A DNA stretch of 64,000 nt, taken from positions 434,001 to 498,000 of the forward strand of contig NZ_BCQA01000001.1 in NCBI RefSeq assembly GCF_001748145.1, given 5' to 3'. The notes below the pieces were generated by a model, which saw only the letters and a list, made by a program, of their open reading frames with translations, searched no databases and was not told the origin of the DNA. Origin of the DNA: Bosea sp. BIWAKO-01 (GTDB lineage: Bacteria; Pseudomonadota; Alphaproteobacteria; Rhizobiales; Beijerinckiaceae). The position numbers were made by a program, and so were the translations under genes. Below, piece after piece: positions 1 to 64,000 of this stretch (within the stretch, counting starts at the first letter, position 1; each line of letters begins with the position of its first letter).

Positions 1-949
1 CATAGCCCTCGCCATCGTCCGGCCCCGAGCATCTGCGGGCATAGTCGCGGTCGCCCGTCGGCCAGAGGCTCGGCATGTCACGCCGCGCCATCGCCATGCC
101 CCAGTGGTAATCGTAGAAGGTGCCGGGGAAATGATAGGCATTGCAGGCGCCGTCGCTTTCGGCGCCGTTATGGGCGTTATGGAAATGGATCGAGATCTCG
201 TTCCGTCCAAAGCCGCCATTCTTGGTCCGGTCGACTGGCAAATCATTGTAGATCCGGGTCAGGATCGGCTCGCCATAGCGTGCCTTGATCAGGATCGGAC
301 GGGCGAGGCCTGTGCGAAGGCCCTCGACATTTCCCGCCTGGCTGGGCTGGCGCGGGCCGAAGGTCCACATCGCAGTCGCGTCCTGGTCCGGCATTTCCGC
401 GCAGAAGCGACTGCCGGAGCCAATCTGTCCAAGGGACAGCAGGTAGCCCTTCTTGGGATAGAGTTCCTCCCAACGCTGATGCGCGAAGAACTCGCCAGGC
501 GGGCGTCCTTCCATCGGCCCGACCCAGGTCACCGGGTTGCGGTAGGCCGCACCGCCGGAATTGCTGAAGTCGGTATGGTAGGAAAGATTCTTCGCCGGCA
601 GTTCCTGCCCCCCCCCAGCGAACTGCCAGGCCGCATCGCCATTCGCCATGCGCTGAAGCGGGACCGGCTTCTGGACCTCGGGCCGGGGCATCGGGTCGTG
701 GAATTTGGCGGCCCCGAAGGTCGGACTGCGCGGCGCCCCGGTCGGCACCTGGGCATAGGCGCTCTGGGCGAAGGGGCTGAGCCCGTTCTTCGCAACCAGC
801 AACCCGCCGGCGGTGAAATAGCCCCAGCGCAGCAGGTCGCGTTTGGTGATCTGCCCCACCGAAAGGGCCTTGACGATATCGAGCCGGTTTTCCAGAGCCC
901 TCTCAGCTTCCTTCAACCGGATGCCAGTGGTCTCGCGCGAAAGATACAT
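1..949 (-). CDS. Multicopper oxidase, C-terminus cut by window edge
   Basis: The minus-strand frame is open from an ATG at 949 to the left edge, giving 316 residues of an unfinished protein. A clear Shine-Dalgarno (GGGGAAGAGG) precedes the ATG. Residues around 240-270 read IHFHNAHNGAESDGACNAYH, with the HxH pattern of a type 2/3 copper site, so a periplasmic copper oxidase is likely. The N-terminus has a KRDLLRWG stretch followed by a hydrophobic segment ending near AQSAYA. This resembles a Tat-type signal with Lys replacing the first Arg. The remaining copper ligands, expected near the C-terminus, lie outside the window, so the substrate cannot be judged. Longer plus-strand frames here are antisense shadows. 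Confidence 0.75.
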   Translation of the reverse strand, partial: MYLSRETTGIRLKEAERALENRLDIVKALSVGQITKRDLLRWGYFTAGGLLVAKNGLSPFAQSAYAQVPTGAPRSPTFGAAKFHDPMPRPEVQKPVPLQRMANGDAAWQFAGGGQELPAKNLSYHTDFSNSGGAAYRNPVTWVGPMEGRPPGEFFAHQRWEELYPKKGYLLSLGQIGSGSRFCAEMPDQDATAMWTFGPRQPSQAGNVEGLRTGLARPILIKARYGEPILTRIYNDLPVDRTKNGGFGRNEISIHFHNAHNGAESDGACNAYHFPGTFYDYHWGMAMARRDMPSLWPTGDRDYARRCSGPDDGEGY

Positions 950-1213
950 ATCCTCTTCCCCTTTTCCGGACTGAACCAAGGCGCGCCTCAACGCTAACCT
1001 TTAGTTCTGCCGGTCGCGGCTCAGTAAGAGGAAAAGGTCTGACCAAGTATGCAACCAAAGTCCCTAGTCCCTGGCGGCTTGTTGCGTGGCATCATACTGA
1101 TCTTCCGCGACAACTGTCGGGATCAAATTAAACCCTTTCGAATTATCGTTCAATACCAACGCTCGGGAATGGGATTCCTGCATCGACCTCGACCACCATT
1201 GATTGCCAAAAAT

Positions 1214-1222
1214 TTATCCACA
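1214..1222 (+). promoter_or_regulatory. Perfect DnaA-box match TTATCCACA
   Basis: The 9-mer equals the consensus DnaA box and sits at the start of the AT-rich stretch. Only one copy is visible, so a replication origin is not supported. DnaA-linked transcriptional control of ppc or the oxidase is possible but unproven. Confidence 0.4.
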
Positions 1223-1267
1223 ATCATATATTTGTAAAAATATATACTATACTATACGTTTAACTTC

Positions 1268-1280
1268 CGAGAAATTCTCG
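1268..1280. promoter_or_regulatory. 13-bp palindrome in AT-rich region
   Basis: CGAGAAATTCTCG has perfect 6-bp arms around a single central A. It lies in the presumed promoter area of ppc and may be an operator. No cognate regulator is identifiable. Confidence 0.3.
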
Positions 1281-1596
1281 ATTAATAGATAAAATTCGAA
1301 ACTGATTCCGCTGCCCCCTACCGTATTTCTGCAATGCGCAGAATATTCATCATCCCACGCACTATCCCATGGCTGCACCCGTCAATGCGCACCCTCGCGT
1401 GGAGCTCGGGCTCGGCTGCCTATGTTCCGGGCAGAGCATCCCGAAGAAAACGCTCGCGGCGAGACCCCGCTGGATAATCACCGTCCTTGCGTTCGATCGG
1501 CTCGGTTGCGCTGCACAATGAAGCTTGGCAAGGCGGCATGAGTCATGCTGCCATGGCCGGGACGCCGCATGTCGGCCCTTTTCCCGCGAGGCACCC

Positions 1597-4374
1597 TTGC
1601 CTGTCACCGCCATCGATCCGCGACCGGATCCGACCACCGGCCCCGCCGACGCCCAAGCCCTGTTCGAGGATATCCGGCTGCTCGGACAGATCCTCGGCGA
1701 CACCGTGCGGCAGCAGGAGGGCGAGCAGACCTTCGAGCTGATCGAGGCGATCAGGCGGCTCTCGGTCACCTTCCAGCGCAAGGCCGATGTCGAGGCGGGT
1801 CGCGACCTCGATACGCTGCTGGCACGATTGAGTCCGAACGAGACCGTTTCGGTCATTCGCGCCTTCACCTATTTTTCGCATCTCGCCAATCTGGCCGAAG
1901 ATTGCCACCAACTCCGCCGGCAAGCCGATCTGGAAGCGGTTGACGCTCATCCCGATGGCAGCCTGGCGCACAGTTTCGACCTGTTCGCGCAGGCCGGGGG
2001 CAGGGCGCCGGCAATCGAACGCGCCCTCTCGCGCAGCCTGGTATCACCCGTGCTCACCGCGCATCCGACCGAGGTTCAGCGCAAGAGCATTCTCGACGCC
2101 GAGCGCACCATTGCCGAGCTGCTCGCGGCCCGGCCGACCCTGCGCGGCGCACGCGCACGCGCCCGCAACGAGACGGCGCTGCGGGCTAGCATCGCCCAGC
2201 TCTGGCAGACGCGACTCCTGCGCTACTCCAAGCTTGCCGTGCGCGACGAAATCGAGAACGTGCTGAGCTATTATCGCGCGACGTTCCTGCACGAGATCCC
2301 GCGCCTCTATGCCGAGCTCGAGGACCTGCTTGGCGCCCGCGTGCCGAGCTTCTTCCGGATGGGAAGCTGGATCGGGGGTGATCGCGACGGCAATCCCAAT
2401 GTCACCGCCGAAACCCTGCTGATGGCGGTTCGCCTCCAGGCCGAGACAGCGTTGCGTCATTACCTGACCGAGGTTCATGAGCTCGGTGCCGAACTGCCGG
2501 TTTCAAACACGCTGGTCGGCAGCACCCAGGCGCTGCGGGACCTTGCCGATCGCTCCGGCGACGACAATCCCCACCGCGCCGACGAACCCTATCGCCGCGC
2601 CCTGATCGGCATCTACGCCCGGCTCGCTGCGACCCTGCGCAAGCTGACCGGCACCGAAGCGCTCCGTCATGCGGTGGCGCCGAGCGCGCCCTATTCGGCG
2701 CCCGCGGATTTCGTGGCCGAGCTGCGCATCGTTGCCGACAGCCTGCAATCCCACCATGGCAGCCTGCTCCTGGGAGCGCGGCTCTCGCCCCTGCTGCGCG
2801 CGGCGGAGGTCTTCGGCTTCCATCTGGCCAGCATCGATTTGCGCCAGAGCTCGGACAAGCACGAGGCGGTCATTGCCGAACTCCTGGCCACGGCTCGCAT
2901 CGAGCCACGCTATGGCTCTCTCACGGAGGACACCAAGCGCGCTTTGCTCCTCTCCCTCCTGGCCGATCCGCGCCCGCTGCGTGTGCGCAACGCCGCCTAC
3001 ACCCCGCAGACCGAGGGAGAGCTTGCAATCTTCGAGGCGGCAAAACAGGTCCGCGCCGATTTCGGAAGCGATGCCATCCGCCACTACATCATCAGCCACA
3101 CCGAAACGGTCAGCGATCTGCTGGAGGTCGTGCTGCTGCAGAAGGAATGCGGCCTGATGGGGTGCACCCTTGCGCCTGGCGAGGCGACGCAGGCCAGTGT
3201 CGAGCTGATCGTGGTCCCGCTATTCGAGACCATCGGCGATCTCCGCGCGGCCGAGCCGATCATGCGCAGCTTCTACGACCAGCCCGGCATCGAGGCGCTG
3301 ATCCGCAATTCCGGCGGCGAGCAGGACATCATGCTCGGCTACTCCGACAGCAACAAGGACGGCGGCTACTTCACATCCAACTGGGAACTCTATCGCGCGT
3401 CGACGGCACTGGTTCGCTTCTACGAGACCAAGCCGGGGCTGACATTGCGGCTGTTCCATGGCCGCGGCGGCACCGTCGGGCGTGGCGGCGGGCCGAGCTA
3501 TCAGGCCATCCTCGCTCAACCGTCCGGCACCGTGAAGGGGCAGATCCGCCTGACCGAGCAGGGCGAAGTGATCAATGCCAAATATGCCAACCCGGAGATC
3601 GGTCGGCGCAACCTGGAAACCCTGCTGGCAGCGACGCTGGAGGCCACCCTGCTGCAGCCGCGTAACGAGGCGGCGCCGGAATTTCTCGACACCGCGGCCG
3701 AACTCTCCGTGCGCAGCATGGCCGCCTATCGGGCGCTGGTCTATGGAACGGCCGGCTTCACCGACTACTTCTATTCAGCCACGCCGATCACCGAGATCGC
3801 GGAGCTGAATATCGGCTCGCGCCCGGCGTCGCGAAAGGCTACTCGCTCGATCGAGGATCTGCGCGCGATCCCCTGGGGGTTCTCATGGGGCCAGAGTCGC
3901 TTGGCCCTGCCCGGCTGGTTCGGTTTCGGCTCCGCGGTCGAGGGCTTCATCGCCGCCGCGCCGGCCGAGCGCATCGCACTGCTGCAGCGCATGAGCGCGC
4001 AGTGGCCATTCTTCCGCACGCTTCTGTCCAATATGGACATGGTCCTGGCCAAGGCCGATCTCGGCATCGCCCGGCGCTACTGCGATCTCGTCCCGGATCG
4101 CGAGCTTGCCCAGCGCATCTTCACCGAGATCGAGGCAGAATGGACCCGGACGGTTCAGGCGATCACGACCATTACCGGCGAAACCCAGCGCCTGGCCGAT
4201 AACCCGGCCCTGGCGCTCTCCATCATCCACCGTTTCCCCTATATCGCCCCGCTCAACCATCTCCAGGTCGAGCTCCTGCGCCGTTGGCGCTCCGGCCAGA
4301 TCGACGAGAAGGCCCGCCGCGGCATCCTGATCTCGATCAACGGCATCGCGGCCGGGCTGCGCAATACCGGGTGA
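1597..4374 (+). CDS. ppc: Phosphoenolpyruvate carboxylase
   Basis: The enzyme carboxylates PEP with bicarbonate to oxaloacetate, the anaplerotic feed to the TCA cycle, in the cytosol. The sequence shows the PEPC signatures: [13 protein letters not shown] near residue 150 (catalytic His), [16 protein letters not shown] and [16 protein letters not shown] near 600-640, and the conserved C-terminal NTG. The frame opens at an ATG at 1525, but the first 24 residues are Cys/His/Arg-rich and unlike the family. A TTG at 1597, preceded by GCGAGG and starting MPVTAIDPR, gives about 925 residues and fits better, so I chose it; the ATG remains possible. The gene converges on wspR, with a hairpin between them. 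Confidence 0.93.
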
Positions 4375-4393
4375 GCGGCGCGCCTCGCTCCGA

Positions 4394-4422
4394 TAGCGTC
4401 GCCCCCCGGGACGACGACGCTA
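4394..4422. terminator. Hairpin between convergent ppc and wspR
   Basis: TAGCGTCG and CGACGCTA form 8-bp arms around a 13-nt GC-rich loop. It overlaps the wspR stop codon and lies just past ppc. No clear T-tract follows, so its role as a bidirectional terminator is inferred from position. Confidence 0.45.
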
Positions 4423-5442
4423 CGGCACCGCCGAGATTTCCGACGAGACCGAGCGGTCCCGCCCCTCGTTCTTGGCGCGGAAGAGCGCGAGATCGGCGGC
4501 ATTGACCAGTTTCGCCGGCTCGCCCCCTTCGTGAGGCATCGTCGTTGCCATGCCCACACTGATCGTGACCCGGCCCGTGCCGTGCGCGATGTTCAGATCC
4601 CGCACGCCCTGAACCAGCCGCTCGGCCACGTATCTCGCGCCCTCCTGCGGCACATCCGTCAAAATGACGACGAACTCCTCGCCGCCGAAGCGGGCTGCCA
4701 GGTCCGTCGAGCGGGTGCAGCCGCTCTGGATCACGCTGGCGACCTGTTTCAGCACCTCATCGCCGGCGAGATGGCCATAGGCATCGTTGTAGCGCTTGAA
4801 ATGGTCGACATCGATCATCAGGACAGACAGCGGGTGCTGCGTGCGCAGGCAGCGCTTCCACTCCGCCCCGAGATACTCGTCGAAATAGCGACGGTTCCCC
4901 AGTCCGGTCAGCCCGTCGATCCGCGTCAGGCGCTCGAGCTCGAGATTGACCCGCATCAGCTCGCGCTGGCTTTCGCGCAGCGCCCGATAGGCCTCGTCCC
5001 GCTGGACATGATCGAGATAGGCGCGGGTGTGGTAGCGCACCCGAGCGATCAGTTCGAGCTTGTCGGGAAGCTTGACGAGATAGTCGTTCGCGCCTGCCTG
5101 GAAGGCCTCGCTCTTGGTGGCGGGATCTTCCTTGGTCGAGAGAACGATGACGGGAACATTATGTATCGAGGCGTGCTTGCGATATTGCCGCACCAGATCC
5201 AGCCCGTCGACGCCCGGCATGACGAGATCCTGCAGGATCACGGTCGGCTTCACCTGTTCGGCCACCTTGATCGCCGCCAAGGGGTCGGTGCAGTAGTGGA
5301 AATCGAGATCGGGCTGGTTGGCCAGCGCCCGCCGCACGGCTTCGCAGACCATGACCTGGTCATCGACGAGCAGGATCATGGACATGTAACTATCCGCCGG
5401 CGGGGGCACGGAAGACATGGTGAGGGTCGGTTCGCCTGTCAT
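4420..5442 (-). CDS. wspR: WspR-type response regulator diguanylate cyclase
   Basis: This is the output enzyme of the Wsp pathway, making cyclic di-GMP from two GTP. It has 340 residues. A receiver domain (about 20-140) has the phospho-acceptor Asp72 in VILQDLVMPGVDG. A helical linker (about 145-172) follows, then a GGDEF domain with intact GGEEF at 253-257. The inhibitory I-site RxxD appears as RSTD at 244-247, in the same place as in Pseudomonas WspR. The start at 5442 follows AAGAGG and leaves a 13-bp gap to the wspF stop; an upstream ATG at 5529 would overlap wspF. It is last in the operon, and phosphorylation by the WspE kinase is expected. Confidence 0.93.
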   Translation of the reverse strand: MTGEPTLTMSSVPPPADSYMSMILLVDDQVMVCEAVRRALANQPDLDFHYCTDPLAAIKVAEQVKPTVILQDLVMPGVDGLDLVRQYRKHASIHNVPVIVLSTKEDPATKSEAFQAGANDYLVKLPDKLELIARVRYHTRAYLDHVQRDEAYRALRESQRELMRVNLELERLTRIDGLTGLGNRRYFDEYLGAEWKRCLRTQHPLSVLMIDVDHFKRYNDAYGHLAGDEVLKQVASVIQSGCTRSTDLAARFGGEEFVVILTDVPQEGARYVAERLVQGVRDLNIAHGTGRVTISVGMATTMPHEGGEPAKLVNAADLALFRAKNEGRDRSVSSEISAVP

Positions 5443-5455
5443 CAAGACAACCTCT

Positions 5456-6475
5456 TCAGAACGACTGACGGCACGCCTCGACAAGGCGTGGCGCAATCGC
5501 GGCAAGTGGTAGAATTTCGGAAGCTGCATCGATCGCAGCGGCCGCCTTGGGCATTCCGTAAACGGCGCTCGTCGCCCTGTCCTGTGCCAGGGTCAAGTAT
5601 TTCCTGTCGCGCAGGAGCTTCAACCCGCGGGCGCCGTCCCTGCCCATGCCGGTCAGCAACACCCCCACCAGATCTCCCTGCCACCATTGCGCAACACTTT
5701 CGAAGAACACGTCGACCGATGGCCGGTAGACGTAGTCGCGCGGTTCAGACCTATAGCCCAGGTCATTGCCCGATTTGAAGACCAGGTGATCGCCAGTCGC
5801 TGCAATCAGCACGGTCCCTGGTTCGGGCCTGTCGCCTTCGATGGCAGGGCGCACCGCAAGGCCGGTGTGCTGGCCCAGCCAGCTGGCAAAGCCCGGTACG
5901 AAATGCGCATCGAGATGCTGCACGAGAACGAGCGCAGCCGGAAAACCGCGCGGCAGCCCGGCCAGCAGCGATGCCACGGCAGCAGGTCCCCCCGCCGAAG
6001 CACCGATCGCGATCAACCGCTGCGCCGAGGGTGCGGCTTTGCGGGCCGGAGTCGTCGCCCGGGGGGCTGGGGTGACATCGCGCGAGAGCCTGCCGATCAT
6101 CGCGATCCTGGCAAGCAGCGCCGCCGATTGAGCCTGGGCATTGCCGTCCGCCCCGACGCTGGGAATGTCGACCGCGTCCAATGCGCCATAGCCCATCGCG
6201 TCATAGACGCCGGAGACATTGGCATCGACGCTCGCGGTCACCAGCAGAATGGGACAGGGCGTCTCTGCCATGATCCTCTGGGTCGCCATCACGCCGTCCA
6301 TCTCGGGCATGTTCAGATCCATCAGGATCAGATCCGGCCTGTCGCGTCGGCACGCCTCCACCGCTTCGCGCCCGTTCACCGCGATCCAGGCGACCGCGTG
6401 CTCGGTTGTCGAAACAACGATGCGCCGAAGCAGCTCGACCGCCATCGGCAGATCATTGACGAGGCCGATCCTCAT
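5456..6475 (-). CDS. wspF: WspF, CheB-type receiver methylesterase
   Basis: This chemoreceptor glutamate methylesterase/deamidase should remove methyl groups from WspA and damp signalling. In Pseudomonas, loss of WspF locks WspR on (established). The 339-residue product has a receiver domain (1-120, Asp53 in LILMDLNMPEMDG), a proline/alanine-rich linker (about 133-150) and a CheB catalytic domain. The Ser160 motif GASAGGP, His187 in LVQHLDAHF, and TGMGRDGARG are all intact. The start at 6475 follows AGAGAGG, and a longer frame to 6514 would run into wspE. The gap to wspE is 22 bp, so co-transcription is expected. Confidence 0.93.
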   Translation of the reverse strand: MRIGLVNDLPMAVELLRRIVVSTTEHAVAWIAVNGREAVEACRRDRPDLILMDLNMPEMDGVMATQRIMAETPCPILLVTASVDANVSGVYDAMGYGALDAVDIPSVGADGNAQAQSAALLARIAMIGRLSRDVTPAPRATTPARKAAPSAQRLIAIGASAGGPAAVASLLAGLPRGFPAALVLVQHLDAHFVPGFASWLGQHTGLAVRPAIEGDRPEPGTVLIAATGDHLVFKSGNDLGYRSEPRDYVYRPSVDVFFESVAQWWQGDLVGVLLTGMGRDGARGLKLLRDRKYLTLAQDRATSAVYGMPKAAAAIDAASEILPLAAIAPRLVEACRQSF

Positions 6476-6497
6476 GAACCTCTCTCCGTGCTGCCGC

Positions 6498-8783
6498 TCA
6501 GCCCCATGGTTCACCGATCAGGTCGGCGACGGCATGGATCAACGTTTCGTCGTGGAAACTGCCCTTGGTCAAATAATAGTCCGCACCGGCGTCGAGCCCG
6601 CGGCGGCGGTCTTCTTCCCGATCCTTGTAGGACACGATCATGACCGGCAGGTTCCGAAGCCCGCTATCCTTCTTGATCAGTGTCACGAGCTCGATACCGT
6701 CCATGCGGGGCATGTCGATATCGGTGACCACCAGGTCGAACGGATCGGATCGGACGGCGTTCCAGCCATCGATACCGTCGACCGCGACCTCGACCTCGTA
6801 GCCGTGGTGATCGAGCAGCTTGCGCTCCAGTTCGCGCACGGTGAGTGAATCGTCGACGACCAGGACGCGCTTGCGCCGCTTCTGGCCCACGTTGGCAACC
6901 ACGCGCTCCAGGGTCTTGAGCCTGCCGGTCGAGGCAAGCTTTTCCATCGAGCGGATCAGATCATCGACATCGAGGATCAGGACGGGTGAGCCATCCTCCA
7001 TCAGGGCCGCAGCACTGATGTCCTTGACCTCGGCGAGCCGTGGATCGAGCGGACGGACGACGAGATCACGCTCGCCAAGGAAGAGATCGACGACCATCCC
7101 GTAGGCCTCGCCCCCCTCCCCGACCACGACGACAGCGAGATCGACCGAGTCCGATTGCGGCTCGTCACGCCCCAGGACCTCATGCGCCGTAACCAGTCCG
7201 ACCTGCCGCTCCTCGAAGCGGAAATGTGGCCTGCCCTCGAGGATCTCGATCCGCTCCCGCGGCAGCATCAGCGTCCGCGTGATCCCCGTCAGAGGAAACG
7301 CATAGGGTTCGCCGTCGATCTCGACGAGCAGGGCGCGGATCACCGAGAGCGTCAGCGGCAACTGGAGCTGGAAACGCGTCCCGGCGCCGAGCTCCGACGA
7401 CACGGTCACCTGCCCCCGGACCTGGCGCGCCATCGCCTGCACGGCATCGAGGCCGACGCCGCGTCCGGAAATGTCGCTGACGCTCCCCTTCATCGAGAAG
7501 CCGGGCAGGAACAGGAACTCCAGGAGCTCGGCTTCGCTCAGGCTCTGCGCCGTCTCGGCCGTCGTCAGCCCGCGCCTGCTGGTCGCCCGGCGCAACGCGT
7601 CGAGATCGATCCCGCGGCCATCATCGGCAACGATGATCTGCAACAGCCCGGCATTGTGCCGGGCCTCGAGCTTGATCAGGCCTTCTTCCGCCTTGCCGGC
7701 GGCCCGCCGCTCTTGCGGAGGTTCGAGGCCGTGATCGACGGCGTTGCGCAGGAGATGCCCGAGCGGGGCGTCGAGTTCCTCGAGGATGTCGCGGTCGATG
7801 CTCGTCGAGCCACCGACAATCTCGAGGCGGACCTTCTTGCCGAGCGCCCGCCCGATATCGCGGACGGTCCGCGAAAAATGCCGGACGCCGTCGTCGAAGG
7901 GCCGCATCCGGCTGGCGAGCGTCTCGTCGTAGAGCCGATTGGCGAGATCGGTGGCGCGCCGATCGACGGCATCGAGCTCGTCGAGGCGCTGCGCCAGGAT
8001 GGCCTGGCTCTCCCCAAGCTTGAGCTGCGCCTCGGCGAGCGCCTGCAGGGCCCTGACATCGGTCGTCACCGCCGGCATCGCAGCACGAAGCGCGTCGAAG
8101 CTCTTGGCAAGATCGGTCTGGACGCGCCTGAGGCGCAAGAGCCCATCGTTGAACGGTCTTAGCCGCCGGGCCGACATCAGGGACTCGCCGGCAAGCCCGA
8201 GCAGGCGATTAAGGCTTTCCGCCGTGACACGCACCATGCGGTCCGGCCCCGGACCGCCCGGCGTCTGGGATAGCGCAGGTGCCGATCCGGCAGCCGGCTC
8301 CGGGGCTCGAGCGGGCGGAGCGTCGCTGGAATGATGGCTCTCCGGAGCCGCCGTACGCAGCTCACCATCCGCTTCCGGACCTGAAGCCGAGGAGCCAGAC
8401 TGCTGAAGCGCCTGCGCGAAGCCTGCGATCCTGCGCTGGATCTCCTCTTCGCCGGGTCCCGGCTCAGTGGCGATCGCGGCCAGCAGATCGACGCCCTTCA
8501 GAAGCGCATCGATATGGGCGTGATTGAGCCTCACCTGCCCGCGCTGGGCAGCGACGAAGCACTCCTCCATCTCATGCGCCACCTGCACCGCAGGTGTCAG
8601 ATCGATGATGCGGGCGGCGCCCTTGAGCGAATGGGCGGCGCGCATGCAGGCTTCGAGATGAACGGCCGCGGCAGGATCGCGCTCCAGCGCCAGCAGGCCT
8701 GCTGTCAGCGCCTGCGACTGAGAGTCGAGTTCGGCACGAAACAGGTCCAGCATCGAGAGTTGGCTGAAATCCTCGCCGCTCAT
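6498..8783 (-). CDS. wspE: WspE, hybrid CheA-type histidine kinase with receiver
   Basis: This central kinase of the Wsp complex phosphorylates WspR and WspF. The 761-residue architecture is an N-terminal Hpt domain with His51 in RAAHSLKGAAR, and an acidic/proline-rich linker (about 130-180). Then come dimerisation and HATPase domains with NAVDHGLEPP, DDGRGIDL and GRGVGLDAV, a CheW-like domain (about 480-620) and a C-terminal receiver domain with VVTDIDMPRMDG. All key residues look intact. Its start overlaps the wspD stop by 4 bp (ATGA), indicating translational coupling. Confidence 0.95.
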   Translation of the reverse strand: MSGEDFSQLSMLDLFRAELDSQSQALTAGLLALERDPAAAVHLEACMRAAHSLKGAARIIDLTPAVQVAHEMEECFVAAQRGQVRLNHAHIDALLKGVDLLAAIATEPGPGEEEIQRRIAGFAQALQQSGSSASGPEADGELRTAAPESHHSSDAPPARAPEPAAGSAPALSQTPGGPGPDRMVRVTAESLNRLLGLAGESLMSARRLRPFNDGLLRLRRVQTDLAKSFDALRAAMPAVTTDVRALQALAEAQLKLGESQAILAQRLDELDAVDRRATDLANRLYDETLASRMRPFDDGVRHFSRTVRDIGRALGKKVRLEIVGGSTSIDRDILEELDAPLGHLLRNAVDHGLEPPQERRAAGKAEEGLIKLEARHNAGLLQIIVADDGRGIDLDALRRATSRRGLTTAETAQSLSEAELLEFLFLPGFSMKGSVSDISGRGVGLDAVQAMARQVRGQVTVSSELGAGTRFQLQLPLTLSVIRALLVEIDGEPYAFPLTGITRTLMLPRERIEILEGRPHFRFEERQVGLVTAHEVLGRDEPQSDSVDLAVVVVGEGGEAYGMVVDLFLGERDLVVRPLDPRLAEVKDISAAALMEDGSPVLILDVDDLIRSMEKLASTGRLKTLERVVANVGQKRRKRVLVVDDSLTVRELERKLLDHHGYEVEVAVDGIDGWNAVRSDPFDLVVTDIDMPRMDGIELVTLIKKDSGLRNLPVMIVSYKDREEDRRRGLDAGADYYLTKGSFHDETLIHAVADLIGEPWG

Positions 8784-9484
8784 GCGATACTCCGGTCGAT
8801 CATGGCGAGCAGCGCTGCCTCGTCCAGGCAGCCGACCGTGCGCCCCTGCCAGGACAGCATGGCCCGGATGACGGTCGAGGCCGATTTGCCGATCGTTGCC
8901 GGTACCGCGATCAGGTCGCGCTCCCCATGGGAATGCATGCCGTGCACTTCGTCGACCTCGAAGGCGACCCGCCTCTCATCCCTGCCAATCACGATCAGAC
9001 GGCGAAACACGGCGATCTTGCCACCGCCCGAACTGCGCCCGCCCGTGTTGATGCCGAGGAGCTCCGGCAACGACATGCAGATGAGCAGTTCGCCCCGGAC
9101 ATTGACGATGCCGAGCACTGCGCCGGTCCGGCGATGGGGCAGCGAATGGATGCGGCGCGGTTCGGCAATCTCGTGACAGGTCGTCGTCGGGAGACCGAGC
9201 CATTCCTCCCCCAGACGAAAGAGGACGACGCTGCGAGCCCCATCCTCAGTCTCGGGGCGCCCGGCAGCCTGCGCGAAATGCTGTGCCCATTCCTCGGAAT
9301 AGCCAGCAGGCAAGGGGCGATCGAGCAGACGGCGTGCGATCTCCGCATGGGTCGGGCAGTTCCGGCAATGCAGATGCTCCCGCAATTCCGGGCAGGACCT
9401 GTCCCCGCTGACACCGATCTGGCGCCAGCACTCATTGATGCGCTGTCCCTGCTCCGTCGCTTGCATGCCAGCCGTGACGGACAT
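8780..9484 (-). CDS. wspD: WspD, CheW-like coupling protein
   Basis: This 234-residue scaffold protein couples the WspA receptor to the WspE kinase. The N-terminal third has the conserved cysteine-containing segment typical of WspD (SCPELREHLHCRNCPTH, residues about 30-46). A CheW domain follows (about 85-230), including GLPTTTCHEIAEPRRIH and VLGIVNVRGELLICMSL. The cysteine cluster CPEL/CRNCP could bind a metal, but this is only suggested by spacing. It overlaps wspC and wspE at each end, as in the Pseudomonas operon. Confidence 0.92.
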   Translation of the reverse strand: MSVTAGMQATEQGQRINECWRQIGVSGDRSCPELREHLHCRNCPTHAEIARRLLDRPLPAGYSEEWAQHFAQAAGRPETEDGARSVVLFRLGEEWLGLPTTTCHEIAEPRRIHSLPHRRTGAVLGIVNVRGELLICMSLPELLGINTGGRSSGGGKIAVFRRLIVIGRDERRVAFEVDEVHGMHSHGERDLIAVPATIGKSASTVIRAMLSWQGRTVGCLDEAALLAMIDRSIA

Positions 9485-10749
9485 CAGACGTCACTCCTCT
9501 TCGCAATCCGGTCGAGCCGGTCGGTCAGCGCCTGGGCTCCCGCCTTGTCGCCTTGCCGCTGCAGCAGGAGCTTGAGCTGGACGAGCGCCTGACGATGGTC
9601 GGGCGCAAGATAGAGCGCCTTCCGGTAATTCTGGATCGCGTCCGACGGGGCATCATCCGCATCATGGGCGAGGCCAAGCAGGTAGAAGACCTCCGGCGAC
9701 GGCCCGAATTCCTCGAGATGGCTCGCAGCGGCGAGCTTGACCTCACCGAGGCGGCCGGCATTGGCGGCGTGTTCGATGGTAGCAAGGCTCATGGCTGCCC
9801 GGTCGGGCGCCGGCGAAGCAGCCTCTCCTGGTGCGGTCTTCTGCGCGAAGGGGCGCACGCGCGGAGGCGGCGCGATACGCCGTGGCGCTTGTGCGGGCAG
9901 TGGCGTCGGACGCGACCTCCGTGCGGGAGCCGCTGCCGGCGCTTGCTGCACAGCATTTGCCTTGATGAAGGCGAATGCCCTGGGGAAGCGCACCGAAGCG
10001 AAGCCATGCAAGGTCGGCAATCCGGACTCGGCCGGCCCCACCAGCAACAGGCCCTTGTCTGCAAGCATCTGCCTGAGCCGGTCCAATGCCAGCCCCTGCG
10101 TCTCGCGATCGAAATAGATCAGCAGGTTGCGGCAGAAGATGACGTCGTAAGGTTCGGGCCTCGGCTGCGGGACCGGCCCGAGCAGGTTGCCGAGCGTGAA
10201 GCAAACCTGGCGGCGGACGCGCTCATGCGGGCGGAAGCCGCCTTCGACCGCATCGAAATGCCGGTCGCGATAGGCGAGTTCCTCGCCACGGAAGGAGTTG
10301 CGACCGTAGACGGCACGTTCGGCATAGACGAGATTGCGCGTGCTCACATCGATGGCATCAATGCTGAATTCCCTTGGCTCGAAGCCCGCGTCGAACAACG
10401 CCATCGCCATGGAATAGGGCTCCTCGCCCGTCGAGCATGGCAGACTCAGAAGTCTGAGCGGCGTACCGGAACCCCGGCTTTCGCGAGCGTGGCGCGTCAT
10501 CGCAGCGAAAGCCTCGCGATCCCGGAAGAACCAGGTCTCCGGCACGACGACCGCATCGATCAGCTCCTGACGCTCGGCGCGGTTCTCGCTGAGATAACTC
10601 CAATAGGTGTGGAGGTCCGGCATCTCGCAGGCGGTCATCCGCCGCTTGAGCGCATGGCGGATCACCGAGGCGCCGACCGTCTCGCTGCTGAGCCCTATCA
10701 TCTCCCTGAGAAGCTGTTCGAACGCCCCTGTGCCCATGGCCCTGTCCAT
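9484..10749 (-). CDS. wspC: WspC, CheR methyltransferase with TPR tail
   Basis: This is a SAM-dependent receptor glutamate methyltransferase that should methylate WspA and raise its activity. Of 421 residues, the first ~270 form the CheR fold, with the SAM-binding motif PCSTGEEPYSMAMALFDAG and downstream VIFCRNLLIYFD. A proline/alanine-rich linker of about 60 residues leads to a C-terminal tetratricopeptide segment (FYLLGLAHDADDAPSDAIQN, then RKALYLAPDH). That layout is typical of WspC rather than of ordinary CheR. The start overlaps the wspB stop by one base and the stop overlaps wspD. Confidence 0.93.
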   Translation of the reverse strand: MDRAMGTGAFEQLLREMIGLSSETVGASVIRHALKRRMTACEMPDLHTYWSYLSENRAERQELIDAVVVPETWFFRDREAFAAMTRHARESRGSGTPLRLLSLPCSTGEEPYSMAMALFDAGFEPREFSIDAIDVSTRNLVYAERAVYGRNSFRGEELAYRDRHFDAVEGGFRPHERVRRQVCFTLGNLLGPVPQPRPEPYDVIFCRNLLIYFDRETQGLALDRLRQMLADKGLLLVGPAESGLPTLHGFASVRFPRAFAFIKANAVQQAPAAAPARRSRPTPLPAQAPRRIAPPPRVRPFAQKTAPGEAASPAPDRAAMSLATIEHAANAGRLGEVKLAAASHLEEFGPSPEVFYLLGLAHDADDAPSDAIQNYRKALYLAPDHRQALVQLKLLLQRQGDKAGAQALTDRLDRIAKRSDV

Positions 10750-11213
10750 CAGGAATGCGTCGCGGGCTGCTGGAACAATATCTCACGGATCACCGGGGAT
10801 AGCAGGGCTTCCGCCCGGACCCTCTGGATCAGCCCCTTTTCGTCGGAAGCGACCGGGCCGAGATAGGGAGGCATTCCAGCCTCGACACCCGTGCCCACGA
10901 AATCCGCCGGATCGCGTTCGACGGTCTCGATCGCCCGCTCGGCGACGAGACCAAGCAAAGCGTGTTCGCCTGCACCGACCGGATAGCGCACGAGGATGAT
11001 CCGCGTGCTCAGCAGGGGGGCAGCAGCGCGCCCCAGCGCAAGCAGGCTGAGATCGATCAGGGGCACCGGTGCGCCCCGGTAGTTGATGGCTCCAACGACA
11101 CCGACCGGCGCAGCCGGCAGGGCTTTCACGGTGAGCAGGGGCAAGACCACTTCGACCTGCCCGGCATCGAGCAGATAGCGGTCCTGACCCAGGCGGAACA
11201 TCAGAAACAGCAT
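10749..11213 (-). CDS. wspB: WspB, CheW-like coupling protein
   Basis: A single-domain CheW protein of 154 residues, opening MLFLMFRLGQDRYLLDAGQV and containing GVVGAINYRGAPVPLIDLS, the usual CheW core. It is the second coupling protein of the Wsp signalling complex. Its start is 129 bp downstream of the wspA stop, the only large gap in the operon, and that gap carries a strong hairpin. Its stop overlaps the wspC start. WspB need not match WspA stoichiometry if the hairpin reduces read-through. Confidence 0.9.
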   Translation of the reverse strand: MLFLMFRLGQDRYLLDAGQVEVVLPLLTVKALPAAPVGVVGAINYRGAPVPLIDLSLLALGRAAAPLLSTRIILVRYPVGAGEHALLGLVAERAIETVERDPADFVGTGVEAGMPPYLGPVASDEKGLIQRVRAEALLSPVIREILFQQPATHS

Positions 11214-11239
11214 CGGACGGGGCTCGGCTCGCCTGCTCC

Positions 11240-11286
11240 TGCGACAGCATCAGACCGGATATCGAATCCAGTCTGATGCTGTCGCA
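11240..11286. promoter_or_regulatory. Perfect 16-bp inverted repeat between wspA and wspB
   Basis: TGCGACAGCATCAGAC and its exact complement flank a 15-nt loop. No T-tract follows on the transcribed strand, so it is not a textbook terminator. It could protect the wspA message end or attenuate transcription of wspB-R. Confidence 0.55.
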
Positions 11287-11304
11287 CTTTGTCTTTGCAA
11301 CCGC

Positions 11305-11342
11305 CTTTACGAAAACCGGTATCCACTTTTCGGGCCGATGCT
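11305..11342. repeat. Dispersed CGAAAA-N11-TTTTCG palindromic repeat
   Basis: This copy abuts the wspA stop codon. It shares ATCCACTTTTCGGGCCGA with the 57-bp array at 50.7 kb, and a reverse-orientation relative lies at 21.1 kb. It is a short interspersed repeat typical of Hyphomicrobiales intergenic DNA. Confidence 0.6.
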
Positions 11343-12980
11343 CTACGCGCGAAGTTTGAAACGCGAGATGCTGCTGCGCAGCCCGCTCGAGACCTGGTTC
11401 AGTTCGTCGATCGCGAGCGTGGATTGCTGCAGCGACTCGACCGTCTGCTGGGCGGCTTCGCTGAGCTGCGACAGGGCCTCGCTGATCTGTCCGGCGCCGG
11501 TTGCCTGCGCCTGCATGCCCTCGTTTGCCACCTCGAAGCGCGGCACCAGCCCCTGCACCTGCTCGATGATCTCCGACAGCTGTCCGCCGACCTGCTGCAC
11601 CTCCTGCATGCCGCGGCGCACCTCCTCGGAGAACTTGTCCATGCCCATCACGCCTGCTGCGACGGCCGACTGGATGTCCTTGACCATTTGCTCGATGTCA
11701 TAGGTCGACACCGCTGTCTGGTCGGCGAGGCGGCGGATCTCCGTCGCGACGACCGCAAACCCCCGGCCGTACTGACCGGCCTTTTCCGCCTCGATCGCGG
11801 CGTTGAGCGAAAGCAGGTTGGTCTGGTCGGCGACCTTGGTGATGGTGGTGACGACCTGGTTGATGTTGCCAGCCTTCTCGCTGAGGATCGCGAGCTTGGC
11901 ATTGATCGCACCAGCCGCCTCCATGACATGGCGCATCGTCGTTTCCATGCGCGAGAGCCCCGCCTGCCCGCCTCCGGCAAGCACTGCAGTCTGCTCGGCG
12001 ACCACCGAGACCTCGTCCATGGTGCGCACGAGCTCGTTCGAGGTCGCGGAGATTTCCTTGGCGGTCGCGCCGATTTCCGTCGTCGTCGCGGCGATCTCGC
12101 TGGCCGTCGCCTGCTGCTCCTTCGAGGTCGCGGCGACTTCGGTAATCGAGGTGTTGACCTGGATGCTGGATTTCTGGACCTGGCCGATCAGGGCGGCGAG
12201 ATCGTCGGCCATGGCGTTGACGCCGTCGGCCAGCGTGCTGAACTCATCGCGACGCTGGAGTTCGAGCCGCGCGCTGAAATCACCACGGCGCATGAGATCG
12301 ACGATGCCGAGCAGCTTTCCGAGCGGCACGGTGATGGCGCGAAACAGCAGGTAGCCGCATAGTGCGGCGAGCGCGAGCGCAGCCAGGAAGCTGACGGCCA
12401 GGCCCAGTTCCGCCGTGCGCACGATCGAGACGATACGTTGGGTCGATTCATCGGCCTCGGACTTGTTGTACTCGACCATCGCCTGCAGACTTGCCCGCAG
12501 CCTGGCGGAAATGGGCTCAAGCTCGCTGCGGACGGCGCCGCGCTGATCGAGAACCTGGCCGCTCGCCGCGGCGAGCTTGCCTGCAGCCAGGATCGCGTCC
12601 TCGGCCGGGAAGAGCTGGTCAAAAAGCCGTCTGACCAGAGCATAATTCTGGCGATCCTGCTCGGAATCGAGCGTGCCTTCATAGGATTTCAGAAGGCCGC
12701 GCATCCGGTCGCGATTGGCGAGCATGGCGTCGGCGACCTTGGCCTTGTCCGCCGCCCCGTCCTCCAGCACGAATTCACGCAGGAGGCTGTTGGCCTCGGT
12801 CCAGGTCGTCATCAGCTGGGTGCTGAAATAGAGGGCCGGCACCGTGTTGGTTTCGACCCTCGTCGCTTCGCGCTCGGTCTGAACGAACCAGAAATAGGTG
12901 ATGGCGGCCATCGCCGACATCACCGCCAGGACCGCAGCAAAACTCACGAGAATGCGGCGGCGTATCGTCAGGCTCTTCAT
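11343..12980 (-). CDS. wspA: WspA, membrane methyl-accepting sensor of Wsp pathway
   Basis: This inner-membrane receptor starts the Wsp cascade. Its 545 residues comprise a first membrane helix (about 9-31), a periplasmic four-helix-type sensor region (about 32-190), a second helix (about 193-215) and a HAMP linker. A long cytoplasmic coiled coil follows, with a hairpin tip containing DQTNLLSLNAAIEAEKAG. Other tip residues (RGFAVVATEIRRLADQTAV) closely resemble Pseudomonas WspA. The start at 12980 has a weak GGAAC upstream. It is the first gene of the operon, so the promoter should lie in 12981-13140. The stimulus is not visible from sequence; surface contact is established for Pseudomonas only. 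Confidence 0.93.
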   Translation of the reverse strand: MKSLTIRRRILVSFAAVLAVMSAMAAITYFWFVQTEREATRVETNTVPALYFSTQLMTTWTEANSLLREFVLEDGAADKAKVADAMLANRDRMRGLLKSYEGTLDSEQDRQNYALVRRLFDQLFPAEDAILAAGKLAAASGQVLDQRGAVRSELEPISARLRASLQAMVEYNKSEADESTQRIVSIVRTAELGLAVSFLAALALAALCGYLLFRAITVPLGKLLGIVDLMRRGDFSARLELQRRDEFSTLADGVNAMADDLAALIGQVQKSSIQVNTSITEVAATSKEQQATASEIAATTTEIGATAKEISATSNELVRTMDEVSVVAEQTAVLAGGGQAGLSRMETTMRHVMEAAGAINAKLAILSEKAGNINQVVTTITKVADQTNLLSLNAAIEAEKAGQYGRGFAVVATEIRRLADQTAVSTYDIEQMVKDIQSAVAAGVMGMDKFSEEVRRGMQEVQQVGGQLSEIIEQVQGLVPRFEVANEGMQAQATGAGQISEALSQLSEAAQQTVESLQQSTLAIDELNQVSSGLRSSISRFKLRA

Positions 12981-13745
12981 CAGGTTCGTTCCATCGTCCA
13001 GACACGCATCGAGGAGCAGCGTCGGTTCGACCGGCCGCCACTCTCTGACGAGGAGGCCGAATCAACTGTCGAGACAGGCTACCCTGAAGGTGCTTGCTCT
13101 CCGGTGAACTGCAGACGCTGCCTGATCAGCTCTTAAGAAAGCGCTAGATCGATGGCCCAAAGGCGAGTCGAAGACGGCGCCGATGACGGGTGGCGCTGCG
13201 CCTGACTGGCGGGCCTGCCCGCCGCGTCCGTCCGCTGCCGGATCGTCACCGGACCTGGAGCCGAAGCAACGCCCGCGACTTTGCCTGCGTTCGGCGTGCC
13301 GTCACCGGCTTGCCCTAGCGGCACATACCGGTCTCAACCAGGTGACGAACCATAGGCCGGCGGGACCGACTTACTGTATCGGACTGCGGGTGTTACAGTA
13401 TCAAAGTTCTAGGCAGAAGCGTTTGGAACGACTGTCAGGACCTATCGAGCATCACCTTTGCGATGAGGTCACTGGATGACGGCGTCTGCGAGAGTTCTTC
13501 GATGGGCGATGCCGCCCTTCGGCCAGCTTTCAGGTCATCAGGCCGAAGCCAAAGAGCGACAGGCGCGCTCTCATCCCGGTCGGCGCGACGCCGATCACGC
13601 CTGGCTCCGCCGGGGCAGCGATCACGATCGGGGACGTCACACTCGATCGGCATCACACGGTCACTGACGAGATCGGCGAAACCTATACCCGCTGCGCCAC
13701 AGAGGGGCCCGGGGAGTCTTCACCACGGCTGGCAGGGAGGCGTCA
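12981..13745. other. Intergenic region between wspA and RND operon
   Basis: About 765 bp should hold the divergent promoters of wspA and the efflux operon. No TetR- or MarR-type regulator is recognisable. A 73-codon minus-strand frame (13435-13656), ending [13 protein letters not shown], has no start signal or known domain and is not called. The only clear structure is the inverted repeat at 13372-13400. Confidence 0.5.
13372..13400. promoter_or_regulatory. Inverted repeat TACTGTA-N15-TACAGTA
   Basis: Two exact 7-bp half-sites face each other. The same bases could also be read as a TTACTG/TACAGT promoter with a 17-bp spacer. It lies about 345 bp upstream of the RND adaptor gene and may be the operator of a regulator encoded elsewhere. 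Confidence 0.35.
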
Positions 13746-14852
13746 ATGTGGCGAATTGCATATGTGGCCGCTGTCGCCTGCGCCGTTGCCGGGCCGGCCC
13801 TGGCCCAGATAGGCGAGCCCGCCGCCGTTCAGGTCGGCACCATCAACGCAGAACGCAAACCGATTTCCAAGTCTCTCGGTTTCGTCGGCCGCGTCTCGGG
13901 AATCGACAAGGTCGACATCAGGGCCCGGGTCACCGGCTATCTCGAGGAGGTGCTCTTCAAGGAAGGCGACATGGTCAAGGCCGGCGCCCCGCTCTACCGG
14001 GTCGAGCGCGACCTCTTCCAGGCAGCGGTCGAGAAGGCGCAGGGCGCGCTCGAGATCAGCAAGTCGGCCGACGCTCTCGCCGCGATCCAGCTCGAACGTG
14101 CCCAGGACCTGCTGGCCAAGGCGGCCGGCACGGTCGTGGCGCGCGATCAGGCCGTTGCCCAGAAGCAGCAGACCACTGGCGCGATCATGACCAACCAGGC
14201 CGATCTCGACACGGCGAAAGTCAATCTCGGCTATACCTCCATCACGGCCCCGATCTCCGGCAAGATCGGCCTGACCAATGTCACGAAGGGCAATGTGGTC
14301 GGTCCCGACAGCGGCGTGCTGACGACGATCATCAGCCAGGATCCGATGTATGTGACCTTCCCGGTCAGCCAGCGCGAGTTCCTCAAGAGCGCCGAAACGG
14401 GCAAGCATGTCGATCCCAAAGCGGTCAAGGTGCAGCTCCGCTTTTCCGACGGCGCTCTCTACGACCAGCTCGGGCAGATCGATTTCGTCAACAACTCGGT
14501 CGATCGTGGCACCGATACTGTGCTCGTCCGGGCGAGGATGCCCAATCCGACCGGCGCGCTGACCGACGGGCAGCTGGTGCGCGTCGCCCTGGAGGTGGGC
14601 GAGCCGCAGCAGATGATCGTGGTGCCGCAGGCAGCCCTGATCGCCGATCAGGCCGGCGTCTATGTCTTTGCGGTCGTGGACGGCAAGGCCGTCGTCAAGC
14701 GGCTGAAGCTCGGCGGCGAGGACGGCCCCAATGCCGTCGTGACCGAGGGCCTCACCGGCGGCGAGCAGATCATCGTCGAGGGCCTGCAGGCCGTCAGGCC
14801 AGGGGCACCGGTCCGTGCACGCCCGGTGCCGGCGATGATCAAGGGAAGCTGA
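13746..14852 (+). CDS. RND efflux periplasmic adaptor (membrane fusion protein)
   Basis: This is the periplasmic adaptor of a tripartite drug/solvent pump, linking the inner-membrane permease to an outer-membrane channel. It has 368 residues. A Sec signal peptide (about 1-20, ending GPALAQ, without a lipobox) is followed by lipoyl/barrel-sandwich halves around a hairpin of coiled coil (about 80-150, alanine/glutamine-rich), then the beta-barrel. [20 protein letters not shown] is the second lipoyl half and is characteristic of the HlyD/AcrA family. The permease gene starts 5 bp after the stop, so the two are co-transcribed. No outer-membrane factor gene follows; a shared TolC-like channel elsewhere is expected. 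Confidence 0.92.
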
Positions 14853-14857
14853 AGCCC

Positions 14858-17800
14858 ATGATCTCCGCGGTCTTCGTTGATCGGCCCCGCCTCGCCATCG
14901 TCATCGCCATTGTCACCACGATCGCCGGCCTGCTCTCCCTGCTGGCGATTCCGGTCGCGCAATACCCCGACATCGTGCCGCCGCAGGTCTCGGTGACGAC
15001 GGTCTATCCCGGCGCATCGTCCCAGGTCGTCGACGCGACGGTCGCGCAGCCGATCGAGGCCCAGGTCGTGGGCGTCGACAAGATGATGTACATGAAGAGC
15101 GTCAGCGGCAACGACGGCAGCTACACGCTGCTCGCCTCGTTCGAGCTCGGCACCGATCCCGATATCAACGCGGTCAACGTCAATAACCGCGTTCAGATCG
15201 CCCTGTCGAAGCTGCCGCAGGATGTCCAGCGCCAGGGCGTCACGGTCAAGAAGAAGTCCTCGGCCCTTCTCGGCGTGCTGGCCGTCTACTCGCCGAAGCG
15301 CACCTACGATCCGCTCTTCCTGTCGAATTACGTCACCATCAACATGCTCGACCGGATCAAGAGCACGCAGGGCGTCGGCGATGCCGCTCTGTGGGGCGCG
15401 CAGGATTATGCGATGCGCGCCTGGATCAAGCTCGACGAGCTGACCGGGCTCAACCTGACGACCGGCGACCTCATCGCCGCCATCCAGTCGCAGAACGTGC
15501 AGGCGGCCGTGGGCCGGATCGGCGGACGGCCGATCTCCGACGACCAGCAGCTTCAGCTCAGCATCCAGACCAAGGGGCGGCTGGCCACGACCGAGGAATT
15601 CTCCAACATCATCCTGCGCACCAACCCGGATGGTTCGGTGCTGCGACTCGGCGATGTCGCGCGGCTGGAGCTCGGGGCCAATAATCTCGATCGCGACACG
15701 CGGCTCGGCGGCAGCCCGGCAGCCGTGATCGCGCTCTACCAGGCGCCCGGCGCCAACGCGATCACCACGCTCGACGCCGTCCGCGCCCAGGTCAGGGAGC
15801 TCGCCAAGAGCTTTCCCGAAGACCTGGAATGGAAGGTGACCTACGATCCGACGGCCTTCATCACCGCCACTATCGACGAGGTCAAGAAGACGCTCGTCGA
15901 GGCCTTCGTGCTCGTCGTCATCGTCGTCTATCTGTTCCTGGGGAGTTTCCGCGCGACGCTCATCCCGACCCTCGCGGTCCCCGTCAGCCTCATCGGCGCC
16001 TTCATCGTCCTCAACGCCATCGGCTACTCCGCGAATTCGGTTTCGCTGCTGGCCGTCGTGCTTGCCATCGGCATCGTCGTCGATGACGCGATCGTCGTGG
16101 TCGAGAATGTCGAACGCGTGATGGAGGAGCGGCCGGAGCTCACGCCCGGCGAGGCCACGAAGGTCGCCATGCGGGAAATCACCGCGCCGATCATCGCGAT
16201 CACGCTCGTCCTGCTCTCCGTCTTCGTTCCCGTCGCCTTCATTCCCGGCATTGCCGGTGAGCTGTTTCGGCAGTTCGCCGTGACGGTCGTCGTCGCCATG
16301 GTGCTGTCGGCGATCAACGCGCTCACGCTCTCACCGGCGCTGTGCGGCGTCCTGCTCAAGCCGCATCACGGCCCAAGGCGCGGCCTGATGGCCCATGTGA
16401 TGCGCAGCATCGACCGGGTCCGCGACGGTTATGGCGCGGTGGTCGCGCGCATCGTCCGCTTCTCGGTGATGGGCCTCATCCTCGTCGCCATCGCCGCGGT
16501 GGGCATCGGCGGCCTCTCCAGATTGACCCCCACCGGCTTCCTGCCCGAGGATGACCAGGGCGCCTTCTTCGTCGTGGTCCAGTTGCCGGACGGCGCGGCG
16601 GTCGGGCGCACGTCGGCCGTCGTCCAGCAAGCCGAGGAGATCCTGAAGGGCGAGGCTACGATCGCCGACTACACCTCAGTCGTCGGCCTCAACTTCATCG
16701 ACAATTACTCGCAGGCGAACTCCGCCTTCATGGTCGTGACCCTCAAGCCGTTCAGCGAGCGACAGGGGGCCGATCTCGGCGTGCCCGCCATCATGCGCCG
16801 GCTGGCGCCGAAATTCGCGCAGGTCCAGGGCGGCACCGTCGTGCCGCTCGCGCCCCCGCCGATCATCGGCCTTGGAACGGGCGGCGGCTTCACCTATGTG
16901 CTGGAGGATCTGCGCGGCGGCGATCCCAAGACCCTGGCCCAGGTGGTCCGCGGCCTGACCATTGCCGCCAACCAGGACCCGCGACTGTCACGAGTGTTCA
17001 GCACCTTCTCGGCGACGACGCCCTCGATCTATCTCGATATCGACCGCAACAAGGTCCAGATTCTCGGCGTCAAGCTCCAGGACGTGTTCCAGGCGCTGCA
17101 GGCCTCGCTCGGCGGCTATTATGCCAACGACATAAACCTGTTCGGCCGGACCTGGCAGGTGCAGCTCCAGGCCGAGGCCGTCGACCGCGCCTCGATCGAC
17201 GACATCTACCGGATCAATGTCCGCAGCGCCGACGGCAAGATGGTGCCGCTGCGCAGCCTGCTGGAGATCCACGTCGTCGTCGGTCCGCCCGCGCTGATCC
17301 GCTACAACAACCTGCGGGCCGTCACGATCCAGGGCGGCCCGGCGCCCGGCGTCTCCTCGGGCGAGGCGCTCAACGCCATGCAGGAGGTCGCGGCGCGCGT
17401 ACTGCCCGCGGGCTATGCCGGCGAATGGACCGATACCGCCTTCCAGGAGAAGCGGGCCGAGGGCAAGACGCCGATCATCCTCGCCTTCGCCGTGCTCTTC
17501 GCGTTCCTCTTCCTCGTCGCGCTCTACGAGAGCTGGACGATTCCGGTGCCTGTGCTGCTCTCGGTCTCGATCGGCATTCTCGGCTCCTTCGCCTTCATGG
17601 TGCTCGGGCACCTGACACTCGATGTCTATGCCCAGATCGGCATGATCGTGCTGATCGGCCTTGCCGCGAAGAACGGTATCCTGATCGTCGAGTTCGCCAA
17701 GGAACAGCGCGAGAGCGGGGTTCCCCTGCTCGAGGCGGCGGCAGAAGGCGCCCGGCTGCGCTTCCGGCCGGCGATGATGACCTCGTTTGCCTTCATCCTC

Positions 17801-18046
17801 GGGCTGCTGCCGCTCGTCATCGCCACCGGCGCCTCGCAGCTCGCCCGGCGCAATGTCGGCACTCCGGTCTTCGGCGGCATGATCTTCGCCTCGCTGCTCG
17901 GAATCTTCGTGATCCCGCCGCTCTACGTCTTCTTCCAATCAATGCGGGAACGCCTGCGCCCATCGACGAAGCCGAAGCCGATTGCAGAGGCGGCGACGCC
18001 ACCGACTGGGGAGGCCGCGGCCAAGCCGCATAGTCCTGCCGAGTAG
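14858..18046 (+). CDS. RND multidrug efflux permease (AcrB/MexB type)
   Basis: This is a proton-driven inner-membrane pump of 1062 residues, normal for hydrophobe/amphiphile efflux RND proteins. TM1 starts at residue 10 ([20 protein letters not shown]), followed by the first porter loop. TM4 carries the proton-relay aspartates in [17 protein letters not shown]. The second half repeats the layout, with [11 protein letters not shown] and [17 protein letters not shown]. The start at 14858 follows GGGAAGCTGAAGCCC and gives the usual short N-terminus. The open frame continues upstream to 13463, but there it runs through the adaptor gene in a different frame and is not translated. Substrates cannot be deduced. 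Confidence 0.95.
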
Positions 18047-18321
18047 CGTTTGTGGCGGTTCGATCGGCCACGGCTTCTGTCATGGCCCGAGGCGAGGGCG
18101 AGGGAGCCGCCGCGATCCAGCCACAAGCCGGCGCCGCCCGGACCACCGTTGCCGGAACCGCCAGGTTCGCTGCACCGCGGCAACCCCAGCCATGACGCGC
18201 CCAAGCGGTGCTATCCCGCGCTTGATCGCGATCATGGATTCAATCAGCGCAATCTGGTTGCCATCATCGTTTGCTCCTCTGTCTTTCTTGTTCTCCGCGC
18301 CGGCCGGAAAGCGGTGCGGCC
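18047..18321. other. Gap between RND operon and alcohol dehydrogenase relic
   Basis: About 275 bp separate two convergent genes. I see no gene, RNA or strong hairpin here. Confidence 0.4.
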
Positions 18322-19328
18322 TCAAAACGTCAGGACGACCTTTCCGAAATGCTCACCGGCCTGAAGGTGCCGCAGGGCTTGCGAAGCCTCCGTCCAGGGG
18401 AAGACCCGGTCGATGACGGGGCGCGTATCCCCGCCGGCGAGCCCGTTCATCAGGGCATCCAGCGTCGCGCGTGATCCCACCGGGACGCCGCGAACGATCG
18501 CCTGCTTTCGGAAGATGTCGAGCGGGTTGATCGAGCCGTCGTGGCCGCCGAGATAACCGATCACATTGATCTGCCCGCCCGACCGGATCGCTTTCAACGA
18601 TTGTGTGAAGCTTCCCGGCCCGCCGACCTCGAGGATGTGGTCGACGCCCCTTCCGCCCGTGAGCGCGAGCACGGAATCGGCCCAGGCCGGGTGCTTGCGG
18701 TAGTTCACCCCGGCCCAGGCCCCGAGCGCCTCGGCCCGGGCGAGCTTTTCGTCGCTGCTCGAGGTCACGATGACCCGGGCCCCGACCAGGCGAGCGAACT
18801 GCAGGCCGAAAAGCGCGACGCCCCCGGCTCCTTGCACCAGAACGGTTTCTCCCGGCCTGAGCGCTCCGAAGGTCACCAGCGCCTGCCAGGCCGTGGAGGC
18901 CGCGCAGGGCAACGCGGCCGCATCGATGTCCGAGAGCGCGTCCGGCACTTTGACGAGGCGCTGTTCGTCGAGCGTCACCTCCTCCTGCAGCATGCCGTCC
19001 AGCGGTCCGCCAAGCGGAAGGCCGGCTCGGCTGATGTCGAACCGGCCATCATCCCATTGGCCCCAGAATGCCGAAACGACGCGGTCCCCAATCGCAAAGC
19101 GATCGACCCCCTCCCCCCACGGCGACGACCTCACCGACCCCATCTGAGCGGGACGAGCGGCAGGGGATAAGCGATCGAGAACCGCCCCTCGACGATCTCC
19201 AGGTCGCGATAGTTGAGGCTTACCGCGCGCAGGCGCAGCCGAACTTCGCGGTGTCCCGGTGGGCGCGGCTCACGCCGTGTGATCGCCAGGCCGTCCAACC
19301 CGTGCTTGTCGATGACAATGGCTTTCAT
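18322..19328 (-). pseudogene. Zinc-type medium-chain alcohol dehydrogenase, two frameshifts
   Basis: The parts add up to a full-length (about 335 residue) NAD(P)-dependent MDR-family alcohol dehydrogenase/quinone reductase split over three frames. The first 59 residues (MKAIVIDKHGLDG to PLPLVPL) end in a stop near 19131. A short middle segment encoding DGVGEVVAVG is in another frame. The rest (EGVDRFAIGDRVVSAFWG onward) is in a third, with the Rossmann motif VLVQGAGGVALFGLQFA. The first shift is a loss of two bases near 19131; the second is one extra G in a run of six Gs near 19110. Both lie within about 30 bp. Either the gene is dead or the assembly has errors at the G run. It diverges from the LysR gene. 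Confidence 0.75.
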
Positions 19329-19411
19329 CGGCTCTCGCTTTGCATGACCACCCGCTCGCGAGAGAAGGAGGACGTTTCATCGAAGCGGACGATTGACCGG
19401 CTGAAGATCGG

Positions 19412-19425
19412 TATGCAAATGCATA
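19412..19425. promoter_or_regulatory. Palindrome TATGCA-AA-TGCATA in divergent promoter
   Basis: The 14-bp site lies between the alcohol dehydrogenase relic and the LysR gene. LysR proteins usually bind near their own promoter in such gaps, so it is a candidate operator. AT-rich sequence follows it. Confidence 0.45.
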
Positions 19426-19455
19426 ATGTTCATAAAAATAATGCCGGATAAGCAT

Positions 19456-20340
19456 ATGCTGGATGAACTCAAGGCCTTCGTCCTGCTTGCGGAGACCGGG
19501 TCTGTGCAACGCGTCGCCGAACGCCTGCTGCTGACGCAGCCGGCGGTGACCCGGCAGGTCCAGCGGCTCGAGCGCATGCTTGATGCGACGCTGCTCGATC
19601 GGCGTGCCAAGCCGGCGACGTTCACGCGGGCGGGGGTCGTGGCGCTGGAGCGCGCCCGCGCCATCCTGGCGTCTGTGGACGAGCTGAAGCAGGTCCTGGC
19701 TTCCGATGCCGAGCCGGCTGGTCAGCTGAGGCTTGGGGTTGCCCATACGCTGGCCACCGCCGAACTGGCCGAAGCGGTGGAGTCCTTGCGCCAGCACTAT
19801 CCGAACCTTGCACTCCAGTTGGTCAGCGGCTGGACGCCGGAGCTCGCGGCGAAGGTCGAGCAGGGCACGCTCGACGCCGCCATCCTGCTATCTGCCGGCG
19901 ATGCGGGCAGCCTTGCCGAACCGGCCGGGAGAATCGTCGGCACGGAAGATGTCCTGATCATCGCGCCGAAGGCACTGCGTGTGCCGAAGCGGGCCACTCT
20001 GGCGGCTCTGGCGGACCATGGCTGGATTCTGATGCCGGACGAGACATGCGGTGCGCGGCGTGCGCTCCGAACCGCGATCGAACGGCAAGGCGGCCAGTTC
20101 CTGATCGCGGCGGAGGTTCACGACATCGAGCTGCAGATTTCCCTCGTCAGCAAGGGGCTGGGGGTCGGCATCATGCCGAGGCGAAAGCTGACCGCCGGCC
20201 TGAAGCAGAAGCTCCAGATCGTCGATGTCGGCGATCCGCAGCTGCGGCTCAGCGTTTTCGTCAAACGCGCAAAATATCTCTCCGGCATCAACAGGGGCAT
20301 CGATTTCCTGGAGGAGGAGCTCATCCGGATCATGAAATAG
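19456..20340 (+). CDS. LysR-family transcriptional regulator
   Basis: The 294-residue protein has an N-terminal winged helix-turn-helix (about 1-60: VQRVAERLLLTQPAVTRQVQ) and a C-terminal LysR substrate-binding domain ending KRAKYLSGINRGIDFLEEEL. I chose the ATG at 19456, giving MLDELKAFVLLAETGS as is usual for the family. An ATG at 19426 adds ten residues and would start right at the palindrome. It is divergent from the frameshifted dehydrogenase, its probable former target. The effector is unknown. Confidence 0.88.
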   Translation: MLDELKAFVLLAETGSVQRVAERLLLTQPAVTRQVQRLERMLDATLLDRRAKPATFTRAGVVALERARAILASVDELKQVLASDAEPAGQLRLGVAHTLATAELAEAVESLRQHYPNLALQLVSGWTPELAAKVEQGTLDAAILLSAGDAGSLAEPAGRIVGTEDVLIIAPKALRVPKRATLAALADHGWILMPDETCGARRALRTAIERQGGQFLIAAEVHDIELQISLVSKGLGVGIMPRRKLTAGLKQKLQIVDVGDPQLRLSVFVKRAKYLSGINRGIDFLEEELIRIMK

Positions 20341-20495
20341 ACCGGGCGGCATCGGCGGGCCCAGGCGGACCCGACCGCCGATACCGGCCATGATCGCCTT
20401 CATCGACGAACACCCGGAGCCTATGGGGTCGAGTCTGCTCCAAAATCGCAGACAATCGTCGGCCAAAGGGATTGAAAATAAAGGGATAAAATGAG

Positions 20496-20586
20496 TGGCG
20501 GAGACGGAGGGATTCGAACCCTCGATACCCTTGTGGGGTATGCTCATTTAGCAAACGAGTGCCTTCAGCCTCTCGGCCACGTCTCC
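20496..20586 (-). tRNA. tRNA-Ser(GCT)
   Basis: The 91-nt gene has acceptor stem GGAGACG/CGTCTCC with G discriminator and encoded CCA. The anticodon loop is TTTGCTAAA (anticodon GCT, codons AGC/AGU). It has the long variable arm of class II tRNAs (CATACCCCACAAGGGTATC), and the TTCGAAT T-loop is intact. Confidence 0.96.
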
Positions 20587-20678
20587 GTTACCGGCTCTAT
20601 GCCCGATTGCCCGGCGCTTTGACAAGCCGTCAGTGTGAAAGATTATCAGCCATCTTCGTCGGGCTGAGGAAATGGCCG

Positions 20679-21083
20679 ATGCACGCTGCCCCGAAAGTGA
20701 TCGTGTCGCCCGCACACGGAGGCACCCGCCTGCGCCGCCTCGGCGCCGGGCTCGTCCTCCTGGCTGCTGCCGCGATGCCGCGTCCGGCAGCGGCCCAGGT
20801 GCAGTTCGTGGCTTGTGACAATGGCTTGCGCTGCGTGCAGGCGCCCTGCCCCTCGAGAGATGTCGTTCTCGTGCCGTCAGGCCGGCGCTATGCGAAGATC
20901 GATCCCGACCTCTCCAGCCTGCGGCCAGCGGATGCTGCACGCCGCGACCTCGCCACTGGCCTCTATTCCGGGCGCCTCGTCCTCGCCGGCACGGTGGAGG
21001 ACGGACCGCCGGTGCGAATCACGGCGACGAAGGTCATTCGTCGCGCGACTGCCCATGAGGCGGCCCTCTGCCGGCGCCGCTGA
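20679..21083 (+). CDS. Small exported protein of unknown function
   Basis: The 134-residue product has a long n-region and a Sec signal (hydrophobic core around residues 22-38, cleavage after PRPAAA). The mature part contains cysteines in VACDNGLRCVQAPCPSRD, suggesting one or two disulfides, then a lysine/arginine-rich C-terminus. No family is recognised. The start at 20679 is chosen because upstream codons run through the tRNA-Ser gene. A dispersed palindrome follows the stop. Confidence 0.65.
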   Translation: MHAAPKVIVSPAHGGTRLRRLGAGLVLLAAAAMPRPAAAQVQFVACDNGLRCVQAPCPSRDVVLVPSGRRYAKIDPDLSSLRPADAARRDLATGLYSGRLVLAGTVEDGPPVRITATKVIRRATAHEAALCRRR

Positions 21084-21089
21084 AGCCTC

Positions 21090-21119
21090 GGCCCGAAAAG
21101 CGGATTGCGGTTTTCGGGG
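21090..21119. repeat. Dispersed CCCGAAAA...TTTTCGGG palindrome
   Basis: Perfect 8-bp arms enclose an 11-bp loop. It is the reverse-oriented relative of the repeats at 11.3 kb and 50.7 kb. It lies between convergent genes and may act as a terminator for either. Confidence 0.6.
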
Positions 21120-21194
21120 AAGCCTATGTAATTACAGATGGTTAGATCATCGCACCGGATACGATATCTGGTCCAATGATCCAAGGGCACGCCG

Positions 21195-22172
21195 TCAGCG
21201 CGTCGGCTTCACCGCCCCGGCAATCACGGCGATCTCGTCGGTCCAGATCCCGCCTGAATAGCCCGCGGGCAGACGGGACAAGTCGTCCAGCGTGTCCAGG
21301 CCCGTCGAAAACCCTCCGCCGTGATAGGGGCCGAGCGCGAAGACCTGGGTGCCGGCGCTGTCGAAGCGGTTGAGGAAACGGCTTGGCCAGCCCCAGAGCC
21401 ATGGCGCGATGTTGATCGGCACCAGGACGATCATTCCGCGGCAGATCTCGGGCATCACGCCGGTCCAGCCATAGGCGACATAGCGTGTCAGGCAGCCAAT
21501 CTGCGTGCGCCTGGACATGGCCGGGATATCGGGCCGGAGGCGCCGCAGCGTCTCGACCGGCTCGTCCCCGCCATAGACGATCAGGCGCGCACGGGCCTCA
21601 GACGGCAATGCCCCCAGGACGGCGGCGAGCTTCTCGCCCTCGCTCCTGTCCCGGCTCTTCACATTGATGGCGAAGCGCCGCCCGGGAAAGGCGGCAAATA
21701 CCTCGTCGAGCGTCGGCATCATGCCGATGCCCTTGCCGCGCAGCGGATGGGTCTTGCCACCATCGGCGGTATAGCCATGGCCGACATCGAGCGCCTTCAG
21801 CTCCGCCATCGCATGCTCCCGCGTGACACCCTCCCCGTTCGTCCGGCATTCCAGGGTCCAGTCGTGGAAGACCGCGAACTGGCCGTCGGTGGTCGGGTGC
21901 ACGTCGAGCTCGACGATATCGGCCCCGGCCTCGAAAGCTGCCCGCATGGATGGCAACGTGTTCTCGATGAAATCATGGCGCTGCGGCAGCATGCGCGCCG
22001 CGCTGCAGACATCGGTGCGCAGATCGGTCTTGTCGTAGAGCTGGGTGATGCCGCGATGGGCGAGCAAGGTCGGCCTGCCCTGCGGCCGGGAAGCCAGGAA
22101 GCTGCTGTTGCCGATCAGGATGAAGAGCGTGAGGAAAGAAAGGGCGGCGAGCGCAAGGCGTGGGAGACGGCG
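21195..22172 (-). CDS. Glycerophosphodiester phosphodiesterase family protein
   Basis: It is predicted to hydrolyse glycerophosphodiesters to glycerol-3-phosphate and an alcohol. It has 325 residues. An N-terminal signal anchor (about 6-30) leads to the GDPD TIM-barrel, with LLAHRGITQLYDKTD (catalytic His, Arg) and ADIVELDVHPTTDGQFAVFH (metal ligands Glu, Asp and catalytic His). This places it in the envelope or periplasm. I chose the start at 22172 (MRRLPRLALAAL); a longer frame to 22253 would cover the paired palindromes between this gene and the divergent higB-like gene. It may therefore share regulation with that locus. Confidence 0.85.
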   Translation of the reverse strand, partial: RRLPRLALAALSFLTLFILIGNSSFLASRPQGRPTLLAHRGITQLYDKTDLRTDVCSAARMLPQRHDFIENTLPSMRAAFEAGADIVELDVHPTTDGQFAVFHDWTLECRTNGEGVTREHAMAELKALDVGHGYTADGGKTHPLRGKGIGMMPTLDEVFAAFPGRRFAINVKSRDRSEGEKLAAVLGALPSEARARLIVYGGDEPVETLRRLRPDIPAMSRRTQIGCLTRYVAYGWTGVMPEICRGMIVLVPINIAPWLWGWPSRFLNRFDSAGTQVFALGPYHGGGFSTGLDTLDDLSRLPAGYSGGIWTDEIAVIAGAVKPTR

Positions 22173-22213
22173 CATCACTTCATCCTTTGAACCGCGGGCG
22201 CGAGCGCCTATCA

Positions 22214-22265
22214 ATGTTCCCGAAAATGGGAGCGTTAGAGCAGTCGCTCCCAATTATGGGAACAT
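22214..22265. promoter_or_regulatory. Double palindromic operator in front of higB-like gene
   Basis: Two 21-bp arms that are inverse copies (18 of 21 matching) flank a 10-bp spacer. Each arm is itself a palindrome of the form TCCC-N6-GGGA (GTTCCCGAAAATGGGAGC and GCTCCCAATTATGGGAAC). Tandem operators of this kind are normal for autoregulated toxin-antitoxin operons. The HigA-type domain encoded just downstream is the natural candidate binder. The site also sits 42 bp from the divergent phosphodiesterase start. Confidence 0.75.
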
Positions 22266-22280
22266 TATGATCGCAGCGGC

Positions 22281-22562
22281 ATGATCGTCATCGGAGCCTC
22301 GGCCCTGGTCGACTATGGCGAGGCGCACCCGCAGGCTGGCCCTGGCCTGCGCGCGCTGAACGCGCTGCTGCGACAGGCGTCCTGGGGGACGCGCGGCGAG
22401 CTTGCGCGCGATTGCGGCGCGGTTGCTCGCTTCGTGAGCGAAGACGCGGTTGCGCTTGCCTTGCCGCATGTTGGCTGCAGCGTGACGTTCAGGGTCAATT
22501 TCGAGTTGGGCGTGATCCGCATCACCGCGGTCGCCGCCCTCAACGAGGAGGACGCAACGTGA
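22281..22562 (+). CDS. HigB-like protein, probably catalytically degenerate
   Basis: The 93-residue product aligns by pattern with the HigB RNase-toxin family: an N-terminal helix around YGEAHPQAGPGLRALNALL, the tryptophan in ASWGTRGEL, and beta strands ending FELGVIRITAV. Canonical HigB proteins of this type carry a GGNKYRLV-like strand and a GTH..YD C-terminus. Here the equivalent stretch reads HVGCSVTFRVN and the C-terminus is AALNEEDAT, so core RNA-binding and catalytic residues seem lost. It overlaps the next gene by 4 bp (GTGA) and is co-translated with it. I infer a partner or modulator role rather than an active toxin. Family assignment is by eye. Confidence 0.7.
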   Translation: MIVIGASALVDYGEAHPQAGPGLRALNALLRQASWGTRGELARDCGAVARFVSEDAVALALPHVGCSVTFRVNFELGVIRITAVAALNEEDAT

Positions 22563-23704
22563 CGGAGCGCCAAGGCCTTCCGGTCCGGCCGATCAAGAGC
22601 GAAGCAGATCATCACGCCGCGCTGGCCGAGATCGACCGGCTGTTTGCCGCGGAGCCGGGCTCCGAGGCAGCCGACCGGCTCGAGGTTCTTTGCCTGCTGG
22701 TCGCCGATTACGAACGCAGGACCCATCAGATCGCTTCGACGGACCCCATCGCCTATCTGACCCTCGCGATGCAGGCGACGGGGCGGACACAAGCCGAGCT
22801 CGCCGAGCTACTCGGCTCGCGCTCGCGCGCCTCAGAGGTCCTGAACCGGCGGCGGCATCTCTCCGCCGAGATGATCGCAAAGCTCAGCGAAGCCTGGGGC
22901 GTGGCGCGCGAGCCGCTTTCGGCGCCGTATGCGGTGGCGGGCAGCGTCAAGCGCACCGCGCTGCGCGGCGCCGCCCTGCTCGGCCTCCTCGCGAGCCTCA
23001 GCCTGTCGGCGATCGGCGGTCTGTTCTGGGCGCACGGCAGGGACCTGCCGAGCACGGCCGAGATCGCACGCTATGCGCCGCCCGATCTCGAGCGCTACGG
23101 CCGGGACGGCGGCCTGACGGCGTATCGCCGGCCGGTGCCGCTCTCGACCATCCCGCCCCATGTGCTGAAGGCCTTCCTCGCGGCGGAGGACCAGGACTAC
23201 TACCGCCATGGCGGCTACAGCGTGCCGGCGATCCTGCGGGCCGCAGCCCAGAACCTCGCGAGCCTGGGCGAGAGCCGGACTCCGGCAGGCGCCGCCACCA
23301 TTACCCAGCAGCTCGCCAAGAACCTGCTGCTGCCTGGCCAGCCGCCCTCGCTCGCCCGCAAGGTGAAGGAGATCGTGCTGGCCAGCCGGATCGAGGACGC
23401 CCTGAGCAAGGACCGGATCCTCGAACTCTACCTCAACCAGATCTATTTCGGCGGCTACGCCTATGGCATCGCGGCGGCCTCGGCCCAGTATTTCGGCAAG
23501 AGCCCGGCCGATCTCGGCGTTGCGGAAGCCGCCTATCTCGCGGCCCTGCCGAAGGCGCCGAACACCTACCGGCTCGACATCGCCGACAACCGCGGACGCG
23601 CCAAGGAGCGGCGCGACTGGGTGCTCCGACGCATGGCCGATGACGGACTGATCACGGCCTCCGCCGCTCAGTTCGCCCAGGCCGAGCCATTGGTCGGCCC
23701 TTGA
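22559..23704 (+). CDS. HigA-type HTH antitoxin domain fused through a TM helix to GT51 peptidoglycan glycosyltransferase
   Basis: This 381-residue fusion joins two families normally encoded separately. Residues 10-125 match HigA antitoxins of the COG5499 type (IKSEADHHAALAEIDRLF; helix-turn-helix 72-105, GRTQAELAELLGSRSRASEV). Residues 134-156 form one membrane helix. Residues 165-345 form a GT51 transglycosylase with all signature motifs: AAEDQDYYRHGG (catalytic Glu210), GAATITQQLAKNL, RKVKEIVLASRIEDALSK (Glu271) and NQIYFGGYAYGIAAASAQYF. No transpeptidase domain follows. The GTG start lies 7 nt after AGGAGG. Topology predicts a cytoplasmic DNA-binding head and a periplasmic lipid II polymerase. 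I see no frameshift at the junction, so the fusion looks genuine. Confidence 0.9.
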   Translation: MTERQGLPVRPIKSEADHHAALAEIDRLFAAEPGSEAADRLEVLCLLVADYERRTHQIASTDPIAYLTLAMQATGRTQAELAELLGSRSRASEVLNRRRHLSAEMIAKLSEAWGVAREPLSAPYAVAGSVKRTALRGAALLGLLASLSLSAIGGLFWAHGRDLPSTAEIARYAPPDLERYGRDGGLTAYRRPVPLSTIPPHVLKAFLAAEDQDYYRHGGYSVPAILRAAAQNLASLGESRTPAGAATITQQLAKNLLLPGQPPSLARKVKEIVLASRIEDALSKDRILELYLNQIYFGGYAYGIAAASAQYFGKSPADLGVAEAAYLAALPKAPNTYRLDIADNRGRAKERRDWVLRRMADDGLITASAAQFAQAEPLVGP

Positions 23705-23775
23705 GATCGGCATCGCTCAGCGTGGCGCTCCTGAGCCCCGGCACCAGGGCGGAGGAGCGTGAGGATCAGGACTGC

Positions 23776-24006
23776 CTAGTGGGAGATCGGCACTGTCGCC
23801 AGGAATTGCTCGACCGCCAGGGGCACGATATCGGCATCCGGCTGCGCGCTCGAAAGGCCGGCAACGATATGGCCCAGCCACCGCCTCATGCTCTCGCTGC
23901 TGGCGGCTTGGAAGCAGAGTGACGGCTCGATATGAGCCCAGGCGATCTCAAAGGCCTCGCGCGCTGTTGCGAGCTCGAGGAGTTCGGGAAGGGAGCTGAA
24001 CGGCAT
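23776..24006 (-). CDS. Small conserved-looking protein of unknown function
   Basis: The 76-residue product starts at an ATG preceded by GGAGG with 5-nt spacing. It reads as a helical soluble protein (MPFSSLPELLELATAREAFE). I recognise no domain. It converges with the GT51 fusion gene (71 bp between stops) and follows the PilZ gene on the same strand by about 90 bp, so it may be co-transcribed with it. Confidence 0.55.
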   Translation of the reverse strand: MPFSSLPELLELATAREAFEIAWAHIEPSLCFQAASSESMRRWLGHIVAGLSSAQPDADIVPLAVEQFLATVPISH

Positions 24007-24096
24007 AGGGCACCTCCGGCACCCGCAAAACTCAGCATCGAACCCGACCCGCGGCAAGATGACGAATTCCGACCCAAGCCGCAGCTCTCGCAGAGT

Positions 24097-24405
24097 TCAG
24101 TCGGCGCGTTCGGCATCCATGATGAAGGTCGCGCCGATCGAGTGCTGGCTGCGCCAGGCAATCCGCACGCAGCTGTTGATGTGCAGGGCCGGGGCGATCA
24201 GCCTGAAGACGTCTGGCGCTTCAAACCCCATCGGCACGCGCAGCTTCACACCGGACACCGAGACATCGCGGATAATGCAGGGAATCTCGTTGTTCTGGCC
24301 GGGAAGACGGATTCGCGCTTCCTGCACAACCTTCTTGCGGTGGTGGCGGCGCTCGTCAGTCTGACCCTGCAATTCACAAATCCCCGCCACGATCGATCGG
24401 TTCAA
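24097..24405 (-). CDS. PilZ-domain protein, predicted c-di-GMP receptor
   Basis: This is a stand-alone PilZ domain of about 100 residues. The two c-di-GMP-binding motifs are visible: RxxxR in ERRHHRKKV (about 18-26) and DxSxxG in DVSVSGVKLRV (about 48-58). It ends with the beta-barrel strand HSIGATFIMD. The start is uncertain: TTG at 24405, GTG at 24390 or TTG at 24372 are all in frame without a good Shine-Dalgarno. It may read the cyclic di-GMP made by WspR in the same window. Its target is unknown. Confidence 0.8.
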   Translation of the reverse strand: MNRSIVAGICELQGQTDERRHHRKKVVQEARIRLPGQNNEIPCIIRDVSVSGVKLRVPMGFEAPDVFRLIAPALHINSCVRIAWRSQHSIGATFIMDAERAD

Positions 24406-24654
24406 GTCTATCTGGAACCTGCGCCCGGCACGTTACCGATGACGTACAACCCGCAAGGAACCCGGGCAAGTCTGCCAGACCGTCCAGGCAGCCAACCCAC
24501 AATGAGTTGATCGACAACCGCGCATGACAGGCGTGCATGGACAGGGGGTCGTTGGTAGCGGTGTGCCTGCGCGCCAAAGCCATGCAAGGTCGCTGGAGCG
24601 AGCGGAGCCGCCAAGTCTCGAAGAGCCCTTTGCTGCAGAGCAGGAGAAGAGATC

Positions 24655-25122
24655 ATGCGCCACCATCTCAAGCTGAAATCACTTCTCATGCTCTTGGCCC
24701 TCCTGGCGAGCGTCGTGGCGCCCCTGCCCAGCCTGGGCACGGCCGAAGCGCAGGTCCGCTCCTCCGGTTCGCGACAGATGTCGGGGCAGACTGCACGCAG
24801 GGGCCACCATTCCAGCGCGCAACGGCCACAGCGTGGCAACAGGGCGCATGTGAGCCGGCCGCAGCACCGTCCGCATACGCGCCCGTCGCATGTCCATCGG
24901 CCGAGCCCGCATGTCCGGCATCATCGCCCGGGGCGTGTGACCGTCGTTCACCCGCGGCGTCACTGGCATCGCGGCGGAGCGGTTGCAGCGGGGGCGGCGC
25001 TCGGCTTCATCGCCGGGGCAGCGGCTGTCTCGCTCGCCGGCCCGGCGCCGCGCGCGGGCTATTGCTGGTATTACACCACGCCCCAGCGCACGACCGGCTT
25101 CTGGGACTGGTGCCCCCGCTGA
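24655..25122 (+). CDS. Exported His/Arg-rich protein with glycine-zipper segment
   Basis: The 155-residue product has a Sec signal peptide (about 10-31, ending TAEAQ), then a low-complexity His/Arg/Ser/Pro region (about 35-105). A small hydrophobic Gly/Ala segment (AVAAGAALGFIAGAAAVSLA) and an aromatic cysteine-bearing tail (CWYYTTPQRTTGFWDWC) complete it. Tails like this are common in small envelope proteins of Hyphomicrobiales. A role in metal binding or the cell surface is only suggested by composition. AGGAGAAGAG upstream of the ATG supports the start. Confidence 0.7.
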   Translation: MRHHLKLKSLLMLLALLASVVAPLPSLGTAEAQVRSSGSRQMSGQTARRGHHSSAQRPQRGNRAHVSRPQHRPHTRPSHVHRPSPHVRHHRPGRVTVVHPRRHWHRGGAVAAGAALGFIAGAAAVSLAGPAPRAGYCWYYTTPQRTTGFWDWCPR

Positions 25123-25214
25123 ACGGGTGCCTCACTCCGGCCGAATGCCCAAGGTTCCGCAGCGGAAGGGCCCGGGAACCATCGCCCTGGGAGCACGGTA
25201 ACGCTTTCCCTCGT

Positions 25215-26171
25215 TCAAGAGCGCGCGAGCGTGCTGTCGATGATCGCCAAATCGTTGGCGCCCGGACGAATGGCTACGTTCGTGATGCCGAGAAAATTGC
25301 GGAGCTCGCCGGCCGGGACGGTCAGGGGACCGGGCGAGGCGGCACTCCCCGGCACCGGCTGGGGAAAGGCCGTGGACCGTGCGGTGTGGAAGGTCACGTT
25401 GCCCTCCACCTTCTGCATGATCTGGTGGATGTGGCCGTTGAGGACGGTGACGGACCCGAAGGGCCTGAGCAGTGCAAGCGCCTGCGCGCTGTCCTCGGTA
25501 CCCCAGCCCCAATCGGCATAGACCGTCCAAAGCGGGATATGCGCGAAGACCACGATGGGGGCCGAGGCGCTGCGGCCGCGCAAATCGTCGGCGAGCCATT
25601 TCAGTTGCTCCGGCCCGAGTTGGCCGAGCCCGCCGGCCCTGAGGTTCACGACATTGACCAGGGCGATGAAATGCACGCCGCCCTCGTCGAAGGAATACCA
25701 CCCGGCGCCCTGCTTGCCCTTGCCGTACCGCTGCGAATAGGCCTGCCCGTTGCCCTCGTCGATCACGTCATGTTCGCCAGGCACGTAGTGAACGTCCAGC
25801 CTCGCGCCACCGATGACACGCGCCGCATCATCGAATTGAGCGGCCGTGGAGAGATGCGTGATGTCGCCCGTATGGATCATGAAGGCGGGCTTGGCCGGGA
25901 GCGCCCCGATCTGGGCGATGGCCTCCGTGAGCGTGTCGAGAGCATGCGGGTTCGCAGCCTTGTCGAAGCCGACATGGCTGTCGGATATCTGCAGGAAGGT
26001 GAACCCCTTGGTGACCGCTTCTGCGGCTTCCGCCTTGCCGAGCAGGCCCAGCGAGACCGGAACCCCGCTTGCAACCGTCCAAAGCACGCCGGTTCCGGCC
26101 CAGATCATGCATTCGAGCGTCTCGCGGCGTGTGGTGGCAGGCCGCTCAGTATCGATCCGATGATGTGTCAT
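25215..26171 (-). CDS. Calcineurin-like metallophosphoesterase, exported
   Basis: The 318-residue protein begins with a twin-arginine-like stretch (TTRRETLECMIWAGTG) and a hydrophobic segment to about residue 50, so periplasmic location via Tat is likely. The catalytic domain shows the metallophosphoesterase motifs in order: QISDSHVGFD, HTGDITH, VPGEHD (Glu replacing the usual Asn), FAHIPLW and LNGHIHQ. The natural substrate is unknown; phosphodiesters or nucleotides are typical. A palindrome of the same TCCC-N6-GGGA form as the operator at 22.2 kb lies 65 bp upstream of the start, which may place the gene under the HigA-GT51 regulator. Confidence 0.85.
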   Translation of the reverse strand: MTHHRIDTERPATTRRETLECMIWAGTGVLWTVASGVPVSLGLLGKAEAAEAVTKGFTFLQISDSHVGFDKAANPHALDTLTEAIAQIGALPAKPAFMIHTGDITHLSTAAQFDDAARVIGGARLDVHYVPGEHDVIDEGNGQAYSQRYGKGKQGAGWYSFDEGGVHFIALVNVVNLRAGGLGQLGPEQLKWLADDLRGRSASAPIVVFAHIPLWTVYADWGWGTEDSAQALALLRPFGSVTVLNGHIHQIMQKVEGNVTFHTARSTAFPQPVPGSAASPGPLTVPAGELRNFLGITNVAIRPGANDLAIIDSTLARS

Positions 26172-26579
26172 GGTCGATCTCCCAAGAACGCAACCAGGCT
26201 GCGTTCATTGAGAAGACAGGTCTTCAGCGCCGTTTATTCCCGAACATGGGAATTTTCGTCATCGGCTCTGTGCAGCAATGCGACGCTCGGTCCGCGGGAT
26301 GCGCGAGCGGGAGGATCGAAGCAAAACGCGGGCCCCGCCTCCGGCAATCGTGGTGCCGACACCGTGCGGATTCTCGCCCGCCGAACGGTTTCGCCGTGGT
26401 CCAGACAAGCAATCTTGCATCGTGAAGGCTCGCATGTATGGATAAGACACTATTCGGCTGCTCGATTCCTGTCTGCAAGCCTTGGAAAGTTCTCCAGCGC
26501 GCGCCGACAAGAACACTAGCACCTACATGCTTACCAACGGTCAAAATCACAAGATATAATCTACTAAGGGACCACGGCT
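26172..26579. other. Divergent intergenic region upstream of phosphoesterase and dioxygenase
   Basis: About 400 bp with AT-rich sequence near 26440-26575, likely the dioxygenase promoter. The palindrome at 26236-26253 is the one clear site. Plus-strand frames crossing here have no start signals or domains. Confidence 0.4.
26236..26253. promoter_or_regulatory. Palindrome ATTCCC-N6-GGGAAT, matching the higB operator half-sites
   Basis: ATTCCCGAACATGGGAAT has perfect 6-bp arms and the same 6-bp spacing as the two sites at 22.2 kb. It also shares TTCCCGAA with one of them. A common regulator is a reasonable inference. Confidence 0.6.
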
Positions 26580-27209
26580 ATGGCTCTCAAACTACTGAAT
26601 GCAGATGCGATCCGCGATAGCGCATTCTCCGTGCAACCTTATCCGCATTTCCTTGGTGAGAACTTTCTGAGACCTGAGGCCATCCCAGATATACGCAGGG
26701 ATTACCCGGCCATTACGAAGCCGGGCTATCTGACCGTCGACGATATCGAACTGGCCGGAAGCTTTAAGCAGTTGATCGATGAAATGGAGAGCCCGGACCT
26801 TACCGAGGTGCTCTCGAAGCGCTTTGGCAAGGACCTCCACGCTTATCCGCGCCTGACCACTGTCCGAAAGCTCTCGCAGGCCAAGGACGGGCGCATTCAT
26901 ACCGATGGCCCCAGCAAGGTCATGACCGTGCTGCTCTACCTGAATGACGACTGGTCACCGGATGCGGAAGGCCGGCTGCGCGTGCTCTATGACGGCACGA
27001 ATTTCGAGCCCTTCGCCTGCGAGGTGCCTCCGACCATGGGCGCCGTTTTCGGCTTCCTGCGCTCCGACAATTCCTGGCACGGCCACAAGCCTTTCACGGG
27101 CGAGCGGCGTGTCGTTCAGACGGCGTGGATCACCGACGCATCCGAGCTCGAGCGCAAGAAGAGCAGAAACACGGTCGCGAAGTTCTTCAAGAGCATCTTC
27201 GGCCGCTAG
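26580..27209 (+). CDS. 2-oxoglutarate/Fe(II)-dependent oxygenase (prolyl-4-hydroxylase-like)
   Basis: The 209-residue protein carries the double-stranded beta-helix signature of Fe(II)/2OG enzymes. Fe ligands lie in GRIHTDGPSKV (HxD, about 104-106) and SWHGHKPF (second His, about 160), and an Arg follows in GERRVVQTAW for 2-oxoglutarate. The strand MTVLLYLNDDW is typical of the P4H group. The substrate cannot be predicted; sugar-biosynthesis and protein hydroxylases share this form. The start ATG lies in an AT-rich leader. It is the last host-like gene before the accessory region. Confidence 0.85.
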   Translation: MALKLLNADAIRDSAFSVQPYPHFLGENFLRPEAIPDIRRDYPAITKPGYLTVDDIELAGSFKQLIDEMESPDLTEVLSKRFGKDLHAYPRLTTVRKLSQAKDGRIHTDGPSKVMTVLLYLNDDWSPDAEGRLRVLYDGTNFEPFACEVPPTMGAVFGFLRSDNSWHGHKPFTGERRVVQTAWITDASELERKKSRNTVAKFFKSIFGR

Positions 27210-27477
27210 GTTCATTGTGGATGGCCCGCTCGGCAGACCGGCGAAGGTTTCGCGCCGGGCTTCCGCGGGCCATTGCGGTGCCTGGCCGAAAGCCGGGGGC
27301 CAAGAGCCTTGCGCCCATGGCCCGATAGGGCGTTCGACGCAAAATAGCGATTAAATCAAGGCCTCGATAGACCGTCAGGCATGACTTCGTGTCACCGGTC
27401 CATGTCACCTGACGAGGCCCGTACCTCCAGCGAAACGCAGTGTTGAGCAATCCCTCCGGGCCGCCTACGCTCTCTCC
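27210..27477. other. Boundary region between chromosome and left accessory segment
   Basis: No gene is seen. An interrupted inverted repeat is present: CGTCAGG (27373-27379) faces CCTGACG (27408-27414), with further GGCCTCG/AGGCC pairing outside. The junction of host and accessory DNA probably lies in or near this stretch. I could not find a copy of the tRNA-Phe attachment repeat here. Confidence 0.35.
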
Positions 27478-28305
27478 GTGATAGACCTTCCCCCCGCTTG
27501 GGCCCATCTTCAGCCGGCCTCCCTCAAGGCGCTCCTTGAGCCCCCCGGCAGGGTCCCGCAGGCTGTCCGCCTCACGCCCGATAGGCTCTCCGTCGAGGTC
27601 GCCCTTCAGGCTCCCATGGTCATCGCCGCGAGGCTCCTGCTGGCGCTTGCGGTGGAGAAGGGTGGACTGGTCCTCACCCCTGCGGGAGCCCTGAAGCGGG
27701 CCGATGTCCGGCATGTCTTCGACCGGACGGAGTGGCCGGGATACGACAAGGCCACCACTCCCGCGACGAACAAGGTCATCAACGAGCACGATGCCTACGG
27801 AGTCCTGTTCACACGGATCGTGCTGCAGGCAGCCCGGCTCCTGCGGAAGCGCTCGGGGGTGCTAAAGGCGAGCAAGGCAGGCAAGGCCATGCTGGCGCCC
27901 GAGGCCGCCCCCGCGCTGCTCGCCGAGCTGTTCGAAGCGACATTCTGGAAAGTGAACCTCCAGGACTTCGACCGGAACCCGCTTGAGTTCTGGCCCCAGC
28001 ACCACATGGGCGTGATCCTGTGGAGCCTGTCGGTGACCGCGCATGGCTGGTCCCATGCGAAGGACCTGATGCCGGCCTGTACGATCATGGAGACCATCGA
28101 GGACCCGATTGCTCCCGACTTTCCCGAGTTCGCCCTGACGACGCGGGTGCTCCGGCCGCTGTCATGGCTCGGGCTACTCGAGAGCCGAAGATCGGAGAAG
28201 AGGCCCGACGGCGGGCTCGATGACGTTTTCCGGAAGACCCCGCTATTCGACCAGTTGTTGCGGTTTGAGGTGGAGCTGAAGGGCAGCAGCGAGGCGCGGC
28301 ACTGA
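27478..28305 (+). CDS. Hypothetical accessory protein, possibly pRiA4b ORF-3-like
   Basis: The 275-residue soluble protein starts with GTG (MIDLPPAWAHL). A central part (LVLTPAGALKRADVRHVFD) resembles the N-terminal module of plasmid pRiA4b ORF-3-like proteins, as far as I can judge by eye. The C-terminal half contains GVILWSLSVTAHGW and a winged-helix-like LRPLSWLGLLESRRSEK. No catalytic motif is clear. It heads a row of small phage-like genes on the same strand and is probably mobile-element cargo. Confidence 0.55.
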   Translation: MIDLPPAWAHLQPASLKALLEPPGRVPQAVRLTPDRLSVEVALQAPMVIAARLLLALAVEKGGLVLTPAGALKRADVRHVFDRTEWPGYDKATTPATNKVINEHDAYGVLFTRIVLQAARLLRKRSGVLKASKAGKAMLAPEAAPALLAELFEATFWKVNLQDFDRNPLEFWPQHHMGVILWSLSVTAHGWSHAKDLMPACTIMETIEDPIAPDFPEFALTTRVLRPLSWLGLLESRRSEKRPDGGLDDVFRKTPLFDQLLRFEVELKGSSEARH

Positions 28306-28330
28306 AGCGGAGATTTCGCGAGCTGGATGT

Positions 28331-28615
28331 TTGACCGGCCCCGTCAGCAGCAGCGCACCTCTCGCTTTCCGCGTCGGGCTTGCAGGTCCCCAGGGATGGC
28401 AGGCCATCAGCACCGCGCCGACGAGCAAGCGGGTGCTCGTGCTGTTTCAGTCTGGCGAGATGGAGGTCTGTTACCAGACCAATCACGGGGACGGCATCAA
28501 GGGCTCATGGCGGTTCTCCTTCGCTGATCGCGGCAGGCAGGCCCCATGGCCTACACATTGGCATCCTCTGCCCGCAGCCCTGACGCCCTCTGGGCGAGGA
28601 GGACAGCCTGAGTAG
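28331..28615 (+). CDS. DUF551-like small phage protein
   Basis: The 94-residue frame has the DUF551 pattern: WQAISTAPTSKRVLVLF at the start, then an aromatic region, and THWHPLPAAL near the end. These proteins are frequent in prophages and have no known activity. A TTG at 28331 is the only usable start, giving a 22-residue N-terminal extension that may not be native. The stop overlaps the start of the next gene. Confidence 0.65.
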   Translation: MTGPVSSSAPLAFRVGLAGPQGWQAISTAPTSKRVLVLFQSGEMEVCYQTNHGDGIKGSWRFSFADRGRQAPWPTHWHPLPAALTPSGRGGQPE

Positions 28616-28835
28616 GTGGACGAAGGCCGAATGGTGGAAGGTGCTGCATTGTTCCGCATTCGCAGTCGGCGGTGTGATCTTCCTCGTGTTCTCTGCCGCG
28701 TCCCTGTTCGTGAAGATCGTGTCCATGGTTGAGGGTTGGGCCGAGCGAAAGGAACTGATGGCCCGCTACCGCCTCAAGGAGCCCGCCCATGAAGGAAGCG
28801 TTCAGTGTGTCCAAGGTAGATGCCGACGAGGATGA
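28608..28835 (+). CDS. Small phage-type membrane protein, apparent CTG start
   Basis: The 75-residue product reads SRWTKAEWWKVL, then one hydrophobic helix (AFAVGGVIFLVFSAASLFVK, about 18-37) and a charged tail. A strong AGGAGG lies a few bases before an in-frame CTG at 28608, overlapping the DUF551 stop, which suggests coupled translation from CTG. The nearest standard start, GTG 28641, would cut off the aromatic N-terminus. It resembles small holin-like proteins, but that function is not shown. Confidence 0.5.
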   Translation: MSRWTKAEWWKVLHCSAFAVGGVIFLVFSAASLFVKIVSMVEGWAERKELMARYRLKEPAHEGSVQCVQGRCRRG

Positions 28836-28875
28836 TCTCGTTACCATTCGCATACGATCGAACGCGACCTATTGA
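28789..28875 (+). CDS. 28-residue acidic small ORF
   Basis: It encodes MKEAFSVSKVDADEDDLVTI followed by a short basic tail. It overlaps the end of the preceding membrane-protein gene in another frame and has AAGGAGCCC before its ATG. It is too short for domain assignment. Such overlaps are typical in phage gene clusters. Confidence 0.4.
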   Translation: MKEAFSVSKVDADEDDLVTIRIRSNATY

Positions 28876-28907
28876 GGCTTTAGACGGTCACGAGCGGATA
28901 CACCGCC

Positions 28908-29072
28908 CTGAACAAAACGGAGAACATCGCCGAACTGGCGAGGTCGTTCCCGCCGACGCAATCGACGCCTGAAGAGATCGCGGGCCGCCGCGAGGAACGC
29001 CGCAAACGGATCGACGCGGCGAAGGCAGGCCAGCTTGCCCCGAAGGATCATCGCGGTCGGCATAACCGTTAA
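28908..29072 (+). CDS. Possible 54-residue charged phage ORF
   Basis: The frame encodes NKTENIAELARSFPPTQS, then a highly charged helix (EEIAGRREERRKRIDAAKAG). It looks protein-like in composition. Only a CTG start is available and no ribosome binding site is seen, so it may be a fragment. Confidence 0.25.
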   Translation: MNKTENIAELARSFPPTQSTPEEIAGRREERRKRIDAAKAGQLAPKDHRGRHNR

Positions 29073-29147
29073 CCGCCCGCTTGCACAAAGCTACATTCTT
29101 CCCCCATAAAGCCACGACTTCGCCACGAGTGTTACAAAGGGGCTGGT

Positions 29148-29579
29148 ATGGCGAACCCGTTCTGTCGCGCCGGTATTGTCGGCTTGTTGGTATCTGGCTG
29201 CTCGGCCCAATCGGTGCCGACAGTCGAGTCAATCACGAAGCCGACGATGGAAACGTTTGCCCGTTTAGGGAGTTGGCGGCCCTGGCAACCAGCTCAACAA
29301 GAGAAGCTTCAGCCGGCTCCCGTCGTGCTTTCTGATGCTCCGCCTGAGCCGAGCAAGCCGATGTCCATCACGCCCGCGCAGGAGAAAATTACGGCTTCGA
29401 TACCCAAGCCCGCGCCTGTGGTCGCTAGCGCACCCAAACGAACGCCTCCGCCGGTTCCCCGCGTTGTGCCCGCTGCGGTGCCAACGGAACCGAGCAAGAG
29501 CGTACCGACGCTAGTATCGTGCCGCACCAGCAACGAACCCGGTCAACGCGTCAGCATGGAATGCAGCCCTGTCGACTGA
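29148..29579 (+). CDS. Proline-rich lipoprotein
   Basis: The 143-residue product has a lipoprotein signal: a short hydrophobic segment ending LLVSGC with the lipid-acceptor Cys at residue 18. The mature part is rich in Pro, Ala, Val and Ser (PKPAPVVASAPKRTPPPVP), and a cysteine pair lies near the C-terminus. Proline-rich lipoproteins in phage clusters can be outer-membrane spanins, but no partner inner-membrane spanin is obvious. AAAGGGGCTGGT precedes the ATG. Confidence 0.6.
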   Translation: MANPFCRAGIVGLLVSGCSAQSVPTVESITKPTMETFARLGSWRPWQPAQQEKLQPAPVVLSDAPPEPSKPMSITPAQEKITASIPKPAPVVASAPKRTPPPVPRVVPAAVPTEPSKSVPTLVSCRTSNEPGQRVSMECSPVD

Positions 29580-29997
29580 CAGCTGCGATTCAGCTTCGGA
29601 CCAATCGGCCCTCGAACGGCCAGACGGCGTTCTTCGCGTGCAGAACAGAGGAAGCAGCGATCATTGCGCCGTTTGCGGATGACCTTGAGGGTTATTTACG
29701 GGCCACCCAGGTGCTCGCCTCGAAGAAGCCGGGCATAAAGGCACAATTGATCGCAGGCGCGGGGCTTTGAACCGCATGACCATGTTCGTCGTCGGGACCA
29801 GGACTATGCAGAGCGGCGGGCTCTCCCAGCGAGCCTATTGCCTGGCACGTCCATCTCTGATTTTCGGACGTATTGGGCGATCCGCCGCGCGGGGACTGTA
29901 AGCAAGCGAAACCGGCACGGCCTGCGCCTCACGCTGGCCGCAACCGCCGTGGACACGTCAACGTGAGGCACGGTTAGCAGCTTGATGGGGGGACGGA
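29580..29997. other. Mostly non-coding accessory DNA
   Basis: A plus-strand frame ending at 29770 (ATQVLASKKPGIKAQLIAGA) looks protein-like at its C-terminus but lacks a credible start, so it may be a gene remnant. Nothing is recognised in 29771-29997. Confidence 0.3.
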
Positions 29998-30201
29998 ATG
30001 AAGGAGCCAGATTGGGACAGCCTGCGGCAGGACCAGTTGATTTATGCTGCCGCGGTCAACGCTTGGCACGCAAATCGGAATACTCAGCGGATCTACACGC
30101 TGCTCTGTTGGGCGACCGGTGTCGCTGTCGGGCTTTACGTGCACCACGTAGGCTGGCGCGGTCTGCTGGGCGGTTGGCTCTGGACTGCCGATAAGCTCTG
30201 A
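29998..30201 (+). CDS. Small single-TM membrane protein
   Basis: The 67-residue protein has an N-terminal polar helix (MKEPDWDSLRQDQLIYAAAV) and one hydrophobic segment (TLLCWATGVAVGLYVHHVGW). A strong GGGGGGA Shine-Dalgarno supports the start. No family is recognised; it belongs to the run of small phage-like membrane genes. Confidence 0.55.
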   Translation: MKEPDWDSLRQDQLIYAAAVNAWHANRNTQRIYTLLCWATGVAVGLYVHHVGWRGLLGGWLWTADKL

Positions 30202-30315
30202 CTGTCCCGTTTTTCGGCCGTCAACGATCGACAACCACTGAGCGGATCGGCTGGTTTGTGGCTTGCAAGCCGTCAGGTCAGGCTTGTTGCGGGTTCAGAA
30301 AGGGAGACCCGCAAC

Positions 30316-30507
30316 ATGTTCACTGATTTCACTCTTGCCATCCTGCTCGCCTACTTCGCGCTGGAATGCTCGGTCCATATTCGGGCGATCAGGATGCGCA
30401 TGAAGAGGCGCCACAGCGCCAAGGAGCGCGCCCTCGACCGCCTCGCACTGAAGGTCGTGCGGCTATCGGCTGGTGTCGCGATGGCCTTGCCCCTCGCCGC
30501 CGTCTGA
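30316..30507 (+). CDS. Small membrane protein, 63 residues
   Basis: MFTDFTLAILLAYFALECSV forms an N-terminal membrane helix. It is followed by a very basic stretch (RMRMKRRHSAKERALDR) and a second hydrophobic segment at the C-terminus. The start is supported by AAAGGGAG. Function is unknown. Confidence 0.5.
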   Translation: MFTDFTLAILLAYFALECSVHIRAIRMRMKRRHSAKERALDRLALKVVRLSAGVAMALPLAAV

Positions 30508-30510
30508 CGG

Positions 30511-30890
30511 TCAATCAGCGGCGGTAAAGGCCGCATCTACCTCCGCCGCCGTCGAGATCGTTCCGGCCTCGATGGCGGCTTTCACACGCGCGAACGTCTG
30601 AAACGTGGCGCTGGCGTGCGCTTGAACCCCGTCGCTGATCAGAGCCATCGCGGTGGCATTGACCGGATAGGTGTTGCCGTCGGCGCCATGCCGGACTGTG
30701 GTCCAATCAGGATCAGCCGCAGCGGCCACGCGCGCGTCCATGATCATGATCTTGCTGTGATCGTCGGTCGCGACAGGAACACCGGCCACCGCGATCCCAC
30801 CGATCTCAACCAGCCAGCGCAGCTCGGCAGCGTAAGCGATGAGGTTGACCGGCGCCAGCACCAGGGGGAATACGCCCCGGCTAGCCGGGT
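30511..30890 (-). pseudogene. DUF4376 phage tail-associated protein, N-terminus lost
   Basis: The C-terminal ~110 residues (LIAYAAELRWLVEIGGIAV to STAAEVDAAF) match the second half of the intact DUF4376 protein encoded at 32185-32709, including the ending AGTIST/AGTITT-AAE. The N-terminal ~60 residues are replaced by unrelated sequence running into an integrase fragment. I take this as a deletion junction, although an ATG at 30918 keeps a 135-codon frame open. Confidence 0.6.
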
Positions 30891-31076
30891 TCATCCGGGC
30901 TCGACGTCGTCGGGGCATTCGAACCAGTCGATTTCCGCGACAAACCTCCCCTCGGGATCGGTCTCCGTCGTTTCAATCACGACATCGTCGTCGCTCAGGG
31001 TCGCCTGAAGGTCCTTCGGCACCGCTTTGCGGAACCAAGACACGCCTGCCCTGGGATGCTTATGCGAACGCGCCAT
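30891..31076 (-). pseudogene. Site-specific integrase, N-terminal fragment
   Basis: The 61 residues beginning MARSHKHPRAGVSWFRKAVP resemble the N-terminal DUF6538-type arm found at the start of phage tyrosine recombinases. The reading frame then ends, so the catalytic domain is gone. It starts about 95 bp left of the attachment repeat at 31171 and reads away from it, as expected for the integrase of a separate element to the left. Confidence 0.6.
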
Positions 31077-31170
31077 CGAAAGAACCATCTGTAGCGCCCG
31101 CTTGTATCACTCGGGCGCCTGTACGTTCTTGATTGAGCGGTTTTTCTTTGCTGATCAGCCCCTGAGAAGG

Positions 31171-31191
31171 GGAGTGGTGCCCAGAGCTGGA
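31171..31191. repeat. Attachment site copy (tRNA-Phe 3' end), left boundary
   Basis: Twenty-one bases containing GGTGCCCAGAGCTGGA are identical to the 3' end of tRNA-Phe at 48067-48087. Flanking bases on both sides differ. This is the classic signature of integration into a tRNA gene and marks the left end of the 31.2-48.1 kb island. Confidence 0.85.
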
Positions 31192-31321
31192 GCGCCAGAA
31201 GTGAACAATTACAACGCGTTGACGTTCGCAAACCTTCGAAACCGGCCTCAACGTTCCCAATAGGTTACGCGCCGTCTCGCAAACCTTTCTCCCCCTGTTC
31301 GCCCCTCCGCGAGGTGGCGCC

Positions 31322-31417
31322 ATGAGCGACCCGGCGGGCTGGGTTCTGCCGGGTATCGTAGTGACGGTCTACGCCGGCTGGGGCCTGTGCTGGCTTAAGC
31401 GCCGGTGGCGCTCGTGA
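31322..31417 (+). CDS. 31-residue membrane peptide
   Basis: MSDPAGWVLPGIVVTVYAGW followed by a short basic tail gives one membrane helix with a positive C-terminus. It begins 1 bp after a GGTGGCGCC leader. Tiny proteins like this occur in phage lysis regions. Function is unknown. Confidence 0.4.
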   Translation: MSDPAGWVLPGIVVTVYAGWGLCWLKRRWRS

Positions 31418-31427
31418 TGATTCACTA

Positions 31428-31670
31428 TCACGGCACGCCCATCACTCCGGTTGATGCGCTCTGCCGAGCCGGTGCGGGTACCGGAGCAGCCGGCCTGCCA
31501 ACCTGCAAGGCTAACCAGGTCTTCGGTCCTGCGATGCCATCGGGATAAAGCCCGGCGGCACGCTGAAAGGCGACAAGAGCCGCCCGCGTCTTCAAACCTA
31601 AAAGGCCGTCGGCCGGGCCAGGATCATAGCCGAGCGAAAGCAGCGCGGCTTGCACCTCGCGAATGTCCAT
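31428..31670 (-). CDS. Peptidoglycan-binding domain protein, possible endolysin fragment
   Basis: The 80-residue product starts MDIREVQAALLSLGYDPGPA and continues LKTRAALVAFQRAAGLYPDG, a PG_binding_1 domain that spans residues 1-60. In phages such a domain is usually joined to a lysozyme or amidase domain. Here the frame ends after a proline-rich linker (PVPAPARQS), so the catalytic part may be lost. A second, shorter relic with the same MDIR start lies at 32094-32152. Confidence 0.6.
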   Translation of the reverse strand: MDIREVQAALLSLGYDPGPADGLLGLKTRAALVAFQRAAGLYPDGIAGPKTWLALQVGRPAAPVPAPARQSASTGVMGVP

Positions 31671-31801
31671 TTCGAAGCTCCGGGTTTGGAATAGGCGACG
31701 CGCGACGCGGATGGCCAAGCACAAGCAACCCTCATCGTGAATGAGGGTTCACTCCTCGCGGCAACTGCTCTAGAGAACCGCGGCAGTATCAGGGGTGCGC
31801 T

Positions 31802-32011
31802 GTGGATCAGTCAGAGTTCTGTTGCGAAACGTGCGGCTCTCCGCATGTCTCGATTCCTGCCAATCTTTGCCCTGACAGCGCAGTTCGGTGCGGCAGATGC
31901 GACAGCTTCATCGCAACCTGGGCAGACTATCGACAGGCGATCATGCTGGTCGTGTCTCATCGTGGCGCCGTCGCAGCCGACCCCACCCCCGCATCTGCGC
32001 TCCTGCATTAG
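31802..32011 (+). CDS. Small zinc-ribbon protein
   Basis: The 69-residue frame (GTG start) has two CxxC-type pairs, CCETCGSPHV and RCGRCDSFIA, spaced as in a zinc ribbon. It is followed by a helix (WADYRQAIMLVVSHRG). Small zinc-ribbon proteins are common in phage genomes. It ends 6 bp before the CAT-anticodon tRNA, and the two may be co-transcribed. Confidence 0.55.
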   Translation: MDQSEFCCETCGSPHVSIPANLCPDSAVRCGRCDSFIATWADYRQAIMLVVSHRGAVAADPTPASALLH

Positions 32012-32017
32012 GCCACT

Positions 32018-32093
32018 GGGGGCGTAGCTCAATGGTTAGAGCCGGCCGCTCATAACGGTCTGGTTGCAGGTTCAAGTCCTGCCGCCCCCACCA
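32018..32093 (+). tRNA. tRNA with CAT anticodon (Met or Ile2), phage-type
   Basis: All four arms fold: acceptor GGGGGCG/CGCCCCC with A discriminator and encoded CCA, and an anticodon stem around CTCATAA. The T-arm is GCAGG-TTCAAGT-CCTGC. Whether it serves Met or lysidine-modified Ile codons cannot be settled by eye. It lies inside the island, so it is a mobile-element tRNA and could itself be an attachment target. Confidence 0.85.
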
Positions 32094-32152
32094 ATCGCCA
32101 CGTTCGCCGAGCCGAGCGCGATCAGCGCCCGCTGTGCTGCCCGAATGTCCAT
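32094..32152 (-). pseudogene. N-terminal scrap of a peptidoglycan-binding protein
   Basis: Minus-strand codons give MDIRAAQRALIALGSANVA, which matches the start of the PG-binding protein at 31.4 kb. The frame then runs directly into the 3' end of the CAT tRNA. The gene was cut at the tRNA end, as happens when an element inserts there. Confidence 0.5.
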
Positions 32153-32184
32153 GGCGGAAGCTCCAGATATGATCGGTAGGCCCC

Positions 32185-32709
32185 TCAGCCGAAGGCCGCT
32201 TCGATCTCGGCGGCCGTCGTGATCGTCCCGGCCTCGATTTGCGCCAGCACCGCCCCCTCGATGCCGAACACCGTTCGGACATGCTCGCGGGCGGCGATCG
32301 CGAGCTGAGGGAAGTCCGCGTTGCTCACTGGGCGGAACACGCCGTCAGCGAACTTCCACGGATCGCCGTCAACGCGAACATTGAGCGCGATCGCCTGCAG
32401 CTCGGAGAGGTATTTGCCTTGGCTGCGATCGTCCGTGTGGATCTGCCAGCCATGCCAGGCGGTCCCTGCCTGCTCGGCGTGCCAGCGCCGATCGGCAACA
32501 TAGCCGATCAGTTCGGCCTTGGTCGGCAACGGGGGCGGATGCGGCGGCGAGTACGCGCCGTCCACGTAGGACCCGCCCTCTTCGACCGTTTCCCCAACGG
32601 CGAAGATCGTTGCCGCGACATCTGGATGGAAAACGTCCGCTGGCACGATGCCGTCAAGCCTAATAATCTCTGCCACTCGGCCGTCTGCGATGCGTGCGTA
32701 CTGTGCCAT
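32185..32709 (-). CDS. DUF4376 phage tail-associated protein
   Basis: The 174-residue protein has an N-terminal tail-fibre-assembly-like part (MAQYARIADGRVAEIIRLDG). A C-terminal DUF4376 domain (KAELIGYVADRRWHAEQAGT to the end) includes TDDRSQGKYLSELQAI. These proteins follow tail-fibre genes in many prophages of this order. The order here is conserved: it sits 9 bp after the tail-fibre stop on the same strand. Two damaged relatives lie at 30.5 kb and 37.6 kb. Confidence 0.75.
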   Translation of the reverse strand: MAQYARIADGRVAEIIRLDGIVPADVFHPDVAATIFAVGETVEEGGSYVDGAYSPPHPPPLPTKAELIGYVADRRWHAEQAGTAWHGWQIHTDDRSQGKYLSELQAIALNVRVDGDPWKFADGVFRPVSNADFPQLAIAAREHVRTVFGIEGAVLAQIEAGTITTAAEIEAAFG

Positions 32710-32718
32710 GTAATGCCC

Positions 32719-33593
32719 TTAGAATTCGAGGATGACCTGGCCGCCAGAGCCAACGCCGCCATTGGCGAATAGCGCGCCGCCTGACGCGCCGCCGCCCGGG
32801 AAGCCGCCATTCGCCCCCTGAACGGCCACCCCGGTGGTAACTGAGTTGGTGAAATTGCCAGTGTAGGAGGGGCCGCCCTGCGCCAAAACGAACAAGCCTG
32901 CACCGATCGAGTAGGCGATGCCGCCGCCGAAGCCGGGGCGATTGATTGTGCCGCCACTACCGCCCACCCCGCCTGCGCCGGAACCAGCTTGGATCGCGCC
33001 GTTGGCTGCTGTGCCGCCAACGCCCCCGAGCGCCGAGATGAGCGCACCGAAAGACGAGGTGCCGCCTGGGCCGCCGTTAGTTGGGCCTACACCAAGGCCA
33101 GAGGCTCCACCTGCGCCGACAACGACATTGTAAGATACGCCAGGCGTGACAGGGAAATCGCCTTCGCGATACTCACCGCCACCAGCGGCAGAGGCGACTG
33201 AATTGGCCGCAGCGGCTGCGCCGCCGCCACCTCCGCCGCCCGCCCATACTTGCGCGCGCACGCGGAAGACACCCGCCGGGCAAACCCAAGCAGTGGTGCC
33301 GGGCGTAGAGTAGACCAGCGTCGTGCGAGCAGCATTCTGTGTCAGGCCAGCCATTTGAATCGCAGTGCCGTCATAGATGCCGCGCAGAATCCCGCCGACG
33401 CCGAGATCGCCGGCGAGAAGGGCCGCGCCACCGGGGCGAAGAATTGACTTTGTGCCCGTCAGGCCGGTGACGGCCAACGTCGCCGCTCCGGTGTTGGTAG
33501 CGGTCAGCAGGATGTTGAGCGGAACCCCGATCAGGTCGGACCAGGCGGCCGGAGCAGGGTCTAGCGTGACAGTAAGCGCGTTCGCCGTGACGA
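32719..33593 (-). repeat. Inverted copy of tail-fibre 3' module
   Basis: This ~875-bp segment matches 36713-37587 in opposite orientation. The encoded proteins differ at scattered positions (for example WSDLIGVPLN against WSDLVGMPLN), so the copies have diverged. The similarity continues past the stop into the DUF4376 start. Confidence 0.8.
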
Positions 33594-34176
33594 TGACGGA
33601 GCTCTGTTCGTAGAGGCGGCTGATCAGGTGGAACAGCAACTGGCCGCCGGATTGGGCGAAGGGCAGATAGCCGAGTTCGTCGAGGACGATGAAGTCCATG
33701 CGCGAGAGATAGTCGGCCATGCGGCCTTGCCGGCCGGCGCGGGCCTCGGCCTCGAGCTTGTTGACGAGATCGACGACGTTGAAGAAGCGCCCCCGCGCGC
33801 CGGCACGGATGCAGGCCCGGGCGATCGCGATGGCGAGATGGGTCTTGCCGGTCCCGGTGCCGCCGACGAGAACGACATTGCGCTGATGCGCGATGAAGTT
33901 GCCGCCAGCCAAGTCGTGGACGAGCGTCTCGTTGAGCGGAGTACCGTCGAAGACGAAGTCGCCGACATCCTTGGCGAGGGGCAGCTTGGCGATGGTGATC
34001 TGGTACTTGATCGAGCGCGCCTGCTTCTCGGCGATCTCGGCCGATAGCAGATCGCCGACGATGCGCTGGGGTTCGTGCTGGCGCTTCACCGCCGTGGTGA
34101 TGATCTCGTCGAAGGCGGCCTTCATGCCGTAGAGCTTGAGCTCGCCCATGGTGGCGAGAATCTCCGAGCGTTCCAT
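32719..34176 (-). CDS. Chimeric frame: truncated IstB ATPase fused to phage tail-fibre C-terminus
   Basis: The first ~197 residues are the IS21 helper ATPase IstB (MERSEILATMGELKLYGMKA; Walker A VGGTGTGKTHLA; Walker B FIVLDELGYL) up to SSVIVTAN. There IstB would normally continue for another ~50 residues. The remaining ~288 residues are the glycine-rich tail-fibre C-terminus, starting ALTVTLDPAPAAWSDLIG and ending GGVGSGGQVILEF. The frame is uninterrupted. The start at 34176 overlaps the istA stop by one base. Loss of the IstB C-terminus probably inactivates it, and the tail part lacks its phage-attachment N-terminus. The join contains the shared bases CACGGCGAAC. Confidence 0.8.
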   Translation of the reverse strand: MERSEILATMGELKLYGMKAAFDEIITTAVKRQHEPQRIVGDLLSAEIAEKQARSIKYQITIAKLPLAKDVGDFVFDGTPLNETLVHDLAGGNFIAHQRNVVLVGGTGTGKTHLAIAIARACIRAGARGRFFNVVDLVNKLEAEARAGRQGRMADYLSRMDFIVLDELGYLPFAQSGGQLLFHLISRLYEQSSVIVTANALTVTLDPAPAAWSDLIGVPLNILLTATNTGAATLAVTGLTGTKSILRPGGAALLAGDLGVGGILRGIYDGTAIQMAGLTQNAARTTLVYSTPGTTAWVCPAGVFRVRAQVWAGGGGGGGAAAAANSVASAAGGGEYREGDFPVTPGVSYNVVVGAGGASGLGVGPTNGGPGGTSSFGALISALGGVGGTAANGAIQAGSGAGGVGGSGGTINRPGFGGGIAYSIGAGLFVLAQGGPSYTGNFTNSVTTGVAVQGANGGFPGGGASGGALFANGGVGSGGQVILEF

Positions 34177-35800
34177 CACACGGCTCTCCTGAGGCTGTCG
34201 TATCGGGCACAATCGGCCGCGGGCTCATGGCGCAGGCGAAGGGCATCGGGCGTCATGATGGTGATCGCAGCCGCCGGCTCCCGGCGCCGGGCCAGGATGT
34301 TGAGAATGACGTCGGCGGAATGGACGCCTTGCTTCAGCCCCTCGGCGCAGGCGGCTTCGACCGCCGGCAAGCCGTCGCTCAGCACCGTGGTCAGGATATC
34401 GACCATCTGTCGGTCACCATCCTGCACCGCCGCCAGCTTCCGGCGCACCCGATCCAGCGAAGCCGGAAGGACCCAGTCCTTGAAGGGCGCGCCATTGCGC
34501 AGGGCGCCCGGCTTGCGGGCCAGCACCGGCACATAGTGCCAGGGATTGAAGGCGGTCTGGTCCCGACCGTAGCAGCGGGGATGCTCGCCGACGATGCGGC
34601 CGTCCTGGCGCAACTCGACGCGATCGGCATAGGCGCGGATCTCGACCGGCCGGCCGATCGCGCTCGCCGCGACCGAGTACTTGTTGTTGTCGAAGCGCAC
34701 CAGGCAGGTCTTCGACACCGCGGCCGGCAGCGCATGGAAGCCGTCGAAGTGGCCGGCATAAGGCACGAGGCTTGGCCGCTCGGCTTCGAACGCCTCCCAG
34801 ATCGTTTGATCGCGCCGCTCGGGATGGCGGTGGGCCTTGGCATAGCTGAGCACCTGATCCATCAGCCAGGCGTTCAGCTCGTCGTAGTTCTTGACCCTGA
34901 GCCGCGGCGCGAAGAAGCGCTCGCGCACCAGTCCGACCTGGTTCTCGACCTGCCCCTTCTCCCAGCCGGAGGCAGGCGTGCAGGCGACGGGATCGACCAG
35001 ATAATGGCTGCACATCTGCAGGAAACGGCGGTTGTAGGCGCGCTCCTTGCCGACGAAGATGGTCTCCACTGCCGTCTTCATGTTGTCGTAGATGCCGCGC
35101 GTGCAAGCGCCCTTGAAGAAGGCGAACGCCCGGTCATGGGCACCGAAGACCATCTCCTGGCTCTCGCGCGGATAGGCCCGCACGAACAGCATGCGCGAAT
35201 GGCAAAGCCGAACGTGCGCCACCTTCACCTTGGTCGTCGCACCGTTGATGACGACGATCTCGTGGCTCCAGTCGAACTGGTAGGCCCTCGCCGGGCGCAA
35301 AGCTCAAAGGCACATAGGCATCGGCCGTGACGGCGGACTGCTCGCGTCGCCAGCCCCGCGCATAACGCCGAACAGCATCATAGCTGCCCTCGTAACCTTG
35401 GCCCCGCAACTCCTCGAAGATACGGATCAGCGTCAGACGCTCGCGGGCCGGCTTGCCATCGTTCACCGTCAGCAGCCGATCCAGATCGCCACGCCAAGGA
35501 CCGATCCGCGGCAGAGGCTGCACCTTCCGCTCGTACTCGAAGCTGGTGGCACCCGAGCGCAGCACCTTCCGCACCGTGTTCCGCGAAACGTGAAGCTCGC
35601 GGACAATCTCCTTGATCGTCTTCTTCCGGACCGAAAACTCGCGCCGGATCCGCGCAATCGTATCCACGCCCTTCATCCCCCGCCCGCCCGTCTGAAACCT
35701 GAACGGGCAGTCTCACCGAAACCGGCTCAAGGGGGTCAAAGTTGGATGCCGATCCCCCGCCTCACGGGGGCAAACTTGCACGCCGAAACACAGCCAACAG
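33594..35800 (-). mobile_element. IS21-family element, decayed
   Basis: It consists of frameshifted istA and 3'-truncated istB in the usual overlapping order. Left-end sequence at about 35720-35800 contains spaced GGGGGTCAAAGTTGGATGCC- and GGGGGCAAACTTGCACGCC-like repeats, as expected for IS21 terminal repeats. The other terminus is missing, deleted at the istB/tail-fibre junction. The exact left end is uncertain. Confidence 0.75.
34176..35676 (-). pseudogene. istA: IS21 transposase istA with one-base frameshift
   Basis: Two frames together give a full IstA of about 500 residues. The first starts MKGVDTIARIRREFSVRKKT, with the helix-turn-helix EIVRELHVSRNTVRKVLRSG. The second begins near AYQFDWSHE and carries the DDE residues: Asp in FDWSHE, Asp in RGIYDNMKTAV, Glu in GWEKGQVENQVG. 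The frames meet near 35290, where one extra G in GCGAGGGCC breaks translation. IS21 does not normally use frameshifting here, so this is a disabling mutation or a sequencing error. Confidence 0.85.
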
Positions 35801-35887
35801 CCGGCTAGTCACCAACTCACCCCTCGGGCGGCCGATCGCCCGCACCTTCGTCGTATCGCGGCACAGCCGCAGAAACGGACCTTAAAA
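35677..35887. other. IS21 left end and flank
   Basis: It holds the repeated terminal motifs of the IS element and a short flank. No gene is visible. Confidence 0.4.
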
Positions 35888-36094
35888 ATGGATACCAACG
35901 CAGAAGGCACCGGCGCCCGCGCCAATGCCATCATGACCGCCGAGGCCGCGAAGGGCCGCGAGGCGCTTGCAAAGCATCTGGCCTATGAGACCGACCTCGA
36001 CTTCGAGACCGCTATTGCGGTCCTTGCTGCCGGCCCTGCGGAGCCGCCGCTCGACCGCATTCTGCGAAATTACCGCGCCGCTACAGGTCAGTGA
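35888..36094 (+). pseudogene. C-terminal remnant resembling phage S49-type capsid protease
   Basis: The 68-residue frame (ARANAIMTAEAAKGREALAK, then HLAYETDLDFETAIAVLAAG) resembles the C-terminal tail of S49-family head-maturation proteases in prophages. The protease core is absent. It has no Shine-Dalgarno. It is probably a scrap left by a deletion that removed the head genes between it and the tail genes. Confidence 0.45.
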
Positions 36095-36489
36095 CGCAAT
36101 ACCCGACATCACAGCGGCACTGCCGCAGAAGCGTCAAAAGCCGGCTGGGCGAAGGCGGCAGCCAGGCACAACGCCGGGCGGTCGACGGCGTAGACCCGCG
36201 GTCTCCGAGTCTTCCGTGATTGCTGGCGTTCCGAGTTTGGCGGAAATTCTGCGGGGCTGAGCAAGCCCTTTGGGCGAACCAGGCTGGCGGGCGAATGCCA
36301 GCCTGGCTCTGGCCGGGGACGGCCGAATCAAAGCGCGCCTCGGATGTCGAAGTTGGGCGCCAAGATCCAAAGAGTTTCAACAGGCTCTTTCGGCGCATCG
36401 TTCATCCTAACGGATACGCCCGACCAATTTTCCATTCCAATTGCGCTGGCCCTGGCCGCGCGCCTTTCCCCACCTTTCAGGAGACGCAC
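36095..36489. other. Spacer before tail-fibre gene
   Basis: It contains a 10-bp-stem hairpin at 36279-36306. A short frame from 36344 (MSKLGAKIQRVSTGSFGASF) may be a truncated upstream tail gene, but its C-terminal part runs out of frame into the tail-fibre gene. No other feature is supported. Confidence 0.35.
36279..36306. terminator. Hairpin CCAGGCTGGC-N8-GCCAGCCTGG
   Basis: This perfect 10-bp stem has an 8-nt loop and lies in the spacer upstream of the tail-fibre gene. No T-run follows, so termination is uncertain. Confidence 0.4.
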
Positions 36490-37587
36490 ATGCTTTATCA
36501 GCCCCCGACCGGCGGCGCTGCCAACGACCCGTATGTCGGCGCCAACCCAGGCGCTGGGATTGTCGGATCTAAGATTCCCCCCAAGGCCGTCGAACACCAT
36601 CAGCGCGAGCTTATCGCGCTGATCACCAAGTCTAACCGTACGCCATCCGAATCCGTGCTGACGCAGGTCGCGGACTCGGTTCGTTCTGGCTGGATGAACT
36701 GGCGCACGGCAGGCGGCACGGCGAACGCGCTTACTGTCACGCTCGACCCCGCTCCGACCGCCTGGTCCGACTTGGTCGGGATGCCACTTAACATCCTGCT
36801 TACCGCCACGAACACGGGCGCGGCAACGTTGGCCGTCGCCGGCCTGACGGGCACCAAATCCATTCTTCGACCCGGTGGCGCGGCCTTGGTCGCTGGCGAT
36901 CTCGGCGTCGGCGGCATTCTGCGCGGAATCTATGACGGTACCGCGATTCAAATGGCTGGCCTGACGCAGAACTCGGCCCGCACGACGCTGGTCTTCTCTA
37001 CGCCTGGCACCACTGCTTGGGTTTGCCCGGCGGGTGTGTTTGGGGTGCGTGCGCAGGTATGGGCGGGCGGCGGTGGTGGCGGCGGCGCGGCCGCGGCTGC
37101 CAATTCTGTCGCCTCTGCGGCCGGCGGCGGCGAGTACCGCGAGGGTTATTTCCCAGTTACGCCGGGCACCTCCTACAATGTTGTTGTTGGTTCGGGTGGA
37201 GCCGCCGGGCTTGGCGTCGGGCCAACTAACGGCTCGACGGGCGGCGCATCGGCTTTCGGCGGCCTCATTTCGGCGCTGGGTGGCGTTGGCGGCACAGCGG
37301 CCAACGGAGCGATCCAAGCTGGTTCCGGATCAGGTGGCACGGGCGGCAGTGGCGGCACAATCAATCGCCCCGGGATGGGCGGCGGTATCGCCTACTCCAT
37401 CGGCTCCGGCTTGTTCGTTTTGGCGCAGGGCGGACCCTCCTACACCAGCAATTTCACCAACACAGTTACCACCGGGGTGGCCGTTCAGGGACCGAATGGC
37501 AGCTTCCCTGGCGGCGGCGCGTCAGGCGGCGCGCTCTTCGCCAATGGCGGCGTAGGCTCTGGCGGCCAGGTTATTTTGGAGTTTTGA
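36490..37587 (+). CDS. Phage tail-fibre-like glycine-rich protein
   Basis: The 365-residue product starts MLYQPPTGGAANDPYVGANP with CAGGAGACGCAC before the ATG. An N-terminal adaptor region (about 1-75) is followed by a beta-rich repeat region (ALTVTLDPAPTAWSDLVGMP) and a glycine-rich collar-like domain (WAGGGGGGGAAAAA to GGQVILEF). This is the only full-length tail fibre here; its C-terminal ~290 residues are duplicated in inverted orientation at 32.7-33.6 kb. It should bind a surface receptor if a virion were made, but no morphogenesis genes remain. Confidence 0.75.
   Translation: MLYQPPTGGAANDPYVGANPGAGIVGSKIPPKAVEHHQRELIALITKSNRTPSESVLTQVADSVRSGWMNWRTAGGTANALTVTLDPAPTAWSDLVGMPLNILLTATNTGAATLAVAGLTGTKSILRPGGAALVAGDLGVGGILRGIYDGTAIQMAGLTQNSARTTLVFSTPGTTAWVCPAGVFGVRAQVWAGGGGGGGAAAAANSVASAAGGGEYREGYFPVTPGTSYNVVVGSGGAAGLGVGPTNGSTGGASAFGGLISALGGVGGTAANGAIQAGSGSGGTGGSGGTINRPGMGGGIAYSIGSGLFVLAQGGPSYTSNFTNTVTTGVAVQGPNGSFPGGGASGGALFANGGVGSGGQVILEF
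36713..37587 (+). repeat. Tail-fibre 3' module, direct-strand copy of inverted pair
   Basis: It pairs with 32719-33593 in opposite orientation across the IS21 remnant. The arms are long and similar enough to support homologous inversion of the roughly 3.1 kb between them. Confidence 0.75.
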
Positions 37588-37596
37588 GGGCATTAC

Positions 37597-37659
37597 ATGG
37601 CACAGTACGCACGCATCGCAGACGGCCGCGTGGCAGAGATTGAAGTGGCCTTCGGTTGA
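37597..37659 (+). pseudogene. DUF4376 protein reduced to 20 codons by internal deletion
   Basis: The frame reads MAQYARIADGRVAEIEVAFG. The first 15 residues equal the start of the intact 174-residue protein at 32.2 kb and the last 5 resemble its end (EIEAAFG). Recombination between the GCAGAGATT and GCCGAGATC copies removed about 460 bp and kept the frame. Upstream spacing to the tail-fibre stop is the same as in the intact copy. Confidence 0.65.
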
Positions 37660-37961
37660 GGGGGCTTTACCGATCTCTGGCGCCGGTCTGCCCCTTTGTG
37701 GCCGTCGCCGGTGCCGGCGAAGAATCGATCAGGCTGCCAAAGAGCATATCGTCGAACGACCTTGTCTGGCCGAAATGTGGATCAAAGGGCTTGGCGATGT
37801 CGGAGCGGCGTTCTTCGCCGGGCTTTCTTGATTTTTGGGCCACGTTTCGCCTCTGAAGATAAGTCCGTATTTTCGGCCGGACCATTCTGCAAAGTACGGC
37901 TTTGCGCGGATTCTCGCCCAGTCGCAAGTCACCGCGCACTCTTTTCCCCCTCAAAGCATCT

Positions 37962-37980
37962 GGCCGCCTTCGGGGCGGCC
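37962..37980 (+). terminator. Rho-independent-type hairpin GGCCGCC-TTCGG-GGCGGCC
   Basis: A 7-bp GC stem with a stable TTCGG loop is followed by ATTTTC. It lies downstream of the tail-fibre module and just before a tiny phage gene. Confidence 0.65.
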
Positions 37981-38003
37981 ATTTTCAATTCTGGAGAATT
38001 TCC

Positions 38004-38072
38004 ATGAACAATCCGAAGCCGGCCGACGGACCTGTCACGCTGCCGGATGGCGGCGAAGATCTAGAAAGCTAG
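38004..38072 (+). CDS. 22-residue phage small ORF
   Basis: It encodes MNNPKPADGPVTLPDGGEDL plus two residues, with TGGAGAATTTCC before the ATG. It lies 7 bp before the tape-measure remnant, the position of a small tail-assembly gene in many prophages. Function is unknown. Confidence 0.4.
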   Translation: MNNPKPADGPVTLPDGGEDLES

Positions 38073-38079
38073 TCGCGCC

Positions 38080-38864
38080 ATGGCTGATATGAAGGCGCGG
38101 GCCATTATCGAGGCCGTCGACAAGACGGGTAAGACCTTTGACTCGATCGCCGGGAAGATGAAGGCGGTCGATAAAGCAGCCGCGGCGCTTGGCAAGGCCA
38201 AGGGCTTGGACGGCATGTCGCGGCAGATCGATGCCGTTGCCGTGTCATTGGACAAAGTCAGTAAGATCGACGCATTCCGCGGCTCACAGGCTTCTTTCGC
38301 AGCGGCGCGCACGACCTTTCGAGAGGCGCAGGCCAATGTCGCCAGGCTTGGCGTTGAGATGGCCAAAGCGTCCGCACCGACCGCAGCCCTGTCACGCGAG
38401 TACGCGGCGTACGTGAAGGCGCTGAACTTCGAGAAAGAGATTAATGCGGCGGAAGCCCGCGGCGAACTCACCAAGGCACAGTCGGAGAAACTCCGGCGTG
38501 AGGCCCGTAACGTCGGCGCGGAAGGTATCGGCTTCTCCGGCGAGCAACTTGCCAAACTTGGCCGCGAATATGTGCAGGCCGGGTACGAGGAACACGCCGC
38601 GGCGTTCACCCGAGCCGCCGGAACGAGCCGAATGCCGATGTCGATCGCCTTCGTTACGAAGCGCAAGATTTGGTGAATCGCATCGGTCTCGGCGAGTTGA
38701 AAGCCACGGTCGAGGGGCCGGTAACGGCCACGCTGGAAGGGCAGGCCAACGTTAATGTCAGCGTCAAGGTCGACGGCGGCACGGTCACTGGCATGTCGTC
38801 GACATCGTCCGGCAACGTCAAAGCGTCCGTCGGAACTTCGATGGGCCATCTGGTAAATCGATGA
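38080..38864 (+). pseudogene. Phage tail tape-measure protein, internal deletion and frameshift
   Basis: The first frame (198 codons, MADMKARAIIEAVDKTGKTF) is the helical N-terminus of a tape-measure protein. A second frame from 38670 to 38864 (ELKATVEGPVTATLEGQANV, then NVKASVGTSMGHLVN) is the typical C-terminus. Real tape-measure proteins run to many hundreds of residues, so most of the middle is gone and the two ends are out of frame. Confidence 0.65.
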
Positions 38865-38938
38865 GATTGGCGGCGTTCGCGCCGTCATGCCCGCCCGAGC
38901 GACGCCGGATGTACGCGCGCTCGGGCGGGACTACTAAA

Positions 38939-39802
38939 TCATCCCGGTTTGCCGGCGTATTGTTGCATCTGTTCGATCTTTTCAAGAATCTCCCTATTTG
39001 GCCCGACTTTCAATCGGATAGGGCAAATAGGATCACGTTCTTTTTCAGCAATGAGATAGATTTCGATGCCTTTAGACGTAGGCTTCTTCAGGACCAATTC
39101 GGCCAGCAAATCTTCTGCAAACGTGAGCATATTGTCGAGCGTGACTTCCATGTCGGCTAGGACATCAGTTTCCGGGCGTCCTGTCCTTTGCCATGTGGGA
39201 GGAACGATTGCGCCTCCCATTGCGGTGATCCGGCGCACGTTGGTAACAGTAAGCGTTCCCGAGTACCCACCCGGGTGCTCGACTGCGTTCCGAGCTTTAA
39301 TGAACTCGGCTGCCCATTCAGCCTCTTTCGATAGCATTTTCGTAAGATGGTCGTCTGGGCCGAAGTTATTCTCGGCCCAAATCTCTACCTTAGACTTCCC
39401 GCCCTTTCGCAGATCGACAATATCACTTCCATCAATAAATTTCGTGCCAAAAACTAAATTGATGATAGATATTACGTCTCTAACGTAATTTTTGAATTCA
39501 TATAAGAAATTGTGACAAAAATTGTCGAGACCCTGAATATATGGTAATTGAGCCGATTGATTGCTTCCTTCCAATTTCACTGAAGAAATATATTCGTTCA
39601 TCTTTTCAATTATATTGTTGCGCAATCCCCTGCAATGAATTAGTTTCTGAGGCAAGGTAAAGAAATATAATTTTCGAATTGCATCTCGGGTTTCTTCCGG
39701 AACTTCCAGCCACTTAACCAAATCTGCCGTTTGAATACCCAAACGGGCTACAATTGGGCTTGGATTCTCGACGTCTGAAATTTTCTGAAACACGAAAACC
39801 AT
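38939..39802 (-). CDS. HEPN-like protein of unknown function, AT-rich
   Basis: The 287-residue protein is markedly more AT-rich than its neighbours, a sign of recent transfer. Residues 171-176 read RNAVEH, an RX4H motif as in HEPN ribonuclease/nucleotide-binding folds, within helical sequence (EAEWAAEFIKARNAVEHPGG). Many HEPN proteins act in toxin-antitoxin or anti-phage systems, but no partner gene is adjacent. I chose the start at 39802 (MVFVFQKISDVENP); 39832 is possible. Function is inferred from one motif, so a defence role is only a suggestion. Confidence 0.6.
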   Translation of the reverse strand: MVFVFQKISDVENPSPIVARLGIQTADLVKWLEVPEETRDAIRKLYFFTLPQKLIHCRGLRNNIIEKMNEYISSVKLEGSNQSAQLPYIQGLDNFCHNFLYEFKNYVRDVISIINLVFGTKFIDGSDIVDLRKGGKSKVEIWAENNFGPDDHLTKMLSKEAEWAAEFIKARNAVEHPGGYSGTLTVTNVRRITAMGGAIVPPTWQRTGRPETDVLADMEVTLDNMLTFAEDLLAELVLKKPTSKGIEIYLIAEKERDPICPIRLKVGPNREILEKIEQMQQYAGKPG

Positions 39803-40121
39803 GGAGTGTACCGCCGCCCGTCGCGTTTGCACTATGCGCTACATTGCGGAATGCGCCCGAAAAGGCCAATAGGCACACGCCCAACCGCTGTGCTTATTTG
39901 TGGTGTCCACAGGCCGGAAGGCGGCGCCTAGGCGTCGCGGTCGCTTGCCCGACGTGAGGCAGGCGCTACAGTCGGCTCAATCCCGCCGTCGCTTCGGGCG
40001 TTGGAGGCCAGGGCGCCAGCAATGGCGCTATCATCTCTCGCGGCGGGATACTTCCGTGCGGTCGGCGTCTACTCCCGATCCGGCTCGGGATCGCGGCTGA
40101 ATGCACATCTAGCCAGTGGCC
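39803..40121. other. Non-coding accessory spacer
   Basis: GC content jumps back up after the AT-rich HEPN-like gene. I see no gene or repeat here. Confidence 0.35.
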
Positions 40122-40214
40122 CTACGCCTGAACTAGGACGGCCGCTGCGCCGACGATGAGCGCGAAGATCAGCGGCCACACCCAGAAATCTAGCGTGCGC
40201 CAAGGAATTTGCAT
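40122..40214 (-). CDS. 30-residue single-helix membrane peptide
   Basis: It encodes MQIPWRTLDFWVWPLIFALI followed by VGAAAVLVQA, a short aromatic N-terminus and one membrane helix. GAGGCGACCCC before the ATG is a good ribosome binding site. No family is known; it resembles small inner-membrane peptides of phages. Confidence 0.5.
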   Translation of the reverse strand: MQIPWRTLDFWVWPLIFALIVGAAAVLVQA

Positions 40215-40341
40215 GGGGTCGCCTCGGTTCGGCTCGCGCAGATAGTGGATTGCCACGTCAGCAGGGCCGTCGCTATTTCGGCAGGTAGCAGAACGCGATG
40301 CTCATATTTGCCGCCCTAGCCCGTCCCGTCGCTACGCTGAC

Positions 40342-40491
40342 ATGCGGCCACAGGAAGCGTCTAGGGCCTGGCTTACGGCCGGGTGGGGGGCGGCGCGGTA
40401 CGCGAGCTATAAAGGCATGCGCGACACCGCCGAGATGGGTGACGTCTACGAGGTCAGCGCGGACACCAAGCCTGAATCCGCTGCGCCCTAG
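40342..40491 (+). CDS. Possible 49-residue phage ORF
   Basis: The frame starts MRPQEASRAWLTAGWGAARY and ends KPESAAP, with protein-like composition. No Shine-Dalgarno is present and its end overlaps the thermonuclease gene on the other strand, so support is weak. Confidence 0.25.
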   Translation: MRPQEASRAWLTAGWGAARYASYKGMRDTAEMGDVYEVSADTKPESAAP

Positions 40492-40858
40492 CCGCCCCAC
40501 CGGCCTTCCAAGGCTGTGCCAGCCCTTCGGCTATCAGGATCGCTCCGAGGTCACCCTTGGCCGTCCTGAGCCTCGCCAGAGTCCTCCCGTAGCGATCCGT
40601 GCACCGGCCGGAGCTTTCGCACCTATCTATCGTCACCGGGCCGGCTCGCAGGAGTTCAGCCAGGCGTTCCTTGGCCAGCAGACCGAGGATCAATTCATCC
40701 TCGCAGCGCGCCCCCCGCGTCTCAGGCGCGTCGATGTTCAGGATCCGGATGCGCTCGCCGGCGATGTCGACGGTGTCGCCGTCAATGATAACCACGCGTG
40801 GCTCGGCGAAGGATGCGGTCGCGCAGACCAGGGCGAACAGGAGGACGAGGTGTTTCAC
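40454..40858 (-). CDS. Exported thermonuclease-family (SNase-like) nuclease
   Basis: The 134-residue protein opens with a Sec signal (VKHLVLLFALVCATASFA). The SNase OB-fold follows, with DGDTVDIAGERIRILNIDAP, then ET/RG and YGRTLARLRTAKGDLG, so the Asp, Glu and Arg active-site pattern is recognisable. It would cleave DNA or RNA outside the cytoplasm. GTG at 40858 is preferred because it places the signal peptide at the N-terminus; GTG 40870 is equally possible. It is a common small cargo gene in mobile elements of this order. Confidence 0.75.
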   Translation of the reverse strand: MKHLVLLFALVCATASFAEPRVVIIDGDTVDIAGERIRILNIDAPETRGARCEDELILGLLAKERLAELLRAGPVTIDRCESSGRCTDRYGRTLARLRTAKGDLGAILIAEGLAQPWKAGGAARAQRIQAWCPR

Positions 40859-40928
40859 GGGAACTTTCACTCGGCCTTGCCGACGCATTCGGAGATGCAG
40901 TTCGGACAAGTAGTCAGCAATCGAGATC

Positions 40929-41150
40929 TCAAAATGGGATTTGGAAGCGGCTGCTCGATGCGGGCACGGGGCATAGCTCAAATATGAGCGGCGGCATATG
41001 ATCCTCCTCCCAACAGAAGGCCGCATAGTCGAGCTCCGCCCATTCATCGGCTTCGGGGCTGCCAGGACGCGCTTCCTCGATCTCGGCCATTCGTTGCCGG
41101 GCCGCCAACCATTCCAGGGTGTCGGTAATCACGATCGCGCCCCGCATCAT
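40929..41150 (-). CDS. Small acidic phage-like protein
   Basis: The 73-residue frame starts MMRGAIVITDTLEWLAARQR and contains EIEEARPGSPEADEWAELDY. It overlaps the upstream gene stop by one base, so the two are probably co-translated. No domain is recognised. Confidence 0.5.
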   Translation of the reverse strand: MMRGAIVITDTLEWLAARQRMAEIEEARPGSPEADEWAELDYAAFCWEEDHMPPLIFELCPVPASSSRFQIPF

Positions 41151-41350
41151 CAGTGACGGGTCGCCTGGGCTTCGCTGATCTCCCCGAGGCGCAAGGCTTC
41201 GCGGACCCAGTGCCACCCCCCTCCTACAGATCGCTCGACCAGCCAGAGCTGCGGCCTCTCACCGATCGACAAGAAGGCGTAATCCTCCCCATCCGCCATC
41301 AGATAAGGCGGCTCAAACACGAATTCCTGCGCCACCCCGTCTAACTTCAT
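41150..41350 (-). CDS. Small hypothetical protein upstream of 73-residue gene
   Basis: The 66-residue protein starts MKLDGVAQEFVFEPPYLMAD and ends LRLGEISEAQATRH. It looks like a small beta-rich fold with WLVERSVGGGWHWV. It is coupled to the following gene. No family is known; such pairs occur in prophage accessory regions. Confidence 0.5.
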   Translation of the reverse strand: MKLDGVAQEFVFEPPYLMADGEDYAFLSIGERPQLWLVERSVGGGWHWVREALRLGEISEAQATRH

Positions 41351-41388
41351 TTCGACCCGGCTCACCTGGAAGTTCTGCGAACAAATGG

Positions 41389-41592
41389 ATGGCCGAGATC
41401 CACAACCGCATGCCGACGACGCTGTTGCCTCGTGATTTCGAGGCCTGGCTTGATGGCTCGGGGGGCAAGGAATTGTTGATGCAGCCACCGCAGGAGCTGC
41501 GCGAATGGATCGTTTCGCAGCGGATGAACAGGACCGGGGTTGGCGATGACGACCCGGCCACGGCCGGGCCGTTCAAGGAAACGCTGTTCTAA
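41389..41592 (+). pseudogene. SRAP (SOS response-associated peptidase) C-terminal fragment, copy 1
   Basis: The 67 codons (MAEIHNRMPTTLLPRDFEAW to PFKETLF) match the C-terminal third of YedK/HMCES-type SRAP proteins, including the conserved HNRMP. The catalytic Cys2 and the body of the enzyme are missing. The last 53 codons recur at about 90% identity at 45075-45233. Confidence 0.7.
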
Positions 41593-41864
41593 GGCCTCAG
41601 GCTTCCGGAGCGCTACCGCGAGCCGCGCGGGCAGAGTGGGGCCGTGCTCTTGTAGATGACGGTGTCGCCCGAGAGCCCAGCTCCCAGATCCATTGAAGCG
41701 CTGAACGCTTTCCGCCGACAGAGGTGCACTGTCGGATGTTCGAAAACATATTCGTTTGCTCTGCGCTCGTGGAGGGAATACTTTGTCGACCGGGTGCTGA
41801 CCCTCTGAATACCGCCTCGGACGGCGCGGACGCATTGTTCTCGCCGACGCCTTAGGAGGTTTCC
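41593..41864. other. Leader region of secreted PQQ/RTX protein gene
   Basis: About 270 bp of promoter-bearing DNA. The stretch just before the gene has TTAGGAGGTTTCC, a strong ribosome binding site. No other gene is seen. Confidence 0.4.
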
Positions 41865-44441
41865 ATGGCCGCGAATTTGATCGTTGGCAATGACGGCAGC
41901 AACACTCTTCAAGGGAGCGCGGGTCGGGATTTGATCTACGGATTCGATCCTAATGGGCCGCAGAGTAACGTCAGTTCGATTGCGGCAACTCAAGTGGCAA
42001 CGGGGCTTGGCACAGCGCTTTTTGCCGCCGCGGCGCCCAACGATCCGGGCCGGCTGTTCGTTGTCACGCAGGGAGGCACGATCCGCATCATCGACCTGAT
42101 CTCGGGCCAGCTCCTGGCGACACCCTTCCTCAATGTGGCGGTCGACGCCACCGGGGAGCGGGGATTGCTCGGCTTCGCTTTCGATCCGGATTATGCAACT
42201 AACGGATTCTTTTATATTTACCGCACAGTTCCCGGTTCGGTCGTTCACAATACAATCGAACGTTATCAGGTTTCGGCCAATCCAAATGTCGCCAATGTGG
42301 CAAGTGCGACGACGATCATCAGACTAGATAATCTATCCGCAACAAACCACAATGCAGGCTGGATTGGCTTTGGTCCCGATGGCCTACTTTACGCCGCGAC
42401 CGGTGACAACGCAGTTGCCGCAAACGCCCAGAGTTCCGGGACCCTGCTGGGGAAAATCCTCCGCATCGATGTTCACAATGATGCATTTCCGGCCGATCCG
42501 ACGAGGAACTATGCCATTCCCACCGGCAATATGTTCGCTGCCTTGGGTGACCCCGGCGCGGATGAAATCTTTGCGCTTGGCCTACGCAACCCCTTCCGTG
42601 ACAGCTTCGACCGTGCCACCGGCGATTTCTTCATCGCAGATGTGGGTGAGGGCTCTTTTGAAGAAATCGATATCGGACTGAGCGGCGCAAACTACGGATG
42701 GCCCCTGTTCGAAGGACCCCTCGGAAGCGGAACGGTCACGCAAGGCACGCTCGCAGTACCCATCCATTCATATGGCCGTGATGTTGGTCAAGCCGTGATC
42801 GGCGGTTATGTCTATCGCGGGCTTAGTGAAGGACTACAGGGGCAGTTTTTTTTCGCCGACCAGCCGACCGGCAAGGTTTTCACACTTCGCTTCAATGGCG
42901 AAACCTGGGTACCCACCGAGCGAACGTCGCAGATTGTGCCGAACGTCGGCACCGTCAACATCCCAACCTCGTTTGGCGAGGATGCCCGCGGCAACCTTTA
43001 CATCGTCGACTACGACGGCGACGTGTTTCGGCTCACGCCGCAGGTCGTTTCAGCAGATCAGAACGATACGCTCCGCGGGCTTGCCGGCGATGACCTGCTT
43101 TATGGCGGCTCGGGCAATGACCTATTGGACGGCGGCACTGGCAACGATACGCTGAATGGCGGCCCTGGCAACGACCGCTTTGTGTACGCGGCAGGGTACG
43201 GTGCCGACGTCGCGTCGGATTTCGTTGCCGGCTCGGGAGTGGATTACGTTGATTTGACAACGTTCTTCAACATAAACACGTTGGACGACGTTCTCGCGCT
43301 GTCTAGTCAGGTGGGCTTAAACACCGTTATCAATTTTGGAGACGACGATACACTGACGTTACTTGGTGTTGCCAAAGAAAATCTTGGATTCGACGATTTT
43401 ATGATCAACGTGTTTCAGGAACATGGGCTTACAATATCCAATTTCGCTCCGAGCGCAGGCGGCTGGAACAGCGACGACAGATATCCTCGGCAGCTTGCCG
43501 ACGTGAATGGGGATGGCCGCGCGGACATCGTCGGATTCGGTGAAGTTGGGGTCTACGTATCGCTCGCGACGGGCGGCGGATCCTTTGGGCCACAGTCGTT
43601 CGCGCTCGCCAATTTCGCGCCTAGCGCTGGCGGCTGGACTAGCGACGACAGATATCCGCGGCAGCTTGCCGACGTTAACGGGGATGGTCGCGCCGACATC
43701 GTCGGGTTCGGTGAAGGGGGGGTCTATGCGTCGCTAGCGACTGGCGACGGATCCTTTGGGCCACAGTCGTTCGCACTCGCCAATTTCGCTCCGAGCGCAG
43801 GCGGCTGGAACAGCGACGACAGATTTCCTCGGCAGCTTGCCGACGTGAATGGGGATGGCCGCGCGGACATCGTCGGGTTCGGTGAAGACGGGGTCTATGT
43901 ATCGCTAGCGACTGGCGGCGGATCTTTCGCGCCACCCGCGCTCGCGCTCGCCAATTTCGCTCCGAGCGCTGGCGGCTGGACTAGCGACGACAGATATCCG
44001 CGGCAGCTTGCCGACGTGAATGGGGACGGCCGCGCCGACATCGTCGGGTTCGGTGAAGTTGGGGTCTACGTATCGCTCGCGACGGGCGGCGGATCCTTTG
44101 GGCCACAGTCGTTCGCGCTCGCCAATTTCGCGCCTAGCGCTGGCGGCTGGACTAGCGACGACAGATATCCGCGGCAGCTTGCCGACGTTAACGGGGATGC
44201 CCGCGCCGACATCGTCGGGTTCGGTGAAGGGGGGGTCTATACCGCGCTTGGAAATGGCGACGGGTCGTTTCGGTCAGCGACGTTCAACCTCAGTCAATTT
44301 TCAAATACCGCCGGCGGCTGGAGCAGCGAGGACAGATATCCGCGGCAACTTGCCGACGTGAATGGGGATGGCTTCTCCGACATCGTCGGGTTCGGCGAAG
44401 CCGGAGTTTATGTCGCGCCGGTGATCGATTTCATCTTCTGA
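41865..44441 (+). CDS. Secreted PQQ-type sugar dehydrogenase-like protein with RTX and FG-GAP repeats
   Basis: The 858-residue protein has three parts. Residues 1-35 include an RTX-like half (GNDGSNTLQGSAGRDLIYGF). Residues about 45-390 form a soluble aldose-dehydrogenase/GSDH beta-propeller (ERGLLGFAFDPDY, GPDGLLYAATGDN, DVGEGSFEEIDIGLSGANYG). Residues about 395-440 are Ca-binding RTX nonapeptides (GGSGNDLLDGGTGNDTLNGG). From about 525 to the end come six FG-GAP/VCBS repeats of 57 residues with DVNGDGRADIVGFGE calcium loops. No Sec signal is present, so type I secretion via the C-terminal region is expected, but no transporter genes are nearby. It is clearly cargo: it lies between two SRAP fragments. 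Confidence 0.85.
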   Translation: MAANLIVGNDGSNTLQGSAGRDLIYGFDPNGPQSNVSSIAATQVATGLGTALFAAAAPNDPGRLFVVTQGGTIRIIDLISGQLLATPFLNVAVDATGERGLLGFAFDPDYATNGFFYIYRTVPGSVVHNTIERYQVSANPNVANVASATTIIRLDNLSATNHNAGWIGFGPDGLLYAATGDNAVAANAQSSGTLLGKILRIDVHNDAFPADPTRNYAIPTGNMFAALGDPGADEIFALGLRNPFRDSFDRATGDFFIADVGEGSFEEIDIGLSGANYGWPLFEGPLGSGTVTQGTLAVPIHSYGRDVGQAVIGGYVYRGLSEGLQGQFFFADQPTGKVFTLRFNGETWVPTERTSQIVPNVGTVNIPTSFGEDARGNLYIVDYDGDVFRLTPQVVSADQNDTLRGLAGDDLLYGGSGNDLLDGGTGNDTLNGGPGNDRFVYAAGYGADVASDFVAGSGVDYVDLTTFFNINTLDDVLALSSQVGLNTVINFGDDDTLTLLGVAKENLGFDDFMINVFQEHGLTISNFAPSAGGWNSDDRYPRQLADVNGDGRADIVGFGEVGVYVSLATGGGSFGPQSFALANFAPSAGGWTSDDRYPRQLADVNGDGRADIVGFGEGGVYASLATGDGSFGPQSFALANFAPSAGGWNSDDRFPRQLADVNGDGRADIVGFGEDGVYVSLATGGGSFAPPALALANFAPSAGGWTSDDRYPRQLADVNGDGRADIVGFGEVGVYVSLATGGGSFGPQSFALANFAPSAGGWTSDDRYPRQLADVNGDARADIVGFGEGGVYTALGNGDGSFRSATFNLSQFSNTAGGWSSEDRYPRQLADVNGDGFSDIVGFGEAGVYVAPVIDFIF
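43440..44441 (+). repeat. Six tandem 171-bp repeats encoding FG-GAP modules
   Basis: Units start at 43440, 43611, 43782, 43953, 44124 and 44295. The first five are nearly identical at the nucleotide level and the sixth is diverged. The period of 57 codons keeps the frame, so unit number can change by recombination without breaking the protein. Confidence 0.9.
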
Positions 44442-44560
44442 ACGATCCCGCCAAACCACCGTCGTTTCGTACGCAAAGCGGCAGTTCTGCCTGCGGCCAA
44501 CTTCAGACGCAGTCGATGCATCGATCTGCTCAGAGTGGGGCGCCAACGAACCAAATGGGG

Positions 44561-45074
44561 TCATTCAGGCGCTAACCGCTCCAACCACACCCACCCGACA
44601 TATTTATCTCCGGTCTGGCGCAGATGGGCATCGCGCTTCATAGAGCTCCAGTTCCGATGACCGGAGACCGATGCGGCCTGCGGAATGGTTCGACCTATCT
44701 CGAGCAGGCGCGAAACGCCCTCCGCAAGTCGTGAAAGTGAAGGTCTGGAATGTTGAGGATGGCGCAAGCACGCGTCATGTTGGCGCTGACCGTCCGGTGA
44801 TTATACGGGAAAATCTCGGCGTGGTTTCGGGGTTGAGCCAGCGCAACCCGAAGAGCCTCTTCAGGCAGTTCGCACCACACGCCATTTCCGTCCTTCGCTT
44901 CCGGGTCCTTCATGTCGCGGACGAGCACGCGTCGGCCGGCGACATCGAGATCCGTCCAGAGGATCTTGGTGATTTCCTCCTCGCGCCGGCTCGAGTAGAG
45001 CGAGAAGGTGACGATTGCCGCCATCGGCATCATGCGCGGCCGCTTGTGCCTCCCGGCTTCAAACCTCAGCAGGC
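44561..45074 (-). pseudogene. Tyrosine recombinase/integrase, C-terminal part, frameshifted and lacking catalytic Tyr
   Basis: The frame entering from the right shows the core box I (LYSSRREEEITKILWTDLDV) and HFHDLRR. A frameshift near 44712 then moves the rest (EGVSRLLEIGRTIPQAASVS, GHRNW) to another frame. At the position where family members have the nucleophile (KRYTHLR-like), this copy reads KRDAHLR, so the Tyr is replaced by Asp. The N-terminal domain is missing, cut at the SRAP fragment. It cannot be active. Confidence 0.75.
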
Positions 45075-45233
45075 GATTTCGAGGCATGGCTTGATGGCTC
45101 GGGCGGCAAAGAGCTGCTGATGCAGCCGCCGCAAGAGTTGCGCGAATGGATCGTTTCGCAGCGGATGAACAAGACCGGGGTCGGCGATGACGACCCGGCC
45201 ACGGCCGAGCCGTTCAAGGAGACGCCGTTCTAA
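45075..45233 (+). pseudogene. SRAP C-terminal fragment, copy 2
   Basis: Fifty-two codons starting DFEAWLDGSGGKELLMQPPQ repeat the end of copy 1 at 41.4 kb with scattered synonymous and a few amino-acid changes. The upstream part of the gene is absent and is joined to the integrase relic. Confidence 0.7.
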
Positions 45234-45259
45234 GGGAACACGCCGCGCCGTGGCCCGCG

Positions 45260-45496
45260 TTATCCGGTTCCCTTGTCTCCAGCCGCTGCGGCCAACTTCC
45301 GAAGATCTTTGGCGCGCGCAAGCATCAAAGTGGCAACCCAACGCTCGAGCTGAGCAATCCGTGTTTCGATCGGAATTGGACTCCGCTTGGCCGCATCGAC
45401 CGCAATCTGGATTGACTTCTCAATATCATCGGCCTCGGCGATCAGCTCATCTTTGGTGGGTGACACGGTAGCCTCCTCCGATTGCGCGTTGATCAT
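45260..45496 (-). CDS. Small helical protein of unknown function
   Basis: The frame encodes up to 78 residues, predicted helical (DELIAEADDIEKSIQIAVDA, then ETRIAQLERWVATLMLARAK). The start may be 45496 or a GTG at 45463. No domain is recognised. It lies in the accessory segment between SRAP copy 2 and rfbC. Confidence 0.45.
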   Translation of the reverse strand: MINAQSEEATVSPTKDELIAEADDIEKSIQIAVDAAKRSPIPIETRIAQLERWVATLMLARAKDLRKLAAAAGDKGTG

Positions 45497-45588
45497 CCCT
45501 CACTTTTGCATCGCGCGCTATCTGCGCCAGCGCTGTCAACTCACGGCCGAGCCGATGAAGCGCTTCCTGTGATGAGAAACCGCGTCGT

Positions 45589-46164
45589 TCAGGCGCCCTC
45601 ATAGACGAACGGGCTGGTAAAACCGGCAAAACCGGGCAGCTTTGCGTCCTTCTCGGAAAGTGTCGCGGCTCCGGACACCACTGGCCAGTCGATGGCAAGT
45701 GCTGGATCAGCCCAGAACAACCCACCCTCGCTCTGTGGCGCATAGGGCGCGTCGACCTTGTAGGCGACCTCCGTATCGGGCTCGAGCGTGCAAAAGCCAT
45801 GGGCAAAGCCGCGCGGCACGAAGATCTGCTCGTCACTGTCCGCATTTAGCAGTGTCCCGCACCAGAGCCCGCAATGCGGCGAGCCGCGCCGAAGATCGAC
45901 GGCGACGTCGAAGATCGCACCCTTCAGCACGCGCACGAGCTTGGCCTGGGCGGCGGGCGCAGCCTGATAATGCAGACCGCGCACGGTGCCGGCCTGAGCC
46001 GAGCGCGACTGGTTGTCCTGAATGAAATCCGGCGCGATCCCAGCTGCCGCGAAAAGCTCGCGGCTATAGGTTTCCATGAGATAGCCGCGCTCATCGCCGA
46101 AGCGTCGCGGCCGAACCAGCACAAGCCCGGGAAGGTCGAGAGGCGCGAAGGTAAAATTGGACAT
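45589..46164 (-). CDS. rfbC: dTDP-4-dehydrorhamnose 3,5-epimerase
   Basis: This is a cytosolic cupin-fold epimerase acting in dTDP-L-rhamnose synthesis for surface polysaccharide. The 191-residue product has the family signatures GTVRGLHYQAAP (catalytic His), GAIFDVAVDLRRGSP and QIFVPRGFAHGFCTL, with Tyr in AYKVDAPYAP. Length is normal. The other rhamnose genes (rfbA, B, D) are not adjacent, which is unusual; the gene may alter O-antigen supply as island cargo. I chose the start at 46164 (MSNFTFAPLDLPGL). Confidence 0.88.
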   Translation of the reverse strand: MSNFTFAPLDLPGLVLVRPRRFGDERGYLMETYSRELFAAAGIAPDFIQDNQSRSAQAGTVRGLHYQAAPAAQAKLVRVLKGAIFDVAVDLRRGSPHCGLWCGTLLNADSDEQIFVPRGFAHGFCTLEPDTEVAYKVDAPYAPQSEGGLFWADPALAIDWPVVSGAATLSEKDAKLPGFAGFTSPFVYEGA

Positions 46165-46356
46165 TGGGTCTCGTGCCTGGCCGCAGGTAGTCCTGCTCGG
46201 CCTTGTGAATCGAAAGTGGGGCAAAATTCTAGCGCTCAGACATCGGCATCCACAGCACGTCGCCGAGCCGTCAAATTCCGAGCGCCAGTGCCCGCCACAA
46301 GCTTCCGCTCAATCCTAGCGGATCTTCCCACCATGCATCGCGCGCCAGGCGGATGT

Positions 46357-46743
46357 TCAACCGCCTTCACCGTTTACCCTCCGACGTTTGGCGATGATTT
46401 CTTTCATGGGCCGACCAGCGCGAATAGCGCGACGCAAGTCCGACAGCGCGAGGGCGTGGTCAGTTACAGTGGATAGGTGATGCGACGGGTCGGCGTTTCG
46501 GACAACGAGATTCCAGTAACAGAGGCCGCTCGCCTCCCTAAAGAAATGGCGTTTCTGAACAACCTTGTACTGGTAATCGTCGGGGCTACTTACATAGGCT
46601 AGATGATCATTCTCCGCCGGCAGCACTCCGCCGAAATAATCGAGCGTCAGCACATCGTCGCCAACGATTGCGCCGCCGGGCAACACGGTCGCAATGCGTA
46701 CCTGCATCGGCTCGGCGACGAGCATATCGACTGCCTTGTCCAT
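46357..46743 (-). CDS. Hypothetical accessory protein
   Basis: The 128-residue protein starts after AGGAGG with 5-nt spacing. It appears to be mixed alpha/beta (VRIATVLPGGAIVGDDVLTL, YQYKVVQKRHFFREASGLCY) with a basic C-terminal helix (RRAIRAGRPMKEIIAKRRRV). No known family is seen. It follows the three HTH genes on the same strand and may belong to their operon. Confidence 0.55.
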   Translation of the reverse strand: MDKAVDMLVAEPMQVRIATVLPGGAIVGDDVLTLDYFGGVLPAENDHLAYVSSPDDYQYKVVQKRHFFREASGLCYWNLVVRNADPSHHLSTVTDHALALSDLRRAIRAGRPMKEIIAKRRRVNGEGG

Positions 46744-46807
46744 GGATCCTCCTAGCGCTTTTTCTTTCCCAGAAGCGCCGCAGCCCGCTTTGAAAGGGCG
46801 CGGTTCA

Positions 46808-47074
46808 CTAAGCTCTGGTAGGCCCTGTCGCACCACGTCGGGAGATTGCTGTCTGAAGACCGGTCTCGTTCGGCTGGCAGCGCATGGCCTCCCACATTTG
46901 TTGGACATCGGCCTCGTTGAACCGCAAATCTCGGCCGAAGCGTGCACCAATTCCGTGCTTCTTTGCGGCTCGAGCGACTGCTTGTTTTGAGACGCGCAGG
47001 TACTCCGCCGCCTCCTGAAGGCTGTAGATCCGCCCAAGTGGGCCGGATGGTTGGAAAGGGGCCTCGTCGCTCAT
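46808..47074 (-). CDS. Excisionase-like helix-turn-helix protein 3
   Basis: The 88-residue protein contains a MerR/AlpA-type HTH (YSLQEAAEYLRVSKQAVARA, about 17-36). Its start overlaps the end of the upstream gene by 4 bp (ATGA). Proteins of this class act as recombination directionality factors or regulators in phages and islands. It is the third of three consecutive genes of the same kind. Confidence 0.65.
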   Translation of the reverse strand: MSDEAPFQPSGPLGRIYSLQEAAEYLRVSKQAVARAAKKHGIGARFGRDLRFNEADVQQMWEAMRCQPNETGLQTAISRRGATGPTRA

Positions 47075-47463
47075 GGCGGCGCCTTTCCCGCGGCAGCCCT
47101 AGCCCGCGCGGCTTTACGGGCTCTCCGTTCCAGGCTCTTTCGTTGCCACTCGTCGTACGAGTTTTCTATGGGCCTATTTTTGTTCTCGCGAAGCCATCGC
47201 TCGAGAGAGTCTTCGCCAGGCACTGCTGACGCTTTTGCTTCGCGCTGTTCCCGCTCCCAACGGTCGAATGCGTCTTCCTCGGGCGCGGTGGCTCGCAAGA
47301 TTCCGCTATCGCGATCAATGAACGCGTCGATTGCACGGCGATCGTACATGCGCGTGCCCCGAAATGGAGTGGGCATGACCCCAGACGCAACCCAGTTTGT
47401 GAATGTGGCGGGGCAGACCCCGCAATACGCCGCGGCATCCGCCTTCGTCATAAGGTCGCTCAT
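47071..47463 (-). CDS. Excisionase-like helix-turn-helix protein 2
   Basis: The 130-residue protein has an N-terminal HTH (MTKADAAAYCGVCPATFTNW) with RGTRMYDRRAIDAFIDRD completing the excisionase fold. A highly charged, Arg/Ala-rich tail follows (RKSLERRARKAARARAAAG). It overlaps both neighbours by 4 bp. It probably binds DNA near the tRNA-proximal end of the island. Confidence 0.65.
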   Translation of the reverse strand: MSDLMTKADAAAYCGVCPATFTNWVASGVMPTPFRGTRMYDRRAIDAFIDRDSGILRATAPEEDAFDRWEREQREAKASAVPGEDSLERWLRENKNRPIENSYDEWQRKSLERRARKAARARAAAGKAPP

Positions 47464-47747
47464 TTGCCGGGCTCTGGCGTGCGCTTTTTTGGGCCGCGCC
47501 GTCGGGGAATATAGGGTTTGGTTGGATCGATAGTGCTCGGGTCAATCGGCGGCCCTTTTGCTAACTCCACAAGCCTTTCCTCCAACGATGGCCAATGCCA
47601 CCGGATGATCTGGCCTCGATTTATCGTTGCCCGCGGTACGTAGCCGGAGCGGACCCACGCATCGAAAGAGTCGGTCGATATTTGCATGAATGCCGCCGCC
47701 GTATGCCGGGTGACGAATACGGGGCGGTGGTTGTTTTCGTCCTGCAT
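47460..47747 (-). CDS. Excisionase-like helix-turn-helix protein 1
   Basis: The ~95-residue protein has an HTH of the same class (VTRHTAAAFMQISTDSFDAW) followed by INRGQIIRWHWPSLEERLVE and a basic C-terminus (RRRGPKKRTPEPGK). The start at 47747 (MQDENNHRP) is favoured; 47759 is possible. It is first of the overlapping triplet, about 320 bp from tRNA-Phe, the expected place for an excision or regulatory gene. Confidence 0.6.
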   Translation of the reverse strand: MQDENNHRPVFVTRHTAAAFMQISTDSFDAWVRSGYVPRATINRGQIIRWHWPSLEERLVELAKGPPIDPSTIDPTKPYIPRRRGPKKRTPEPGK

Positions 47748-47864
47748 GAGGCGCCTCACGTGGAGGCGTAGTTATGGCAGCGCCGCGTTGCGGAGTCCAT
47801 AGGTGAGTACCATAGGTATTTAGATAGCGTGATTTCCAATCATTTTACAAATGCTTGTGATGCC

Positions 47865-47885
47865 GTTTGACATTTGACGTCAAAC
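47865..47885. promoter_or_regulatory. Clustered TTTGAC/GTCAAA operator upstream of HTH genes
   Basis: The perfect 12-bp palindrome TTTGACGTCAAA (47873-47884) is preceded by one more GTTTGAC half-site. It lies about 120 bp upstream of the first HTH gene, in AT-rich DNA, and is a likely regulatory site of the island. Confidence 0.55.
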
Positions 47886-48066
47886 CTTTTGTCATTGTGA
47901 GATAGACTTTGATTTCAGCGGCATTCGGTGTGCGCGTACGCGCTGGGGCGGCTACAGTCAGAGCTACCGCCGCCGGAGCAAATCAGATGTCCCACTTTCG
48001 CCGCTTGGCGAAAGTGGTGGGACGCAAGCAGTCCTCAAACCACGAAAAACAAAGGAGAAACAAGAA

Positions 48067-48087
48067 GGAGTGGTGCCCAGAGCTGGA
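48067..48087. repeat. Attachment site copy at tRNA-Phe, right boundary
   Basis: It covers the last 17 bases of the tRNA including CCA plus 4 bases beyond. It is identical to 31171-31191. Confidence 0.85.
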
Positions 48088-48146
48088 ATCGAACCAGCGA
48101 CACTGCGATTTTCAGTCGCATGCTCTACCAACTGAGCTATCTGGGC
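48071..48146 (-). tRNA. tRNA-Phe(GAA)
   Basis: The 76-nt cloverleaf is complete: acceptor GCCCAGA/TCTGGGC, discriminator A with encoded CCA, anticodon loop CTGAAAA and T-loop TTCGATT. The gene stays intact because the inserted element supplied an identical 3' end. Confidence 0.96.
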
Positions 48147-48234
48147 ATCCGGCGAAGCGCCAGGCGCTTCGTGTTGGTGGGGGCGATATAGAGGGTGATT
48201 GGCGGGCTGTCCAGTCGCTTCAGCCGGCTTCTGA

Positions 48235-48444
48235 TCAAGTCTCGTCTTCGCGTGTGGGTAACCCGGTTTCAGCCTCCTCCACCGGCTCGCCGGGGATGAC
48301 ATAGCTGCCCTTCAGCCAGTGGCCGAGATCGATGTCGCGGCAGCGGGACGAGCAGAAGGGCCTGAAGCGGTGTACCGCCGGTTTGCGGCAGATCGGGCAG
48401 GGTCTTGGCGCCGGCGGGGGTGACGTGTCCTGATTCTCAGCCAT
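48235..48444 (-). CDS. yacG: DNA gyrase inhibitor / zinc-binding protein YacG
   Basis: The 69-residue protein has the YacG zinc site CPICRKPAVHRFRPFCSSRC (two Cys pairs), followed by RDIDLGHWLKGSYVIPGEP. It is known in E. coli to inhibit gyrase. The start at 48444 overlaps the end of the SDR gene by 8 bp. It normally sits directly after maf in this order of bacteria; here an SDR gene lies between. Confidence 0.88.
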   Translation of the reverse strand: MAENQDTSPPPAPRPCPICRKPAVHRFRPFCSSRCRDIDLGHWLKGSYVIPGEPVEEAETGLPTREDET

Positions 48445-49258
48445 ATTTGAGCGTGATACCTCCATCGACCACGAGTTCGATGCCGGTGACATAGCGCGCT
48501 TCGTCACTGGCAAGGAAGAGCGCGGCATAGGCCACGTCCCAGGCTTCGCCCATATGGCCCATCGGCACCTGCGCATCGCGCGCCTTCCACATCGCGGCAA
48601 TGTCGCCCTCGCCATAGGCCTGCGCGAGACCGGCAGAATGCTCGACCATCGGCGTCTTCATCAGGCCGGGCAGAATCGCGTTCACGCGAATCTTCTGCGC
48701 CGCGTATTGTACGGCGGTCGTGCGGGTCAGGTGATTCAGCGCCGCCTTTGTGGCGGAATAGCTGGCATAGGGCACGCCGGTGTGGCGAATCGAAGCGATC
48801 GAGGAAATGTTGATGATCGAGCCGCCCTCGCCCGTCTCCTCGAACTGACGCTGCATCACCGGGATGACGTGCTTCATCGCCAGGAAGGCGCTGGTGACAT
48901 TGACCTTGAAGACGCGATCCCAGGTCTCCTCGGGCAGATCGACGACACTGCCGACCTCGGCGATGCCGACATTGTTGTCGAGGATGTCGATGCGGCCGTA
49001 GCGGCCGAGCGCCTGGCCCACGAGATCGGCGATCGAATCGGCCCGGGTTACGTCGGTCTGGACCGCAAAGGCCTGGCCACCCTCGTTTTGGATGATTGCC
49101 GCCGTCTCCTCGGCGGCATCGCGGTTGAGATCGGCGCAGACCACCCTGGCGCCCTCGCGCGCAAAGATCGTCGCGGTTGCCTTGCCATTGCCCCAGCCGG
49201 GCCCGATCGAGCCTGCGCCCGCGACGATTGCAACCTTGCCCCTCAAGCGTTCCGTCAT
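48437..49258 (-). CDS. Short-chain dehydrogenase/reductase
   Basis: This is an NAD(P)-dependent Rossmann oxidoreductase of 273 residues. The N-terminal cofactor motif appears as VAGAGSIGPGWGNGKATA, with a widened glycine loop. ADLNRD follows strand 2, which favours NAD over NADP. The catalytic Ser is in INISSIASI and the YxxxK motif in YASYSATKAAL. The C-terminus is typical (VTGIELVVDGGITLKYG). The substrate is unknown. Its insertion between maf and yacG breaks a common gene order. Confidence 0.88.
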   Translation of the reverse strand: MTERLRGKVAIVAGAGSIGPGWGNGKATATIFAREGARVVCADLNRDAAEETAAIIQNEGGQAFAVQTDVTRADSIADLVGQALGRYGRIDILDNNVGIAEVGSVVDLPEETWDRVFKVNVTSAFLAMKHVIPVMQRQFEETGEGGSIINISSIASIRHTGVPYASYSATKAALNHLTRTTAVQYAAQKIRVNAILPGLMKTPMVEHSAGLAQAYGEGDIAAMWKARDAQVPMGHMGEAWDVAYAALFLASDEARYVTGIELVVDGGITLKYG

Positions 49259-49351
49259 CGGCCCCATCCCTGGTTGCGCGCCTTGCGCTGCCGAAGCGGC
49301 AGCGGCGACAGGATCGGGATAACCGGAGGTCAGGGCAAGATGCGCTGGCGC

Positions 49352-49960
49352 TCAGCCGACATTCATCCAGCCGAAGCGGATCGGGAAGCCTTCGCCGCCG
49401 AGCAGGTTCACCGTCTCGTAAAGCGGCAGGCCGACAACGCCGGTATAGGAGCCGACAAGCTTGACCACGAAGGAGCCGGCAATGCCCTGGATGGCATAGG
49501 CGCCGGCCTTGCCGCGCCATTCACCTGAGGCGAGGTACATCTCGAGATCTTCGGTCGAGAGCCGCTTGAAGCGCACGCGCGTCTCGACGATGCGGTCACG
49601 GATAGCTCCGCCCGGGGTCACCAGGGCTACGCTGGTATAGACGCGGTGGGCGCGCCCCGAGAGCATCCGCAGGCAGGCAGCCGCCTCATCGACGATCTCC
49701 GCCTTGGGCAGGACACGACGGCCGACTGCGACCACGGTATCGGCCGCCAGGATGTAGCTGCCTTCTAGATCGGGGCGGCTCTTCGCGCCCTCCCGCGCGG
49801 CCTGCGCCTTCTCGCGCGCCAGGCGGCGCGAAAGATCGCGCGGACGCTCGCCTTTCAGCGGTGTCTCGTCCAGATCGGACGGCAGCATGGCGTCGGGCTT
49901 CAGCCCGGCCTGCTCCAGCAAGGCCAGCCGGCGCGGTGAGGCCGAGGCCAGGACCAGCAT
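49352..49960 (-). CDS. maf: Maf-family nucleotide pyrophosphatase
   Basis: This house-cleaning nucleoside triphosphate pyrophosphatase acts on dTTP/UTP or modified nucleotides. It has 202 residues from [20 protein letters not shown], the standard Maf start. [40 protein letters not shown] and [20 protein letters not shown] are all conserved. A longer frame to 50044 adds an unrelated N-terminus and is less likely. Confidence 0.9.
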
Positions 49961-50287
49961 CGGGCGCCAGCCGGGCTGCTTGGGGGTGGAGAAGAAACTC
50001 AAGGGCGTTCGTCTCTGAGGCTCGCAGGCGCCCATGGCGGACACCCTCCGCCCAAGCCTCTAGATCATTTTCGCCGGTTGCGAAATCTCTCTGAACCGCC
50101 ACGCGCCGAGCGCAATCCTGGAGCGCAATACCCATTTCGTTATGTCCACTGCGCATAAAATACGCGGCCTCACCCTTGCGTTTCAGCCTTTCACTTGACA
50201 CATTAAGGCCTGCGGCCCGCTGACGCGGCCTCTTTGCGAGGCCGGAGTGCTTTCCGACCTGTCCCGTGTTCCGGAGCCCTTCACCGA
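49961..50287. other. Divergent intergenic region
   Basis: About 330 bp separate maf from the next plus-strand gene. I see no gene; moderately AT-rich stretches near 50140-50200 may hold promoters. Confidence 0.35.
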
Positions 50288-50671
50288 ATGACCACATCGA
50301 CCCGACGTCCGCGTTCCGCTCTGGGAACGGGAGTGGAAGCGCAGGCGCTCGTAAGCAAGGTCATGACGATGCAGGCCGAGGCGGGGCTGACCATCGCGAT
50401 GCGGATGCCGATCCTGCTCAAGGGTGCGCTCGGCGACCGGCGCGGCCAGCGCGAGGCGACGAAGGCCCTGACCGAGAAGGTTTCCGCGGTGATGGAAAGC
50501 GGCCTCGCCGCGAGCCAGGCCGTCAGCCTGTTCTGGTGGGATCTGGCCTTCAGCCCATTCAGCCAGCTCGACATGAGCGAGGCCGTCGCCCGGGCGACCA
50601 GCAACACGCTCGAGCCGTTCTCGAAACGGACCCGCGCCAATGCGGCGCGGCTGAGCAGCCGCCGCCGCTAG
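50288..50671 (+). CDS. Hypothetical protein, possibly phasin-like
   Basis: The 127-residue helical protein starts MTTSTRRPRSALGTGVEAQA. It has amphipathic alanine-rich segments (MQAEAGLTIAMRMPILLKGA, AVMESGLAASQAVSLFWW) and a basic C-terminus. The composition resembles small phasin-type proteins, but I do not recognise a defined family. A strong hairpin follows the stop. Confidence 0.6.
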   Translation: MTTSTRRPRSALGTGVEAQALVSKVMTMQAEAGLTIAMRMPILLKGALGDRRGQREATKALTEKVSAVMESGLAASQAVSLFWWDLAFSPFSQLDMSEAVARATSNTLEPFSKRTRANAARLSSRRR

Positions 50672-50708
50672 ATTATCGAGACCGGATTTCGCGTCCGGCC
50701 CGATAATC
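50671..50708 (+). terminator. Hairpin GATTATCG...CGATAATC after hypothetical gene
   Basis: Eight-base outer arms with an inner CCGGA/TCCGG pair form a long stem directly at the stop codon. There is no T-run, but position supports termination. Confidence 0.5.
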
Positions 50709-50719
50709 CATTCGTCTGT

Positions 50720-50994
50720 GCTTGCATCGGCTTTCCCGAAAGGCACAATCCACTTTTCGGACCGATGCTTTGATGCCTTCGCGTCAGCTGTTCCGGAAAC
50801 CGCGATCCACTTTTCGGGCCGACGCTTTGATGCGTTCGCGCCGGCTTTTCCGAAAGCCGCGATCCACCTTTCGGGCCGACGCTTTGATGCGTTCGCGCCG
50901 GCTTTTCCGAAAGCCGCGATCCACCTTTCGGGCCGACGCTTTGATGCGTTCGCGCCGGCTTTTCCGAAAACCGCGATCCACTTTTCGGGCCGAC
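50720..50994. repeat. Tandem array of 57-bp palindromic units
   Basis: Four full units start at 50767, 50824, 50881 and 50938, preceded by a partial, diverged unit. Each contains CCGAAA-N-TTTTCGG-like arms and GATCCAC, linking it to the single copies at 11.3 and 21.1 kb. Units two and three are identical. The array ends just past the pssA stop. Long frames through it exist only because 57 is divisible by three. Confidence 0.9.
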
Positions 50995-50997
50995 GCC

Positions 50998-51849
50998 CTA
51001 GTCGGCATCCGACACGGACGCCTTGCCGCCCTCGGACGGAGCTTCCGCCAGGCCGGCATTGTATTCGCGCTCGAGCTTGCGATAGCGCGCAACGCTGATC
51101 GGGATCAGCGCGAGATAGGCCAGCACGATCAGCGTCAACATCTCGAAGGGATAGGCAAAGAGCAGCCCCGCCACCACCACCACCGCGACGAAGAGCGGCA
51201 GGACCTTTTCACGCGGCACACGCGTGCCGAGCGTTTTGCCGGCGTAGCAGGGGATGCGCGAAATCGTCAGGAAGGCGATGAACAGGATATAGATCCCGAC
51301 CAGCAGCGCGCCATATTCCTGCACCGGCACGCCGATGAAGTGCAGATAGAGCGGCAGCATCGCGGTGATCGCGCCTGCGGGCGCCGGCATGCCGACGAAG
51401 AAGTTCTTCTGCCAGTCAGGACGATTGGGATCGTCGATCATCACGTTGAAGCGTGCGAGCCTCAGCGCCATGGCGCAGGCGAGCGTCAGCACGATGATCC
51501 AGCCGAAGGAGCGCAGGTCGTGCAGGACGAAGATCCAGAGCACATAGCCTGTGGCGACGCCGAAATTGACGAAATCCGAAAGCGAATCGAGCTCGGCGCC
51601 GAAGCGCGACGTGCCCTTCAGCATGCGCGCCAGTCGGCCGTCGACGCCGTCGAGCGCGGCGGCGATCAGGATGAAGATCGTCGCCGATTCGAGCTTGCCC
51701 TCGACCACGAGCCGCATCGCGGTCAGGCCGAGGCAGAGCGCCAGCAAAGTGATGACATTGGGTGCGATCAGCCGAAACGGGATCGCCTTGAAGCGCGTGC
51801 GCTTCGATTCAGCCTGCTCGGGCTCGAAGGGGGGAAAGAGATCGCTCAT
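50998..51849 (-). CDS. pssA: CDP-diacylglycerol-serine O-phosphatidyltransferase
   Basis: This membrane enzyme makes phosphatidylserine from CDP-diacylglycerol and serine. It has 283 residues and about eight membrane helices. The CDP-alcohol phosphotransferase signature (DG..AR...G...D...D) is present across DGVDGRLARML and SRFGAELDSLSD (about 68-92). It follows psd on the same strand by about 95 bp, the usual pairing for phosphatidylethanolamine synthesis. The C-terminal 25 residues are polar and variable. Confidence 0.93.
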   Translation of the reverse strand: MSDLFPPFEPEQAESKRTRFKAIPFRLIAPNVITLLALCLGLTAMRLVVEGKLESATIFILIAAALDGVDGRLARMLKGTSRFGAELDSLSDFVNFGVATGYVLWIFVLHDLRSFGWIIVLTLACAMALRLARFNVMIDDPNRPDWQKNFFVGMPAPAGAITAMLPLYLHFIGVPVQEYGALLVGIYILFIAFLTISRIPCYAGKTLGTRVPREKVLPLFVAVVVVAGLLFAYPFEMLTLIVLAYLALIPISVARYRKLEREYNAGLAEAPSEGGKASVSDAD

Positions 51850-51944
51850 GCCAGCCGGAATACGCGGTTTTAGGCGCGGAGGCTAGGAGCAGTCGGCGAT
51901 CATCCCGGGCGCCGCATCACGACGCTCCGGGATGTCGAAAGCGC

Positions 51945-52643
51945 TCAGATTCCGCGGAAGCTGCGCCGTGTTTCGCTGGCCGAGACATCGGCCAGCACGG
52001 TCTCGCCGGCGATCGCGGTCTGGCCTTCGCCAACCAGCGGAATCACGCTCGTCGGCAGATAGACGTCGACGCGCGAGCCGAAGCGAATCAGGCCGAAACG
52101 CTCGCCGGTCGCAATAGCGTCGCCCTCCTTGACGAAGGGCACGATGCGCCGCGCGATCAGGCCTGCGATCTGGACAACGCCGACCGTGCCGGCGGGGGTC
52201 TCGATCGCCAGCGCGTTGCGCTCATTATCCTCGCTCGCCTTGTCGAGCTCGGCATTGAGGAAGAGGCCCGGCGTATAGGCCATCTTGATGATGCGGCCCG
52301 AGACCGGTGCGCGGTTCACATGGCAGTCGAAGACGTTCATGAAGATCGAGATGCGCGTCATCGGCTCGGCCGGCAGGTTCAACTCCGGAGGCGGCAGCGC
52401 GGAGGCGATCTGGCTGATCCGGCCATCAGCCGGGGAGATCACCAGCCCCTCGCGTTGCGGCGTGATCCGGATGGGATCGCGGAAGAAATAGCAGACCCAG
52501 ATCGTGATGATCGCGCCGAGCCAGCCGAAGGGCGACCAGAGATTGGCGAGCACGATCGTCGCCACCAGCGCGATCGCGATAAAGACATAGCCCTCCTTGT
52601 GGATGGGAACGATCACTTTGCGGACGGAATCGACGAGCGACAT
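51945..52643 (-). CDS. psd: Phosphatidylserine decarboxylase proenzyme
   Basis: This pyruvoyl enzyme converts phosphatidylserine to phosphatidylethanolamine. It has 232 residues, the short alphaproteobacterial form. Two N-terminal membrane helices (about 17-55) precede the catalytic core ([29 protein letters not shown]). The self-cleavage site is in [11 protein letters not shown], where cleavage before the Ser creates the pyruvoyl group. I chose the start at 52643 ([13 protein letters not shown]); 52649 is an alternative. It is co-directional with pssA. Confidence 0.93.
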
Positions 52644-52875
52644 GGGCAATCCTGTTTGGTCTTGTCAGCGCGTCGGCAGAGTGACGCTCCCCTGCGGCCC
52701 GAATGGGGCGGCAGGCATTGCCGCGTGATTTACGGGGTTCGGCGCTCCGGGGGAAGAGGCCGCATGCCGCGCCCCTCGCGGCGGGCGAGACTCCGTCTCT
52801 TCAGCGCCGCGTCTTCCAGACAGGGTAGCGGAACGGCTAGAAGCGCGGACATGGCATTGGTGCGGAGTGCGGGAC

Positions 52876-53340
52876 ATGGCGGAGGCCGGCAATTTCGACA
52901 CGGCTCTTCTGGCCAGGCTTGGCTGTGACGATGTCGGCCTGCGGTTGAGCCGGAGCTATTCGCCGGAAACCTCGCCCTGGCACGTCGCGGCCTATCGTTT
53001 CGACATCCTGGTCGGAGGCGAGCCCGCCGGTACGATCAGCCTGCGGCCAGGCGCGAGCTATCTCCTGACCCATCTTGCTGGGCAGATCGGCTTTTCCGTC
53101 GAGCCCGCCTATCGTGGGCGCGGCCTCGCCGGCAAAGCCGTGAAGGCGCTGCTTCCCCTGGCCAAAGCGTGCGGCCTCACCGAACTCTGGCTGACGACAA
53201 CGCCCGACAACCTCGCCTCCCGCCGCACGCTGGAAAGGCTCGGCTGCAGCTTCGTCGAACAGGTCACGATCCCGGAAAGCTACGAAAGCTATGCCCGCGG
53301 CGAGCGGCTGAAGCTGCGCTACCGGATGGGGCTGAACTGA
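52876..53340 (+). CDS. GNAT-family N-acetyltransferase
   Basis: The 154-residue cytosolic acetyltransferase has the RimJ/RimL-like pattern. The acetyl-CoA loop is in EPAYRGRGLAGKAVKALL, and LWLTTTPDNLASRRTLERLG is the conserved motif B. The substrate, a protein N-terminus or small amine, is unknown. The ATG at 52876 is preferred; an in-frame GTG at 52867 adds three residues. Confidence 0.82.
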   Translation: MAEAGNFDTALLARLGCDDVGLRLSRSYSPETSPWHVAAYRFDILVGGEPAGTISLRPGASYLLTHLAGQIGFSVEPAYRGRGLAGKAVKALLPLAKACGLTELWLTTTPDNLASRRTLERLGCSFVEQVTIPESYESYARGERLKLRYRMGLN

Positions 53341-53349
53341 GAGCAAGCG

Positions 53350-53862
53350 TCAGTCGGCCGGGCACTGCCCGACAAGCTCGGCCAGCGCGCTCCGGCCGGA
53401 TGCAAGGTCGAAACTGGCGGAAACCGCTCCGCCGCCCTGGGCCGGAACCAACACTCCGATCTCGGCCGCACTGAGGATCAGCCCGAGCAGCGGCGCCGGT
53501 CGCGAGACCTGCACGGCCCGGTCCACCCCGACCGAACCCGCCAGTTCGACCGCCGGCTGGCCATCGGCTTGAACGAAGGATGCAGCCGCCCGCCCCGCCT
53601 TGCCGAACAGCCCGTCATTGTTCAGCGGCAGAAAGGCGATGGACAGGTTGGCCTCGATGCAGCGGATCGCGAGGCCAACTTGCGCCTCTCTGTCGCTCAG
53701 CACCGCCGCGACATCCTTGCGCCCGCCTTGCCGGTCATTGGTGATGACCACCCAATTCCCGACCTTCTTCGTGCCGGAGGCCTGCACAGGCAGGACCGAC
53801 AGCGCCAGGACCAGGCTGGCGCCGAGCCGGAACATCGCTCGCAAGCGCTTCGCTGCCGTCAT
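53350..53862 (-). CDS. Exported protein of unknown function
   Basis: The 170-residue product has a Sec signal (about 8-29: FRLGASLVLALSVLPVQAS) and a mature beta-rich part (KKVGNWVVITNDRQGGRKDV). One cysteine pair (RCIEAN, GQCPAD) may form a disulfide. It overlaps the upstream exported-protein gene by 4 bp, so the two probably act together. No family is recognised. Confidence 0.65.
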   Translation of the reverse strand: MTAAKRLRAMFRLGASLVLALSVLPVQASGTKKVGNWVVITNDRQGGRKDVAAVLSDREAQVGLAIRCIEANLSIAFLPLNNDGLFGKAGRAAASFVQADGQPAVELAGSVGVDRAVQVSRPAPLLGLILSAAEIGVLVPAQGGGAVSASFDLASGRSALAELVGQCPAD

Positions 53863-54392
53863 CGCCTGGCCCCGGAGGGGCGGCTGAGCGCACCGAGCGC
53901 CGCCGCCCATGGCGCAGGGGCCGGCAGCATGACATCCGCTGGAAAATGCGGGAGCAGTTCGAAGGCGAGCGGCTGGCCTGCCCTATCCTCCCGAATCACG
54001 AGGGTATCGAAGCGCAGCAGCTGAGCGGAGGCTCGCGGCAGGACAGCGCCAGCCGCGACGGGTCTGCCCGCGACCATCAGGACGAAGCAGCTATCGACCG
54101 GATTCCAGCCCCGCTTCGCTGCCGGGCCTTCGGGCGCGCCGTCCTGCACGAGATAGCCGCCCTGCCAGCGAATCGAGAGCGCCGCATCGAGCCGAAGCGG
54201 CTGCTGATCGGGAGGAAGCATCGATTCAAGCGGCGACGGCGACATCTTGAGCAGCGAGCAGGTCTGGACGATGCCCGGCCGTCCCGGCTTGACGATCCAG
54301 AGCTCCCATCCCTGCCCCGTCGCAGCAGCGGCCCGGTCGGCGGCCAGGATGGAGAGGAGCAGCGCCCCGGTCAGGCGCAGGCGCTTCAGCAT
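53859..54392 (-). CDS. Exported protein, coupled to downstream gene
   Basis: The 177-residue protein has a signal peptide (MLKRLRLTGALLLSILAADR, cleavage near AAAA). The periplasmic domain contains two cysteines (QTCSLLKMS, VDSCFVLMVAG). Function is unknown. The paired arrangement with the next exported protein suggests a two-component envelope module. Confidence 0.65.
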   Translation of the reverse strand: MLKRLRLTGALLLSILAADRAAAATGQGWELWIVKPGRPGIVQTCSLLKMSPSPLESMLPPDQQPLRLDAALSIRWQGGYLVQDGAPEGPAAKRGWNPVDSCFVLMVAGRPVAAGAVLPRASAQLLRFDTLVIREDRAGQPLAFELLPHFPADVMLPAPAPWAAALGALSRPSGARR

Positions 54393-54465
54393 GAGGTCAC
54401 CGCTGCAGCCCGGGATCGGCCGGCCTGCGTCGGATGCGAGCCATCGTCATGCAAACCACGCGAAC

Positions 54466-54957
54466 TCAGGCGAGCGCCGTCGGGCTGCGGACGAAGCGGC
54501 GCGCGGCGAGATAAGTCAGCACCACGAAGATCAGCAGCACGAGCCCCTCGACAATCGCGAAGGGCGGCTCCGACTGGGTCGGCGCCATGGCCCGGAGAAA
54601 TGGCACCTTCATGAAGGCCTGCGCGACCGCGACGAAGATCAGCAGATAGAAGGCGAGCATCGCCGTGACCGCATAGATCCGCCGCCAGGCGCCATCGAGC
54701 CTGCGGGCGTAGAGGGCATATCCGGCAAGCCCGACCAGAACGAGCGAGATCGCGCCCACGATATGCGAGGGCAGGATGCCGTTGAATGGGAAGCCGAAGC
54801 CCGTCGCGCTGGTGGCAAACGCGGTGGAAAGAAAAATCCCGGTCCAGCGCGGCCGCGTGTGCCCTTTCAGCATGGCCGCGGCGACGGGAAAACCGGCGAC
54901 GATGGCGATCAGGCTGAGCCAGGTATGAAAGCCGGTGAATGTCGTCGGATCGAACAT
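54466..54957 (-). CDS. Four- to five-helix membrane protein of unknown function
   Basis: The 163-residue integral membrane protein has hydrophobic segments at roughly 8-28, 40-58, 68-86, 100-122 and 132-152 (for example IVGAISLVLVGLAGYALYAR). I chose the start at 54957 (MFDPTTFTGFHTWLS). No functional motif is present. Confidence 0.65.
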   Translation of the reverse strand: MFDPTTFTGFHTWLSLIAIVAGFPVAAAMLKGHTRPRWTGIFLSTAFATSATGFGFPFNGILPSHIVGAISLVLVGLAGYALYARRLDGAWRRIYAVTAMLAFYLLIFVAVAQAFMKVPFLRAMAPTQSEPPFAIVEGLVLLIFVVLTYLAARRFVRSPTALA

Positions 54958-55056
54958 GAGCAGCCCCCGCAATGCTCCACCGGCTTCGAGTGAAACCGGC
55001 GGAGCGTAGCATGCAGGAAGCAGGCCGCGTTTGGCGAGAGAATTCCGTCGCGCCGA

Positions 55057-56970
55057 TTACTGCGTCAGGGTCACTCTCACGCTTTCTTCCTCTTCCTCGG
55101 TCGCGCGCTTCAGCGTCGCCTTGGCCTCGTCGACCTGGCGTTGACGATTCCAGAGCGCCGCATAGACGCCATCCGCGGCCAGCAACTCGCGGTGATGGCC
55201 GCGTTCGACGATCAGGCCCTTGTCCAGCACGATGATCTCGTCGGCATTGATCACGGTCGAGAGCCGATGGGCGATGACCAGCGTCGTGCGCCCCTCGCTG
55301 ACCCGGTCGAGCGCGTCCTGGATCTCCTTCTCGGTGAAGGAATCGAGTGCCGAGGTCGCCTCGTCCAGCACCAGGATCGGCGGCCCCTTCAGGATGGTGC
55401 GGGCGATGGCGACGCGCTGCTTCTCGCCGCCGGAGAGCTTCAGGCCACGCTCGCCGACGGAGGTCTCATAGCCCTCCGGCAGCGACCGGATGAAGCGGTC
55501 GATCTGGGCAAGCCGCGCCGCCTCCTCGACCTCGGCCTCGGTCGCATCCGGCCGGCCATAGCGGATATTGTACTCGATCGTGTCGTTGAACAGCACGGTG
55601 TCCTGCGGAACCATGCCGATCGCCGAGCGCAGGCTGACCTGCTGGATCGCAGCGATATCCTGCCCGTCGATCATGATCCTGCCCTTGGCCGGTTCGTAGA
55701 AGCGGAAGAGCAGGCGCGAAATCGTCGACTTGCCGGCACCGGACGGGCCGACGATGGCGATCGTCCTGCCCGGCGGCACCGCGAAGGAAATTCCCTTAAG
55801 GATCGGCCGCTCCGGGATATAGGCGAAATGCACGTCCTCGAAACGGACCTCGCCTGCATCGACGCGAAGCGGCGGCGCGCCCGGATGGTCCTGGATCTCG
55901 GGATCGCGGCCGATCAGGGCGAACATCTCGCCGATATCGAGGGTCGCCTGCTTGATCTCGCGATAGACCGTGCCCATGAAATTCAGCGGCTGGTAGAGCT
56001 GGATCAGCATGGCGTTGATCAATACGAAATCGCCGACCGTATGCGTGCCGGCCTGAAAGCCGCGCACCGCCATCACCATCGAGATGGTCAGGCCCGTCGC
56101 GAAGATCGCCGCCTGTCCGAAGTTGAGCCAGGCGAGCGAGGTATAGGCCTTGATCGAGTTACGCTCGTAGCGCGCCATCGAACGGTCGTAACGAGCCGTC
56201 TCGCGAGCCTCTGCCCCGAAATACTTCACCGTCTCATAGTTGAGCAGCGAGTCGATCGCCTTCGAATTGGCGTCGGTATCGGATTCGTTCATGGCGCCGC
56301 GAATGGCGATACGCCATTCGGTGGCCTTGATCGTGTAGGCCATGTAGGTCGTCACCATCACCACCAGCACGACGACATAGAGCCAGTCGAACATCGTCAG
56401 CAGCACGGCGGTGATCAGGGCGACCTCGACCACGACCGGCACCAGCTGGTTCAAGCCGAGGCGGACCATTTCCTCGATGCCGTTGCGGCCGCGCTCCAGC
56501 ACGCGGGTCAGACCGCCGGTCTTGCGCTCGAGATGGAAGCGAAGCGAGAGATAATGCAGATGACCGAAGGTCTGCAGCGCCAGCGTGCGCACCGCATGCA
56601 TGAACACGGGTGCGAACAACGCGTCGCGCATCTGGATGAAGGCCGAGGAGCCGACGCGCGCCAGCCCGTAGATCAGCGTCAGGGTCAGCGGTGCACCGAC
56701 CAGCCAGGGCAGCCAGCGCTCGAGACTCGTCGGCGTATTCGCCAGGGCATCCGTCGCCCATTTGAAGGTGAAGGGCACGCCCATCAACACCATGCGGCCA
56801 ACAACCAGCAGGATGAAGGCCGCGACCACGCGCTTGCGCAGATCCGCGCGATCCGGCGGCCAGAGATAGGGCCAGAGCGCACGGAAGGTCGCGACGAAGC
56901 CGGAGCCGGGTTGCAGGACGGCCGAGTGGGCGAAGTTCGACGCTGGAGGCGGCGCGGCAGGCGGGGACAT
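55057..56970 (-). CDS. Atm1-type ABC exporter (permease-ATPase half transporter)
   Basis: This inner-membrane homodimeric exporter belongs to the heavy-metal/Fe-S (Atm1, glutathione-adduct) group. It has about 637 residues. The six-helix transmembrane domain (about 45-340) contains ALQTFGHLHYLSLRFHLERK, a segment typical of Atm1. The nucleotide-binding domain shows Walker A GPSGAGKSTISRLL, signature LSGGEKQRVAIARTIL, Walker B ILVLDEATSALDS and H-loop IAHRLST, all intact. The C-terminus is acidic. The start may be 56970 (MSPPAAPPP) or 57000. A large antisense frame here is a shadow. Confidence 0.92.
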   Translation of the reverse strand: MSPPAAPPPASNFAHSAVLQPGSGFVATFRALWPYLWPPDRADLRKRVVAAFILLVVGRMVLMGVPFTFKWATDALANTPTSLERWLPWLVGAPLTLTLIYGLARVGSSAFIQMRDALFAPVFMHAVRTLALQTFGHLHYLSLRFHLERKTGGLTRVLERGRNGIEEMVRLGLNQLVPVVVEVALITAVLLTMFDWLYVVVLVVMVTTYMAYTIKATEWRIAIRGAMNESDTDANSKAIDSLLNYETVKYFGAEARETARYDRSMARYERNSIKAYTSLAWLNFGQAAIFATGLTISMVMAVRGFQAGTHTVGDFVLINAMLIQLYQPLNFMGTVYREIKQATLDIGEMFALIGRDPEIQDHPGAPPLRVDAGEVRFEDVHFAYIPERPILKGISFAVPPGRTIAIVGPSGAGKSTISRLLFRFYEPAKGRIMIDGQDIAAIQQVSLRSAIGMVPQDTVLFNDTIEYNIRYGRPDATEAEVEEAARLAQIDRFIRSLPEGYETSVGERGLKLSGGEKQRVAIARTILKGPPILVLDEATSALDSFTEKEIQDALDRVSEGRTTLVIAHRLSTVINADEIIVLDKGLIVERGHHRELLAADGVYAALWNRQRQVDEAKATLKRATEEEEESVRVTLTQ

Positions 56971-57147
56971 TTTCAAACAGTTCCAAGTTGAACCGCCCAT
57001 ATATCCGCGATCGCGGGCGAATGCATGAGCCTTGCTGCAAGCCGGGGATTGCGGAACGCGCGCGCCGGCCTGGCCTTGTTCTCGTCGAAGGACCGGTGTG
57101 AGATGGAGTCGGAGCGGTCAACGCTCGGATCGGGGAAAGAAACAGCC

Positions 57148-57495
57148 ATGAGAGCTCAACGGGTTATCCTTGCCGGCCTGATCGGCGCCAGCGCCTCACT
57201 CTGCCTCGCGACGCTTCCCGCCCTGGCGCAATCAGCGCGCCCGCCGGCACAGATCAAGGTAACCAATGCCCGCAGCGTGCCGTTGAACACGCTCGAAATC
57301 ACCACCTCGGGTGAACAGCCCCGCCTCGTCGCCAAGCTCGCCAAGCCGCTCGCGCCCGGAAAGAGCGCCGTGCTGAAACTCAACAAGCCGGCAGGCTGCA
57401 GCTATTTCGTGCTCGGTCGCTTCACCGACGAGGTCGAGAGCGACAATGACGGCGTCGATCTGTGCAGGGAAAAGACGATCCGCCTGACGGATTGA
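57148..57495 (+). CDS. Small periplasmic protein of unknown function
   Basis: The 115-residue product has a Sec signal (about 5-27, ending LPALAQ). It has a compact mature domain (ARSVPLNTLEITTSGEQPRL) with two cysteines (GCSYFVLG, VDLCREK) that may form a disulfide. GGGGAAAGAAACAGCC precedes the ATG. It is divergent from the ABC exporter. No family is recognised. Confidence 0.65.
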   Translation: MRAQRVILAGLIGASASLCLATLPALAQSARPPAQIKVTNARSVPLNTLEITTSGEQPRLVAKLAKPLAPGKSAVLKLNKPAGCSYFVLGRFTDEVESDNDGVDLCREKTIRLTD

Positions 57496-57636
57496 GCCGC
57501 CAGGCCGATCATGGCCGGGCCTCGTCCCGGCCATTCCAGACCATGGCGGTACGGCAGCATTCCCATCCGCCGAACGACGACCAGCTCGGCGCTGCGCCTC
57601 GCCAGGGAATCGCTGCGGATCGAAAGCCCTCTTCTC

Positions 57637-59232
57637 TTACGCCGTCGCGCCCGCCCGCATCAGCTTGTAGGTGATCGAATCGACCAGCGCCTGGAACGAG
57701 GCGTCGATGATGTTGGCGCTGACACCGACCGTGGTCCAGCGTTCGCCGGTCTCGTCGGCGGATTCGATCAGCACGCGCGTCACCGCGTCGGTGCCGCCCT
57801 GGAAGATGCGGACCTTGTAGTCGACAAGCCGCAAGCCCCCGATCAGCGACTGGTAGCGGCCGAGATCCTTGCGCAGGGCGACGTCGAGTGCGTTGACCGG
57901 GCCCGCAGAGCCCTCGGCAGCCGAGATCAGCAGCTCATCGCCGACCTGCACCTTCACGATCGCCTCGGAGAAGGTGACGAGCTCGCCATTGGCGTTGTAG
58001 CGGCGCTCCACATTCACCTTGAAGCGCTCGACCGTGAAATAGTCCGGCACCTCGCGCAGGATCCGCTTGGCGAGCAGGAAGAAGGAGGCGTCGGCCCCCT
58101 CGAAGGCGTAGCCTTGCGCTTCCTTGTCCTTGATCTCGTCGAGCAGGCGCCCGAGCCGCGGATCGTCGCGCCCGAGCGTCACGCCGATGCGCTCCAGCTC
58201 GGCGACGAGGTTGGACTTGCCGCCCTGGTCCGAGATCAGGACCTTGCGGATATTGCCGGTCGCTTCCGGTGCGACATGCTCATAGGTGCGCGGGTCCTTC
58301 AGCACCGCTGAGGCATGGATGCCGGCCTTGGTCGCGAAGGCAGACGCACCGACGAAGGGCGCGTGCCGGTTCGGGGCGCGGTTCAGCATCTCGTCGAGAG
58401 CACGCGAGACATGGGTCAGTTCGCCGAGCTGCTGCTCGCCGACATTGATGCTGAAGCGCTCGCGATACCTGTCCTTCAGCTTCAGCGCGCCGATCAGAGT
58501 CACCAGATTGGCGTTGCCGCAGCGCTCGCCGAGCCCGTTCAGCGTGCCCTGGATCTGGCGGACCCCGGCCTCGACCGCCGCCAGCGAATTGGCAACGGCG
58601 CAGCCGCAATCGTCATGGGCGTGGATGCCGAGATGATCGCCCGGCACGACCTTGGCGACCTCGGCAACGATGGCGCCGACCTCGTCCGGCAAGGTGCCGC
58701 CATTCGTATCGCACAGCACGACCCAGCGTGCGCCCGCCTCATAGGCTGCCCGCGCGCAGGCCAGCGCATAGTCGGCATTGGCCTTGTAGCCGTCGAAGAA
58801 ATGCTCGCAGTCGAGCATCACCTCGCGTCCGGCCGCCTTCGCGGCCTTCACGCTGTCGGTGATCCCTTCGAGATTGTCCTCGAGCGAGATCTCGAGCGCG
58901 ACATGGACATGGTAATCCCAGCTCTTGGCGACGAAGACGATGGCGTCGGCCTTCGCCTCGAGCAGGGCCGCGATGCCCGGGTCGTTGGCGGCCGAGCGCC
59001 CTGCCCGCTTGGTCATGCCGAAGGCAGCGAACTTGGCCTTCGAGGTCGGCTTCTCCGCGAAGAAGGCGGTATCGAGCGGGTTCGCTCCGGGATAGCCGCC
59101 CTCGACATAGTCGATGCCTAGCTTGTCCAGCATGGCGGCGACCGCGCGCTTGTCGTCGAGCGAGAAGTCGACTCCGGTGGTCTGGGCGCCGTCGCGCAGC
59201 GTCGTATCGAAAAGATGGACGCGGGCGCTCAT
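57637..59232 (-). CDS. cimA: (R)-citramalate synthase
   Basis: The enzyme condenses acetyl-CoA and pyruvate to citramalate, the threonine-independent entry to isoleucine. It has 531 residues. An HMGL-like TIM barrel carries LFDTTLRDGAQTTG and GIHAHDDCGCAVANSLAAVE (metal and catalytic residues), and a C-terminal LeuA-type regulatory domain follows (about 400-525). It matches the CimA branch rather than LeuA by its length and its second half. The start overlaps the stop of the 39-residue ORF by 4 bp. Confidence 0.9.
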   Translation of the reverse strand: MSARVHLFDTTLRDGAQTTGVDFSLDDKRAVAAMLDKLGIDYVEGGYPGANPLDTAFFAEKPTSKAKFAAFGMTKRAGRSAANDPGIAALLEAKADAIVFVAKSWDYHVHVALEISLEDNLEGITDSVKAAKAAGREVMLDCEHFFDGYKANADYALACARAAYEAGARWVVLCDTNGGTLPDEVGAIVAEVAKVVPGDHLGIHAHDDCGCAVANSLAAVEAGVRQIQGTLNGLGERCGNANLVTLIGALKLKDRYRERFSINVGEQQLGELTHVSRALDEMLNRAPNRHAPFVGASAFATKAGIHASAVLKDPRTYEHVAPEATGNIRKVLISDQGGKSNLVAELERIGVTLGRDDPRLGRLLDEIKDKEAQGYAFEGADASFFLLAKRILREVPDYFTVERFKVNVERRYNANGELVTFSEAIVKVQVGDELLISAAEGSAGPVNALDVALRKDLGRYQSLIGGLRLVDYKVRIFQGGTDAVTRVLIESADETGERWTTVGVSANIIDASFQALVDSITYKLMRAGATA

Positions 59233-59348
59233 CGCCCGGCCCTCATCCGATAGCGCAGCACACGCGGCATGACCATGGCGAGCATGACGAGTTTCATGGC
59301 GACCGAGAGCGCACCGGCGCGCCGGATCTTCGGGGCATCCCGGTTCAT
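59229..59348 (-). CDS. 39-residue basic membrane peptide between cysS and cimA
   Basis: The product reads [20 protein letters not shown], then [19 protein letters not shown]. It is basic at both ends with a short methionine-rich hydrophobic centre. Its ATG overlaps the cysS stop and its TGA overlaps the cimA ATG, each as ATGA. The arrangement implies translation of all three in series and argues that the ORF is real. No homolog is recalled. It could be a small membrane protein or a coupling leader. Confidence 0.6.
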
Positions 59349-60874
59349 CGTTTCACTTCCCATGCTGTCGTGGGCTCGCCTGTCGCCGGGTCCTTGCCAT
59401 CCTTGAGCTGGATGCCCATCGCCGCGAGTTCGTCGCGGATGCGGTCGGACTCGGCAAAGTCCTTGGCGCGACGCGCTGCAAGCCGGCGCTGGATCAGATC
59501 GTCGACACGCGTCGCAAACCCATCGTCGGTCGCCGTCCGGATGAGGAACTCCTGTTCCTTCCGCCCCCAGGCCTGACGATTCAGGCCGAGGAAATCGACA
59601 CTTGCCGCCAATGCGCGTGCAGCCTTCGGCTCGCCGGCCTTCGCTTCGCGTGCAAGACCATGAAGCCGCGTCATCATCTTGGCCGTGTTCAGGTCATCGG
59701 CCAGCGCGGCGACGATCTCGGCATCCACGTCACGTGGAGCGGCCTGGGGGTCGGTCGGAATGCCACGCAGGACTTCCTCCCAGCCACCGATGATGGACTC
59801 GACCTCCTCCAGCGACTTCACCGTCCAGTCGATCGGCTGGCGGTAATGCGTCTTCAGCATCGCAAGGCGCAGCACTTCGCCCGGCCATGTCCGGCCGCCG
59901 AAGGCATCGGTCTGCAGCAGTTCGTTGATGGTGACGAAGTTGCCGAGCGACTTCGACATCTTCTCGCCTTCGACCTGCAGGAAGCCGTTATGCATCCAGA
60001 TATTCGCCATGCGGCCGGCGCCGTCGGCACCGCCGAAGGCGCAGCAGCTCTGGGCGATCTCGTTCTCGTGATGCGGGAAGACGAGGTCGATGCCGCCGCC
60101 ATGGATGTCGAAGACATTCCTGGCAGGATCATCGCAGGCGAGCCCGCCGCCGAAAGGCGCGAGCAGCTTCGCCATCGACATGGCCGAGCACTCGATATGC
60201 CAGCCGGGACGGCCGGGCGTGGCGATGCCGGCCGGGGACGGCCAGCCGGGGTCGATGCCGTCGCGGCTCGGCTTCCACAGCACGAAATCCATGGCATCGC
60301 GCTTGTAGGGCGCGACATCGACGCGGGCGCCGGCCATCATCTCGTCCAGCGAGCGACGGGCGAGCGAGCCGTATTTCGGCGCCTTCCCCAGGCTCGCCAC
60401 CGCCGGCACGTGGAACAGGACATGCTCCTCGGCGACATAGGCGATGCCACGGGCGATGAGGCGCTCGATGATCGCCTTCATCTCCTCGATATGGTCGGTG
60501 GCGCGCGGCTCGGCATCGGGGCGCAGATTGCCCAGCGCATCGACATCGTTGTGGAACTGCGCCGTCGTCGTCTGCGTGACCCTGGCAATCGCCTCGTTCA
60601 GCGGCAGGCCCGGAAAATCGCGCGCGGCGCGCGCATTGATCTTGTCGTCGACGTCCGTGAGGTTGCGGGCATAAGTCACGTGCTCGGCGCCATAGAGATG
60701 GCGGAGCAGCCGGTAGAGCACATCGAAGACGATGACCGGGCGGGCATTGCCGATATGGGCATAATCATAGACCGTCGGACCGCAGACATACATGCGGACA
60801 TTACCGGGATCGATCGGCGCGAACGTCTCTTTCGTCCGCGTCAGCGTGTTGTAGAGCCTTAAAGTCGGCGTCAT
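59345..60874 (-). CDS. cysS: Cysteinyl-tRNA synthetase
   Basis: This class I aminoacyl-tRNA synthetase charges tRNA-Cys. It has 509 residues. The zinc-binding [15 protein letters not shown] includes the HIGH-type motif HIGN near residue 40. [15 protein letters not shown] and [15 protein letters not shown] positions supply further Zn ligands ([11 protein letters not shown]). The KMSKSLGN loop is intact. The C-terminal anticodon domain is present. It is the first gene of the coupled cysS-ORF-cimA set. Confidence 0.96.
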
Positions 60875-61140
60875 CGAAACGGTCCTGGCGAATAGGCGAC
60901 GAGAAGCGTGGTCCGGGCCGCTGGCCGGGGGCGCTTTCTGTCGGGTCGTTTCAGGACGATGACGTGAGCAGCCGGCCAGCGAAAGCTAGCGGCAAATAAT
61001 GCAAATCCGGATGGCGGCCTGCGTCATGAAAAACTGATTGCCTGTGCGCGGGCTTTGCGTCAAGAGGGCGCCCGAGTTTGTTGCGCCGCAACATAGCTGA
61101 CGCCGAATTCACTCAAATTTAACGGACTGGAACCATCCTT
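60875..61140. other. Intergenic region upstream of small exported-protein gene
   Basis: About 265 bp containing the divergent cysS promoter. No gene or hairpin stands out. Confidence 0.35.
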
Positions 61141-61521
61141 ATGCTTCGAAGGTTCTTTGGCCTGTCGGGTCACGAGGAAAGATCGAGAATGCGCCGCGCC
61201 ATCGCCCTGATCGGCCTGTTCGGAATCGTCGTTGCCGGCCTCTCGCTCGCAGTCCTGCCGACCTCGAAGACCGTGGCAGCATCCAACGACCAGCGCATCT
61301 TCCTGATTCCGGCGAGCGACGGCTACGGTGTCGCCGACTGCCTGTCCTCGAAGACCTCCGAATGCGGCAAGATCGTCGCCGATGCCTGGTGCGAAGCCCA
61401 GGGCTTTGCGAAGGCGACCGCCTTCGGCATCGCCTCGCGCGAAGATTTCACCGGTTCGGTCTCGAAGCCTGTCATCACCGAACCGGCCGAGCAGCCGCTC
61501 TCGATCACCTGCGGCGGCTGA
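61141..61521 (+). CDS. Small exported protein with conserved cysteines
   Basis: The 126-residue frame includes a membrane or signal segment (RRAIALIGLFGIVVAGLSLA). The mature part contains DGYGVADCLSSKTSECGKIV and ADAWCEAQGFAKATAFG, with a final Cys near the C-terminus. Proteins of this type are common in Hyphomicrobiales and uncharacterised. The start may be 61141 or the ATG at 61189 (MRRAIALIGLF). It converges with the creA gene. Confidence 0.65.
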   Translation: MLRRFFGLSGHEERSRMRRAIALIGLFGIVVAGLSLAVLPTSKTVAASNDQRIFLIPASDGYGVADCLSSKTSECGKIVADAWCEAQGFAKATAFGIASREDFTGSVSKPVITEPAEQPLSITCGG

Positions 61522-61530
61522 GCCTCCGGC

Positions 61531-62058
61531 TTACCTCACCCAATCCGAGCATTTCGGCGCCTCGCCCACCCCGCCCCAGGGCATGATCGGGACGGTGGAT
61601 GTCGAGTTCTGCGGCGACCCGTCGATAAGCTTGTCGGAATAGACGAGATAGACCAGCACGTTGCGCTTGATGTCGCAGCCGCGCACGATCTGCATCTTCT
61701 TCCAGACCATCGAGCGGCGCTCGCGGAAGACGACATCGCCCTGCTCGAATTTCTCCTTGAACTTGATCGGACCGACCTGACGGCAGGCGAGCGAGATCTC
61801 CGAGACCTCCTCCGCCACGCCGAACATGCCGGAGACGCCGCCCTTCTCGGGGATGGTGTAGTGGCAGGCCACGCCCTCGACGATCGGATCGTCGACGCCA
61901 TAGACGGCGAGCTTGTCGTTCGGAGTCAGCATCTTCCAGACGGTCGACTTCCTGAAGATCAGGTCCTCCTGGGCCTGGGCCGGCCCGGTCAGACCGAGCC
62001 CCAGCGCAAAGAGAGCCAGGGCCAGGGCGCGTGAAGAGGTGGTACCACAGGCGCGCAT
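61531..62058 (-). CDS. creA: CreA family exported protein
   Basis: The 175-residue product has a signal peptide (about 8-30, cleavage near GPAQAQ). The CreA domain shows VYGVDDPIVEGVACHYTIPE, EISLACRQVGPIKF and DIKRNVLVYLVYSDKLIDGS, all conserved. CreA-family proteins are periplasmic and of unknown activity. AGGAGATCGAGA before the ATG at 62058 supports this start over the longer antisense extension. Confidence 0.88.
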   Translation of the reverse strand: MRACGTTSSRALALALFALGLGLTGPAQAQEDLIFRKSTVWKMLTPNDKLAVYGVDDPIVEGVACHYTIPEKGGVSGMFGVAEEVSEISLACRQVGPIKFKEKFEQGDVVFRERRSMVWKKMQIVRGCDIKRNVLVYLVYSDKLIDGSPQNSTSTVPIMPWGGVGEAPKCSDWVR

Positions 62059-62133
62059 TCTCGATCTCCTGACTGTTCCGCGTAGCCGGCGCCGGATATG
62101 GGCTCTGGAGCGAAGCAATGCCAGAGGCGTCCG

Positions 62134-62739
62134 ATGCAGACTAGCAAGATGCCTGCGACGACGCAGCCGATCCTCGCGACGGACCGCCTCATCCTCAGGC
62201 CGAGAACCATGGAAGATCTCGACCATGTCATGGCGATGAATTCCGACCCGGAGGTGATGCGACACATCGCACCAGTCGGGAACGCCTTCATGAGCAGGGA
62301 GGCCGTGGCGAAGCGCAGCTTCACCCATGTCGATCGGGGGCTGGGCTACTGGTCGATCAGCCCTCGCGAAAGCCCTGCCGAGCTGCTGGGCTATGTCGCG
62401 CTCTTCCCCGGCGATCCGGCGACCCCGCGGATCGAGCTGAGCTACCGCTTCGACACGCGCCATTGGGGCCGGGGTTATGCGACGGAGGCGGTCTCACGTC
62501 TGCTCCAGCACGGTTTTGGCCCATTGGACCTGGCCGAGGTGGTCATCCTGACGCATCCGTTGAACGCGGCATCCCTTCGTCTGGCGCAGAGGCTTGGTTT
62601 CCAGCGCGAGAGCGACCGGTGCTCATGGCTGATGGGCGATCCGCAATTCCTCTGCGCCTTCTTCCGCCTTAGCCGCGCTGGCTGGCTGGCCACGCATGGC
62701 GCAGGCACCGCATCGGCCGTCACACAGCCAGTGGCTTGA
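62134..62739 (+). CDS. GNAT-family N-acetyltransferase (RimJ/RimL type)
   Basis: The ~201-residue cytosolic protein shows ILATDRLILRPRTMEDLDHV at the N-terminus, the acetyl-CoA loop HWGRGYATEAVSRLLQHGF and NAASLRLAQRLGFQRES. It resembles ribosomal-protein acetyltransferases, but related enzymes also act on antibiotics or amino acids. The start may be 62134 or 62149. The C-terminal ~20 residues overlap the end of the next gene on the other strand. Confidence 0.82.
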   Translation: MQTSKMPATTQPILATDRLILRPRTMEDLDHVMAMNSDPEVMRHIAPVGNAFMSREAVAKRSFTHVDRGLGYWSISPRESPAELLGYVALFPGDPATPRIELSYRFDTRHWGRGYATEAVSRLLQHGFGPLDLAEVVILTHPLNAASLRLAQRLGFQRESDRCSWLMGDPQFLCAFFRLSRAGWLATHGAGTASAVTQPVA

Positions 62740-63253
62740 ACACCAGATAGGCTGCAGCCAGCGCGCCGAGCACCCCGAGCGTGAACAGCACGAGCTTCAA
62801 TTGGGTGAAGCCGCTCGCCATGGCGACATCGCTCGCCTCGACCCGGGGGTATTTGTCGAGCAGCCGGGCAATGACGATGTTCTCGACGACATCGCAGAGC
62901 CCGCCGAAGAGCCAGCCGCCGCCGCATAATGCCGCGACCCACCAGGGATAGCCGCGCATCGCAACGCCTGCGACGATGATCGCGCCGACGATCGCATAGG
63001 TCAGGGCAAAGGCGACATCGGCCGGCAGGACCCGGTGACGGTAGCGGTTGCGGCGCTCCTCGCCATAAGCTGCGAAGAGCTTTTCGACATCGGCGGCGTT
63101 GAAGCCGTTCCAGTCGCTCTCGAGCATGCGGGCCACGCCCTGGCGGCTCGCCCAGAGCCCGGTGAGCCAGAACATCAGCATCACCAGCGCCGGCCCCCAC
63201 AGGAAGAACGAGAGCGGGATGGCGCTGGAATAGAGCGGAACGGGATCGATCAT
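62720..63253 (-). CDS. Membrane protein of unknown function
   Basis: The 177-residue protein has about four membrane helices (around 12-38, 85-103, 105-125 and 150-172). A soluble loop includes MLESDWNGFNAADVEKLFAA and ERRNRYRHRVL. The start at 63253 (MIDPVPLYSS) is preferred over 63262. The family is not recognised. Confidence 0.65.
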   Translation of the reverse strand: MIDPVPLYSSAIPLSFFLWGPALVMLMFWLTGLWASRQGVARMLESDWNGFNAADVEKLFAAYGEERRNRYRHRVLPADVAFALTYAIVGAIIVAGVAMRGYPWWVAALCGGGWLFGGLCDVVENIVIARLLDKYPRVEASDVAMASGFTQLKLVLFTLGVLGALAAAYLVFKPLAV

Positions 63254-63286
63254 CGCGGCCAAGGCTCCGGCAGAGGAAATCCGACG

Positions 63287-63484
63287 TTACCGCGCCTCGC
63301 GCGCCAGCGCCAAGGCCTGACGCAGGATCTCCACGTCGCCGATATGATTGGCGAAGATCAGGACGAGCCTGGCGTTGAGCGCCACGCTCTCGGCCTCGGA
63401 GAGATCGCGATGCGCTTCCGCGATCATCCGGAACGCCGCGTCGGGATCAGAGTAGTTCGGTTCCGTGACGAGTTCGCTGCTCAT
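63287..63484 (-). CDS. DUF2783 domain protein
   Basis: The 65-residue protein fits the DUF2783 family: FRMIAEAHRDLSEAESVALN, then RLVLIFANHIGDVEILRQAL. In Hyphomicrobiales it is usually encoded directly after a FAD-dependent monooxygenase, as here, with a 4-bp ATGA overlap. It is presumed to assist that oxidoreductase, but its role is unknown. Confidence 0.75.
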   Translation of the reverse strand: MSSELVTEPNYSDPDAAFRMIAEAHRDLSEAESVALNARLVLIFANHIGDVEILRQALALAREAR

Positions 63485-64000
63485 GCTGCGGCGCGCCCTT
63501 CCAGCCTCTCGATCGCGGCCACCAGTTGCGCCGGCGTCGCCTGACGAAACCGCGCCGCGACATGGCCGTCCGGACGCAGCACGACGGCATCGCCCGGCGT
63601 CAATCCGTAGCGCCGCGCTAGGGGCTCGTCTCCCCCATCTCTGGCGGGAACGTCGACCCACAAGGCGGCGGCAGTTGTCATGCCCTCGGCCGCCAATCCG
63701 CAGGCGATGATGACCGGCCTGCCCTCGGCCAGCGTCTCGCTCAGCCACTGCCGCCCTCCGGCTGTGGATGGCAGCGCAGCGTCCAGGAAGGAGGTGCCTG
63801 CCACGAGCCCCCCCTGCCAATCCGGGCCAGGCGTCGAAAGCGGCGACGCCAGATAGGTCGTCGGCTGCGAGAGACGCCCGGAATTGACGAAGCGCCGGGC
63901 GAAGCCGGCCTTGCCGGCCAGGGCAAGAGCCGCATCGCGCAAGACCCGCTCGCCGGGCGAGCGCGGCGCGATGAAATCCGTGGCGCGGGTCGAATGCAGG
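63481..64000 (-). CDS. FAD-dependent monooxygenase, C-terminal part (cut by window edge)
   Basis: The frame is open to the right edge and gives the last ~172 residues. HSTRATDFIAPRSPGERVLR and ARFRQATPAQLVAAIERLEG match the end of class A flavin monooxygenases of the phenol/3-hydroxyphenylpropionate hydroxylase group. A thioredoxin-like tail around DAVVLRPDGHVAARF is also visible. The FAD-binding N-terminus is outside. It overlaps the DUF2783 gene, so the two are one operon. Confidence 0.75.
   Translation of the reverse strand, partial: LHSTRATDFIAPRSPGERVLRDAALALAGKAGFARRFVNSGRLSQPTTYLASPLSTPGPDWQGGLVAGTSFLDAALPSTAGGRQWLSETLAEGRPVIIACGLAAEGMTTAAALWVDVPARDGGDEPLARRYGLTPGDAVVLRPDGHVAARFRQATPAQLVAAIERLEGRAAA

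Follow-up and report, generated by a model that had tools for sequence, protein, structure and literature searches.

A conserved operon of Bosea sp. BIWAKO-01 joins a HigA-type antitoxin domain to a membrane-anchored GT51 glycosyltransferase domain behind a HigB-fold gene

In a window of 64,000 nucleotides from Bosea sp. BIWAKO-01 (the whole stretch analyzed; contig NZ_BCQA01000001.1, positions 434,001 to 498,000 of the forward strand), we identified a two-gene operon in which a protein of HigB fold (gene A) is followed by a single-chain fusion of a HigA-type domain, one membrane helix and a GT51 domain (gene B). The operon is real and conserved (Table 1) and, as far as we searched, unreported: a literature search, thin on subscription journals, yielded no report of a HigA–GT51 fusion. 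Makarova 2009, in the part available, covers Xre–peptidase fusions (PMC2701414); PMC12419801, considered as a HigA–transglycosylase paper, was discarded, as 'HigA' in its accessible part is an author's name. The conserved fusion, the kept helix-turn-helix (HTH) residues and the kept upstream palindrome are best read, at the sequence level, as indicating that B binds DNA from the membrane and bears a wall enzyme, and that A belongs with it.

Table 1. Features of the fusion operon, in positions of the window.
Feature	Position	Strand	Remarks
Palindrome O1 (putative operator)	22215..22234	no strand	TGTTCCC-N6-GGGAGCG; like palindrome in 13/13 distinct fusion loci
Palindrome O2 (putative operator)	22245..22264	no strand	CGCTCCC-N6-GGGAACA; begins 30 bp after O1; 16 bp to gene A start
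Gene A, 93 aa, HigB fold without HigB GTHxxYD motif	22281..22562	+	PADLOC PD-Lambda-2_A, E 5.5e-4
GTGA, 4-bp overlap of the A stop with the B start	22559..22562	+	
Gene B, 381-aa HigA–TM–GT51 fusion	22559..23704	+	GTG start at 22559; frame uninterrupted
HigA-type domain of B, approximately residues 9–125, with GSRSRASEVLNRRR stretch	22583..22933	+	
Membrane helix core of B, residues 138–156, N-in by charge	22970..23026	+	
GT51 domain of B, residues 188–359	23120..23635	+	E210 codon 23186–23188; E271 codon 23369–23371

The uninterrupted 381-codon frame of B and its 4-bp overlap with A, both claimed in the original prediction, were borne out. The co-occurrence of a HigA-type HTH and GT51 in one protein was also confirmed: Pfam recognized HTH_3 at residues 72–115 (E 3.3e-6) and Transgly at residues 188–359 (E 1.6e-55), and the sole PADLOC match of B was between residues 9–120 and the N-terminal part of PD-Lambda-2_B (1.2e-28). 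The presence of the antitoxin domain is further supported by the match of its profile to HigA of 5YCL/5IFG in the PDB (E 2e-5) and by the domain tree (see below); the score against NCBIfam HigA was 18.5 bits, below the cut-off of 47.7. The single membrane helix, predicted at residues 134–156, was found as a hydrophobic core (138–156) within a modelled helix of residues 127–160. The nearest PDB relative of the GT51 domain was PBP1A of A. aeolicus. The genome's own PBP1A-like protein shared 46% identity with B over residues 153–378, and membrane regions of large GT51 proteins were matched by the linker section of the search model; these two observations indicate that the fusion junction probably lies immediately ahead of the membrane helix in an ancestor of PBP1A type. 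Like PBP1A and the monofunctional GT51 transglycosylases, B combines a membrane helix with a GT51 domain bearing conserved motif residues; unlike PBP1A, it ends without a transpeptidase domain after GT51, and the HigA domain replaces the short N-terminal tail.

A protein search with B residues 1–175 retrieved 105 proteins, 85 of which aligned over both the HigA-type domain and GT51; together with the window's own, this gives 86 homologous fusions (four of them short, 277–310 aa, and one lacking the GSR motif), in agreement with the expectation that the fusion would be conserved. Residues 210 and 271, which we take to be the catalytic Glu of GT51 (the list of GT51 motif residues applied to B being our assumption), were Glu, as predicted for B, in 84 and 82 of the 86 fusions, respectively, the window's own included. 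Given 86 homologous fusions, nearly all of which keep these residues, the frame of B is no sequencing accident, and a frameshift or assembly artefact at the junction is rejected. All conservation counts refer to the 86 fusions; a set of 79 restricted to proteins with AED would favour E210. The HTH residues R88, R90, E93 and R99 were kept in 85 of 86 (the other having a gap), and a strong membrane helix with its positive side towards the HigA side was present in all 83 scorable fusions. Purifying selection was strongest on GT51. The protein P0003, labelled as Bosea sp., was 90% identical to B, with equal length and start. Glutamine instead of E210 was found in P0081 and P0083, which retain the fusion architecture, and instead of E271 in four fusions; some lineages may thus be inactive as GT51, with P0081 and P0083 possibly representing an inactive sub-branch. 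The remaining 20 of the 105 proteins had the HigA domain joined to HigB (PF09907), PF06114 or other parts. In P0085–P0093 and P0096 this domain shares a single chain with HigB (PF09907), so the HigB/HigA pair has more than one mode of fusion; in P0101 it is joined to a PF09557 region.

Gene A was found beside B in all 13 distinct fusion loci, which rules out a chance pairing and answers the original question of whether the HigB-like neighbour is conserved. The protein carries a HigB fold; its likeness to HigB is supported by the fold and weakly by sequence (best PDB E 0.07). Pfam did not recognize A as HigB, and PF09907 had no match anywhere in the genome. The GTHxxYD motif was absent from 13/13 A proteins, the conserved HigB Arg (of GNxxR) was kept in 3/13, and basic charge in 2/13. 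Thus, the designation "HigB-like" holds for the fold of A, but not for its Pfam assignment or its toxin motif; an ordinary HigB toxin is ruled out by residues and charge, and a tie to mRNA cleavage is unsupported in view of the motif, the Arg and the charge. The 63 HigB proteins used for the residue and charge comparison (57 distinct, 130 loci scanned) were picked by a TH.[DEQ]YD-like motif; the motif itself was counted in an unselected sample of 77 loci, upstream of unfused HigA, where it was full in 62, partial in 4 and absent in 11. These 11 loci, without the GTH motif in the upstream stretch searched (L038, L045, L056, L057, L072, L096, L101, L116, L118, L150 and L171), may have a missing, displaced or changed HigB; motif loss is therefore not unique to fusions, although some of these loci may lack HigB in range.

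A palindrome, TGTTCCC-N6-GGGAACA, preceded gene A in 13/13 distinct fusion loci with 12–14 of 14 arm bases. In the window it occurs twice in tandem (22215–22264), a feature overlooked in the original prediction. Identical arms spaced by N5 were found in 63 of the 64 unfused-HigA loci reaching 11 of 14 (77 examined, 13 of them below 11 of 14 and outside the spacing count) and in 6 of 7 such peptidase-fusion loci (10 examined, three outside the count for the same reason). Two spacing ties occurred: N9 equalled N6 at L121, though its core reads N5, and N6 equalled N5 at the peptidase locus L192. The HTH stretch GSRSRASEVL was unchanged, and the palindrome arms fit accordingly. The shift from N5 to N6 accompanies the fusion and may reflect a single change on one branch, since the fusion loci form one clade and the 13 loci are not independent. 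With up to one mismatch, four sites were present in the 7.3 Mb genome, two in the operon's own promoter and two with unlike cores, while the reversed palindrome pattern gave zero sites; this points to autoregulation of the operon by B. In shuffles of the window, with up to two mismatches, 1.1 sites were expected and 33 of 100 shuffles reached two, so two sites in the window alone are not unusual and by themselves are no proof of an operator; the N6 pair is considered a putative operator on account of its conservation. A sigma-70 promoter scan found no plus-strand match in front of gene A.

The operon resembles HigBA of the E. coli K-12 type (PF09907 toxin; 5IFG, 6KML and 6KMQ), whose HigA is presumably COG5499, in gene order, in the folds of both proteins, and in the half-sites of the palindrome, which are those of unfused loci and lie before the toxin gene. 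Unlike in that system, the toxin motif is lost, the antitoxin is a membrane enzyme, and the palindrome spacing is 1 bp longer. HigA and HigBA of E. coli K-12 are described, in the accessible part of the source, as autoregulating via palindromes (PMC11980606). On balance, we favour a reading in which a higBA toxin–antitoxin operon was converted, apparently once, into an autorepressing wall-synthesis module with A gating B. An in-frame fusion would have linked the antitoxin gene to the N-terminal portion of a PBP1A-type enzyme, comprising the membrane helix and GT51, and B would reside in the inner membrane with the HigA domain in the cytoplasm and the glycosyltransferase outside. The HigA domain would dimerize, bind the pair of N6 palindromes ahead of gene A and repress its own operon, keeping the amount of the B polymerase low. 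Protein A would bind the HigA domain of B, as HigB does in solved complexes, and would either adjust repression or hold the enzyme in check. For membrane-bound B to repress, moreover, the promoter of its operon would have to come to the membrane, so that the amount of enzyme would be subject to an inherent feedback. Sequence and modelling bear out the architecture, its conservation, the palindrome with its spacing, the lost motif, the purifying selection and the fold of A, while DNA binding, autorepression, contact between A and B and polymerase activity are inferences. If true, a repressor that binds DNA would be physically and directly tied to an enzyme that polymerises peptidoglycan, and a toxin fold would have been retained for a non-toxic role. 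The fusion operon has two concrete molecular signatures, the motif-less toxin fold and the N6 palindrome, and the one-base change in spacing makes it a clean case for testing how half-sites set apart by different distances are read by an antitoxin dimer.

The order of an N-in HTH, one helix and an outer domain is also that of ToxR and CadC, and a ToxR-like one-component membrane regulator had been proposed. The layout, the HTH residues and the palindrome are indeed kept; however, a sensor signalling wall stress or lipid II to a large set of genes is hard to reconcile with a 7.3 Mb genome that has four sites at up to one mismatch, of which two lie in its own promoter, and we regard it as highly improbable. 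B as a global regulator was rejected, since, among the sites at up to one mismatch, only two in the genome are convincing. RodZ, as described in the part of the source available, is a bitopic membrane protein whose XRE-type HTH binds MreB and not DNA (PMC6946637). By analogy, the HTH of B, which shares with RodZ one membrane helix, an outer part and a tie to wall synthesis, could dock a protein and localize the glycosyltransferase without binding DNA. Unlike in RodZ, the outer part of B is an enzyme, and its HTH is HigA-type with a palindrome before the operon; the near-invariant HTH residues and the persistence of the palindrome in every fusion locus would be unexpected if DNA binding were lost, which makes such a scaffold improbable.

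PD-lambda-2 comprises, according to the accessible part of its description, a HigB-like A, a HigA–peptidase fusion B and a third gene C; the fusion alone is toxic and is rescued by the HigB-like protein (PMC9519451). Our operon shares with it the gene order, an A of HigB fold, an N-terminal HigA domain in a larger effector, and matches to the PADLOC PD-Lambda-2 models, for the HigA part of B and for 11/13 A proteins (E<=0.1). It differs in its effector, which is GT51 with a membrane helix and no peptidase, in the lack of GTHxxYD in all 13 A proteins, in the absence of a clearly shared third gene of at least 88 codons in nine contexts, and in the N6, not N5, palindrome. The idea of HigA–effector fusions is thereby widened from a peptidase to a wall enzyme. 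By analogy with PD-lambda-2, the roles could be reversed in a toxin–antitoxin or anti-phage module: unchecked GT51 of B would be harmful, by a proposed formation of glycan without cross-links or drain of lipid II, A would be the antidote, and a trigger would free B. The killing or growth-gating part would then be an outer-face peptidoglycan polymerase, self-repressing from the inner face and controlled by a dead toxin. The PADLOC matches and a patchy spread (at least 6 of the 397 genomes examined in the order, from the 8 to 11 top candidates of each) agree with this, but we hold it to be rather doubtful: no third gene of at least 88 codons was clearly shared within 6 kb, none of 7 neighbouring ORFs matched a PADLOC or Pfam defence family (3 matched nothing in Pfam), no fusion occurred among 10 viral-contig relatives, GT51 is selected as in a housekeeping enzyme, and the HigB of peptidase-fusion loci keeps GTHxxYD fully in 6/10 and partly in 2. 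If true, occupancy of the wall-synthesis site could feed straight back to the module's own promoter, and the 5-to-6 bp spacing would mean a new dimer geometry from membrane anchoring, or insulation from ordinary HigA. Among the HTH–peptidase stretches fetched (n = 15, L180–L194; partner parsed in 11), the PD-lambda-2-like loci L188 and L194 have HigB-like proteins upstream of the HigA–peptidase fusion that also lack GTHxxYD, and L187 and L192 keep it in part; inactive HigB partners may have arisen there too.

In a tree of 111 HigA domains, rooted for drawing only, 25/25 fusions fell on one side of one branch (100/98). Within this clade, Bosea stood beside Filomicrobium, and Microvirga, of the same family, stood with weak support beside a gammaproteobacterial bin; both groupings suggest that the fusion operon moved by transfer. 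In counts that relied on matches across the linker and on the 8 to 11 top candidates of each genome, the fusion was also present in at least 5 of 298 genomes of the family and in at least 1 of 385 genomes of the class, this being the own genome (E<=1e-20). No best match in 36 other genomes of the genus reached the HTH; Bosea fusion proteins also exist elsewhere, and one locus (L028) is 92% identical to that of the window. Viral or plasmid carriage of the fusion was rejected: by the motif test, 0/10 viral-contig relatives were fusions, and none of the 401 matching plasmid records had a stretch covering 80% of residues 1–175.

Genes for a GDPD protein, a PilZ protein, a metallophosphoesterase and a LysR-type protein were found near the operon. 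In nine contexts of up to 6 kb on each side, compared by frames of at least 88 codons, unrelated contexts clearly shared A and B only, with the exception of one frame (L029:852-1865) whose similarity to a single frame in the flank of the window and to another in L030 was weak (27–28%). Syntenic pairs, namely the window with L028 and the three Microvirga loci, shared more than A and B. In the search for an empty site in related genomes, the flanking gene had other neighbours within 1.5 kb in the 8 loci compared. A tRNA-Ser(gct) gene was located at 20496–20586 on the minus strand, approximately 1.7 kb before the operon, and two more tRNAs were found in the window at 32018 and 48071.
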